Part shown: positions 1 to 41,695 of the stretch, one piece after another
Layout of the letters: the number at the start of each line of letters is the position of its first letter
Numbering within the stretch: the stretch's first letter is position 1
Source of the DNA: a virus
DNA length: 41,695 bases
IMG/VR virus record: IMGVR_UViG_3300025276_000067
Coordinates: 1 to 41,695 of that record
Strand: one strand, 5' to 3'
Notes under the pieces: model-generated
Seen by the model: the letters and a program-made list of their open reading frames with translations, nothing else
Database searches by the model: none
What the model was told of the DNA's origin: nothing
Translations under genes and position numbers: made by a program

Positions 1-1
1 C

Positions 2-1093
2 TATAGCAACTGTGCGGTTAGAATAACAAAAGATGAGGTTAAGTCAATTAATTATCTTGACCTTGGAGGATATGTTTGGAAAGACCATATTATAAATAGA
101 AATTTTAAACCTCAAGATGTAGTAAAATGTGATTATAAAACATTTATAAATAATATTTGTAGTAAGGACACTTCCAGGACAGCTTCTATGGAATCTACCA
201 TTGGATTTTTGCTTCACGGACATAAGAATCTATCTTATTGTCCCGCAGCAGTTTTAAATGATGAAATTATTTCAGACAATCCCGAAGGAGGAACAGGTAA
301 GGGTGTGTTTAAAAATGCCTTATCTCAAATGAAAAAGGTTGTGACTATAGATGGAAAGTCTTTTACTTTTGAACGCTCTTTTGCATATCAATTAGTTTCA
401 GCGGACACACAGATACTTTGTTTTGATGATGTAAAAAAATATTTTGATTTTGAAAGACTGTTTAGTGTTGTAACGGAGGGATTAACTTTAGAAAAGAAAA
501 ATAAAGATGCCATCACAATACCTTTCAGTAAGTCTCCGAAAATTATAATTACAACGAACTATGCCTTAAAAGGTGCGGGAAATTCTTTTGCTAGAAGAAA
601 GTGGGAGTTAGAGTTGTTTCAACATTACAACAAACTACATACGCCTCAAGATGAATTTGGAAATATGTTCTTTGTAGATTGGGATACAGAAGAATGGGGT
701 CAATTTGATAACTATATGATTTCATGCTTACAACTGTATTTAAACAAAGGACTTATGCAGAGTAAGTTTGTAAACCTTAAAGTGAGACAGCTTTCATCGG
801 GAACCTGTCATGATTTTATAGAATGGTGTGGACTTATTGAGGGCGCTTTACATAACACTAGACTAAGGGTTGGAAGAAAATCTTATAAGAATGAGTTATA
901 TGAAGACTTTATTCACGAGTATCCTGACTACGGACCTAGAGCAAGGAATGCGGTAACCAGAACTAAGTTTTATAAGTGGTTGGTAGCATATTGTTTATTC
1001 AAAGAGGGAATTGCACCAGAAGAGGGAAGAGATTCCATTGGTAGATGGATATTAATTAAAACCATCGAGAAACAACAAGACATTCCGTTTTGA
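2..1093 (+). CDS. primase/SF3 helicase, C-terminal part (5'-truncated)
   Basis: The reading frame is open from base 2 without a stop, so the gene begins upstream of the window; the ATG at 188 is internal, not the start. The visible 363 residues contain a P-loop (GGTGKG, about residues 96-101), a Walker B-like hydrophobic strand ending in FDD (LCFDDV) and a sensor-1-like ITTNYAL stretch. This is the pattern of superfamily 3 helicases fused to phage primases (D5/P4 type). The family unwinds DNA at the replication fork, and the missing N-terminus would normally carry the primase. It opens a compact + strand replication operon, with the next gene overlapping or lying within 20 bases. SF3 assignment is fairly secure; the primase fusion is inferred from the family. 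Confidence 0.82.
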   Translation, partial: YSNCAVRITKDEVKSINYLDLGGYVWKDHIINRNFKPQDVVKCDYKTFINNICSKDTSRTASMESTIGFLLHGHKNLSYCPAAVLNDEIISDNPEGGTGKGVFKNALSQMKKVVTIDGKSFTFERSFAYQLVSADTQILCFDDVKKYFDFERLFSVVTEGLTLEKKNKDAITIPFSKSPKIIITTNYALKGAGNSFARRKWELELFQHYNKLHTPQDEFGNMFFVDWDTEEWGQFDNYMISCLQLYLNKGLMQSKFVNLKVRQLSSGTCHDFIEWCGLIEGALHNTRLRVGRKSYKNELYEDFIHEYPDYGPRARNAVTRTKFYKWLVAYCLFKEGIAPEEGRDSIGRWILIKTIEKQQDIPF

Positions 1094-1113
1094 AGTTTCA
1101 TATAGACATAGCA

Positions 1114-1353
1114 ATGAGAAACTCATATGATGTAATAGTAAATAAAATTTCTATAAATAATTTTATTGAAACAACTAATAGTTATTTTATTTACAATCCT
1201 AATCAAGAGGTTAATGATAAGACACTAAAAGATATGTACCTATACTTTAAGTCTAAAAAAGAGTGGGATAAGGTAGTAAGGATAACAACGCTAAGAATTA
1301 AAATTAAATATTATGATAAAATTAAGAGATTATCAAGAGTCAATAGTAAATAA
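1114..1353 (+). CDS. hypothetical protein, 79 aa
   Basis: This is a small, basic, lysine/isoleucine-rich protein with no motif I recognise. I chose the ATG at 1114. A TTG at 1090 in the same frame would overlap the upstream stop as TTGA and give 87 aa, which is also plausible because TTGA mimics the ATGA couplings used elsewhere here. The 3' end overlaps the following helicase gene by 41 bases. The position inside the replication operon suggests an accessory role in DNA metabolism, but nothing in the sequence shows it. Confidence 0.6.
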   Translation: MRNSYDVIVNKISINNFIETTNSYFIYNPNQEVNDKTLKDMYLYFKSKKEWDKVVRITTLRIKIKYYDKIKRLSRVNSK

Positions 1354-2551
1354 AGCTACAGACATTATAAATCAACATGGATTTGTATATCTTGCGATGG
1401 AGGTTCGTACAGGAAAAACTCTTACATCGCTATGTATTGCTACTAAATTAAAAGCAAAGAAGGTTTTGTTTATTACAAAAAAGAAAGCTATTTCTTCTAT
1501 AGATAGAGACTATAATATGTTAGAGCCAAATTTTTTTTTACATACCATAAATTATGAGAGTCTTCATAAGGTATCTTATGAATTAGAATGGGATGTTATA
1601 ATTGTAGATGAGGCGCATTCAATGGGTAAACTAGCTAAACCAAGTAAAAGGGCAAGAGATGTAAAAATGCGTATAATAAAAAGTAAAGCTAAAGTTATCC
1701 TTCTCTCTGGAACTCCAACCCCTGAGTCGTACAGTCAGATGTATCATCAGGTATATGGAATACCTAAAAATCCATTTAGAGAGTTTACAAATTTCTATAA
1801 GTTTGCTCACAAGCACATCAATATAACAATAAAACCCATTAATGGGATGCAAATAAGAGATTACTCCCATGGTCTTCCAACTATTATGGAGGCAATGAAG
1901 CCATATATGATAGCTTACTCTCAAAAAGAGGCGGGATTTAAAACACAAACTAAAGAAACTGTTCTTAAAGTACATATGGAAGACATAACTTATGAGCATG
2001 CGCATGAACTTTTAGAGAATCGAATTATTGAGTATTATGATGATGATGTTATATTAGCAGATACACCTGTAAAGCTTATGATGAAATTACATCAGATTTA
2101 TTCAGGAACTGTTAAATTTGAGGAAGGAAAATCTATAGTTTTAGACTATTCAAAAGCTAAGTTTATACGCAATAGATTTAATGGAATGAAGATTGGTATC
2201 TTTTATAAATTTAAAGCTGAATTAGAGGCTTTAAAATGCGTCTACGGAGACCTTCTAACTACGGAGATAAGTGTTTTTGAAGAAACTAATAAAAATATTG
2301 CGCTTCAGATAGTTAGCGGAAGAGAAGGAATAAGTTTAAAACAAGCAGAGTGCTTGGTGTATTATAATATTGACTTTAGTGCTACGAGTTATTGGCAGTC
2401 TAGAGACAGGATGACAACTAAGGAACGGCTTGAAAATAATGTGTACTGGATTTTTTCTGTAGACGGAATAGAAGAAGATATATATAAGGCTGTAATTAAT
2501 AAAAAAGACTATACATTATCACATTTTAGAAAAAATTTATTAAATTTATAA
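1313..2551 (+). CDS. SNF2-like superfamily 2 DNA helicase/translocase
   Basis: A 412-aa ATP-dependent DNA helicase or translocase of the phage SNF2-like SF2 group. Motifs run in order: an N-terminal Q-motif-like LRDYQ, Walker A EVRTGKT (residues 30-36), DEAH box VDEAH (98-102), motif III LSGTP (131-135) and, near the C-terminus, a motif VI-like QSRDR (362-366). The length is short for the superfamily but usual for phage versions, which remodel or unwind DNA during replication or recombination. The start lies inside the previous ORF and the next gene starts three bases after the stop, so the genes are probably co-translated. Family assignment is strong; the exact substrate is unknown. Confidence 0.88.
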   Translation: MIKLRDYQESIVNKATDIINQHGFVYLAMEVRTGKTLTSLCIATKLKAKKVLFITKKKAISSIDRDYNMLEPNFFLHTINYESLHKVSYELEWDVIIVDEAHSMGKLAKPSKRARDVKMRIIKSKAKVILLSGTPTPESYSQMYHQVYGIPKNPFREFTNFYKFAHKHINITIKPINGMQIRDYSHGLPTIMEAMKPYMIAYSQKEAGFKTQTKETVLKVHMEDITYEHAHELLENRIIEYYDDDVILADTPVKLMMKLHQIYSGTVKFEEGKSIVLDYSKAKFIRNRFNGMKIGIFYKFKAELEALKCVYGDLLTTEISVFEETNKNIALQIVSGREGISLKQAECLVYYNIDFSATSYWQSRDRMTTKERLENNVYWIFSVDGIEEDIYKAVINKKDYTLSHFRKNLLNL

Positions 2552-2553
2552 TT

Positions 2554-2934
2554 ATGGGACTACTAAATAACAGCAATCAAGGAAAACAAGGGATTGATTT
2601 TGAGGGAGTACAATGGGGAAAGATTCACCCGTCTGATATTGATTTTGTTTTAGAGTTTAAGAATGAAGTATTAATACTCGGTGAAGTAAAATATAAGGGT
2701 AGTGAGATGTCAACAGGTCAAAGACTTATGTTAGAGCGACTTTGCGATAGCTGGCACACAGGGAAATCTTTTATTATCTTTGTACATCACGAGCATAATG
2801 ATGAAACCACAGACATACCTCTATCAGAATGTGAAGTGTATAAGCTTTATTATCAAGGTAATTGGTACAACAGGAGTGGTTCTGTAAAAGATAAGATTAA
2901 TGATATATTAAAAAATTTCAAAATAGAATTATGA
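2554..2934 (+). CDS. putative PD-(D/E)XK nuclease, 126 aa
   Basis: The N-terminal half shows a restriction-endonuclease-like core: HPSDIDFVLEF (D28/D30), then a strand with GEVKYKG, where E44-x-K46 matches the (D/E)xK catalytic pair, and a helix with TGQR (Q56). This order matches small phage nucleases and Holliday-junction-resolvase-like proteins. It lies between the SF2 helicase and a second small nuclease, overlapping the latter by ATGA, consistent with a DNA processing module. The same SDxDF ... ExK pattern recurs in the gene at 5153, so the two may be distant relatives. The fold is inferred from the motif only and the substrate is unknown. Confidence 0.6.
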   Translation: MGLLNNSNQGKQGIDFEGVQWGKIHPSDIDFVLEFKNEVLILGEVKYKGSEMSTGQRLMLERLCDSWHTGKSFIIFVHHEHNDETTDIPLSECEVYKLYYQGNWYNRSGSVKDKINDILKNFKIEL

Positions 2935-3170
2935 CTGAGCAATACATTCAGTCTAAAAGAATTAAACAGTTAGAGAAAAAAGGATATTACGTTCTAAAGC
3001 TAATAAAAACAAATAAGAATGGTATACCAGATATAATTGCTATACCTCCCAACTGTGATGTAATATTTAGTGAAGTAAAAACAAAAAAAGGAAAGCTGTC
3101 GCCTCTCCAGGAATATAGATTAAAAGAATTAAAAGAACATGGACTTATTACAGAAATATACAGAGGTTGA
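2931..3170 (+). CDS. VRR-NUC domain nuclease, 79 aa
   Basis: This is a stand-alone VRR-NUC domain of typical minimal length. The signature is complete: GIPDIIA (D34), a strand with SEVKTKKG (E48-x-K50) and KLSPLQ (Q60), matching the PD-(D/E)XK core of the family. VRR-NUC proteins are structure-specific nucleases, and phage single-domain versions often accompany SNF2-like helicases, as here. The start overlaps the upstream stop as ATGA. The 3' end overlaps the next ORF by 32 bases. I am confident of the family; whether it resolves junctions or trims flaps cannot be read from the sequence. Confidence 0.82.
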   Translation: MTEQYIQSKRIKQLEKKGYYVLKLIKTNKNGIPDIIAIPPNCDVIFSEVKTKKGKLSPLQEYRLKELKEHGLITEIYRG

Positions 3171-3453
3171 AAATTTTTATGAATTAGATGAAGCTGTAAT
3201 ATTAACATTAGAAGATTTAGATTTAAAGTTAGCTACTTTAATTGTATTAAAAATAGAGTCTGCTGTTTCGCAAATAAAAGAAAAAAGCAAAAGGTCTCAA
3301 TCAATTGGAGGAGTGATTGAATTAGAAGAGCCTGTTTATTTCTCACTTAAATTTATATATGAAAAAGGGGAAAGCCCTTATTTTTTTCAAATATATAATA
3401 TTACCTCTGATGAATACTTAGATTTATATAACTTAAATAAAATAATAAAATGA
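3139..3453 (+). CDS. hypothetical protein, 104 aa
   Basis: I do not recognise this acidic, leucine/isoleucine-rich protein. It appears mostly helical in its first half (alternating hydrophobic and charged residues around LEDLDLKLATLIVLKIESAV), followed by a beta-like YFSLKFIYEK segment. The only ATG places the start 32 bases inside the VRR-NUC gene, an unusually long overlap, so the true start may be a non-ATG codon further in. It ends in an ATGA overlap with the DnaA-like gene. Context implies a replication role, but no function is assigned. Confidence 0.55.
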   Translation: MDLLQKYTEVENFYELDEAVILTLEDLDLKLATLIVLKIESAVSQIKEKSKRSQSIGGVIELEEPVYFSLKFIYEKGESPYFFQIYNITSDEYLDLYNLNKIIK

Positions 3454-3983
3454 CTAAAAAAGAAGAAAACATTATTGAAGCAGTGGTAACAATAATGAAA
3501 GAACAATTTGACTGTAAAGTTTTAAAAAACCCTAGCTATAGAGGGAGAGACCTTGTAGATTACAGGGCAATATCTATGAAATTAATTAGAGATACTACAA
3601 ACTTAAACCTAAGTGATATAGGAAAGTTATGGGCAGGACCTAAGTATAAAGGAAAGGACCATTCTTCAGTACTTCATAATTGCAAATCAGCAGATATCTT
3701 AGTAAAAACAGACGCTAATTTCTCAGAAAAATATAACAAAGCTTTAGAAGAATTAAGAAAAATAATTCCACACTTAAAGCCAGACCAAACAATATATCAA
3801 GAGCTTACTTTTTTAAAAGCACAAAACAAAACTTTAATAGAAAGAGATAGGGAAAGAAGAGATTTGATGCTTAAAATACATAGAGGAGTATTGAAAATTC
3901 CAGACCAATACAATGAAAAAATAATTCAGTTATTTGTAGCTGAAAAAATTTATACTCTTGAAGACCAAAACATTTTTGTTTGA
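3450..3983 (+). CDS. DnaA domain IV-like DNA-binding replication protein
   Basis: Residues 35-85 read like DnaA domain IV: a helix with LVDYRAISMKLIR, a turn, LSDIGKLWAG, then GKDHSSVLH (68-76), which parallels the DnaA-box-contacting signature GRDHTTVLHA. There is no AAA+ ATPase domain. The C-terminal half (about 95-177) is charged, helical and probably coiled. In DnaA this domain recognises 9-bp DnaA boxes, so this protein may bind the phage origin or compete with host DnaA; that role is inferred. It starts with an ATGA overlap and is the last gene before a 43-base gap. The domain call is good; the biological role is open. Confidence 0.72.
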   Translation: MTKKEENIIEAVVTIMKEQFDCKVLKNPSYRGRDLVDYRAISMKLIRDTTNLNLSDIGKLWAGPKYKGKDHSSVLHNCKSADILVKTDANFSEKYNKALEELRKIIPHLKPDQTIYQELTFLKAQNKTLIERDRERRDLMLKIHRGVLKIPDQYNEKIIQLFVAEKIYTLEDQNIFV

Positions 3984-4026
3984 TTCTTAGCAACTTACGG
4001 ATTTTTTTTTATAACTTTATAATATT

Positions 4027-4257
4027 ATGAATTACAACATAGAAGATATAGATAAAATTTTAGGCTTTACCTCTTGGAGTATTAAGAAAAAAATTGATAC
4101 TCTTTTAGAGATAGACGCTGATATGTATTGTAACATGGGAAAAGAAACCCTCAAAACACATAAAGAAGAAACTAAAAGAAAATCTAAAAAATTATACCAC
4201 GCCATCAAAAAAGTAGATAATAAGTTAGGAGAAAAACTCCTATACCATATGGACTAA
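4027..4257 (+). CDS. hypothetical protein, 76 aa
   Basis: A small lysine-rich protein (NYNIEDIDKILGFTSW at the N-terminus, then charged helices with KEETKRKSKKL). No known motif is seen. Its N-terminus could form a small helical domain, and the strong positive charge would suit nucleic-acid binding, but that is only a possibility. It follows the 43-base gap after the DnaA-like gene, which contains a run of T and an A/T-rich TATAACTTTA stretch but no convincing promoter or hairpin. Confidence 0.55.
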   Translation: MNYNIEDIDKILGFTSWSIKKKIDTLLEIDADMYCNMGKETLKTHKEETKRKSKKLYHAIKKVDNKLGEKLLYHMD

Positions 4258-4267
4258 TAAAAATGGC

Positions 4268-4450
4268 ATGAAATATTTTGAAAGTAAAAGAGTACAGAAT
4301 ATCAATTTTATAATGAATGATATCCACAACTCTTCAAACCAAATCTATGAACACTTAATAGATGAGGAATTCCCTGAACTAAAACAAGAGGTTAATAAAT
4401 TAATAAAAAATTTAAAGTTAGTATTAGAATCTGTTCAAAATGATATTTAA
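4268..4450 (+). CDS. hypothetical protein, 60 aa
   Basis: A small, probably all-helical, acidic protein with no recognised motif. It starts 10 bases after the previous stop; an earlier ATG at 4263 is followed at once by a stop. The last 11 bases overlap the metallophosphoesterase gene. It has a plausible length and position within the operon, but coding is supported only by the open frame and tight packing. Confidence 0.45.
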   Translation: MKYFESKRVQNINFIMNDIHNSSNQIYEHLIDEEFPELKQEVNKLIKNLKLVLESVQNDI

Positions 4451-5156
4451 AGATTTTAGACCTAGACTTAAAGGCGATAAGAAAATAGCCTACGACAATC
4501 TAAACACGGATGAGAGGCGTATTCTTGTAATTGGAGACATACACGCCCCGTTTGAACTGAAAGGATACTTGGAGTTTTGCCAGGAGACTTACTCTAAATA
4601 CTTATGCAATCAAGTAATATACATAGGAGACATAATAGACAACCACTACACGAGCTATCATGAGACATCAAGTGATGCGATGGGAGGCTTGGATGAGCTT
4701 GAATATGCGATTAAAGCTGTTAAAAGGTGGAGTGATGCATTCCCTGTAGCAGACGTACTGATTGGAAATCACGATAGAATGGTGATGCGTAAGGCACAAA
4801 CATCAGACATTCCTAGTGCTTGGATTAAATCATACAATGAAGTACTGGGGACTAATTGGAACTGGACTGAGCGTGTTGTTTATGACAATGTTCAATATGT
4901 ACACGGCGAAGGCGGCACAGCTAGTACAAAATCGAAGAATGATATGATGAGTACTGTTCAAGGACATATCCATACTCAATGTTACACAATGTGGTCGGTT
5001 GGAAGAAATTTTAAGGTCTTCGGAACTCAGGTGGGCTGCGGAGTGGATGGAACTTCATATGCTGCGGCATACGCAAAAAACTTTAAGAAGCAAGCAATTG
5101 GATGCGGCGTAATACTAGGCGGACATACTGCAATAAATTGTTTAATGGAATTATGA
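4440..5156 (+). CDS. calcineurin-like metallophosphoesterase
   Basis: This 238-aa protein carries the metal-ligand motifs of the calcineurin-like phosphoesterase superfamily in the correct order: GDIH (32-35), GDIID (63-67), GNHD (109-112), a histidine in YVHGEG (about 155) and GHIH (175-178). Such enzymes hydrolyse phosphoester bonds using two metal ions. Phage members may act on nucleotides, DNA ends, proteins or signalling nucleotides, and the substrate cannot be read here. Local codon use looks slightly less AT-rich than its neighbours (GCGGCGTAATAC, GGCGAAGGCGGC). It overlaps the preceding gene by 11 bases and the following one by ATGA. Confidence 0.88.
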   Translation: MIFKDFRPRLKGDKKIAYDNLNTDERRILVIGDIHAPFELKGYLEFCQETYSKYLCNQVIYIGDIIDNHYTSYHETSSDAMGGLDELEYAIKAVKRWSDAFPVADVLIGNHDRMVMRKAQTSDIPSAWIKSYNEVLGTNWNWTERVVYDNVQYVHGEGGTASTKSKNDMMSTVQGHIHTQCYTMWSVGRNFKVFGTQVGCGVDGTSYAAAYAKNFKKQAIGCGVILGGHTAINCLMEL

Positions 5157-5539
5157 TATTTGAAAAAGACCAAGATTTAAAGAAAGAAAAATCGGCTATT
5201 GAAATGTATCTAAAAAGAACTGGACATGGTTACAAAAAACTTAGCCCTAGCGATGTAGACTTTAGGATATTAGGAGACAACAAATCTTTGATTGGATATG
5301 CTGAGATAAAAGTCTTAGATACTCAAATGAAAGATTCATTTCCACTGTCTGTAGAGGCACGTAAAATAATAAAACTAAGAGATAAAAGATTAAGCGCTGT
5401 AATGATATGGTCCTGTATAGATGGAATATTATATATTCCTATAGAAGGTCTTAAGGGGGAAGCAAACTGGTGTGAAGCCACGGGAGAGCTAATGTTACAT
5501 TATATTGATAAAAAACCTTTTAAATATGTCAGAGCCTAA
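5153..5539 (+). CDS. putative PD-(D/E)XK nuclease-like protein, 128 aa
   Basis: I place the start at the ATG at 5153, which overlaps the upstream TGA as ATGA; the frame is open to 5102, but that extra stretch lies in the metallophosphoesterase coding sequence. Residues 31-55 give SPSDVDFRIL (D34/D36) followed by a strand with YAEIKV (E51-x-K53), a PD-(D/E)XK-like arrangement closely echoing the gene at 2554. The remainder is mixed alpha/beta with a conserved-looking MIWSCIDG strand. It may be a nuclease or a catalytically altered relative. Confidence is moderate because the motif is short. Confidence 0.58.
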   Translation: MIFEKDQDLKKEKSAIEMYLKRTGHGYKKLSPSDVDFRILGDNKSLIGYAEIKVLDTQMKDSFPLSVEARKIIKLRDKRLSAVMIWSCIDGILYIPIEGLKGEANWCEATGELMLHYIDKKPFKYVRA

Positions 5540-5609
5540 AAAAGAATTCATGATTGTATTTATGATAAACGCACTACTCTGGTACGCTATATATCATTTT
5601 ATTCTTTAA
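5526..5609 (+). CDS. possible 27-aa single-pass membrane peptide
   Basis: A short ORF starts 14 bases before the stop of the preceding gene. After a charged MSEPKKEF N-terminus it is almost entirely hydrophobic (MIVFMINALLWYAIYHFIL), so it would form one transmembrane helix. It ends overlapping, on the opposite strand, the stop of the gene at 5606-5791. Coding is supported only by the abrupt hydrophobic composition and the overlap, so it could be chance. Confidence 0.35.
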   Translation: MSEPKKEFMIVFMINALLWYAIYHFIL

Positions 5610-5791
5610 TTTCTTTTCTTTAACAGATTAGTTTTAAGTCTTCTTGTTCTAAGTAAAGACGGGGCTTTAATTTTATTACCAACTCTTACGGGAAGGTTTG
5701 TCCCTTTGGGGGTTTCTTTTTCCCATCGAGCCGCTATCTCAGGGAGGTTTTTATACATATATCTTTTTTGTGCTTGGCTTTTAAAAGGCAT
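5606..5791 (-). CDS. small conserved phage protein (SQAQKRYM motif), 61 aa
   Basis: A 61-aa, strongly basic protein starting MPFKSQAQKRYMYKN and continuing PEIAARWEKETPKG. I recognise the pattern (F-K-S-x-A-Q-+-+-x-M ... P-E-I-A-x-+-W-E) from many small phage proteins of unknown function, usually found near structural genes. The C-terminus is rich in Arg/Lys and would suit nucleic-acid or acidic-protein contact. It is the last gene of the late - strand arm, two bases downstream of the giant ejection protein gene, and converges on the + strand operon. Confidence 0.7.
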   Translation of the reverse strand: MPFKSQAQKRYMYKNLPEIAARWEKETPKGTNLPVRVGNKIKAPSLLRTRRLKTNLLKKRN

Positions 5792-5793
5792 AA

Positions 5794-8700
5794 TTACTGA
5801 TACATTGACTCTAACATTTCTTTTTCCATCTCCCGCATTTCTTTTTCAAACTGTTTTAATCCTGGGCTTTCCATTCCTTTTATCTCTTCATACATATCAG
5901 GAAAGAACTTCTTCATCTCCGTCATAGACATAGACTTTTTCTTTCTACCTCCACCTTTTTTAGGTCTACCCTCTATCTGATACTTAGAGTAGTTTAATAG
6001 TCTTAGCATAAACTCAGGGAAGTCTTCACTTTGTGAAAGTTTAGGATAGTTTTCTATAAATTTTTCTAAATTTTTTGCAGGTAAACCGAGTACCATAAGA
6101 GATTCTACAATAAGGTCATTTAATTTTTTTGCTTTTTTAAGGGGGTTTTTTTCTTTAATATATTCCTCATGTTTAAAAAGGATATTTGACCATGTTGAAA
6201 GAATAGGAAGTGTAGTCGTCTCTTTATACCAAGGCTTGCCTTGATAATAATCAGCTCCGGTTTTTATTAAGTCTCCAGTTATAAATAATGCATTTAAATT
6301 TCCAACAAGTAAAGCTCTCATCATATCAGATGAGTCTTCATCATCCCAATCAGATATTGGAAACCCTGATGAAACCCATTGAAAAAACACAGGCATAAAT
6401 ACATGATAAGTTAAAAGCTGTCTAAAGTTTTCTGTAAGCGTTCCTTTCCCGGCTTTTCTATCCCAAGCAGCTGTTTTACGATACAAGTTTCGAGCTGCAA
6501 TAATTTCTTTTCTTAAATATTGTTTAGGAGTAGTCATAAACATATTAAGACTTCTAGCAAGAGCCCCTGAATTTTGTGTAACATCTTTATCCTGAAGGTC
6601 GGAAGACTGTTGTGTTTCTTTAGTGTCTCTTTCAAACTTTTTTATAGCATAGTCTATTGCTTGCTGTTCAGTAGCTCCAGGATTATTTTTTTTAAATTGG
6701 TCTTTATAATATGAATAGTTAGCAGAACCTCCTAAATATATTGCCCCTCTATCTCCTAATCTTGTAGAATACATTACAACATTCATTAAATAATCTAAAG
6801 CTCTGTCGGGAAGCCAATCTGTAGCTATTGGAGACTTGGTGTTTGCATATGTTTCTATTTGACTTAAAATAGTTTGACTACCTCTGTCTTTCATATATAC
6901 AGAGTTATCGCTTATTTCTTTAAATACTTTTCTTAGCTCTGGTAAATTTTTAGCAGAATATTTTAGCCAATTTACAATACCTATGTCATTAGAGTATGTT
7001 AGAGCAGAGGTAAGCTGTTTTATTGTAATAAGTGGGCTTAAACCAATCCTAGCCATTACAAACAAGGTTGTCATTTTATTCACAATCGCATCAACAAAAG
7101 AATGTTGAATTCCTTTTCCGGCAATTTTTTCTATAACTTCAGTTATATATTCTTGTATGTTTTTTCCGTGTATTTCTTCAATAGCCAGACTTACAGGAGA
7201 ACCTTTTCCAAATAATTTTTGTATATCTTTTAAAGGTCTTGAGTAAGCCGCCCAATATTCCATCTCTCTAGTGTATCCGATTAAAGCATCTGTACCATTA
7301 ATAGGTTGTATTTTTTCTTTAGAATCTTTTCTAATCATTATTGACGCTGCAGTTACCTGAGTGTTAAAGGTGCTTGTATTAGCTAAAAGACTTAGAGGTT
7401 CAGGAGCTATTCCTTCTCTAAAAATTCTTCCAGCATAATTTTGATTTTGAGGCATATTAGTTCTATAAATATCTTTATATACCTCATTATAATAATCATA
7501 AACTGCAGGGAAATATTCATTCACTTGCCAATCTGCAAATTCTTTAACTTCAGGTTTTAATTGTTTGGTTAGATTCTGCATAACTTTTACATAGTCTTCA
7601 CCAAACATATTTTTAAAAGCTGGATGAGATGCAGAGTCTTTATATTGATTATATAAATAATACATCTGGTCTTGAGTAAGGTTATTATACTCCCCTCTCT
7701 CTTCTGTAATCTTATATGTTTCTGTGCTTTTTCTAAACAACCGTGCTTTCTTTTTCCAGTTTTTTCCGTAATACTGTTTTAATTTATCCTGGAACATAAT
7801 ATCAAAAGCAAGCATTCGTCTTTTGTATTTTATGGTTGAATCATTAATTTTTTCTGTTACAAGTTGGTTAGATATACCGCCCATCATTTCTCCAGGTAAA
7901 GAAGATATTCTATTCATTAAACCAGTTAATGCTTCAGCACTCCCAAAAATTGTAGTTTCAATTTTTCTGAAAGTGTTTTTGATTGCTGACTTTATTCTGT
8001 TATCTCTCTCTTTAGTTTCTTTCTCTGTATATCTTTTGTTTCTTACTTTGTCCAATGATTTTTTAAAATCTTTATCTTCAGGGTCTAGTTTGACACCTGT
8101 TATGTCATAGTACATAGCAGCCATTTGAGCTCTATATTCTTTAGCTTGATTTTTTATTTGCAATTTTAAATTAGAACTTCCTATTTCAATTAAAGACTGT
8201 AGCTGACTATAAATATCATCTAATGTTTGTGTTTTAATTGGGTCAGAATTTGATTGAACTAATGCGTTAGCATAAGATATCGCTATTTGAAGCTCAGTCA
8301 TTTTATCAAGTATACTCTCATCAGGATTTTCTTTTCCTGCTATTTCATTAGCTAATCCATTAAATTCATCAGTTAATTTGGCTTGAACTTCATTTATCTG
8401 TTCAGGAGTTATCCCCTTTTTAGGTAGCATTTCTTTTATGCGGTCTATTTTTTCTTTGGTAATTGCATCTATTTTTTTTGCAACTACCTTGTTGCTTACT
8501 ACTTTTAAATAAACTCCTTTTAATATTGATTCTATTTGATTATTAAGAATTTTATTATTTTCTTCAGCTACAAATGTTGTTATTTCTTTAAAAACATTAT
8601 CAATTTTTGCTCCTTGTGATTGTGTTGACTGCATAAAGTCTGGAGTAACACGCTCTATGTATCTAAACATTTTTTGAGCGTCTTTACTTAAAAGGACTCG

Positions 8701-11700
8701 TGCAGGTAAAGATTTCCGCATAAAGTTCTTTAACTCAGTCTTAACTTTTTGAATGTCTTTGATGCCTTTTACTCTTTGCTTTACAGCAACTCTAGCCAGA
8801 GCCAATTTACGAGACATATTCTGTGTTGGTCTTAAACCTAAAACTTTTTGTAGGTCTATCTCCATTAACATTTGCTGTGTAGATAAACCTTTTCTAAATT
8901 TAGTTTCACCAGAAACCTTATATGAATCAGATTCGTTTTTATATTCAGGCTGTTTCTGCATATACTCAATAGCCTTCTCAAGTATTTGAGATTGAGCTAA
9001 TGGTTTTTTCTTTTTATTTTCCGGCTTAATAACATTCTTGTCAATTTTCTTGAATAGTTTTAATCCAGCCTTAACACCTCCGTCAATGTTTTTAAAGCTT
9101 GACGGGAGAGCTCCTAGTCCTTCAGACACAATCTCCATTGAAGATTTAATCTCAGACATAGAAACTTTTCTAACTCTGCTCAAGTAATCAACGATAACTG
9201 TATCCTTAAACCCAGCGTCTCTACCTTCAGAAATATACTCCTCAGTATTTCTTTGCTGCCTTGTTAATCTTTCAGGAGTAACTTTTCTGATACCACTACC
9301 AAAAGGAGCTATAGCTTGAGATAATTCTGTCCTTGGCTTTCCTGCATATTTATCTGCAATTTCTTGAGGCATGACATCAAACGCATCTACCTTAACATCA
9401 GGAACACCTATTACTTCTCCTAAAATTTCTTTATCGTATGTAGAGTGATTAGACTCTAAAGAATATCCTGTTGGCTTTAAAACCAACATAATATCGTTTT
9501 GTTTAAAATCGTTCTCTTTGTAAAATCCGTCTCTAAGTTCCTCTACACTTACATAACCATCAAAAGATTGTATTAGTTTATGAAAGGCTGTTGTTTTTGT
9601 TTTTTCAGTAGAAATTAAAGCTTGTAGAAACTTTTTTCTTCCTGTTCCTATTTTACCTTTAATACCTTTTTTTGCATTAGCTGCTCTATTTACAGAGCTG
9701 TCTTCTTTAAGAGATTCCCAACTATCATGAGCCTCTAGAACCTCTCGTAAAGCTTTAGTTGGCTTTGTTTCTAATGCTTGTTGTTTAAATGTCTTATAGT
9801 CGCCAAGATTTTTAGTAAATACATCATAAACTTTTTTATTAAATAATTTACTTTGTTGTGGAGAGCCACTCATTATAAATATATAATCAGCATCTTTTAA
9901 TTTATTTTGTATATCTTTTTCAGATATAGATGTAGCCCATATAGCATCTTCGTTTACTTTGACACTACCATACGGAAAACTTGGTCCTGCATCTAAAGTA
10001 ATACCATTATAAATACCCGAGCCTAATTGGTCCGCTACCCAGAACCAAACCTTTTCGTTTTTACTTTTTATTTCTTCTATAAGAGATATTAAATCAAAGC
10101 TTTTATCGGGAGTAACTAAAGATAAAGGATAGGACTCTTTAAAGTCTATTTGTTGTCTAGGACTAGGTATTCTAATCTCAGTAGGAGAACCTACAGGATT
10201 AGTACCGTTATCTAACTCTTCTAAAGTTTGCACATCTGTTTCTACCAGCTCTTCACCAGTAGCAACCTTTCCTGCCAGGGTATTGAGTAGGTCTATAACA
10301 TCTTCATCTGTTTTAATAAACTCTGATATTTTTAAATCAACTCCTAACTTTTTAGCTAAGTTCTCTATAAACTTAACTACTTTGTTTTTATTAGGCTTAG
10401 TTAGAGTTTTATATTCTGACGATAGTATACCTATAAGCTCTGCCAAACGCTCTTCGTTTTGAACATTAGGCTTGTCTTTATATTTGTCTGCAAACTTATC
10501 TATTCGTATAGCTAATTCGTTAGTAGCTGGTAACGCTTTCCTTACAGACTTCATCATTGTCTCAGCCAACTTAGCAGCTTCTAAGTTTGTTTTTACTTTG
10601 TTTAAAAATACAGCGTGGAATATTTCATGCGGCACTGTCGTTATAGATGCCTTCTCTAGGTTTATATGAATAACATCAGCGCTTTTTTTATACTCACCTC
10701 TCCCTGGAGCGGCAAACTTCTCAAACTCTTCTGTTGTTTCATGAAGAATAATTCTAGTTTTAGGTAGTAGTTTAGATATGGCTTTAGCTCCACGCTGTGC
10801 TATTTTAATAATGGTGTTTTCAGTTCCTAAGACTTTAGCTGATTTGGTAACTTTCTTTTTACCCCTGTTAATAGACAGGTTATCTGTTACTGTCTCTGTG
10901 GTTTCTTCTACCTCTTCTCCAAAAAATGATTCAATATCTACAGCCTGCTCTTTTTCTTGTTCTGTCTCAAGGGGAGAAGATACTTCGTTATTTTGTTGTG
11001 TTTGAGGTGAAGATGCAAATCCAGAATCTAATAATTGTTGTCCATTATATGTTAATCTTATAAAGTTTTCACCGTTTACTTCGATAGTTCCTTTTCTTTT
11101 AGGTTCTATTTCTTTAAGAGAATCTGGTATTTCTTCTTCTGATTTATATTGAAAAGTAAAAAATTCATCTGGGTCGTTAACAGTAATCTTATCGACTATT
11201 TCTTCTTTTATTGGGGGGGTAATTGTGGTTTCAAGTACTTTTTTAATTTCGTCTTTTATTATTTCTAACTCTTCTTTTTGTTTTTCTACAAGTATATCAT
11301 CGCTTTTATCAATTACATCATCGAGTTCTTTTTTACGAAGGAGTAATCCCATAAGAACTTTTTCTTGTTCAACAGGAGTGTTAATAGGTATTTTATTTGA
11401 AAGAGCAATTGCGTTATTATAATCACTAATTTGTTTTTCACCTTCTTTTTTTGTTATTTCTCCAGTAGCAATTTGACCTTTTATTTTTTGAACAAAAGCA
11501 GTTCTAAATTTACTGTCAGCTCTAATGTTTCTAAATATTTCGTATAAATTATTGTCTATACTAGTAAAATCTTTTTCCTGAATGGCAGCACCTATAGCTC
11601 CAGGAACACTCATAATAAAACCACCCACCGCTTCTTGAGCTCCTGACCGTAACACTTGTCCCAAGCCCTCTGCAAAACTTTCAGGAGTTTGAAATAAATC

Positions 11701-13608
11701 TTTTTCTTTTACAGAATTAAAAATTTCTTTAGCACCAATCTCTACTATTTGTTGAGCAGCACCAGTTTCAAATTCTACTAAAGCACCACCAACTAATCTA
11801 AGAGAACCTTTTTTTAATCTTGAGTTAACTTCATTTCTTATTAAAGTTTGAAAAGGAACACCTGTTAAATCTTTTTTTGATTTGCCTAAGATTTTCATTA
11901 AGATTGAATTTCTTAAGCCTGTATTTTTTAAAACACTTCTAAACCCATAAGTTTCTAATACAGCCGAGACCATAGCCACTGGAAGTTTAAAAGCATTTTT
12001 TTCATTTTCAGATATGTTGTCAAACTCAGGATTATTAGACATCTCTTCGTCTAAAAAATCAGACGTAAGAGCCATCATGTCGGCAGTTGCTTTAGCCCAG
12101 TTACCTCCAAATCCAGCTACCATAGCTGGTAGTGATTCGGCTAGACCTAATATAGAGCCACCCCAAAAACCTTCTTGTTTGGCTTTAATCCATTGTTCAG
12201 TTACGTCTAAACCTTTTAAAGTTTTCATAGGACCTTTACGAATGTCTTCTAACATATTAAGACCTTCACCGTCTACTTTTCCTCTAACATATTTTTTAGC
12301 GTAATCAAAAACTTCAGCTTCTATATCCTCTCCAAAGGTTATTTTTTTTTCATCAAGTTTAATTGTTTTACCAGTTGTAGATTGAGTAGTTATATCTTCA
12401 ATTCTAGAAACATTAGAAAAATAATTTCTTAATTCTTCTGGAGACATTTTATAAACTTCTTCGGTAACTTCTTGACCTTTTTCTATAGCTCTTTTAATAA
12501 ACTCTAAACGATAAGCATTAGGTCCCAAACCTGCATCTGAGCTAGCAGATATAATAAGCTGAGAAACTAAATCAACTTCACCGGCAATTATTCTTCCTTG
12601 CCCACTAGCAATCTTCATTGGTATAGCTGACGAGTAACTCCCCTGTTCAGTTCTCATATCGTAGTACTCACCAATAGATTGATTCAATCTGTTTTGTCTT
12701 TTGGTAAATCCTTCTTCTGTTTTGGCTAAAATATTTAACTGTTTGTTTAGCTCCTTGTATTTTTTATTATATTCTTTAATGTAATCTGTGTTAGCTATGC
12801 GCTGTTTAGTAGTCATTGCATCAATAGCCAAACGCTCTTCGTCTAAAGCTGATTTATCATTTAGATATGTTTTTATTTCAACATTAAAATTATTTGCTTC
12901 TTGATTAATTTGAGAGAGAACAAGTTTAATTTCTTCATCTGTTTTAAATTTTATTTTATTATTTTGATACCCATCCTCTATAGACTTAATTTTTTGCGAC
13001 TGTATTTTATTAGCCTCAATAAAGTCATTTAATTTTTTTGCTTCTTTAGCTTTGTTTCCAAAAAACATATCAACCTCTACGTTTAATGTTTCTTTATTGT
13101 CAGCAGTAACTTTTATTTCATCTCCAAACGAGTCTGCTTTTTCAAAAGAAAATCCTTGGTCTTCATAGTAATATTCTAACTCAGGAATTAAGAACTCCTC
13201 AGTTCTACCCATTTTATCAGGGGTAATCTCTCCTTCTGGAATAGGTTCTTCCAAGGTATTTGAGCCTTCAACACCAGATTGAACAGGAACTTCTCTAATA
13301 ATGTTAGGGTCTGTATCAAAGTCTGGAGTATCAAGAAGTGTACTTTCAGGAGTTGGTGTAAGTGTAGGTTGCTCCAATAAACCATCTCCCGATGGTAATA
13401 CCGTATTTTCTGGAAGGTCTTTTTTTTTTAAAGAATATTTATTTATAAAAGACTCTTTGTCTTTTGTATATAAACCATCACGAGACACAGCACCAAAAAC
13501 TTTATCTTGGTATGTAGGGTCTTGAAACTGAGTTGTAAACTCTTCAAAAGCTTTAGTATAATAACCATCTCTAACTAAAACATCATATAGTTTTTGTATT
13601 TCTTCCAT
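5794..13608 (-). CDS. giant virion/ejection protein with HEIFH metallopeptidase motif, 2604 aa
   Basis: By position and size this is the largest internal (ejected) virion protein, comparable in place to T7 gp16 or crAss-like cargo proteins. The N-terminus has two copies of an (V/L)xRDGxYTK motif about 28 residues apart (residues about 12-60). Residues about 480-700 include hydrophobic/amphipathic stretches that could interact with membranes. A zincin signature HEIFH (994-998) is followed by NEERLAELIG, where E1057 or a nearby Glu could be the third zinc ligand. Residues about 1170-1450 form a globular alpha/beta region; the rest is helical. The layout matches the 'large polyvalent proteins' known from phages and conjugative elements. 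The peptidase may act on peptidoglycan or proteins during entry; that is inference. It begins one base after the upstream stop. Confidence 0.8.
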   Translation of the reverse strand: MEEIQKLYDVLVRDGYYTKAFEEFTTQFQDPTYQDKVFGAVSRDGLYTKDKESFINKYSLKKKDLPENTVLPSGDGLLEQPTLTPTPESTLLDTPDFDTDPNIIREVPVQSGVEGSNTLEEPIPEGEITPDKMGRTEEFLIPELEYYYEDQGFSFEKADSFGDEIKVTADNKETLNVEVDMFFGNKAKEAKKLNDFIEANKIQSQKIKSIEDGYQNNKIKFKTDEEIKLVLSQINQEANNFNVEIKTYLNDKSALDEERLAIDAMTTKQRIANTDYIKEYNKKYKELNKQLNILAKTEEGFTKRQNRLNQSIGEYYDMRTEQGSYSSAIPMKIASGQGRIIAGEVDLVSQLIISASSDAGLGPNAYRLEFIKRAIEKGQEVTEEVYKMSPEELRNYFSNVSRIEDITTQSTTGKTIKLDEKKITFGEDIEAEVFDYAKKYVRGKVDGEGLNMLEDIRKGPMKTLKGLDVTEQWIKAKQEGFWGGSILGLAESLPAMVAGFGGNWAKATADMMALTSDFLDEEMSNNPEFDNISENEKNAFKLPVAMVSAVLETYGFRSVLKNTGLRNSILMKILGKSKKDLTGVPFQTLIRNEVNSRLKKGSLRLVGGALVEFETGAAQQIVEIGAKEIFNSVKEKDLFQTPESFAEGLGQVLRSGAQEAVGGFIMSVPGAIGAAIQEKDFTSIDNNLYEIFRNIRADSKFRTAFVQKIKGQIATGEITKKEGEKQISDYNNAIALSNKIPINTPVEQEKVLMGLLLRKKELDDVIDKSDDILVEKQKEELEIIKDEIKKVLETTITPPIKEEIVDKITVNDPDEFFTFQYKSEEEIPDSLKEIEPKRKGTIEVNGENFIRLTYNGQQLLDSGFASSPQTQQNNEVSSPLETEQEKEQAVDIESFFGEEVEETTETVTDNLSINRGKKKVTKSAKVLGTENTIIKIAQRGAKAISKLLPKTRIILHETTEEFEKFAAPGRGEYKKSADVIHINLEKASITTVPHEIFHAVFLNKVKTNLEAAKLAETMMKSVRKALPATNELAIRIDKFADKYKDKPNVQNEERLAELIGILSSEYKTLTKPNKNKVVKFIENLAKKLGVDLKISEFIKTDEDVIDLLNTLAGKVATGEELVETDVQTLEELDNGTNPVGSPTEIRIPSPRQQIDFKESYPLSLVTPDKSFDLISLIEEIKSKNEKVWFWVADQLGSGIYNGITLDAGPSFPYGSVKVNEDAIWATSISEKDIQNKLKDADYIFIMSGSPQQSKLFNKKVYDVFTKNLGDYKTFKQQALETKPTKALREVLEAHDSWESLKEDSSVNRAANAKKGIKGKIGTGRKKFLQALISTEKTKTTAFHKLIQSFDGYVSVEELRDGFYKENDFKQNDIMLVLKPTGYSLESNHSTYDKEILGEVIGVPDVKVDAFDVMPQEIADKYAGKPRTELSQAIAPFGSGIRKVTPERLTRQQRNTEEYISEGRDAGFKDTVIVDYLSRVRKVSMSEIKSSMEIVSEGLGALPSSFKNIDGGVKAGLKLFKKIDKNVIKPENKKKKPLAQSQILEKAIEYMQKQPEYKNESDSYKVSGETKFRKGLSTQQMLMEIDLQKVLGLRPTQNMSRKLALARVAVKQRVKGIKDIQKVKTELKNFMRKSLPARVLLSKDAQKMFRYIERVTPDFMQSTQSQGAKIDNVFKEITTFVAEENNKILNNQIESILKGVYLKVVSNKVVAKKIDAITKEKIDRIKEMLPKKGITPEQINEVQAKLTDEFNGLANEIAGKENPDESILDKMTELQIAISYANALVQSNSDPIKTQTLDDIYSQLQSLIEIGSSNLKLQIKNQAKEYRAQMAAMYYDITGVKLDPEDKDFKKSLDKVRNKRYTEKETKERDNRIKSAIKNTFRKIETTIFGSAEALTGLMNRISSLPGEMMGGISNQLVTEKINDSTIKYKRRMLAFDIMFQDKLKQYYGKNWKKKARLFRKSTETYKITEERGEYNNLTQDQMYYLYNQYKDSASHPAFKNMFGEDYVKVMQNLTKQLKPEVKEFADWQVNEYFPAVYDYYNEVYKDIYRTNMPQNQNYAGRIFREGIAPEPLSLLANTSTFNTQVTAASIMIRKDSKEKIQPINGTDALIGYTREMEYWAAYSRPLKDIQKLFGKGSPVSLAIEEIHGKNIQEYITEVIEKIAGKGIQHSFVDAIVNKMTTLFVMARIGLSPLITIKQLTSALTYSNDIGIVNWLKYSAKNLPELRKVFKEISDNSVYMKDRGSQTILSQIETYANTKSPIATDWLPDRALDYLMNVVMYSTRLGDRGAIYLGGSANYSYYKDQFKKNNPGATEQQAIDYAIKKFERDTKETQQSSDLQDKDVTQNSGALARSLNMFMTTPKQYLRKEIIAARNLYRKTAAWDRKAGKGTLTENFRQLLTYHVFMPVFFQWVSSGFPISDWDDEDSSDMMRALLVGNLNALFITGDLIKTGADYYQGKPWYKETTTLPILSTWSNILFKHEEYIKEKNPLKKAKKLNDLIVESLMVLGLPAKNLEKFIENYPKLSQSEDFPEFMLRLLNYSKYQIEGRPKKGGGRKKKSMSMTEMKKFFPDMYEEIKGMESPGLKQFEKEMREMEKEMLESMYQ

Positions 13609-13609
13609 A

Positions 13610-15376
13610 CTAATCGTCTAATTCTCCATTATTTTTTTTCTCTGTATCTAATGCTAAATATCTCTCTTCAGCATCTTTGCTACTTTTTATAAATCCTTTT
13701 AACGATTTTAAAAGACCATCGGGGGTCGTGTCATTAAACTCAATTGTTTGGTCAATCAGATTATTTCCTGAACCAAATAAAAATTTTATTGACTCACTAT
13801 AATTGGATGGATTTACCAGTCTAATTCCATACTTAGTTGCTAGTGGGGTTAATTTGCCAATAACAGTATCATCATCTTCAAAGTCAGCTTTTGTAATAAG
13901 TTGCTCCCCTTCAATTTCTATGTTACTAAAGTCTGAATCTATTTGCTCATTAAACTTTTGAAGACCACCTTTCTTTTTAGGAGGTGTTGTTCTTTCAAAT
14001 AATGTAGTTGTACTTGTTATTGGAAACGCTACCATTCCTTCTGTAAGGCTAGAGTTTTTTAAAGCAGTTTCTAAATCTTTAATACCTGTAATTCCTGATG
14101 CCGACCCCTTGACCCAGTCAAAAGTAGATTCTCCCCTAGGATAAGAGGTTGTTACTGGTTCTGCATCTTTTGTAGAAGCCTGTCTTGTTATTAATATTTC
14201 TTCAGGAGTTTCTACAATTTTTATTATATTTGAATTACCAGCTACGTTAGCTGCTGCTATTTTTCTACCTTCAATTGTATCAGCAGATTGTACTTCAGCT
14301 AAAGCAGTTACGGTTTGCCCTAACTTTCCACCTTCAGTTATTGTTTTTTTATCTGATTCCTTAACTATCTTTTCTTTTCTAGTTTTAGGAAGATACACTT
14401 CTAGCAACGTATCAAACTTATCTACCGCATAATCCATTTGCTCTTTACTAAGACTAGTTGAGCCGTCTTGATTTAACAAAATCATTTTAGACATTTCTTT
14501 ATTTTTTGTAGCGGCTTCATTTGGGTCTTTTGTAAAAGAAAACCCTTCATTTAATGTGTCTGTTAGATATGCACCCGCATCTTCATCATTAAGTATGCTT
14601 CTAACCTGGTCTAGTCTGGCTTCGTTTAGTTTTCTTTGCTCATCTGAACCTAATCCTTCTACCGCTCTATAAGCCTCTATTATGTCCGTGCCTCCAACAG
14701 TTCTTAATATAGTTTTAGCTACACCTTCAGCTAAAGTAGCTGCTGCTTTATCAGCATCAAATCCTTTATACATTGCAGATGCCGCCTGCATAAGCTCACT
14801 AGCATTTAAAAACTCATTAGGATTGTCGCTCATAACATAAGCGCCATCCACCAATTCTTTTTTAGCTACATTAATCTCTGAGTTTAATGGGTTAATATAT
14901 AAGCCTGTTTTTCCAAAATCAAACATACTTTCTGCTTGAGATTTAAGAAATAACATTTTATCTTTAGCTAATGACCCATCATCAATGCCTTCCATCACAG
15001 CATCATAATTTTTATTATACGTTTTGTAAGCCGATAAAACTAAATCTGTTCCTTGTGTTCTGTTGGCACGATTACGCATATAGTCTTTAGTGCTTAAAGC
15101 TCCTGACCTCCACAATCTATTGTCCATACCAGCAGACCCGGTTATAGAACTAATACCATTAGTAAGCCACTCGTTTGCTTCAGCGTCTTGCCCTAATGGT
15201 GTCTCCACCATTTTTTTTACGTCAGCGGCATAATCCTCTTGTCCTTTTACACGAGTAGCCTCTCTAGCCTCTTCTTGTTGTGTGAGCGTTTTAACAACGT
15301 CACTAGTAACCGACACCCAATCTACTCCTCCAGAGTCAATTAATGGCTTTGCTTTAAATCCTATTTTTGTAGCCAT
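13610..15376 (-). CDS. putative internal virion (ejection) protein, 588 aa
   Basis: I do not recognise a named family. The 588-aa protein is largely helical and charged, with low-complexity acidic stretches and no signal peptide or membrane segment, as expected for a long internal core or cargo protein. It sits between the 286-aa hydrophobic-N-terminus protein and the 2604-aa giant protein, the same three-gene arrangement as T7 gp14-gp15-gp16. It is separated from its neighbours by only 6 bases and 1 base, so the three are probably made and packaged together. The assignment rests on context. Confidence 0.6.
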   Translation of the reverse strand: MATKIGFKAKPLIDSGGVDWVSVTSDVVKTLTQQEEAREATRVKGQEDYAADVKKMVETPLGQDAEANEWLTNGISSITGSAGMDNRLWRSGALSTKDYMRNRANRTQGTDLVLSAYKTYNKNYDAVMEGIDDGSLAKDKMLFLKSQAESMFDFGKTGLYINPLNSEINVAKKELVDGAYVMSDNPNEFLNASELMQAASAMYKGFDADKAAATLAEGVAKTILRTVGGTDIIEAYRAVEGLGSDEQRKLNEARLDQVRSILNDEDAGAYLTDTLNEGFSFTKDPNEAATKNKEMSKMILLNQDGSTSLSKEQMDYAVDKFDTLLEVYLPKTRKEKIVKESDKKTITEGGKLGQTVTALAEVQSADTIEGRKIAAANVAGNSNIIKIVETPEEILITRQASTKDAEPVTTSYPRGESTFDWVKGSASGITGIKDLETALKNSSLTEGMVAFPITSTTTLFERTTPPKKKGGLQKFNEQIDSDFSNIEIEGEQLITKADFEDDDTVIGKLTPLATKYGIRLVNPSNYSESIKFLFGSGNNLIDQTIEFNDTTPDGLLKSLKGFIKSSKDAEERYLALDTEKKNNGELDD

Positions 15377-15382
15377 AAAATA

Positions 15383-16243
15383 TTATCTGTTTTTAAAATA
15401 CTGTTTTTGTTCGAACGGATTCATTGCACTAAAAAAATCTCTAGGGTTTTGTCCGTAAGAAACAGAAGAAAAATCATCTGTATAAAAATCCCCGTAAGCT
15501 TGCCCTAAATTAGGGTCGTATCCTGGCGCATATGATGTAATAGGATTAATATTTCCAAACTCTCCTATTGTAACATCCGAGCCTATATCTCCTTTTCTTT
15601 GAGCTCTATTAAACTGTCTAGTTAGTTTGTTTGTACTTCTAGTTGCTGCATCAGGCATATATTCAGGAATAGACGAACCAGCTAATTTTATAGTTTCTCC
15701 TATGCCTTCAATTCCTCTTTGAGTTTGCTGCTCTTTTCGTATTTGAGCTAACGTTGCGGCTTCTTGTTGTCCTTCTAGTTCTTGAAAACTAAGTCCAGCT
15801 TGTAATCCTGCCAGTCTAGCGTCTTCTCCTGCAGCTAACTTTTCTAGTCCAAAAAGCTCTTGACCCATTTGAGAGGCCACTCTTCGTTGACCTTGTTGTT
15901 GAGCCATTTGAACCCTGCCCGCTGTAGCGGCAGCTCCTCTTGTTGAGCCCTCTACACCTGCTTGTAAAGCTTGAGCCCCTGAAGACAGTAAAGCCTCACG
16001 CTCTAACTCGTAAGCCTCTTTAGGTATTGAAAGACCTTCTAAGTAGTTTACATCTAATCTTTTCCTAGCATCAGCTAATGCATCATCTGCTGCTCGTTCA
16101 GCTTTTTTTTGCGCTTTACTGGCTTTTTTTGCTTTAACAAAAGAACCTCCTGCAGCTGTCGCAGCGGCAGCTATTTTAGCTGCTGTTGCTACTTTAGCTA
16201 AAGTTATTCCCGTGCCTACTGCGGCTGTTGTAAATGCTCCCAT
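15383..16243 (-). CDS. putative internal virion protein with hydrophobic N-terminus, 286 aa
   Basis: Residues 5-35 form an Ala/Gly/Thr-rich hydrophobic stretch (VGTGITLAKVATAAKIAAAA), followed by a very basic segment and a long Gln/Ala-rich helical region (about 60-180) with AQQQGQRR. This resembles T7 gp14-like ejection proteins, which form a channel in the host outer membrane. The C-terminal 80 residues are Gly/Tyr/Asn-rich and probably flexible. It is the first of three consecutive candidate ejection proteins and starts one base after the stop of the GNAT-like gene. Function is inferred from composition and position. Confidence 0.6.
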   Translation of the reverse strand: MGAFTTAAVGTGITLAKVATAAKIAAAATAAGGSFVKAKKASKAQKKAERAADDALADARKRLDVNYLEGLSIPKEAYELEREALLSSGAQALQAGVEGSTRGAAATAGRVQMAQQQGQRRVASQMGQELFGLEKLAAGEDARLAGLQAGLSFQELEGQQEAATLAQIRKEQQTQRGIEGIGETIKLAGSSIPEYMPDAATRSTNKLTRQFNRAQRKGDIGSDVTIGEFGNINPITSYAPGYDPNLGQAYGDFYTDDFSSVSYGQNPRDFFSAMNPFEQKQYFKNR

Positions 16244-16244
16244 G

Positions 16245-16655
16245 TTATAATACTTTAATCATTTCTTTAGTGTAGCTATCTCCTTGAACATAACCCAGCT
16301 CTTCATATGTTTTAATAAGACCATCGTGTTTTATAAGAGCGTATGTGAATTTATTTCCTGCGCTTTGCGCTGCTCTAGTAAGAGCGTCAACTAACAAAGT
16401 TAAAGCAGCCTTTCTATTGACTCTATCAGTATAATCTTTGTTAGAAATAATCCAATCTACCCAAGCTACTTTTGAATTTGTCATATATATAAATCCTGCG
16501 CAAACAGGCGTTTTATCATCATAAACTATTATACCACCTAGTCCATTGTCTGGTAAAAATTCTTTAACGGGTGCTTCCCATTTCCAATCTTTCCACCAAC
16601 CTACTAAAATCTGCTCATAGTCAGACTCTTCAAGTGGTCTAATATTTAATTTCAT
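16245..16655 (-). CDS. GNAT-like N-acetyltransferase, 136 aa
   Basis: The protein starts with an IRPLEESDYEQ segment typical of GNAT N-termini, followed by GGIIVYDDKTPVCAGFIYM (beta2-beta3-like), AWVDWIISNKDY (beta4) and a helix with RKAALTLLVDALTRAA. It ends in FTYALIKHDGLIKTYEELGYVQGD, where Y-E-x-L-G-(Y/F) is a common GNAT ending. The acetyl-CoA-binding Q/RxxGxG/A loop is not clear, so activity is uncertain. GNAT-like genes of this kind occur among phage structural genes, and the acceptor is unknown. A TAnnTTTG box lies 7 bases upstream, hinting at its own promoter. Confidence 0.72.
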   Translation of the reverse strand: MKLNIRPLEESDYEQILVGWWKDWKWEAPVKEFLPDNGLGGIIVYDDKTPVCAGFIYMTNSKVAWVDWIISNKDYTDRVNRKAALTLLVDALTRAAQSAGNKFTYALIKHDGLIKTYEELGYVQGDSYTKEMIKVL

Positions 16656-16662
16656 TTAACTA

Positions 16663-16670
16663 CAAAGATA
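16663..16670 (-). promoter_or_regulatory. candidate Bacteroidetes-type -7 box (TATCTTTG)
   Basis: On the - strand TATCTTTG followed by TAG lies 7 bases upstream of the GNAT-like start, in the 22-base gap after the 609-aa fibre gene. It matches the Bacteroidetes sigma-ABfr -7 consensus TAnnTTTG. No TTG is found at the usual -33 distance. The context TTTGTAGTTAAAT recurs at 18526. Confidence 0.4.
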
Positions 16671-16677
16671 CTAATTT

Positions 16678-18507
16678 TTAAGGATAGCTTTTCATTACTT
16701 CTGACTCTACTGCAAACAGTTCAGTAGACGTAGTGTCTGTATTTGTTATTGTAAATAAACAGTAATGTCCTAATGTACCATTAGATTCAGCTTGTTGATT
16801 TTTTATATACATAAAATAAGCGTCCTGTATTGGGATAGGAGTATTTGAACCGACAAATGTATTATCAATTACAATACTATTAACATTGTTTTGTAGTTGT
16901 ATATTAATAGCAGAAACTCTTCCAGCCATTTCAATTGTATTATAAGGGGGGAGTGCATAATATAAAATATCTCCTACGCTTATATCGCTGCCAATCGAAA
17001 TAAGAGGACTAGTAGAGAAGTTTACAATAGTACTTGTACCAACTACACTTACCGAACTACTTCTACCTACTCCATTTACTGAGCGTAAAGGATATTCTGT
17101 AGCCTGAGCTGGGTTTGTTCCGTTGTCTCTAACATAAGCAAACCATGCGCCTTCTTTCTTTTCAAACCATGTACTATCAATTGTTGCTCCAGTTTGAATA
17201 TCACTATCTAGTTCGACTGACCAAGAAGAATCTGACTGCAAGCTAATGGTTTTAAATATTTTATTTTCTAAAGGCATTTCGTTAAACACACTCTTTACCT
17301 CAGAGTTGTATTGTACGTTGTAATAATTGTTTCTTGTTGAGTTAGTATTATGTCTATACAGCTCTCCCTTATTAAATGAATAAAAATAATTATTCATTCC
17401 AATCATATAATCAGGATAATAAGAATAAAAAGAAGGCCATCCCTTTACAGTGTCGCTATACGTTAAAGTATATAGCTTAGAGGGGTCTCCTATAGGAGGA
17501 ATAATAGGAGGAGCAATAGAAGGACAAGTGATGTTGTCGTATCTTAAATTATTCTGTCCACCCATGTATCCATGATTGAAACATTCATAACTTAACGTTC
17601 CGTAATCTCCGCTTACTGTTACCGTTACATCTCCGTAAAAATACTCATATGTATTTCCATCTAATCCTGTTTTAGTTCCTCCACTGTAAGTTCCACTATA
17701 ACTTATTAAGCTGGTTTTATTAAAATTTTGAAAAGCAATTGGATGTGTTGAGGGAATATCGTTTAAAACAAATATTCCATTACCAGTTCCATATATACCA
17801 TAATTTCCACCAAAAACATAAACATTAATAAGTCCTATAACCTGGAAAGTTACTGCATTTGTGGAGCTAAAACAATACTGAGGAACAATAGGAACGGGCG
17901 TAGGCGTAGGCGCAACAGGTGTAGGCGTGACCGGAGTAGGCGTAGGCGCAACCGGAGTAGGTGCAACCGGAGTTGGAGCAGGTCCTGAACATATATTATT
18001 TCCTTGACAGTCATATTTATAAGTAACTGTACCTGTGTTTTCAATTAAAAATGTTGCTGTTCCAGTAGCAGGAGTGCTACCTGGAATTGCATTATAATAT
18101 TGATTAGAACCTATAAAAACAGTTGTTAAGTTTTGGTCTTGCCAAAAGTGTTGAGTTCCGCAAACTATGTCATTAACTGTTTGTACGTTTGACCAAACTG
18201 TTTGTGGAGAATATACACAAAAAAGAGGTTTAGTTGAAGAGCCGTTTCCCTGAGCTTGATTAAACTTCCATTCATATGAAGTTACTGGTACTGGAGAAGG
18301 AGGTGTGGGAGGTGAGGGTACGCATTGAGGGCAATTATCGTAGTATGTAGTAGGGCTAACGGAAGTGCCGCTATTCCTAAAAGCGTAAACCGTATAACAT
18401 TCTCCGTACAATAAAACAACCGAATTAAGCTGTACGTTTTGAGGAAAAGTTACATACTGAAAAAATGGAGTATCATCTGTACATTTTCTTAATTCATAAA
18501 AAGCCAT
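16678..18507 (-). CDS. modular tail-fibre protein with PTP-repeat linker and cupredoxin-like domain, 609 aa
   Basis: The protein is built of modules. Residues 1-62 are a Cys-containing module (YELRKC ... GECYTVYA ... NCPQC) almost the same in pattern as residues 234-290 of the neighbouring 383-aa fibre. Residues about 76-170 are a second module related to the C-terminus of the 1604-aa hub protein. Residues about 178-210 are a PTPVAPTP linker. Residues about 250-320 resemble a cupredoxin, with H255, C309, H312 and M315 as possible type-1 copper ligands. The last 270 residues are beta-rich, Ser/Thr/Asn-rich and fibre-like. It is probably a virion surface or receptor-binding protein. A -7 box precedes it. 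The hydroxylase and glycosyltransferase genes lie immediately upstream. Confidence 0.66.
   Translation of the reverse strand: MAFYELRKCTDDTPFFQYVTFPQNVQLNSVVLLYGECYTVYAFRNSGTSVSPTTYYDNCPQCVPSPPTPPSPVPVTSYEWKFNQAQGNGSSTKPLFCVYSPQTVWSNVQTVNDIVCGTQHFWQDQNLTTVFIGSNQYYNAIPGSTPATGTATFLIENTGTVTYKYDCQGNNICSGPAPTPVAPTPVAPTPTPVTPTPVAPTPTPVPIVPQYCFSSTNAVTFQVIGLINVYVFGGNYGIYGTGNGIFVLNDIPSTHPIAFQNFNKTSLISYSGTYSGGTKTGLDGNTYEYFYGDVTVTVSGDYGTLSYECFNHGYMGGQNNLRYDNITCPSIAPPIIPPIGDPSKLYTLTYSDTVKGWPSFYSYYPDYMIGMNNYFYSFNKGELYRHNTNSTRNNYYNVQYNSEVKSVFNEMPLENKIFKTISLQSDSSWSVELDSDIQTGATIDSTWFEKKEGAWFAYVRDNGTNPAQATEYPLRSVNGVGRSSSVSVVGTSTIVNFSTSPLISIGSDISVGDILYYALPPYNTIEMAGRVSAINIQLQNNVNSIVIDNTFVGSNTPIPIQDAYFMYIKNQQAESNGTLGHYCLFTITNTDTTSTELFAVESEVMKSYP
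17889..17975 (-). repeat. short tandem repeat encoding PTPVA units in the 609-aa fibre
   Basis: About 87 bases are made of imperfect 15- and 6-base units (plus-strand form GGTGCAACCGGAGTA and shorter GGCGTA), encoding alternating Pro/Thr/Val/Ala. The G/C content is well above the surrounding sequence. Such repeats can change copy number by slippage without breaking the frame, because the units are multiples of three. Confidence 0.75.
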
Positions 18508-18525
18508 AAGGTGTATATTTAACTA

Positions 18526-18533
18526 CAAATTTA
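18526..18533 (-). promoter_or_regulatory. candidate Bacteroidetes-type -7 box (TAAATTTG)
   Basis: TAAATTTG followed by TAGTTAAAT on the - strand lies 18 bases upstream of the 609-aa fibre start, in the 56-base gap after the glycosyltransferase gene. It matches TAnnTTTG. No -33 TTG is seen, so it is a weak or unconfirmed promoter. Confidence 0.38.
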
Positions 18534-18563
18534 CGAATTTTAACTTAATGAGTTTTTTTTATA

Positions 18564-19394
18564 CTATAATTGAGAAATCCATTTTTTAGCTTGATTGTAA
18601 AATAAATTATTAGGAAAAGTTTCGCTATTTAATTTTAATATTTTATGTTTATCAAATATAGGGTCGCAACTATAATGAGCTAAATAATGTTGTTCTTTTA
18701 ATGTATTTACATTAGGATAGTAACAGTTTCCGCCATCAATCATTTTAATCTTATGATTATGACAAGCTATATTTAAACCGTGCATAGCGCACCACCAAGA
18801 ATGTTGGTTTCCTTTTTCTTTTTCAGTAACTAATTTAGAATATAAAATAATATCATCAATCATACCTTTAATGGTTTTTACTCTACCTATAACATTAAAG
18901 CCTCCATTCATATAGCCTTCGTCATTATGCGTTAAGTAATCAGATATTACCATTCTGTTTTGACTATCAGGTTTTGATATATGCATATGCCAATCCTCAT
19001 AAGTAGCATCAGCAATTACAACATCATAAGGCAGATGATTATAATACTCAGGATGAGGTTTTAAATGAACTAAGTCAGCGTCCATAATTTCAACTACATC
19101 ATCATCCTTAAGAGTTTCTATTATTTGTTTAGCTGCGGTAAAAACATTTATAGGAATGTGCCATTGTTTGTCACTGTCTATATAATCGTAAACTGAATTT
19201 ACCATTTTATAGGGTAGTTTCATGTGCCATTCAACATCTTCAACAGGAGATTCATTAAAATGATTGTATTTTATTATAGGAATAAAAGCCATTTCCTGTG
19301 CCTTTTCTTTATATACCTCTAAATGCTGAAATTGAAAAAAAGATATTTGAGGCTTAAAGAAATCTATGGCTACTGCAATAGGAATACTTATCAT
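18564..19394 (-). CDS. GT-A type glycosyltransferase, hydroxyproline/serine glycosyltransferase-like
   Basis: A 276-aa protein with features of a metal-dependent GT-A glycosyltransferase: a helix then VVEIMDADLVHLKP, where D105-x-D107 would bind Mn2+ and the nucleotide sugar; an acceptor-side EGYMNGGFNVIG segment (159-170); and a late HYLAHYSCDP (236-245), where a histidine could be the third metal ligand. The DxD-x-(V/I)-x-L-(K/R)-P pattern recalls peptidyl serine galactosyltransferases and hydroxyproline O-arabinosyltransferases. It is coupled by ATGA to the prolyl hydroxylase-like gene and flanked by PTP-repeat fibre genes, which suggests that it glycosylates those fibres. The GT call is good, the specific sugar and acceptor are inference, and glycan or LPS modification is an alternative. 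Confidence 0.68.
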   Translation of the reverse strand: MISIPIAVAIDFFKPQISFFQFQHLEVYKEKAQEMAFIPIIKYNHFNESPVEDVEWHMKLPYKMVNSVYDYIDSDKQWHIPINVFTAAKQIIETLKDDDVVEIMDADLVHLKPHPEYYNHLPYDVVIADATYEDWHMHISKPDSQNRMVISDYLTHNDEGYMNGGFNVIGRVKTIKGMIDDIILYSKLVTEKEKGNQHSWWCAMHGLNIACHNHKIKMIDGGNCYYPNVNTLKEQHYLAHYSCDPIFDKHKILKLNSETFPNNLFYNQAKKWISQL

Positions 19395-20560
19395 ACTAAT
19401 TTATAATGAACATAAAAATTTCTATAAAAATTACCCTGGAAAGGAGTCGCTCTTCCATGCTCACAAATAGCAGACTCATAAAGAATCATGTCACCTGGTT
19501 CTGCATAAACTTTATGCCAATTACCTTCATGGTCTTGAATGTCTAATGCCCAATCATCTCCAAATTCTTTATTTTGACATCCGCATCTTAAATCTTTATC
19601 TACTACTATTATAGAAGATACATGATGAGTCTCTACCCTATCAACGTGATTTACTAGAGTAGCTCCCCTTAAATAAGACCTAATTCCATAAACAAAACTA
19701 GGAACAATGTCAACCTTAGCAAACTCTCTATGTATAGGAAATAAATGATTATGAATTAGATTTTTTATAGAAGGTATCTCATCAAAATTTAAAAACTCGC
19801 TTCCTCCTCCTATTATAATATTTTCTTTACCCTCAAAAACCTCTTCTTTAATTGTGCTTTGAAGTAATTTATAGGCATCATTTATAATACCCATGGTTTC
19901 TGGAGGAACTTTTACAACTTTAAATCCTTTTTCTGTTAGCTTAGGTATTTGAGATTTATTAGTATATTTTTTAGGTTTATTTAAATATAAAGTAGTGTCT
20001 TCACCGCCATTCCAAATGTTCTCTCTCCACCAAGAAGTAATTATATATTTTCTTCCCTTCAAAATAGGAACTCCCTCATGCATAGCTTCATCTAAGCAAA
20101 CATTGTTTTCCATATTTTTCCAAGTAAGTCCTTTGCCTGTTTCTGGAGAAATTACTTTTTTTAAATTTACAAAATTAGTTCCACCTCCCTCAAAGTCATC
20201 ATTAAGATAAATCATAAATGTATGCGTTCTATTGCCGCTAGACAAACAATGCTTATCATAAGCTGGTCCACTAAAAAAATCTTGATGTGGTTTAAAGTAT
20301 TGACCCTCTTCATATAGCTGTCCCTGGAGATGCTCTCCTTTTAAAATATCTATACCTAAATAATCTGCTATTTTCTGATGAAAATTTTGAACTTGAGGTA
20401 AAGAATGATTTAAATTAGAAGTACTAGATGTTCTATTTTTAGAGATAGTGCTTATATCATCACCACCTTCCACTACAGCTGATGGAGCGTTATTTTCATC
20501 TATCATTTTAATAAAACTTAAGCATTCCTCCTCACTTAAGAAATTTTTTATTTCAGTCAT
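19391..20560 (-). CDS. two-domain 2-oxoglutarate/Fe(II) oxygenase, prolyl 4-hydroxylase-like
   Basis: The N-terminal domain is a clear prolyl 4-hydroxylase fold: EEGQYFKPHQD gives the H92-x-D94 iron ligands, MIYLND and FEGGGTNF follow, then MHEGVPILKGRKY with H161 as distal iron ligand and K171, ten residues later, as the 2-oxoglutarate-binding lysine. A second oxygenase-like domain (about 215-389) has YLRGATLVNHVDR (H305-x-D307) and CEHGR ... YRNFYVHY (H368, with Arg380 a likely 2OG ligand). P4H enzymes convert peptidyl proline to hydroxyproline with O2 and 2OG. It sits between two Pro-rich fibre genes and is ATGA-coupled to a glycosyltransferase. Domain 1 is secure, and domain 2 is likely. 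The proposed targets, the PTP linkers, are inferred. Confidence 0.87.
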   Translation of the reverse strand: MTEIKNFLSEEECLSFIKMIDENNAPSAVVEGGDDISTISKNRTSSTSNLNHSLPQVQNFHQKIADYLGIDILKGEHLQGQLYEEGQYFKPHQDFFSGPAYDKHCLSSGNRTHTFMIYLNDDFEGGGTNFVNLKKVISPETGKGLTWKNMENNVCLDEAMHEGVPILKGRKYIITSWWRENIWNGGEDTTLYLNKPKKYTNKSQIPKLTEKGFKVVKVPPETMGIINDAYKLLQSTIKEEVFEGKENIIIGGGSEFLNFDEIPSIKNLIHNHLFPIHREFAKVDIVPSFVYGIRSYLRGATLVNHVDRVETHHVSSIIVVDKDLRCGCQNKEFGDDWALDIQDHEGNWHKVYAEPGDMILYESAICEHGRATPFQGNFYRNFYVHYKLV

Positions 20561-20598
20561 TTAATTTAATTTACATAAAAGTAATAATTATTTATTAC

Positions 20599-21750
20599 TT
20601 AACAAGAGCCGCTTTGTACAAACTGAGAACCTGTCCATAATTTCCATTGATTATTTTGTGTAAAATAATATGTTCCACTCATAAGTGTAGTACAGCTACT
20701 GTCAGAATAAACGGCTGTTGCTGAACTTAAAGTTGTTGCATTAAAACTATAAGTTGCAAAACTACCAGAGCAAAGTTGGAAACCTCTCTGTAAATATATT
20801 TGATAACAATTTCCTACGGGTGGCGATGGAGCAACCGGGGTCGGAGGACTCGGAGGACTCGGAGGTGCTGGAGGATTTAAACAATCCGTACAGTTGGTAG
20901 GATAACTTTGAGGGCTTATTGCCGCTCCAGATGAAGCCACTGCATATACCTCCCAACATTGTCCAGCGTAACTTACAGAAGTTCCTAGCTGTGTTGATTG
21001 AGGTAATGTTACATCATAAAGTTGCAGAGTAGTACACTGTCTTAAAGTATAAGCATAAACAATAGGTGCGACAGGAGTCGGAGGACTCGGAGCAACTGGT
21101 GTAGGAGCAGCACAAGAAGCTGCTAAAGTAATTTGACCACTAGCATCTATAAATAAAGCATTGTTTCTGGGCTCATCTAAAAACCATCTGTTATTTCCGT
21201 TAAAAGGAATGGTTAAGGCTGTATTGGTAAATAAATAAGTGCCTACGGAAAAAGTAGAGCCATAAGAAGCGTTTACAACAGCAATGCTTCCTGAGCTAGA
21301 ACAAGCTACGCTTGAAGAGTTCCAACCAGAACCTGAGCCATCATCTCTATATAAAAGAGTAGTATAGGTTGGAGTCGGAGGACTCGGAGCAACTGGTGTA
21401 GGAGCAACTGGTGTAGGTGCAACCGGCGTAGGTGCAACAGGCGTAGGTGCAACCGGAGTAGGTGGATTAGGTGTATTAGGTGTAGGAGGATTCGGAGTAA
21501 CAGGTGTTGGTGCTACTGGATTTGGAACAGCAGGTGGGGGTGTTGGTGCTACTGGAGATGGTGTAGGCGTTGGGACACCACCTGAACAAGCTTGTGATGC
21601 AAATAAAACTCCCGACACTTGTTGTCTTACAATAGCGTCATTAGAATACCATCCATTATTTGCAATTAAAGTTAAAGCAACATCTGTATAAAGAGTTGTT
21701 GCGTTATCAAAACTTGCAGTGTCAAAATAATATGTTCCGTTTGTAGCCAT
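20599..21750 (-). CDS. proline-rich modular tail-fibre protein, 383 aa
   Basis: Four small Cys-containing beta modules are joined by Pro-rich linkers. Residues 6-56, 128-213 and 314-383 share a pattern around Y(T/S)DxxLT followed by a Gly/Asn turn and an aromatic residue, while 234-290 (YTLRQC ... GQCWEVYA ... NCTDC) matches the N-terminus of the 609-aa fibre. The longest linker (about 59-127) is nearly pure PTPVAPTP, with shorter PSPP linkers later. No signal peptide is present. It follows the 1604-aa hub gene by 10 bases, so it is probably a tail appendage attached to the hub. The [T/A/S]-Pro spacing resembles plant hydroxyproline-rich glycoproteins, and a prolyl hydroxylase is encoded next door. 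Confidence 0.68.
   Translation of the reverse strand: MATNGTYYFDTASFDNATTLYTDVALTLIANNGWYSNDAIVRQQVSGVLFASQACSGGVPTPTPSPVAPTPPPAVPNPVAPTPVTPNPPTPNTPNPPTPVAPTPVAPTPVAPTPVAPTPVAPSPPTPTYTTLLYRDDGSGSGWNSSSVACSSSGSIAVVNASYGSTFSVGTYLFTNTALTIPFNGNNRWFLDEPRNNALFIDASGQITLAASCAAPTPVAPSPPTPVAPIVYAYTLRQCTTLQLYDVTLPQSTQLGTSVSYAGQCWEVYAVASSGAAISPQSYPTNCTDCLNPPAPPSPPSPPTPVAPSPPVGNCYQIYLQRGFQLCSGSFATYSFNATTLSSATAVYSDSSCTTLMSGTYYFTQNNQWKLWTGSQFVQSGSC
21370..21575 (-). repeat. tandem DNA repeat encoding PTPVA/PTP units in the 383-aa fibre
   Basis: On the plus strand the 15-base unit GGTGCAACCGGAGTA and close variants (GGAGCAACTGGTGTA, GGTGCAACAGGCGTA) recur about six times in a row, flanked by degenerate PTP/PNP/PPT-coding units. 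Copies differ at synonymous positions. The array keeps frame and could vary in copy number. Confidence 0.8.
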
Positions 21751-21760
21751 TTAATTTATT

Positions 21761-24700
21761 TTAATTGCAGACTCCTGCTGTGTCTATATTTGAGGTTGTA
21801 CCTAAACTTGTCATTCTAAATATGCCTTGAGCTTGACCGTACCCCTGACTAGGTTGTCTTATTCCAAAATAATTATTATTTCCTTGAAATATTTGAGTTC
21901 TTGCAGCGTCTGTGTAAAAAATTGTACTATTAACAAATGCTGTATTAAAAGAACTGGAAGTACTATAAAGGTCTGTTCCCACAAAAGGACAGGTAGATGG
22001 ACTTGTCGTAGTTCCACTTCCAGATTCAATAAGCCATCTGTAAGTTGTTACAGGTGTTGGAACTGGAACTGGAGTTGGTGTTGGAATAGGAGTACATCCC
22101 GTACAAGCATCTTGAGTTCCTGTTGCAGAATAACATAGATTAGAAGATGTTGGTTCTCTATAATCCCAAATTAAATATAAAAATTGACCTCCAGCAGGCA
22201 TTGTAAATGCAGCCGAATATTGAGCTGGAGTAACTTCAGTATATATAGGGGTTATATCTGTAGATGCCGCTAAAAGAGCATTTATATCTGTAGCATTATT
22301 ATTATAAATAATATTACTTCTTAAGTATTTAAACTTGTTTGAAGTTACATTAAAAACAAAATCATCAAATCCTTCTTTTCTGCTAATTAAAGATACTATC
22401 GCTCCATCCCCTGGTATAACACCAGCTCCTTGAGGACCTGCAACTTGACTATATTCAGAAACAATAGGATTAACTGTGCTGCTAGAAAACTGAACTTTAT
22501 TAATATGAGCAGGAGAGAAAAACGACCCATCTGTCCATCTATAGTCATTTGTTATAAACTTACCAGCATCAGAGTTACTGGTAATTGCTATATTAAATAC
22601 CGTCATGTCTACTGACTGAGGACAACCTACATTAATCTCAATTGTGTCAGTTGTAAGGCTATCATGAGAAATAGTTAAAGTTACATCAGTAACATTAACA
22701 TCGTTTTTATTAAAAGTTAATGTTCCACTTTCAAAAACTAATCCCGTTGTGTGACTTCCTCCGTTATATACAGCAGTAATAGTGTACCCAGTTCCAGTAA
22801 GAACTTCTTCAGCCACAATATTTTCTTGAGACAACTCTGTGATTGTAGTTGAATTTAATTCAGTAACAATATCATCAAATCCTTGAAAAGGAATAATGTA
22901 ATCTATGTCAACTAATCCTAACAAATTAGTTAAATCTACACAATAACTAAAACTTTCCCCTGGAGAAAGTATTATGTTTTTTGAAACATCACATTTTAAA
23001 CAATCTTTACTTACTGGTGGTAGTTGAATATTTGAATGCAATACATATTCATTCATGTAAGGGTCAAATCCTCCAAGTTTATGTGTGTTGTTTGACTCTA
23101 TAAATAAATCTCTAAACCAACCTCGCATTCCTGTTTCAGAAATTACTTGAAGTTGTTCTTGTTGAGTGTTACTTCCTATTAGGTTTATAACCGCTCCTCT
23201 TTTAGAATCTGTAAAATATTTATTAGCTCCCCAAGAAACAAAACTTTCCGGATTATTACTTATACCATATTTTTCTGTTCTTGCAATTTGCTGTCCTAAT
23301 ACTTCAGGAACTGAAGCTATAACTCCACCTCCAGTGGAATCACTTATTAAATTTTTCCCAGTTAAAACGTAAGATATTTTATCTTCTTGCAGGGTTAATA
23401 TATCTGTTTTTCTAGCAAACAATACTTGTATAGGACCAAAAGAATCTTCTAATGGTTTAAAATTAAGCAAGCCTAAATTAAACTCATTAAGTTTATTTAC
23501 GTTTGTCTCATCATTGTAGACACCACTGTATGTAAGGTCTGCAAATCTATTTGATTTTTTATAATCAACATTAGATGTAGAAGTTACTCGCTCTCCTATA
23601 TTTAAAGTTTTACCTATAATAGAATCTAATATTTTATAACTTTCTACACCGTTACCAAATGTAAAAGAATCATAAAACCCTGTATTTATTATTGCTGATT
23701 GACTAGAAGTTTGAGTTTGAACATTTCCAGAGTGCATTCCATCAGCGCTTATAGGAAAAGATAAATGGTTTTCATACCAAACATTAGGAAGAGCGTCTGT
23801 AGGCTGTGTTTCAAAAACAACAATAGAATCTGCTCTATATATCTGTATATCAGCAGTAACGGTAGACCGTCTTTTTGCTCTTGATAATGCACCGCTACAT
23901 CTTACAGTACCTGTAATTAGTAGCTCAAGCTTATTGTTTGAAGTGTCTCGGTAAAACTTGTAATAATTAGTTTTTTCCGAAGTAGATATATTTGTAGGTG
24001 AAGTGGCCGTACCAGACTCATAAACATTTAATATACTTCCGGTATCTCCTCCTACTTCTGTAACGGCGTCATCTAATGCTACTTGAGCATTGTCTCCATT
24101 CCACCAATCCTGCATATTGTCATAAGTGGTGGATGAAACAAACTCTACATTTAATTCACTAATTCTTCGTTCACATTTAGCGTTTCCTTTACCAACTCCT
24201 AATCTTTCTTGTCTTATAGATATAACAATTCTACTGCCGGCAGGAACACTATAATCTGTATACGTAGTGCTAGGGCTAACAGGGTCAAGATTCATTGGAT
24301 ATTGCAATATTGGAAAACTGTTTGCGCTGTTTTCAATATCAAATTTAGAACCAGGAGTTATAATGTCATTAACATCATTTACGGTAGAAAAATTATTTGG
24401 ATTAATCTTCATGTAAGTTCCTGCAGGAGATGTAATGTTATCGCCCGATGCATCTTTTAAAAAGTCTGCGGTCTTGGTTTCTTTTTCTAATACAGTTGCT
24501 TCAACACATCTTAAAACAGGCCCATTGCTGTCAGATTTAACAAAAAATCTATCTCCCTCTTCTACTTTATTTGCACTTTCACCTTCTAATAAAAAATATG
24601 TTGCATTGGTTAAAGGGTCTTGATAAAAAATACTAGAATAAATAGTATCATAAGTTGTTTCAGATGGTTTTAAAACAAATTTATACCGAGTCGCCCAACT

Positions 24701-26575
24701 AGGAGCAAATTGTTGTGAAGGTATAATTGTTTGAATAGAGTTTTTAGTAATTGACGCAGAGCATGGTATTTGAACTGTGTTATTAGGACTAACAAGAGCT
24801 GTTGAAGAACGATTAAAACCATCCATATAAACAATACCTATCTCATATCCTCTATTACTATGTAAGCTTTTTGTAGTATCCGTTGTTCTAAAAGTAGCAG
24901 TAGCAGTAATTACCTCATAAAACTCATAAGAATTATTAACTCCATCCACATAATTCATAGATGTTAATTGAAATCCAATTGTATTGCTACCAGGGGTAGT
25001 AATTATAGATATAGGCTGTCCTGATGCTGTAATCCCACTTCCAGTTTTTGCGTAAGTTCCTAAGTTTGCTGGTAAAGCGCAATTTACTTGGTCTGTTAAA
25101 GTGACTCCGCTGCAAGCGTTAGCAACTGTTTGTATGTTAGAAGATGTTCCTATTTTTTCAATAAAATCAGTGCTAGTAGCTAAGGAATAGACATTAAAAA
25201 ATTCTGTAGGAAGAACATATTCAAATATAATAGAGGTGTTTGACGTAGTACTAGAAGGAGTTGTTCCTGTAAATTTATTATGTGTTAAAGTAAAATCTAG
25301 TGTTATGCTTGAACCCGCTTCTAGCTTTAGTATTGTGCCGTTAGTATTAGATAAATCAAAATAAACAATTGAATTATTTATAGTTTCAGCAGTTGGTCCT
25401 ATAGAATATGTTCCTGGACCAGTAGTGTCAATAAGGTCAGATGTAGAAATTTCTTCACTTATTAAATTTGCTGAATACTCTAATTTTAAAGGTTCTCCAA
25501 ATTTATCTTTTAAATCATATCCTTCAGTATAATTACCATAAAATAATCTATTGCCCATTATTGTCTGAGCCTTTGCTAACTGAGGTACATTATCGTAAAG
25601 TCTTAAAATTTCAGAATCAGGAAGCAGTGTGAATATTTTTTTATTATCAAAAGTATATGTATAAGTTTGATTATCTGCATATCCTAAATTAGGCTTATCT
25701 AATCTTTCAATAATTTTAATTGCATTAGTTGTAGATTCTTTAAATAATAATTCTATTTCAACAACTAAAGAGCTACCTGAATTAAAAGAAATAATAGCTG
25801 CATTTTTGGTATTTTTCATACCTTCATTCAAATAACTATTATAGCTAAAATTAAAATTAGAAGGAGTAAAAACTGGCTCACTAAATTGAGATATAGCTGA
25901 GTACTGATTGTCAGCATATTTATACCTGTAAGAAAATGATATAAATCTTTCTTCTAAAAAATTGTCTTCATTGCCAGATACTGTTAAAGCCTGAATGCCT
26001 GGAGACTCAATTGGAGGTCTTTTTATTACTAATAAAGCTTCGGCTGTAAACTGGTCTAGATAATTTAAAGGAATTGAGTATGAAGAATTTACATTTATAA
26101 CTCTAGGAGGATTATAATTATCTGTAAAAAATAATAAATTATCTACTAAGTTAACTCCTGTTATTAAATTAAAGGGACTAAAATTTAATGTAGTATTTAA
26201 ATTATTTCCATCGTTAATACTAACAACATGATATATTGTAGAATTTGTTGTAGTATTATAGGATATAATTAAATCTATTTTGCTAGTATTTCCAACAGTA
26301 AATGCAGGGTCATGTACAAACCAATAGATTGTTTCGTTCGCTCCATCTTCAAAAGCTCCGATGCATCTAGCATTATTACTTAAGGCAATATCTTCAAACA
26401 TTAAAGTAGTAAGAAGAGTGTTTCCTTTTGAATTTTCAACTGAGCCATATTCAGAAGCTTCAGTTGAGCCTAACCTAACATTTAACGCATCAATATATTC
26501 GCCTTGAGGCACAAGCCTTTCGTCAAGGCTTTTATTCATACGTCCTCTTGTAAAATTTCTTTGAATATTTGCCAT
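21761..26575 (-). CDS. tail hub/stabilisation (muzzle-like) protein, 1604 aa, with fibre module at C-terminus
   Basis: The N-terminus shows the signature FTRGRMNKSLDERLVPQGEY.DALN, followed by an ENSKGN segment, which I recognise from the large tail tube/stabilisation proteins of crAss-like phages and other marine podoviruses (in the P22 gp10 position). The body is beta-rich with many Ser/Thr/Asn and no membrane segment. Around residues 1490-1510 there is a PTPTPVPVPTPV linker, and residues 1510-1604 form a Cys-containing module like those in the two downstream fibres, so the hub carries its own appendage domain. It comes directly after the ring-like protein genes, as expected for the distal end of a short tail. 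The hub role is well supported; the C-terminal role is inferred. Confidence 0.78.
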   Translation of the reverse strand: MANIQRNFTRGRMNKSLDERLVPQGEYIDALNVRLGSTEASEYGSVENSKGNTLLTTLMFEDIALSNNARCIGAFEDGANETIYWFVHDPAFTVGNTSKIDLIISYNTTTNSTIYHVVSINDGNNLNTTLNFSPFNLITGVNLVDNLLFFTDNYNPPRVINVNSSYSIPLNYLDQFTAEALLVIKRPPIESPGIQALTVSGNEDNFLEERFISFSYRYKYADNQYSAISQFSEPVFTPSNFNFSYNSYLNEGMKNTKNAAIISFNSGSSLVVEIELLFKESTTNAIKIIERLDKPNLGYADNQTYTYTFDNKKIFTLLPDSEILRLYDNVPQLAKAQTIMGNRLFYGNYTEGYDLKDKFGEPLKLEYSANLISEEISTSDLIDTTGPGTYSIGPTAETINNSIVYFDLSNTNGTILKLEAGSSITLDFTLTHNKFTGTTPSSTTSNTSIIFEYVLPTEFFNVYSLATSTDFIEKIGTSSNIQTVANACSGVTLTDQVNCALPANLGTYAKTGSGITASGQPISIITTPGSNTIGFQLTSMNYVDGVNNSYEFYEVITATATFRTTDTTKSLHSNRGYEIGIVYMDGFNRSSTALVSPNNTVQIPCSASITKNSIQTIIPSQQFAPSWATRYKFVLKPSETTYDTIYSSIFYQDPLTNATYFLLEGESANKVEEGDRFFVKSDSNGPVLRCVEATVLEKETKTADFLKDASGDNITSPAGTYMKINPNNFSTVNDVNDIITPGSKFDIENSANSFPILQYPMNLDPVSPSTTYTDYSVPAGSRIVISIRQERLGVGKGNAKCERRISELNVEFVSSTTYDNMQDWWNGDNAQVALDDAVTEVGGDTGSILNVYESGTATSPTNISTSEKTNYYKFYRDTSNNKLELLITGTVRCSGALSRAKRRSTVTADIQIYRADSIVVFETQPTDALPNVWYENHLSFPISADGMHSGNVQTQTSSQSAIINTGFYDSFTFGNGVESYKILDSIIGKTLNIGERVTSTSNVDYKKSNRFADLTYSGVYNDETNVNKLNEFNLGLLNFKPLEDSFGPIQVLFARKTDILTLQEDKISYVLTGKNLISDSTGGGVIASVPEVLGQQIARTEKYGISNNPESFVSWGANKYFTDSKRGAVINLIGSNTQQEQLQVISETGMRGWFRDLFIESNNTHKLGGFDPYMNEYVLHSNIQLPPVSKDCLKCDVSKNIILSPGESFSYCVDLTNLLGLVDIDYIIPFQGFDDIVTELNSTTITELSQENIVAEEVLTGTGYTITAVYNGGSHTTGLVFESGTLTFNKNDVNVTDVTLTISHDSLTTDTIEINVGCPQSVDMTVFNIAITSNSDAGKFITNDYRWTDGSFFSPAHINKVQFSSSTVNPIVSEYSQVAGPQGAGVIPGDGAIVSLISRKEGFDDFVFNVTSNKFKYLRSNIIYNNNATDINALLAASTDITPIYTEVTPAQYSAAFTMPAGGQFLYLIWDYREPTSSNLCYSATGTQDACTGCTPIPTPTPVPVPTPVTTYRWLIESGSGTTTSPSTCPFVGTDLYSTSSSFNTAFVNSTIFYTDAARTQIFQGNNNYFGIRQPSQGYGQAQGIFRMTSLGTTSNIDTAGVCN

Positions 26576-26576
26576 A

Positions 26577-27494
26577 TTATTTAATCCACTTATTCGCTCC
26601 TCTTAAATTCATTAATAATTTTCCAGGATGAATATTGCTTAATCTAATTTTTGCATTTCTAAGTAGAGCAGTTTTTCTTTTTCTAGCTCTACTAATAATA
26701 TACTCTTGAACATTAAATTTACTATTTAAAATAGCATACTCAATATAGGCGTAAACATAATCTTCAAATAGTTTATTAACTGAAACTTGAGAGTCGTCTC
26801 CGCCTTCCATTCCATCAGATATATATTCTAATATACAGTTTTCGTTAAGCATTGTAGAGTCAAAATTTATAACACCTGCTTTTTTGTCAATCCTAAAAGT
26901 TGGATTAACATTTGCTGTTTCAGTATTTAAACCATAACGAGCTCCAATAGAATAGTCTGAATAAAAATCTGATGCATTGTCATCTTCAACTTGGTCTACG
27001 CCATTGTTTTGATTTAAATATATACTATTTTGTTGACCATTTTTTCTTTCAGTATCTAGTGTAGATTCATCAGTTATAACCGTTCCATCGGCATTAAATG
27101 TTAACGTGCCTCCAACACCTTGTAAATAAGATTGAGCAGAGTTTACTTGAATGTTTTCATTTAAAGGTCTAAGCCACCCGTCTTTATATAAAGATATTCT
27201 TACCCAATTTATATAATCGCTAGGTAAAACAAAAGTTAAGTTGTCGTATACCGTAAGCTCCAGCGCTTTTATCTCCATAAAAGCATCATAGTTTAATTCT
27301 TGTATACCACGCTTTGCATGAAACAATATTTTATATCTTTCTTCGTTATTAACTAAAGAATGATTTCCAGAATACATTAACTGAAAGTTATTTACTATAT
27401 CTTCTAAGCTTACATATTGATAAGACCCCCAATTTTTATTGGCGGGAGCCGCTCCTCCGTTTTCATAATACTGATATTGTGATAAGTATGCCAT
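26577..27494 (-). CDS. ring/connector (head-tail joining) protein, 305 aa
   Basis: The N-terminal half has the pattern EERYKILFHAKRGIQELNYDAFMEIKALEL, followed by LPSDYINWVRISL, which I know from conserved tail-ring/connector proteins of crAss-like and other podophages. The central part is acidic and Asn/Gln-rich. The C-terminus is basic and helical (ISRARKRKTALLRNAKIRL). It lies between the other ring-like protein and the large hub, one base from each. Such proteins form the tube connecting portal and tail. Family recognition is by memory; no motif defines a catalytic role. Confidence 0.68.
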   Translation of the reverse strand: MAYLSQYQYYENGGAAPANKNWGSYQYVSLEDIVNNFQLMYSGNHSLVNNEERYKILFHAKRGIQELNYDAFMEIKALELTVYDNLTFVLPSDYINWVRISLYKDGWLRPLNENIQVNSAQSYLQGVGGTLTFNADGTVITDESTLDTERKNGQQNSIYLNQNNGVDQVEDDNASDFYSDYSIGARYGLNTETANVNPTFRIDKKAGVINFDSTMLNENCILEYISDGMEGGDDSQVSVNKLFEDYVYAYIEYAILNSKFNVQEYIISRARKRKTALLRNAKIRLSNIHPGKLLMNLRGANKWIK

Positions 27495-27495
27495 T

Positions 27496-28455
27496 TTATT
27501 GTTCTTGGTTTTCTGATTGTTCTATAGCTTGACCAAATTGTACGGTTGATATTTCTCTTATAGACATTCCTGCGTATTGTAAAATTCTAGCAACTAAATT
27601 ATTAACGTCATCTTCAGGTAATTCAAAATCTTGATAGTCTGATTGTGATTGGTCAAACACTGGTTCTCCTCCTATCAATGAAATGTAAGTCCATTTAGGG
27701 TCTAAAGGATATCTTATATATTGTGATACCACCCTTCCTATTGTGTTTATTGAATCAGGGTGTAAAGTTAAAATGCTTCCTTCTTGAGTATATGCTGGAT
27801 AAGTAGAATTAGGAGCTGTAAGCATAGATTTATTTAACATAGTAATTTTACTATGATTTACTTGCTCTGCTTCATTTTTTAAATTTACTTTTTTATAAAT
27901 AGCATAAGATAAATTGTCAGCAATTAAAGAAGCTACATTAACAACTAAAGTAGTTTGATTAGTAACAGAAACAACTTTTAAATTAGTAATCACTGAATTA
28001 GATATAACTACAGAAACAATGTCTCCAGAAACTATACCATCAGTTTGAAATGTAGCAGTAGCATCTATAAGGTCAATATTACCTCCTCCAATAGCTGTAG
28101 TAGTTCCTGATGAAGTAACTAAACTATATATTAATACTTTATTTAAAAGATAATAATCTGAGCCTGTGGTAGCAGGAGTAGGAACTGTATATTCATTTAA
28201 TAAACTTTGAGATAAACTAGCGGTAATAGAAAAAGTATCGATTACTTCTTCATATCCTTTTAATATATCTGCATATCCCGTGCCTGATACTCTACCATTT
28301 TCTTTATTAATTTGACTATTATATCCTATAAAATATTCATCAAATATATCTAACTGTGCTTGTTTGGCAAACAGATTAAAGTCTGATGGAGATATATAAC
28401 CGTAATTATTCTTGTTAAGGACAGCAAGAACTGTATTTCTAACAGCGTTTATCAT
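27496..28455 (-). CDS. ring/head-tail connector protein, 319 aa
   Basis: I use the ATG at 28455, giving MINAVRNTVLAVLNKNNYGYISPSDF; the frame runs open to 28482, but that upstream part is the promoter and T-tract. The N-terminus is helical with ISPSDFNLFAKQAQLDIFDEYF, a pattern seen in ring proteins next to the portal in crAss-like phages. The middle is a beta-rich Thr/Ser/Val segment and the C-terminal third contains RYPLDPKW and acidic PEDDVNNLVARILQYAG. A good promoter lies just upstream, so this gene starts the tail transcription unit. The assignment rests on order and resemblance. Confidence 0.64.
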   Translation of the reverse strand: MINAVRNTVLAVLNKNNYGYISPSDFNLFAKQAQLDIFDEYFIGYNSQINKENGRVSGTGYADILKGYEEVIDTFSITASLSQSLLNEYTVPTPATTGSDYYLLNKVLIYSLVTSSGTTTAIGGGNIDLIDATATFQTDGIVSGDIVSVVISNSVITNLKVVSVTNQTTLVVNVASLIADNLSYAIYKKVNLKNEAEQVNHSKITMLNKSMLTAPNSTYPAYTQEGSILTLHPDSINTIGRVVSQYIRYPLDPKWTYISLIGGEPVFDQSQSDYQDFELPEDDVNNLVARILQYAGMSIREISTVQFGQAIEQSENQEQ

Positions 28456-28469
28456 CGCTTTCTTTTTTA

Positions 28470-28498
28470 CAAAGATAAACAAAAAAAAAAGAGGTCAA
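28470..28498 (-). promoter_or_regulatory. Bacteroidetes-type promoter before the ring/tail genes
   Basis: On the - strand a TTG (28498-28496) is followed after 18 bases by TATCTTTG (28477-28470), matching TTG-N17-19-TAnnTTTG. The ring protein ATG at 28455 is 14 bases downstream, so the leader is very short. The TTG is part of the terminator stem of the preceding gene, so the two signals overlap. Confidence 0.6.
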
Positions 28499-28512
28499 TT
28501 ATTCTTGACCCC
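28481..28512 (-). terminator. rho-independent terminator after the 249-aa head protein
   Basis: Read on the - strand, GGTCAA and TTGACC form a 6-bp stem around a 6-base loop, followed by TC and an uninterrupted run of ten T. It lies about 32 bases downstream of the stop of the preceding gene and directly in front of the -7 box of the next promoter. Confidence 0.75.
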
Positions 28513-28543
28513 TTCTAATCTTCTACACTATTTGATTTGATAT

Positions 28544-29293
28544 TTACTCTTCTAATAGTTTTTCAAGCATTTTTAATGCTTCTATTCCATCGTCACTTTG
28601 TAAATATGAAGACACAATGTACATAGGGTCTTCGCCAAAAGGCACTGTTAACATTTTCTTTTTATTAATTGAAGTATTATACCATACTTCTTTTTGCTTA
28701 TTTCTAAAACTTAATAATCCTTTGTCAAAAAATAATTGAACATTAGATTGTAATTTAAGCAGAGGGTCGTTAATTACCTTTAAAAAATCACCAGGCTCTT
28801 GTCTTACAGAGACTAATATATCTCTTCGTAATTCAGCTGTGGTCATTGAATCAGTATTTTTTCCTAATAAAACTCTATAAATTGTTTCTACTTGGTCTAC
28901 TGAAAGTTTTCTAGCTTCAATAAGCGCATCCGCCTCTAGATTTAATTGTTCTATTTCTAAGGCTGCATCTTTTTCTTCATTAACTTCTTCAAATTTTAAA
29001 CCATTTAATGGATGATAATAAAGAAACTCTTGTAATATTGGATTATTCTTTGGAACTCTTAAAAATCCATCTTGAAAATCAACTGGTATTCTATTTACGA
29101 TACCATCTTGTTCATCTTCAAATGGTGATTTTTGATTAGAGGAATATCTTAAAACTCGGTTTATACCTTTTTCTTCATCAAACCATAATAATGGTTGTCT
29201 TTTATTTCCGCTTGAAGGAAGTAAAAATGATATTGGAGCATCGCCCCTAGTAAGTTTGTAGACCTTGTCTACGAATGTTTTATTTTTTTTCAT
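28544..29293 (-). CDS. conserved phage head-associated protein, 249 aa
   Basis: The start is placed at the ATG at 29293 (MKKNKTFVDKVYKLTRGDAP); the frame extends upstream to 29389, but that region holds the MCP terminator. Characteristic pieces are a P-L-L-W-F-D-E-E-K-G-x-N-R-x-L-R-Y segment, then NQKSPFEDEQDG, FQDGFLRVPKNNP and FLYYHPLNG, which I recall from proteins found next to the MCP in marine and crAss-like phages without a defined role. The central helical region is rich in Glu/Leu. It lies between two terminators, giving it its own transcript segment. It is probably a head or head-completion protein. Confidence 0.6.
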   Translation of the reverse strand: MKKNKTFVDKVYKLTRGDAPISFLLPSSGNKRQPLLWFDEEKGINRVLRYSSNQKSPFEDEQDGIVNRIPVDFQDGFLRVPKNNPILQEFLYYHPLNGLKFEEVNEEKDAALEIEQLNLEADALIEARKLSVDQVETIYRVLLGKNTDSMTTAELRRDILVSVRQEPGDFLKVINDPLLKLQSNVQLFFDKGLLSFRNKQKEVWYNTSINKKKMLTVPFGEDPMYIVSSYLQSDDGIEALKMLEKLLEE

Positions 29294-29315
29294 TATATAA
29301 GATTTAATTAAATTT

Positions 29316-29347
29316 AAAAAAAAAAGGGAGGCGGTTAAACCTCCCTT
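29316..29347 (-). terminator. strong rho-independent terminator after the major capsid gene
   Basis: On the - strand an 8-bp stem AAGGGAGG/CCTCCCTT with an 8-base loop is followed by a run of T (10 A on the plus strand). It begins about 10 bases after the MCP stop codon. It is the clearest terminator in the window. Confidence 0.85.
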
Positions 29348-29357
29348 AATATAAATA

Positions 29358-30785
29358 CTACTCTTGAAATAAGAAGAAGTTGTTTGCACCTAAAGTACAT
29401 ACAGCTCTTTCTGACAAGAAATGTACTTCCATAGCATCTAAGCTTGAAGTTGCAGCACCGCCAGCAGAACCTGTAATCCAAGTTTTGTAACGTCTGTCTT
29501 CAGTTTCAGAAGCTCTGTATCGTACATGAAGGAAAGGACGTTTTGCGTTTTTCCCTAAAATCTGGTCATATACTGTAGTAGAACCAGCAGGTACTAATAG
29601 TCCGTTAACACGGCCAGAATTAGCTCCAGCAGGTAAACCACCACGCATAGTTGGGTCATTTAAGTATTTCCAGTCAGACTTGTAAAAGTCATAACCTCTT
29701 CGGAATCCAGTAAATCCAAGGTTCAATGCCATGTCTTTGTCATTGTCAAATAAACCATAAGATGTACCACCAGCTCCATAAGAGTTTTGTGCAGCTAACA
29801 TATCATCAATGTCAAATCCAAAGTCTCTATCTACAAAAATTACATTTTCTTCAATAGAACCTTGCTTATCTAGACGAGATATAATTGCATCAAAATCTGC
29901 AAGTGCATTAGGATTTCCACCACCCCATACATTTCCTCTGTTATTTACTACATAGAATATACCTTCAGAACCTTTGTTTCCTACATCTCCTCCAGCTGCA
30001 ATTGCTCCACCTCCAGCTTCTGCTGGTACAGCTTCAATCATTGCTGTTTCTAAATAATCATCAAAACGTAGTCTTGTTTCATGCTCAGACTTTAAATACC
30101 ATAGGTATCCACTAGCTCCATTTTCAGTTTGAATTTCTATCCATCCAATTTGTGCCATATCTGAACCACTAACTGCATACTTATCTTTTATGATAATTGG
30201 TGAGTTAGAGAAGATAACGTCATCAGCTTCTAAAGAGCCAACCATTCCATTTGTTCCTTTTTTAAATTCAGAACCATAAATAAATACAGTAAACTTATTA
30301 GCTGCTGCGGCATTTAGAAAACCTGCTGCTTCGTAAAAAGCTACATCAAAAGTACCGTTTGCTGTAGAAACAGCTGTAACAATTGCTTTATTGTTAGCTC
30401 CTCCTGCATTTGCAGTTATCATTACTGTTTGACCTACTCTAATAGCAATACTTCCAGTATTTGGTATTAGCGCATCATTAACTGCAAATTGAGCTACATT
30501 AACTGCTGCTCCTGCCACTGCTGTTGTACAGTCTACATATTTAGTGTGTAACCTTCCTTGTTCCGCCCATTTAATAAGGTCAGAGTTTGAAGGCATCTCA
30601 GCTCCTACCATACGTAGAAACGATGCAACGGTACGATTACCGTATCTTTCGAATTCTTTTTCATAAGTATCAGGTAGATACTGATTTAAAAAATCGAAGT
30701 TAGTTATATAATTTGTACTCAATGGTACTTGTTCCGCACTGGGTTGTAAAGCGAACCCTGGGGCCGCTTGAACTGCTCCTGCCAT
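29358..30785 (-). CDS. major capsid protein, 475 aa
   Basis: Length and order (scaffold-like gene upstream, terminator downstream) fit a HK97-fold major capsid protein. N-terminal features include NFDFLNQYLPDTYEKEFERYGNRTVASFLRMVG; the middle has Ala/Gly/Val-rich beta segments. Near the C-terminus, HVRYRASETEDRRYKTWITGSAGG leads to LDAMEVHFLSERA and ends in GANNFFLFQ, which I recognise from crAss-like and related Bacteroidetes phage capsids. Lower AT content than its neighbours and the strong terminator right after it suggest high expression. I see no cleavage motif. The call is by resemblance and context. Confidence 0.82.
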   Translation of the reverse strand: MAGAVQAAPGFALQPSAEQVPLSTNYITNFDFLNQYLPDTYEKEFERYGNRTVASFLRMVGAEMPSNSDLIKWAEQGRLHTKYVDCTTAVAGAAVNVAQFAVNDALIPNTGSIAIRVGQTVMITANAGGANNKAIVTAVSTANGTFDVAFYEAAGFLNAAAANKFTVFIYGSEFKKGTNGMVGSLEADDVIFSNSPIIIKDKYAVSGSDMAQIGWIEIQTENGASGYLWYLKSEHETRLRFDDYLETAMIEAVPAEAGGGAIAAGGDVGNKGSEGIFYVVNNRGNVWGGGNPNALADFDAIISRLDKQGSIEENVIFVDRDFGFDIDDMLAAQNSYGAGGTSYGLFDNDKDMALNLGFTGFRRGYDFYKSDWKYLNDPTMRGGLPAGANSGRVNGLLVPAGSTTVYDQILGKNAKRPFLHVRYRASETEDRRYKTWITGSAGGAATSSLDAMEVHFLSERAVCTLGANNFFLFQE

Positions 30786-30804
30786 AATAATTAATTTTTA
30801 AAAT

Positions 30805-31962
30805 TTATTTTCGTTTAATACTTCTTATTTTTAAGCCTCTCCCCGAATCAGGGTTTATTGACTTAACTGTCATTCCTCCTTTATTAGTTATTTCTGGTGC
30901 TCTACGCTCACTCATGTTTATATTTTTAGTTTTGCGCATAACATCTTCCGTAGCTTCAGATTTACCTTGTTCATAAAAGAAATTGGCAAATTTGTCAGGA
31001 TTCATTGCTAGTGATAAAGCTCTGTGATATCCAACAGCATCATTAATTAAACCCTTATCATCCAAGTACTTATTTACAAAGTTCAAGGGTGTTTCTTGAT
31101 TTTTTTTAATTGTCTGTGCATCACCAGGAGAAAAGGTTACTGTTTTGTCGTCAAGCATGAAATCAAAACCTTTGAAATCATCAGTAAAAACTTTATCGGA
31201 TTCTTTTATAAACCAACTTCGTTTTGTCTCACTTTCCTCTTGTTGAGTTTTAGCAGATTCTAAATATTGCCTATACTGTAAAATTTCTTCTTTGTTACTT
31301 TCAGAATCAACATCCGTTCTTGACTCAAGAGGATGCTTGTATAATTCTTGCTGCTCATTAAAGAATTTTTTAGCTTTAGCAATAGTTCTTTTTTTTGCTA
31401 ATTTTGTTTTTTTAACTACAGACTCATCATCCAGTTCTTCATCATAAGAATAATCCTCCATTAAGGAATCAATATCTTCAGGGTCTAAACCTTCGCCTTC
31501 TGTAACTGTTATATACTCTCTTAGCAAATTATCAGGATTCATAGAACTAAAGTCTTTTTGTAATTTTACATAGTCTTCAATACCTCTTCCTGTTTCTTTT
31601 TTATACTTAAAGTAGGATGCAACATCTTCAGGAAGTTTTTCTGTTTCCTCTCTTGCTTGATTTAATTCATCTAATGAATTAATTTCCCTACCATATCTTT
31701 TTCCAATATATGAAAGAACGTCTTCTTCAGATAACTCTGCCGTTTTTTCAACTGGCGTTGTATATTCTTCAGAAGTTTCTTCTACTTTAGTAGTGTCCTT
31801 AATAACACTATCATTAGCAAAATCCATTTTTATTTGAGGAGTTTCTTCTGATTGTTCATCTTCCTCAATTAATTTTTTTTCATGTTTATCAAGAAGTTCT
31901 TTTTCCACTTCTTGCATTGATTTTTCTTCTACAGACTCTACTGCTCTTACTTTCATTTCCAT
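30805..31962 (-). CDS. acidic coiled-coil scaffold-like protein, 385 aa
   Basis: Glu/Asp/Lys-rich, with a long disordered acidic N-terminus and helical coiled-coil stretches (about residues 160-260); there are few hydrophobic residues and no Cys. The C-terminus is basic (GRGLKIRSIKRK), as is typical of scaffolding proteins that contact the capsid shell through a basic tail. It lies directly between portal and MCP genes, the usual place for a scaffold. It has no protease motif, so any maturation protease must be elsewhere. A crAss-like auxiliary capsid protein is an alternative. Confidence 0.62.
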   Translation of the reverse strand: MEMKVRAVESVEEKSMQEVEKELLDKHEKKLIEEDEQSEETPQIKMDFANDSVIKDTTKVEETSEEYTTPVEKTAELSEEDVLSYIGKRYGREINSLDELNQAREETEKLPEDVASYFKYKKETGRGIEDYVKLQKDFSSMNPDNLLREYITVTEGEGLDPEDIDSLMEDYSYDEELDDESVVKKTKLAKKRTIAKAKKFFNEQQELYKHPLESRTDVDSESNKEEILQYRQYLESAKTQQEESETKRSWFIKESDKVFTDDFKGFDFMLDDKTVTFSPGDAQTIKKNQETPLNFVNKYLDDKGLINDAVGYHRALSLAMNPDKFANFFYEQGKSEATEDVMRKTKNINMSERRAPEITNKGGMTVKSINPDSGRGLKIRSIKRK

Positions 31963-32000
31963 TTGATTTAATTTAAAATTTAGTTAAAATATTATAATCA

Positions 32001-34436
32001 TTATCGAGGTGAAAACTCTGATAAATCAAAGCCATCAAGGCTATCTTCATTAGACTCAAAGTTTTGAGGAGGTAAATTATTTTTACGTTGAGTAATTAAT
32101 TTAGACTGCTCAGTGTTTTGTTGACTAATTCTATCGCTTTTAGCTTGTTCTCTTTGACCTTCTCTTTGAGATAAAGAATTTTCATCTATACCTCTAAGTT
32201 GCATATTATAATCAAACTCTTGTTGCATTAATTGAGATTTAAGCTGTGCCTCTGCTTTTTGTTTTTCTATTTCAAAAGCTATTTCAGCTTGTTTTATTTT
32301 CATTTTAGATTGGGTCTCTAGTTCTATTTTTTGCATAGCTACTTGAGAAGCCATTTCTTGAGATTTAAGCTGTTGTTGTGATGTTATGGCTTGCTTTTGC
32401 ATTGCCATTTTTTCATCACGCTCTTGCTTAGCAACTCTCTTAACTTTCAATAATTGATTTGCTAGTTTAAGATTTCTAATCTCACGAATATCAATAGCAT
32501 CTTCTAAATTAATATCACCTTTAGACAATGCCATTTGAATGTTTTGTTCGAGCATTGCTTTTTGCTCTTCATCTGGAGATAATTCTATAAATACACCAAA
32601 ATCATAAATATATAAATCAGATATTTCTCCCAATATACTGACGTTATATTTGCCTATTTTATTTATAAAGTCTTCTTTAAAATCGGCATACTCTAAAATA
32701 TCAGCCACTCTATATGTTAAAGCCTCGGCTAACGTGCGATATATGTAAAGACTTCCGTCTAATATATGACGGGTAGCTGTATTTGAATTTAAAGCTGCTA
32801 ATTTCTGAACACCCACCAAAGCATCTGTAGACGGTGTTGAACCATCTCTAGCTTCATTTAAGCCTGTTACAGAGCGTATCATTCCTAGGTAGTGGTTATA
32901 GTTAGCTATAAGCATTTGTGTCTTAGAAGCGCCCGAACTGCTTGTGAGTTGTTGTATCGGTATTTTACCTTGATTGTACTCTCCCTCTTGAGTATAGCTT
33001 CTGCCTACTACACTACCCGTTTGAAAGTATAATCGTAAAGCATCCGAAGGGTCATACGCTGCACCAGTTCCTAAGTCAACTTCATTGATACCGTCAGCGT
33101 CAATATAGACTCCGTCAGGTACAGTTCTAGCTATAACCTGTTGTAACTTTAGATGAGTTATTTGTATTAAATCAGCAAAAGGAATCATGCGTCTAACCAA
33201 AGACTCAATTACACCTTTATACATTCTAGGAGCCGCAGCCACATAATTTGGAATAGCGTGTTGAGAAGATGATTTAGGGCGCACCATATTTTCTTCAAGC
33301 TTCCACTTTAAAAGAATATTAGTACCCATAACCATTACGCCTTCATACCAAACGTCTATAGTTTTTTCTATTTTTTCAAACCTTCCCTCTTCCATCATTT
33401 CTTTTGGAGGATTAAAGCTGTCATCTTTTTCTATTATCTTAGAACCACCTCCTTCAAGTATCTTTTTCTTATAAACCATCTTTTGTGTGGTTTTATAATT
33501 AAAATACATAAGAGTACAAGTGTCTCTATAGAAAATATCATTATCGTAAAACTGCGATACATTATAATAGTCATACCAACTCTGACTATATTTTGATATC
33601 TCTTCTAAATCCTCTCTAGTTAAAGATGGGTCTATTTTTAAAAGTTCTCCAATAGGTAATGTTTTAATTTCTCCCCAATAAAAACAATCTTTAAAGTGAG
33701 GGTCTTCCGTATAGCTGTACACTACATTAGCAGGGTCTACATAGGATATTTGAACGCCCGCTCCAGGAAGAAATTCATGCTTAGCAACAGATATTCCTAT
33801 AACCGTAGCATCATAATCTAATTGTTTACGAATATCATTATAATGGTTTTCTGAAAACATTGTATCTATAGCCTCTTCCTCTGCAATTTCAATCGCAGGC
33901 TTGTAGTTAAGATTCATGTAAAGAGATAATTCCTCATCAGAAGACGGAAGGTCGTCAGGGTCCATTGTAAATGGGTCTACTCCTGTTTGCTCTTGTATGT
34001 TGCTTAAAATATCTTTAGCAGCCATCTGCCCCTCAATCATGTCCTGATACTTGCTTCTTTTAGCTTGAGATAGCGCATCCTGAGCATAAGCTTTAACCTT
34101 AAAATCTCGACCTTGCATACCATTAACAACAATATCTACAAACTTTGGAAGTATAGGAACTGGAGTCCAGTCTAAATTTAGATAAGACAAGTCTCCATCA
34201 ATTGCTAATTCTGTTTTGTATTTTGCTACAGACTGCTCGCCTCTAGCATATAATCTCAGCCTGTGAAAATCTCGCCATTGATTATAATATCTACACTGGT
34301 TTCCATCTTTTTTAAACCATTCGTATTGAATGGCTTGTCCTATCTGTAAACCAAATTCATCCGTAGCTTTTTCAGCATCTGAGACAAATTGACTTGGAAA
34401 GCCTGTAGATGCAATGTCTATTGTAACATCCTTCAT
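32001..34436 (-). CDS. portal protein, 811 aa
   Basis: Directly downstream of TerL, with one-base spacing, and of a length (811 aa) usual for crAss-like portals. It contains portal-like features: an N-terminal region with KDGNQCRYYNQWRDFHRL, a central AAPRMYKGVIESLVRRMIPFADLIQ wing/stem-like helix, GMIRSVTGLNEARDGSTPS and NTATRHILDGSLYIYRTLAEALTYR, and a long Gln/Lys/Glu-rich C-terminal coiled coil (about 665-770) that may form the barrel. The portal is the dodecameric DNA entry ring at the capsid vertex. The assignment rests on context plus motif memory. Confidence 0.8.
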   Translation of the reverse strand: MKDVTIDIASTGFPSQFVSDAEKATDEFGLQIGQAIQYEWFKKDGNQCRYYNQWRDFHRLRLYARGEQSVAKYKTELAIDGDLSYLNLDWTPVPILPKFVDIVVNGMQGRDFKVKAYAQDALSQAKRSKYQDMIEGQMAAKDILSNIQEQTGVDPFTMDPDDLPSSDEELSLYMNLNYKPAIEIAEEEAIDTMFSENHYNDIRKQLDYDATVIGISVAKHEFLPGAGVQISYVDPANVVYSYTEDPHFKDCFYWGEIKTLPIGELLKIDPSLTREDLEEISKYSQSWYDYYNVSQFYDNDIFYRDTCTLMYFNYKTTQKMVYKKKILEGGGSKIIEKDDSFNPPKEMMEEGRFEKIEKTIDVWYEGVMVMGTNILLKWKLEENMVRPKSSSQHAIPNYVAAAPRMYKGVIESLVRRMIPFADLIQITHLKLQQVIARTVPDGVYIDADGINEVDLGTGAAYDPSDALRLYFQTGSVVGRSYTQEGEYNQGKIPIQQLTSSSGASKTQMLIANYNHYLGMIRSVTGLNEARDGSTPSTDALVGVQKLAALNSNTATRHILDGSLYIYRTLAEALTYRVADILEYADFKEDFINKIGKYNVSILGEISDLYIYDFGVFIELSPDEEQKAMLEQNIQMALSKGDINLEDAIDIREIRNLKLANQLLKVKRVAKQERDEKMAMQKQAITSQQQLKSQEMASQVAMQKIELETQSKMKIKQAEIAFEIEKQKAEAQLKSQLMQQEFDYNMQLRGIDENSLSQREGQREQAKSDRISQQNTEQSKLITQRKNNLPPQNFESNEDSLDGFDLSEFSPR

Positions 34437-36683
34437 CTATCTAATTAATTCACTTAAATTACCTTTGTTCGTATACCTTGCAAAGTTAAGGTTTATTTTT
34501 GATTGTTTTTGCTCCACTTGATACATATGCTTTTGTGTAGCCATAATGGCTAATCCTGAACTAATACTTGCATCAAATTTAGTTCTGTTATTTATATCAA
34601 ACCTAGACCAATCTTCTAGTGTTCTAGCAAACAACATATTACCCATTTCATTTTGGCTTCTAAATGTACCTTCTAAATCTAAACCTACGTTTTTTTCAAT
34701 GTAAGATTCTATAGCAGCCGCATGAGCTTGCTTTATATCTTCTGAACTGTTAGGTATTCCTCCGAGTTCTTTTTCTGTTTTAGATAATTTTGATTTATGT
34801 TTATCCGGTCTATTCATTGAAAAGTGTCTATAGCCTCTGTTTTTAAAATGATACAAAAGCCTAGGTTTATTATTCTCAACAAGTATAGGCATACCATAAA
34901 ACACACAAGCCATCAAAACTTCCTCAAAAAATATTTCTGCCGTTTGAGGCCTAGCAATGTATTGTAAAAAAAATTCATTAGCAGGAGCTTCCTCCATACT
35001 AAATTTTGTTATTCCATGAAGCGCTCCGTTAGAGCCACCTCCTCCTACCGTTCCAGATATGTCATATGAGTCACAACCAAATGCGCCTATATGTTCGTTT
35101 CCAGGATAATTTAATCCGTTCTTTTTTATAACTCTGTTTTGTAAATTTTTAGAAGGAAACCATCCTATTAAAAATCTTCCAGTTTTTTCAGGACTAAAAA
35201 TTACTTTAGTATCTTTAATTCCATTTTCCCAATAAAAATGACCTCTAGTTAAATGGTGCTCCATTATAAGCGAATCATTATAATCTATTTGCTGGTATAT
35301 TTTTGTTAAATTAAATAAAGAAGATTTACTCTCATCTCTAAATGCATGAGATTCACTTCGAGGGAACTGACGATAAAATTCATTAAGAGCATCAGCATCA
35401 TTTTTTAAAGAATCAACTTCAGCTTGCCAGTAATCAATAGCTCCGTTAGTAATCCATTCAGAATCAACACCTTTTATCTTTTTTTTAGGAGCCCTAAGAA
35501 CAGGATGACCGTATAAATCTATAAAACCTTCCATGTTTAATTCCATAGGAATAAACAAAGAATACATTCCACTTTTAGTTTGACCATTTGCATTACGAGA
35601 TTTTAAATTAGAATCTTCATAAAGCCTTTTAAAATTGCTTCCTCCTTTATCTAAAGCATTTGATGTTGAGCCCATCATACACTTTCCTATAATTTTACTT
35701 CCCAACCTTAAACAAGTTTTAGTAACCCTCCAATTGTTTAATATGTTATTAGGCTTAATCCATTTACCCGATTCATCATGAACTAATAAAAGTAATTTTT
35801 CTCCATCATAAGAGTTATCATCTGTATTTTTCCAGTCAATAGTAGTGTCTAATCCTGTTAATTCTTCTTTAACAGCTTCGTACATATTTTTTTTAGTAAT
35901 CTTAGATGCTGGCACTCTAAACGCTAATTCTGTTTTTGGTTTATCCATTCCATCTTGAATAGGTTTAAAAAAGAAAGGAAGTCTATTAGATATAGGAACT
36001 ACTTTATCCGTAAACATTTTTTTAGAATCAGAACCTGTTTTAGAAAGAATACCTACTCTTGCGTCTTTGGCTAGTGTACCAGTGTTTACACATTCTGAAG
36101 AACCCATAAAAGAAAATCCAGACCGTCTTATTTTTAAATAAACCATACCAAAACTTCTTTTGTCAGCTTTACAAGCTTCCCAAAATATAAAAAACAATCT
36201 ATTAGCCTCCCTAAAATCTGGATATCCTACATCAATTGTTGACCACTGTAAGTACATATAATGAGAACCCGTAATATATGTAGGTTCTCCATTATTCATA
36301 AACCAATATCCTTCGTCCCTATTATCAAACTCCGTTTCTATATAGTCTACCCATTTAGATTTAAAAACTGAAGGCATTTCGTTCCATTGAAATATAGAGT
36401 GTATATTAAAAAGGTCTTTTGATATTTCAGTACGTTCCCAATGCTGTTCTTCTTTTTTATTTGACCGAGCATTAGGTTTTTTAGGTGTAGGGGGAAGTCC
36501 AATATAAAGACCAGATATTTTTATTATATCTCCAACTTGACCGTTTTTTGAAATAACAACAAAATCATATTTTTCATTATATCCATAAATCCAAGTCTTA
36601 GCTCTATTCTTATTAGATAAAACTCCTTGAGGAATATAATTCTTTACAACCTTATAAATACTATCTTGAGCGTCTTTCTGCAA
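34437..36683 (-). CDS. terL: terminase large subunit (TerL), 748 aa
   Basis: This is the packaging motor. The ATPase part has KIRRSGFSFMGS (184-195) in the Walker A place, LLLLVHDE (297-304) as Walker B with the catalytic Glu, and a GSTSN coupling motif (338-342). The nuclease part shows FGCDSYD (535-541), giving acidic metal ligands D538/D541, and later YIEKNVGLDL and KHKSKLSKTEKELGG segments. The Walker A lacks the canonical GKS, a known deviation in crAss-like and other divergent TerLs. The start is a TTG at 36683, 23 bases inside the upstream gene; no earlier ATG exists in frame. Portal follows at once. Confidence 0.85.
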   Translation of the reverse strand: MQKDAQDSIYKVVKNYIPQGVLSNKNRAKTWIYGYNEKYDFVVISKNGQVGDIIKISGLYIGLPPTPKKPNARSNKKEEQHWERTEISKDLFNIHSIFQWNEMPSVFKSKWVDYIETEFDNRDEGYWFMNNGEPTYITGSHYMYLQWSTIDVGYPDFREANRLFFIFWEACKADKRSFGMVYLKIRRSGFSFMGSSECVNTGTLAKDARVGILSKTGSDSKKMFTDKVVPISNRLPFFFKPIQDGMDKPKTELAFRVPASKITKKNMYEAVKEELTGLDTTIDWKNTDDNSYDGEKLLLLVHDESGKWIKPNNILNNWRVTKTCLRLGSKIIGKCMMGSTSNALDKGGSNFKRLYEDSNLKSRNANGQTKSGMYSLFIPMELNMEGFIDLYGHPVLRAPKKKIKGVDSEWITNGAIDYWQAEVDSLKNDADALNEFYRQFPRSESHAFRDESKSSLFNLTKIYQQIDYNDSLIMEHHLTRGHFYWENGIKDTKVIFSPEKTGRFLIGWFPSKNLQNRVIKKNGLNYPGNEHIGAFGCDSYDISGTVGGGGSNGALHGITKFSMEEAPANEFFLQYIARPQTAEIFFEEVLMACVFYGMPILVENNKPRLLYHFKNRGYRHFSMNRPDKHKSKLSKTEKELGGIPNSSEDIKQAHAAAIESYIEKNVGLDLEGTFRSQNEMGNMLFARTLEDWSRFDINNRTKFDASISSGLAIMATQKHMYQVEQKQSKINLNFARYTNKGNLSELIR

Positions 36684-36942
36684 ATCCTTGTTTTGTTTCT
36701 ACCTTAGAGTCAGTATTGTTTAATAAATTTATATTCTCTTGTTCTTGCTCTATCTTGTTAAGTATGTCAAAAGCATCAAAAATAGCAAGTTTCTTTGTGG
36801 CTGCAGCATTTTTTAATCTATCTGCCGCAAGCTCGTCCTCTGGGGAATGTTTTATTATGTCTTCCTTTGCAACCTTTATAAGTTCTGTTACAGCCTTTCT
36901 GCCTGCCTCAATTATTTGTTTCTTTAATTCTTCTGAGCTCAT
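36661..36942 (-). CDS. small protein before TerL, candidate terminase small subunit, 93 aa
   Basis: A helical, charged protein with ELKKQIIEAGRKAVTELIKVA and DELAADRLKNAAATKKLAIFDAFDIL. I do not recognise a defined DNA-binding fold, but its place immediately upstream of, and overlapping, TerL and its size fit a small terminase subunit. Its start overlaps the zinc-finger gene by 35 bases. The function is inferred from position only. Confidence 0.55.
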   Translation of the reverse strand: MSSEELKKQIIEAGRKAVTELIKVAKEDIIKHSPEDELAADRLKNAAATKKLAIFDAFDILNKIEQEQENINLLNNTDSKVETKQGFAERRSR

Positions 36943-37066
36943 TTTCTTTATTTAATTTTAAAGCATAATCTAAATGATATTTTTCCCAATGCATTCTGTA
37001 GTCGTATCCTCCAGGAAATGTTTCATCACATTGACTACATTTTATACCATTTCTTTTAATAATCAT
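36908..37066 (-). CDS. 52-aa C2H2 zinc-finger protein
   Basis: A short ORF starts at ATG 37066. It contains the full classical C2H2 pattern: IKCSQCDETF, then Y23, H26 and H31, with spacing C10-x2-C13-x3-F17-x5-Y23-x2-H26-x4-H31. This agrees with the eukaryotic-style Cys2His2 finger including its hydrophobic core. The tail (about 36-52) is Lys/Glu/Asn-rich. The gene lies just ahead of the TerS candidate, whose start it overlaps by 35 bases. It could bind DNA or RNA as a late regulator or packaging accessory; that is inference. Coding is supported by the perfect motif and gap position. Confidence 0.7.
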   Translation of the reverse strand: MIIKRNGIKCSQCDETFPGGYDYRMHWEKYHLDYALKLNKENELRRIKETNN

Positions 37067-37078
37067 AACATTCTTTTA

Positions 37079-37171
37079 TTATAATTTATTCCATTTACGA
37101 GGTTTACTTACCCATCTCATCCATACGGGCATTAAGTAAAGTATTGTCCACGTTATAATAATTTTTTTCAT
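37079..37171 (-). CDS. possible 30-aa membrane peptide
   Basis: A short ORF starting at ATG 37171, 6 bases after the GroES-like gene. The N-terminal MKK is followed by a hydrophobic stretch (IIITWTILYLMPVWM) and then a basic tail (RWVSKPRKWNKL), the shape of a tiny single-pass inner-membrane peptide. It fills most of the gap before the zinc-finger gene, which supports coding, but no homology is known to me. Confidence 0.45.
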   Translation of the reverse strand: MKKIIITWTILYLMPVWMRWVSKPRKWNKL

Positions 37172-37177
37172 TTTTAT

Positions 37178-37741
37178 TTACAAAACCATCGTCACATGAT
37201 GACTAAACATTCTATAAAGTTTTTCTCCATCTACATTAAACTCATATTCTGTCTCAGGTCTAAAAGTTACTAAATCTCCCTCACTAACTCCTTGACTAGA
37301 TAATTTTTTATTTATATACCTTACTTTTCCCATAAGAGGTTCTTCTGCAAAAGGCTTATGAATATAAGACTCAGTAGATGGGATTGGTTTTATAAAACAA
37401 TACTTATCGTGACAATGCCACTTATCTTTTTTCTTATACATATAATACTGAGCGTCATCTATGAAAAACAAATCATCCATAAAAAAACTCTTGCCGCTTT
37501 GTTGGCGACCCCTCATGTCATTGTAAAATTTAAAAACATTATGATGAACAAGCAGTGTGTCTCCAGGTTCAACATCACCTTCGTATCCTAAAGGAGTAGA
37601 AACAACAACGCCTTCTCTGTTGGAAGCCATGTGGTTTTCCTCAGAGGTGCTTGTTATAAAGTCAATACCTCCTATTTCTTTAGAATTGTCATACCTTCTG
37701 CCCTTTACAGGTCTTACTATAAAAAAAAATGGTGACTTCAT
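37178..37741 (-). CDS. double GroES-like co-chaperonin, 187 aa
   Basis: Two GroES-type beta-barrel halves are visible. The first (about 38-75) reads REGVVVSTPLGYEGDVEPGD, then TLLVHHNVFKFY, matching G-x-V-V-x-x(n)-V-x-x-G-D-x-(V/L)-(V/L)-(F/H). The second (about 137-187) reads MGKVRYINK, VSEGDLVTFRP and YRMFSHHVTMVL. The length is about twice a normal GroES (~95 aa), as in T4 gp31-like phage co-chaperonins with an enlarged design. It would work with host GroEL to fold the phage capsid protein; no GroEL is in the window. The adjacent 74-aa gene overlaps it by one base (TAATG). Confidence 0.75.
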   Translation of the reverse strand: MKSPFFFIVRPVKGRRYDNSKEIGGIDFITSTSEENHMASNREGVVVSTPLGYEGDVEPGDTLLVHHNVFKFYNDMRGRQQSGKSFFMDDLFFIDDAQYYMYKKKDKWHCHDKYCFIKPIPSTESYIHKPFAEEPLMGKVRYINKKLSSQGVSEGDLVTFRPETEYEFNVDGEKLYRMFSHHVTMVL

Positions 37742-37965
37742 TAAAAATTTATATTATACTCTATTGAGAATGGCATGTTAGAATTAAATTCTTTCCATAA
37801 AAAAATTTCATCTTTTTTTTGAATCCAAATAACAACGTTACCTGATTCTTTAATATGTTTTATTAAATGAATTTGATGGCTTCCTCCTAAAACTTCTTGA
37901 CCTAATATATAATGCATAGCACTAGACTTATAGTCTGCGCCTATAGATATTTTTCTTATGTCCAT
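37741..37965 (-). CDS. conserved 74-aa phage protein of unknown function
   Basis: The protein starts MDIRKISIGADYKSSAMHYI and continues with a GQEVLGGSHQIHLI segment, ending LWKEFNSNMPFSIEYNINF. I have seen this conserved phage pattern (IRKIS(I/V)G.DYK..AMHY..GQ.V.GG, and SIE(Y/F)N(I/L)NF at the end) in marine phage genomes without a known role. It is probably a small mixed alpha/beta domain. It is coupled to the GroES-like gene by TAATG and preceded by a TAnnTTTG box. Confidence 0.62.
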   Translation of the reverse strand: MDIRKISIGADYKSSAMHYILGQEVLGGSHQIHLIKHIKESGNVVIWIQKKDEIFLWKEFNSNMPFSIEYNINF

Positions 37966-37985
37966 TATATTTGATTTTATTAATA

Positions 37986-37993
37986 CAAATATA
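37986..37993 (-). promoter_or_regulatory. candidate Bacteroidetes-type -7 box (TATATTTG)
   Basis: TATATTTG followed by TATTAATAAAATC lies 20 bases upstream of the 74-aa gene on the - strand, in the 32-base gap after the holin gene. It matches TAnnTTTG. No TTG occurs at the -33 distance. It could drive the co-chaperonin and packaging genes. Confidence 0.4.
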
Positions 37994-37997
37994 ATAA

Positions 37998-38420
37998 TTA
38001 TTTACCAGGAAGTTTTACTCCTATTTTATCTGCCGTTCTAGCTCCAAAGTATCCGCAAAGAACCCACGTTAAAAGAGAGGCTGTGTCTGATGTGTCTAAT
38101 CCCATAAACCATCCTCCCACATAAGCCAGAACTAATACCACTAAAGTTAGTGGACGTATATTTCGAGCGAGCCAACTTTGGCTTCTAGAATCGGACACCC
38201 ATCTACGAGTAATTCCATCTATTTCAGCACGCTCTATTCTTAATTTTTCTAAAGCAATATGTTTATCTGCTTCTGACATTTCTTTATTGCCAGATATAAG
38301 TTCCGATATTACATTTCCAGGAAGAATAGCATCTCCTACAATTCCAAGTATGGAAGGAGCTTTTTCAATAAGAAACCTACCCACGGCAGTTTCTTTAAAT
38401 GGTTTTTTTATAGTACTCAT
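37998..38420 (-). CDS. holin (3TM/GTA-type), 140 aa
   Basis: The C-terminal half holds the typical GTA_holin_3TM pattern: RRWVSDSRSQSWLARNIRPLT (72-92), a membrane helix LVVLVLAYVGGWFMG (92-107), a short loop, and a second helix LLTWVLCGYFGARTADKI (116-133) with the characteristic G-Y-x-x-x-R-T-x-(D/E)-K end. The N-terminus has an amphipathic SILGIVGDAILPGNVI segment that could be the third. Holins open the inner membrane to release the endolysin. It overlaps the upstream endolysin gene by ATGA, giving a classic lysis pair. Confidence 0.85.
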   Translation of the reverse strand: MSTIKKPFKETAVGRFLIEKAPSILGIVGDAILPGNVISELISGNKEMSEADKHIALEKLRIERAEIDGITRRWVSDSRSQSWLARNIRPLTLVVLVLAYVGGWFMGLDTSDTASLLTWVLCGYFGARTADKIGVKLPGK

Positions 38421-38878
38421 ATTACTCTATAAGAATTCTTGCCATTTACTTTTTCTACCCTAAGACATTTATTTCTATTTTCTTCTTGAGAAACATAACT
38501 AACGTGAATCCAGTTAGGATTTTCGTCCGTCCCAAATTCCCATATAAGCTGGTCGAAGCTTAAATTGTCTTTTATATAGTGAAACATCTCTGCATTAGTT
38601 TTATGACCATAGGTGTCGTCTAGGTCAATGGCTCTTCCCTGGCAATGTTGCGAGGTAATAGAACCACCGATAGCAGTATTTAAATCTTCAGACCTGAACA
38701 TGCTATTAATTTTTATAGGTCCGCCTACATATTTTCTAAGAGGCTCGAAAACATGAGTAGCAATACCAACCATATTAGATGCTTGGTAATCATCTGGAAT
38801 ATTTTTAAGATTCAGGCGTAGTGCTGTATTAGAGTGTACAGCTTCTTTGTGAGTAATATGTTTACTTATTCTTTCCAT
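38417..38878 (-). CDS. endolysin, peptidase M15 family (D-Ala-D-Ala/L-Ala-D-Glu peptidase), 153 aa
   Basis: Zinc peptidase of the M15 group: SMFRSEDLNTAIGG (59-72), SQHCQGRAIDLD (76-87) giving zinc ligands H78 and D85, and WIHVSY (123-128) giving the third ligand H125. The Glu needed for catalysis could lie in LIWEFG (E114). Such enzymes cut stem peptides of peptidoglycan. The 153-aa length equals a lone catalytic domain without a cell-wall-binding domain, usual for phages of Gram-negative hosts. There is no signal peptide, so a holin is needed, and it is the next gene. Confidence 0.88.
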   Translation of the reverse strand: MERISKHITHKEAVHSNTALRLNLKNIPDDYQASNMVGIATHVFEPLRKYVGGPIKINSMFRSEDLNTAIGGSITSQHCQGRAIDLDDTYGHKTNAEMFHYIKDNLSFDQLIWEFGTDENPNWIHVSYVSQEENRNKCLRVEKVNGKNSYRVI

Positions 38879-39017
38879 ACATTAAGTACCATTTATGAAT
38901 TGTGTAACCAATTGATACTAAAAGTAATAAAATTTTTAAAATTACATCTATATGTGTCATAGAAATTCCTATAACTAAAGTATTTATTCCCAATATTTTC
39001 ATATCGTTAATTGACAT
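38862..39017 (-). CDS. small two-helix membrane protein, 51 aa, candidate second holin/lysis protein
   Basis: A short ORF starts at ATG 39017 and overlaps the endolysin start by 17 bases. It has two hydrophobic stretches (about 8-19, ILGINTLVIGIS, and about 25-39, VILKILLLLVSIGYT), a short polar turn between them, and a basic C-terminus (HKWYLMYGKNK). I recall similar tiny membrane proteins next to lysis genes of marine phages. It could be a holin, antiholin or spanin-like peptide. Coding is supported by composition, overlap and position. Confidence 0.55.
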   Translation of the reverse strand: MSINDMKILGINTLVIGISMTHIDVILKILLLLVSIGYTIHKWYLMYGKNK

Positions 39018-39090
39018 TATTTTTTAATTTAACTATGTGGTACACTACATTAATATCTAAAAGTGCACTATTATTTTGTATATATTCCAT
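39007..39090 (-). CDS. possible 27-aa peptide between fibre and lysis genes
   Basis: A short ORF starting in a TAATG overlap with the stop of the tail fibre gene and ending 11 bases inside the 51-aa gene. The sequence MEYIQNNSALLDINVVYHIV has no known motif. The tight couplings on both sides suggest that it is translated, or that it serves to pass ribosomes on to the lysis genes. Support is only positional. Confidence 0.35.
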   Translation of the reverse strand: MEYIQNNSALLDINVVYHIVKLKNNVN

Positions 39091-41654
39091 TATGCTATTG
39101 CTAAATAAATGTATTCTACATTAAGTGTATTAAATCCATAAGAAGATGCAGCGACTTTAGGTTGGAATCCTTTTGTTGCCCCAGTTAAAAAATCTAAATC
39201 ATAATTCCCTTGTGATTGTTCTGTAATACTTAAATCAGGATATAATCTTTTATTTCTTGGATTTGAAGTGCTTCTTACGTTATCATATATAATCCAATTT
39301 CCACCACCACCATCGGTTGTAGTTGCTTTAATTAGTACAAACCCTGGAGTAAATCCAGTATCAACAATAGTCCCAGTGCTAGAACCATTCCCAGTATAAC
39401 TCCCGACCTTTTGATAGCCCGATATATCTGCAAAGCAATACGCAATTATATTCGCACCACTAACATTATTATTAAAATTTGCATTCACAACTCCGAATAC
39501 ACTAGTGGTTGGTGTGGCTGACCCCCAATAACCTGTGTATGCTTGTTTTGCAGCAGTTGTATTTAATTCAAGATAATTATCTATTCCTGTTTCTTCAGAG
39601 TAACAAGCCCAACTATTACCGTCTGCACTAACAACTTTTGTAAGAATTAGCTTTGGAACACTACCAAGACCGTGTCCCACAGTAGCCGTACTTCCTGTTC
39701 CTGTATATTTTACAACACTAAATCCAGACGCAACGTTTGCCCTCACATCACTTGCTATTTGAGAACCACTTGCAGGTATCGTTGTAGTACTTGCTGCTGT
39801 TTTCCAACACCATGCGACGTAACTTGTAGCGAGGGTACTCACATTGCCCGAAGAACCTAAAGAAAATCCATCAGAATTAAAAGCTGTTAACGCTGTAGGT
39901 TCAGTTGATTGAGCAAATGTTGTGTCTGATTCTATAGCAAAAGTAGCGCCTCTTACAGAGTCAAAAAGCTGATGACGATTTGGTGTATTTCTTGATTTAG
40001 TCCAAACTAACCCTGGAGTAAATTTTAAGCCTGTGTATCCGACGTTTGTTGTTGTGCCGTTAAATGGAGTACCAACATAAGTTATACTAGCTGAACTTGA
40101 TGTTGCAACTGTTTCAGCATATAAAGCCGTGATAGCTGATGCTGGTAATGCTGAGTTAAATATTCTTACTTGGTCTATTTCACCACCAAAGGGTAAATTA
40201 TTTGATTGATTTGTTCCCCAAAGTCCACCAATAATAACTTTTTCAGTATTTCCTAAACTACTCCAAGACCCCGTAGGAATAGAACCAGTTGCTGCTAAAG
40301 AACCATCTACATATAATTGTTGAGTATTATTTGAAACGTTAACAACACTTACAACGTGATGCCATTCATTTAAAGAGACTGCACTTGAAGAAAGTTCTGC
40401 TGAATCTGTTCCACTATATCTTGTTTGCCTTCTTATAGTGTTATCGGGATATACCGATAAAGAATGATTAAAACTGCTTCCTGCATAGTCAGCAAAAATG
40501 AACTCTAAAGGACTATTTGCTCCAGAAGTTTTTATCCACATTGAAATTGAAGAAGTGTTTTTAGCAAGAAATACTCCCATTGTAGGAATTGATATATACG
40601 GACTTCTTGTAAACACAGCTGCATTACCAAACTTACCAGCAGCATATGTTATACTAGTAGGTGTTCCAGGATATGTATTACTAGGTATAGAAGGAACTGC
40701 AGTAGGTCCATTTAACTGGTATGTAGCTACAGTAGTAGCTGTAGTCGTACCTACATCATTACCATTACCATCTAACTGGTAAGCAGCGATACATCCTGTT
40801 CCCGCTGGGAAGTTTAATGTAGCCGCTGTTGTTGTTGTTTCATTTGTCCATAAATTAGTTACCTGAGGACCTGTAAGCGCTGTATCAAATACTCTTACTT
40901 GGCCTAGAAATGAGGAATACATTCCTTCATCAAGATAGGCACCAGGTTGACCTAAAAATAAAGTGTTGGAATTGTTATATGTTCCACCAGCCATTGGTTG
41001 ACTATAACCCGTATAGTCAGTCATTAACGAACCATCTTGATAAAATGTCCAATCGTTATTATCAACTGACATTACTATGTTTGTCCACACATTTAACACA
41101 TTTGCACCTCCTTGATATCTTCCTAAAGTAATAGACCCGTTTCTTGTTAAAATATCAAACCTATATCCATCACTAGAATTATAAGTTCCAATTGCAAATC
41201 CATTTAAAAGATTAGTGTCAAATGTTCCTAACATATATTCAAACTGACCAGCAGTAGTTCTTTTGTACCAAAACGAAATAGAAAAGGTATTTGTGTTAAA
41301 TATTGACCCAGGAATAGCTGTTTGAATATTACTAACTGTTGCGGATGTTGGTCCACTAAAATTTGCAGCCCCATTAAACTTAGGTTCTATTGCTTGAGTA
41401 GCTCCATTACCGAAATAGGTGTTAGTGTTGAAGTTCTCCGCAGCTATTACTATTGATGCAACAGCCTCAGTGTCTATCTGTCTCCATGCTGTGCTATCCC
41501 AAAACTCAACGTAATTTTCAGTAGTGTTAAAACGCCACTCGCCTGTACTAGGTGTTGCAGGTCTTGAAGCCGTATCACCCGTTGGCAATTGAAGCGCTGT
41601 GTTTGTTGCGCTGAAGTCAAATAATTCCGGTGTGCCTATTTTTGTTATTGCCAT
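39090..41654 (-). CDS. tail fibre/receptor-binding protein with two LamG-like domains, 854 aa
   Basis: Residues 1-60 are a tail-fibre start with RPATPSTGEWRFNTTENYVEFWDSTAWRQI, a small repeat common in phage fibres. Two concanavalin A/LamG-like lectin domains follow: about 95-275 (FSISFWYKRT ... LGQVRVFDTALTGPQV) and about 340-515 (SSISMWIKTS ... GEIDQVRIFNSALPASAI). The C-terminal part (about 540-854) has repeated GFTPG(L/F)V(W/L)(T/I)K and YTGNGSST pieces typical of cyanophage and marine phage fibres (GLKFTPGLVWTKSRNTPNRH, SDGFSLGSSGNVS, YVAWCWKT). The lectin domains suggest binding of host surface glycans. It is followed by lysis genes. Confidence 0.84.
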   Translation of the reverse strand: MAITKIGTPELFDFSATNTALQLPTGDTASRPATPSTGEWRFNTTENYVEFWDSTAWRQIDTEAVASIVIAAENFNTNTYFGNGATQAIEPKFNGAANFSGPTSATVSNIQTAIPGSIFNTNTFSISFWYKRTTAGQFEYMLGTFDTNLLNGFAIGTYNSSDGYRFDILTRNGSITLGRYQGGANVLNVWTNIVMSVDNNDWTFYQDGSLMTDYTGYSQPMAGGTYNNSNTLFLGQPGAYLDEGMYSSFLGQVRVFDTALTGPQVTNLWTNETTTTAATLNFPAGTGCIAAYQLDGNGNDVGTTTATTVATYQLNGPTAVPSIPSNTYPGTPTSITYAAGKFGNAAVFTRSPYISIPTMGVFLAKNTSSISMWIKTSGANSPLEFIFADYAGSSFNHSLSVYPDNTIRRQTRYSGTDSAELSSSAVSLNEWHHVVSVVNVSNNTQQLYVDGSLAATGSIPTGSWSSLGNTEKVIIGGLWGTNQSNNLPFGGEIDQVRIFNSALPASAITALYAETVATSSSASITYVGTPFNGTTTNVGYTGLKFTPGLVWTKSRNTPNRHQLFDSVRGATFAIESDTTFAQSTEPTALTAFNSDGFSLGSSGNVSTLATSYVAWCWKTAASTTTIPASGSQIASDVRANVASGFSVVKYTGTGSTATVGHGLGSVPKLILTKVVSADGNSWACYSEETGIDNYLELNTTAAKQAYTGYWGSATPTTSVFGVVNANFNNNVSGANIIAYCFADISGYQKVGSYTGNGSSTGTIVDTGFTPGFVLIKATTTDGGGGNWIIYDNVRSTSNPRNKRLYPDLSITEQSQGNYDLDFLTGATKGFQPKVAASSYGFNTLNVEYIYLAIA

Positions 41655-41659
41655 AGTTT

Positions 41660-41695
41660 TTAACTAAATGTTATTGTTCCTGAACCTGTTACTTT
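41660..41695 (-). CDS. C-terminal end of an upstream tail gene (truncated by the window)
   Basis: The last 36 bases on the - strand encode ...KVTGSGTITFS followed by TAA, 5 bases before the fibre start. The VTGSGTI ending is like the C-terminus of another fibre or tail protein, but 11 residues cannot settle it. Confidence 0.4.
   Translation of the reverse strand, partial: KVTGSGTITFS

Follow-up and report, generated by a model that had tools for sequence, protein, structure and literature searches.

What might a tailed phage do with a 2OG-Fe(II) oxygenase and a glycosyltransferase (GT) whose genes sit in the midst of those for its virion proteins? The question is raised by the record of an uncultivated virus, the whole 41.7 kb of which was analyzed and is here called the window. 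Its source is a marine phage of the crAss-like kind, with a muzzle C-terminal domain (PF25729) together with head and packaging genes (portal, phrog_6547; TerL, phrog_6681). An earlier note on this DNA had described a prolyl 4-hydroxylase (P4H)-like gene joined by an ATGA overlap to a GT gene, the two lying between proteins with PTPVAPTP linkers. The arrangement is indeed present: the oxygenase gene (19391-20560, minus strand) and the GT gene (18564-19394, minus strand) share 4 nt (ATGA), an overlap that is kept at 40 of the 43 direct oxygenase-GT junctions compared, and the pair is flanked by two virion proteins with X-Pro repeat linkers (20599-21750 and 16678-18507, both on the minus strand). 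The locus is probably a phage protein-modification cassette whose enzymes hydroxylate proline and add sugar to the tail linkers. The earlier note's core idea, that Pro-rich linkers are acted on by a P4H and a GT of the hydroxyproline type, came through the computational tests that were run, which support it in part.

The oxygenase is a double-domain protein of 389 aa that matches PF13640 (7.9e-15) and the P4Hs of the PDB (1e-16, or 2e-32 as a profile), with an AF2 model of pLDDT 87.8. Its N-terminal P4H-type domain (residues 1-190; 19991-20560, minus strand) contains all four residues that had been claimed for it, H92-x-D94, H161 and K171, each of them invariant or nearly so among 60-62 distinct relatives, and has the expected double-stranded beta-helix with HxD...H iron ligands and a Lys for 2OG. 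The top structural match of this half in the PDB is 3gze, the Chlamydomonas P4H with (Ser-Pro)5 (Z 24.4, rmsd 2.4, 180 residues, 27% identity). Among the residues that we take to be the peptide contacts of Cr-P4H-1 (Arg93, Ser95, Glu127, Arg161 and Tyr140), four of the five positions are conserved in the phage enzyme, as R43, S45, E76 and R111, and the alignment places F89 at the position of Tyr140. The N-terminal half is P4H-type and, as judged from its residues and its model, is predicted to 4-hydroxylate peptidyl proline. The C-terminal 2OG domain, which had gone unnoticed (residues about 206-389; 19394-19945, minus strand; phrog_2954, 1.5e-15), has intact catalytic residues (H305-x-D307, H368 and R370); it is the more widely conserved half of the oxygenase and stands alone, as a protein of 188-200 aa, in loci L016, L023, L087, L102 and L175. 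The PHROG labels "ferrochelatase" and "DNA endonuclease" on the two halves were dismissed as mislabels because sequence and structure evidence points to 2OG oxygenases, and a PADLOC scan for defence systems returned a generic 2OG match only. EF-Tu is the target of a Bacillus P4H that matches closely in sequence (title of PDB entry 5v7y), and the phage oxygenase, like some prolyl hydroxylases of bacteria, could hydroxylate EF-Tu or another host protein, with the GT acting independently; its tight coupling with the GT, its location among structural genes and its tracking with linker proteins make this very improbable.

The GT, a protein of 276 aa, had been described as a DxD enzyme of the GT-A type, and this holds: the AF2 model (pLDDT 89.9, pTM 0.89) has the GT-A fold, and D105-x-D107 is invariant in 49 distinct relatives. 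The resemblance that the earlier note saw to HPAT, the hydroxyproline O-arabinosyltransferase family (PF23452; CAZy GT95), is borne out for several relatives, which exceed the curated PF23452 threshold of 23.9 bits (L063, 5e-8; L015, 1e-6; L023, 1.3e-6; L026, 1.6e-6; L021, 5.8e-6; L032, 1.3e-5), whereas the window's own copy gave no PF23452 match in a direct Pfam scan, and the link surfaced only once relatives were scanned. As a query, the window's GT found no matches in Pfam, NCBIfam, PDB-sequence or phage-record searches; a scan of GTDB genomes found no bacterial relatives, and members of GT group A1 matched no other Pfam family at E 0.05. Other loci contain a third gene (G3a/G3b); comparison revealed no kinship with the window's GT, and Pfam gave it no confident family. 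In structural comparisons the model resembles the protein glucosyltransferase glycogenin (Z 14.6) about as closely as it does the LPS galactosyltransferase LgtC (Z 14.1); no GT95 structure is among the matches listed, and the neighborhood is that of GT8-type enzymes generally, with no single donor or acceptor picked out. The modeled fold would be compatible with an LPS-type acceptor too, and, given the near-tie between glycogenin and LgtC, likeness to an LPS-family structure, which the earlier note had taken as a sign against its idea, cannot decide the case.

Pairs of a 2OG oxygenase and a GT are known for phage DNA, and the two enzymes might be thought to hypermodify DNA, with the oxygenase hydroxylating a base that the GT then glycosylates, as in the phages that combine TET/JBP with a GT. 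The only Pfam matches of the present oxygenase are to P4H-type 2OG families, with none to TET/JBP, its structure is P4H-like, the GT is HPAT-like and the genes sit among structural genes, all of which leaves DNA a most implausible target.

Protein modification, by comparison, has putative substrates next door. The first is a bead-and-linker virion-type protein of 383 aa (20599-21750, minus strand; 15 Pro per 30 aa), homologues of which adjoin the cassette in relatives; its main PTPVAPTP linker spans residues 59-127 (21370-21576), followed by linkers at residues 214-229 (21064-21111) and 292-311 (20818-20877), all on the minus strand. The second is a virion protein of 609 aa (16678-18507, minus strand; 13 Pro per 30 aa in its linkers), with a short VPSPPTPPSPVP linker at residues 63-74 (18286-18321), a PTPVAPTP linker at residues 176-209 (17881-17982) and a C-terminal crAss muzzle domain (PF25729, 1.5e-18) whose conserved core occupies residues 346-609 (16681-17472), likewise on the minus strand. 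A third linker had been placed in the hub protein, and it is there, as a short TPIPTPTPVPVPTP stretch at residues 1495-1508 (22052-22093, minus strand) of a large virion structural protein of 1604 aa (21761-26575, minus strand; phrog_14478 virion structural protein, 1.4e-231). All remaining ORFs of the window have at most 7 Pro per 30 aa. The linkers belong to virion proteins whose identity as tail fibres is less certain; the PF25729 domain, and the annotation "structural protein" carried by homologues of the 609-aa protein in cultured Cellulophaga and Flavobacterium phages, make "tail/muzzle-associated virion protein" the safer name. Neither the muzzle core nor the protein of 1604 aa could be identified among solved structures by searches of PDB sequences and profiles.

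The earlier note had also proposed a survey for the co-occurrence of P4H, GT and Pro-repeat genes, and as raw counts their association is very strong. The GT lies near the oxygenase at 63 viral loci, in nearly all of which a Pro-rich virion protein adjoins. Among 98 distinct crAss-like loci, Pro-rich linkers occur in 48 of 48 with the enzyme cassette and in none of the 50 without it, and for loci that were not fetched via the GT the corresponding figures are 21/21 and 0/50. On the tree of the muzzle C-terminal core (residues 346-609), which was the basis for the comparison loci as well, presence and absence of cassette and linkers trace to one single change; the 48/0/0/50 table is thus pseudoreplicated rather than independent evidence, and it was dropped as a strong statistic in favor of unrelated backbones and GT swapping. 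In non-crAss phages with siphovirus-like (tape measure) or T4-like (tail fibre/baseplate) backbones, Pro-rich genes make up 13 of the 61 genes within two genes of the oxygenase-GT pair, as compared to none of 121 further away (p 2.6e-7). This recurrence of the pair next to Pro-rich tail proteins, on unrelated phage backbones, lends the association independent support.

These data also bear on the idea that the linkers serve simply as flexible spacers, with the slot between the two linker genes being a hot spot at which genes that modify host surfaces or polysaccharides are inserted, such that the association is one of neighborhood only. The single event on the muzzle tree would fit such a hot spot, as would the resemblance of the GT fold to LgtC, nearly as good as that to glycogenin, the presence in some cassettes of sugar-nucleotide genes typical of polysaccharide loci, and the exceptional loci L039/L040, which have an oxygenase, a GT and a GT60 and yet lack a Pro-rich protein in the 63 kb examined. 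A P4H would be unexpected in a surface-polysaccharide locus, however, and the recurrence of the pair on unrelated backbones, the lack of linkers from every cassette-free locus and a linker composition that tracks the type of GT all argue the other way, so that we think a hot spot of this kind improbable.

The enzymes and linkers of a protein-modification cassette appear to vary together. Among relatives, the same slot is occupied by HPAT-like, GT60 (PF11397), PF04488 or O-FucT enzymes, in addition to sugar-nucleotide enzymes; GT60 is absent from the window itself and found in sister cassettes only (best match 1e-76; L131, 1.1e-75; L113, 1.6e-36; L036, 1.4e-28). In a permutation test across clades, the X-Pro composition of the linkers went with the class of GT (p = 2e-4), although linkers adjoin the cassette and could be exchanged with it as one DNA block, in which case the match may reflect co-transfer and not enzyme specificity. 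The close relatives L006/L008, L175, L174/L169 and L161 have four cassettes, with linkers of mixed TP/PP/AP, pure TP, (T/S)PP and AP/VP/SP, respectively. Frequent exchange of the GT suggests selection for a changing glycan.

Which residue carries the sugar is a related matter, and it is possible, if unlikely, that the linkers are glycosylated on Thr/Ser instead of hydroxyproline, with the 2OG enzymes hydroxylating another target such as a different side chain or the sugar itself once attached. In most GT classes, TP outnumbers every other X-Pro dipeptide; the members of GT60 include not only the Skp1 Gnt1 but also a polypeptide GlcNAc-transferase of Trypanosoma (PMC6939170); and the GT60-only cassettes of L124, L131, L181 and L182 have Pro-rich linkers without a 2OG enzyme in the cassette, which implies that hydroxylation is not always required. 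Against this, the HPAT family of plants acts on hydroxyproline (PMC8012813), and the N-terminal half of the oxygenase is P4H-type with Cr-P4H-like peptide residues. Linkers of the O-FucT class, moreover, have little Thr/Ser-Pro and are mostly Ala/Val-Pro (AP+VP 0.58), so that hydroxyproline is the likely hydroxyl acceptor there.

If the locus is a proline-modifying cassette, prolines in the PTPVAPTP linkers would be 4-hydroxylated late in infection by its oxygenase domain or domains, after which the GT would move a sugar from a nucleotide sugar onto the new hydroxyproline, or onto a neighboring Thr/Ser, before or during tail assembly, to yield glycosylated, polyproline-II-like tail/muzzle linkers. 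Any benefit is a matter of speculation, and could lie in stiff, protease-resistant or receptor-variable appendages. A broader proposal, for which we judge the chances to be about even, is that tailed phages have an exchangeable hydroxyproline-glycosylation system, in which a constant P4H-type oxygenase marks X-Pro tail linkers, a GT that may be of any of several unrelated kinds (HPAT-like, GT60, O-FucT or PF04488) adds a differing sugar, the linker sequences form a code that co-evolves with the GT, and the sugar coat of the tail is switchable by cassette exchange.

Plants, algae and some protists are known to O-glycosylate hydroxyproline. The plant and green-algal system (P4H plus HPAT of GT95 or the related GT96, acting on extensin/AGP-type proteins) resembles the present one in its P4H-type hydroxylase, for which an algal Ser-Pro enzyme is the best structure, in a GT family that Pfam relates to HPAT and in its [T/A/V/S]-Pro repeat targets; the predicted phage version differs in its fused double oxygenase, divergent GT and putative virion-protein targets. 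The protist Skp1 pathway, in which the PhyA prolyl hydroxylase is followed by Gnt1 (GT60), shares the cytoplasmic logic of hydroxylating and then glycosylating, and in sister phage cassettes a 2OG enzyme accompanies one of PF11397/GT60; that pathway modifies one proline of one regulatory protein, whereas the phage targets would be long repeat linkers and the window's GT is HPAT-like, not GT60. Virus-encoded 2OG hydroxylases and protein GTs acting on viral repeat proteins have precedents in the collagen-modifying L230/R699 of mimivirus and the prolyl hydroxylase of PBCV-1, and the GT and oxygenase models find R699 and the PBCV-1 vCPH, respectively, among their structural matches; those systems involve lysine and collagen in eukaryotic giant viruses, as opposed to X-Pro linkers and exchangeable GTs in tailed phages. 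Phage GTs or 2OG enzymes also lie near structural or sugar genes in known cases of phage virion glycosylation and in cyanophages (the 2OG-OFucT-2OG cluster of S-SCSM1, a phage of Synechococcus WH7803 whose tail proteins also have Pro-rich linkers). In the literature searched, no earlier description was found there, or elsewhere for phages, of proline hydroxylation coupled with a hydroxyproline-type GT.

If this reading is true, the chemistry of hydroxyproline glycosylation extends into bacterial viruses, and phages would have a further way to alter the surface chemistry of their virions. The pairing of cassettes with linkers opens the idea to a direct test by mass spectrometry, and swappable cassettes with matching linkers constitute a ready enzyme-substrate panel for glycobiology and protein engineering. 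It would also be one explanation for the presence of 2OG oxygenases in so many marine phages.

The 41.7-kb virus record is of crAss-like type: it has genes matching PHROGs for the portal and the large terminase, and one of its proteins carries a crAssvirus muzzle C-terminal domain (PF25729). On its minus strand lie, in order of transcription, genes for a 1604-aa virion structural protein, a 383-aa Pro-rich protein (20599-21750), a 389-aa oxygenase (19391-20560), a 276-aa glycosyltransferase (GT; 18564-19394) and a 609-aa protein ending in the muzzle domain (16678-18507). The oxygenase stop overlaps the GT start as ATGA, and Pro-rich linkers are confined, among the window's ORFs, to the 1604-, 383- and 609-aa virion proteins; the earlier note's description of two coupled enzymes flanked by Pro-rich virion proteins, with a further linker in the 1604-aa protein, is thus confirmed. 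After the muzzle-domain gene comes a 136-aa gene (16245-16655), which relatives keep in this position; at the corresponding place MW202828 has a gene annotated as an N-terminal acetyltransferase subunit.

Pfam and PHROG matches place two 2OG domains in the oxygenase, at residues 4-182 and about 206-389; PHROG labels families that match these domains "ferrochelatase" and "DNA endonuclease (V)", apparently in error. The N-terminal half matches solved prolyl 4-hydroxylases (P4Hs) by sequence (1e-16 with the single sequence, 2e-32 with a profile). The ColabFold model (pLDDT 87.8) leaves the relative placement of the domains uncertain because its pTM is 0.58, and its best structural match is 3gze, the Chlamydomonas P4H with (Ser-Pro)5 (Z 24.4, rmsd 2.4 over 180 residues, 27% identity). 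Of the residues named in the earlier note, H92, D94 and H161 are kept in 60/60 distinct relatives and K171 in 61/62. Arg93, Ser95, Glu127, Arg161 and Tyr140 of the Chlamydomonas enzyme, which we take to be peptide-contact positions, correspond to R43, S45, E76, R111 and a Phe, respectively. In the C-terminal half, H305, D307 and H368 are kept in 63-66 of 66 relatives, and this domain is also found as a stand-alone protein of 188-200 aa.

The ColabFold model of the GT, for which 14 sequences were used, is of good quality (pLDDT 89.9, pTM 0.89) and shows a GT-A fold. Its best matches, glycogenin (Z 14.6) and LgtC (14.1), are about equally close, so that the fold by itself does not separate a protein from an LPS acceptor. 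The likeness to HPAT enzymes suggested in the earlier note stands for several relatives, which score above the curated threshold for PF23452 (hydroxyproline O-arabinosyltransferase): those in L063 (5.2e-8), L015 (1e-6), L023 (1.3e-6), L026 (1.6e-6), L021 (5.8e-6) and L032 (1.3e-5), all viral loci compared with the window; the window's own GT had no match in the Pfam search. For this reason we call it HPAT-like and do not claim proven membership of GT95, a family founded on the HPATs and related to the serine galactosyltransferase family GT96 (PMC8012813).

GT relatives are encoded in 63 viral loci, and wherever enough upstream sequence is visible an oxygenase precedes the GT with at most two genes between; the 4-nt overlap is retained at 40/43 direct junctions. 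For an unbiased test of the linkers, crAss-like loci were retrieved with two genes other than the GT, and 98 loci with distinct muzzle cores (the conserved C-terminal part of the 609-aa protein) were compared. The modifying-enzyme cassette lies between the two linker genes in 48 of them, all 48 with Pro-rich linkers (12-21 Pro per 30 aa), as against none of the 50 lacking it (5-10 Pro per 30 aa); among loci not retrieved by the GT the counts are 21/21 with and 0/50 without. The oxygenase, GT and Pro-rich proteins thus occur together, as the earlier note had expected, but a single branch (SH-aLRT 76) splits cassette from cassette-free groups in the muzzle-core tree, so that presence or absence reflects only one change on the tree, and the Fisher values do not count as evidence of independent association.

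Independent evidence is provided by changes of GT family within the cassette-bearing clade and by the enzyme pair in other phages. The clade shows 16 changes of cassette class on the muzzle-core tree, at least 8 of them forced for the HPAT-like class, and among the closely related phages of muzzle clade 2 four different cassettes are found. Instead of the HPAT-like GT, cassettes may hold PF11397/GT60 accompanied by a radical SAM enzyme, PF04488, or O-FucT accompanied by a carbamoyltransferase. Genes for a dehydratase, a DegT aminotransferase and an acetyltransferase, suited to the synthesis of special nucleotide sugars, are present in some cassettes. The radical SAM/SPASM enzyme, situated between the 2OG and GT60 enzymes (L113:11717-12625, L118:19167-20075, L175, L194, L196, L198, L205), may add a further linker modification. 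Two unrelated extra genes, G3a and G3b, stand before or after the GT in many cassettes (269-271 aa in L002 and L016-L030; 217-237 aa in L012-L015 and L028-L065); they gave no confident family and one weak Glyco_transf_34 match, and are possibly sugar-extending enzymes.

Across clades the X-Pro composition of the linkers tracks GT class (permutation p 2e-4), being mostly TP with GT60, (T/S)PP with PF04488, AP/VP/SP with O-FucT and mixed TP/VP/AP with the HPAT-like class, although linkers and cassette adjoin and block exchange could therefore produce such a match without enzyme specificity. In the O-FucT class this composition is telling, since neither Ala-Pro nor Val-Pro has a hydroxyl unless the proline is hydroxylated. 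GT60-only cassettes without a 2OG enzyme (L124, L131, L135, L181, L182) still flank Pro-rich linkers (TPTP with TATP/TVTP), which suggests Thr-directed glycosylation; some relatives may thus glycosylate without hydroxylation.

Outside the crAss-like phages, the oxygenase-GT pair adjoins a tape-measure gene in L032 and tail-fibre/baseplate genes in L036, and is also found in the L016 and L023 groups. The L032 linkers, such as PTPVPVAPTPVPVAP, closely resemble crAss-like ones. Pro-rich genes in these phages number 13/61 within two genes of the pair versus 0/121 further away (p 2.6e-7, overstated since the count takes in near-copies). The only exception is the L039/L040 group, which has the enzymes and no Pro-rich protein in the 63 kb available; this phage fragment (L039:3927-6861) encodes an oxygenase, an HPAT-like GT, a GT60 enzyme, an aminotransferase and an acetyltransferase.

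We found no description of a comparable phage system in the open-access papers searched. The cultured cyanophage Synechococcus phage S-SCSM1 (L226, 95943-112494) has a 2OG - O-fucosyltransferase - 2OG cluster accompanied by carbamoyltransferase and GDP-fucose genes, and its tail proteins contain Pro-rich stretches of PRPQP type and SPTPTPRPSP. Among viruses, parallels come from mimivirus, with its collagen enzymes (PMC9546862), and from PBCV-1, whose prolyl hydroxylase is among the structural matches of the oxygenase model. The earlier note's proposed pairing of a P4H with a hydroxyproline-type GT is partly supported, and the comparison across phages strengthens it considerably. On the best-supported reading, the P4H-type domain would hydroxylate linker prolines and the GT would then transfer sugar to the hydroxylated linkers, a logic similar to that of plant extensins and of the protist Skp1 pathway, in which a GT60 enzyme, of a family also present in sister phage cassettes, acts on hydroxyproline produced by PhyA (PMC6939170).
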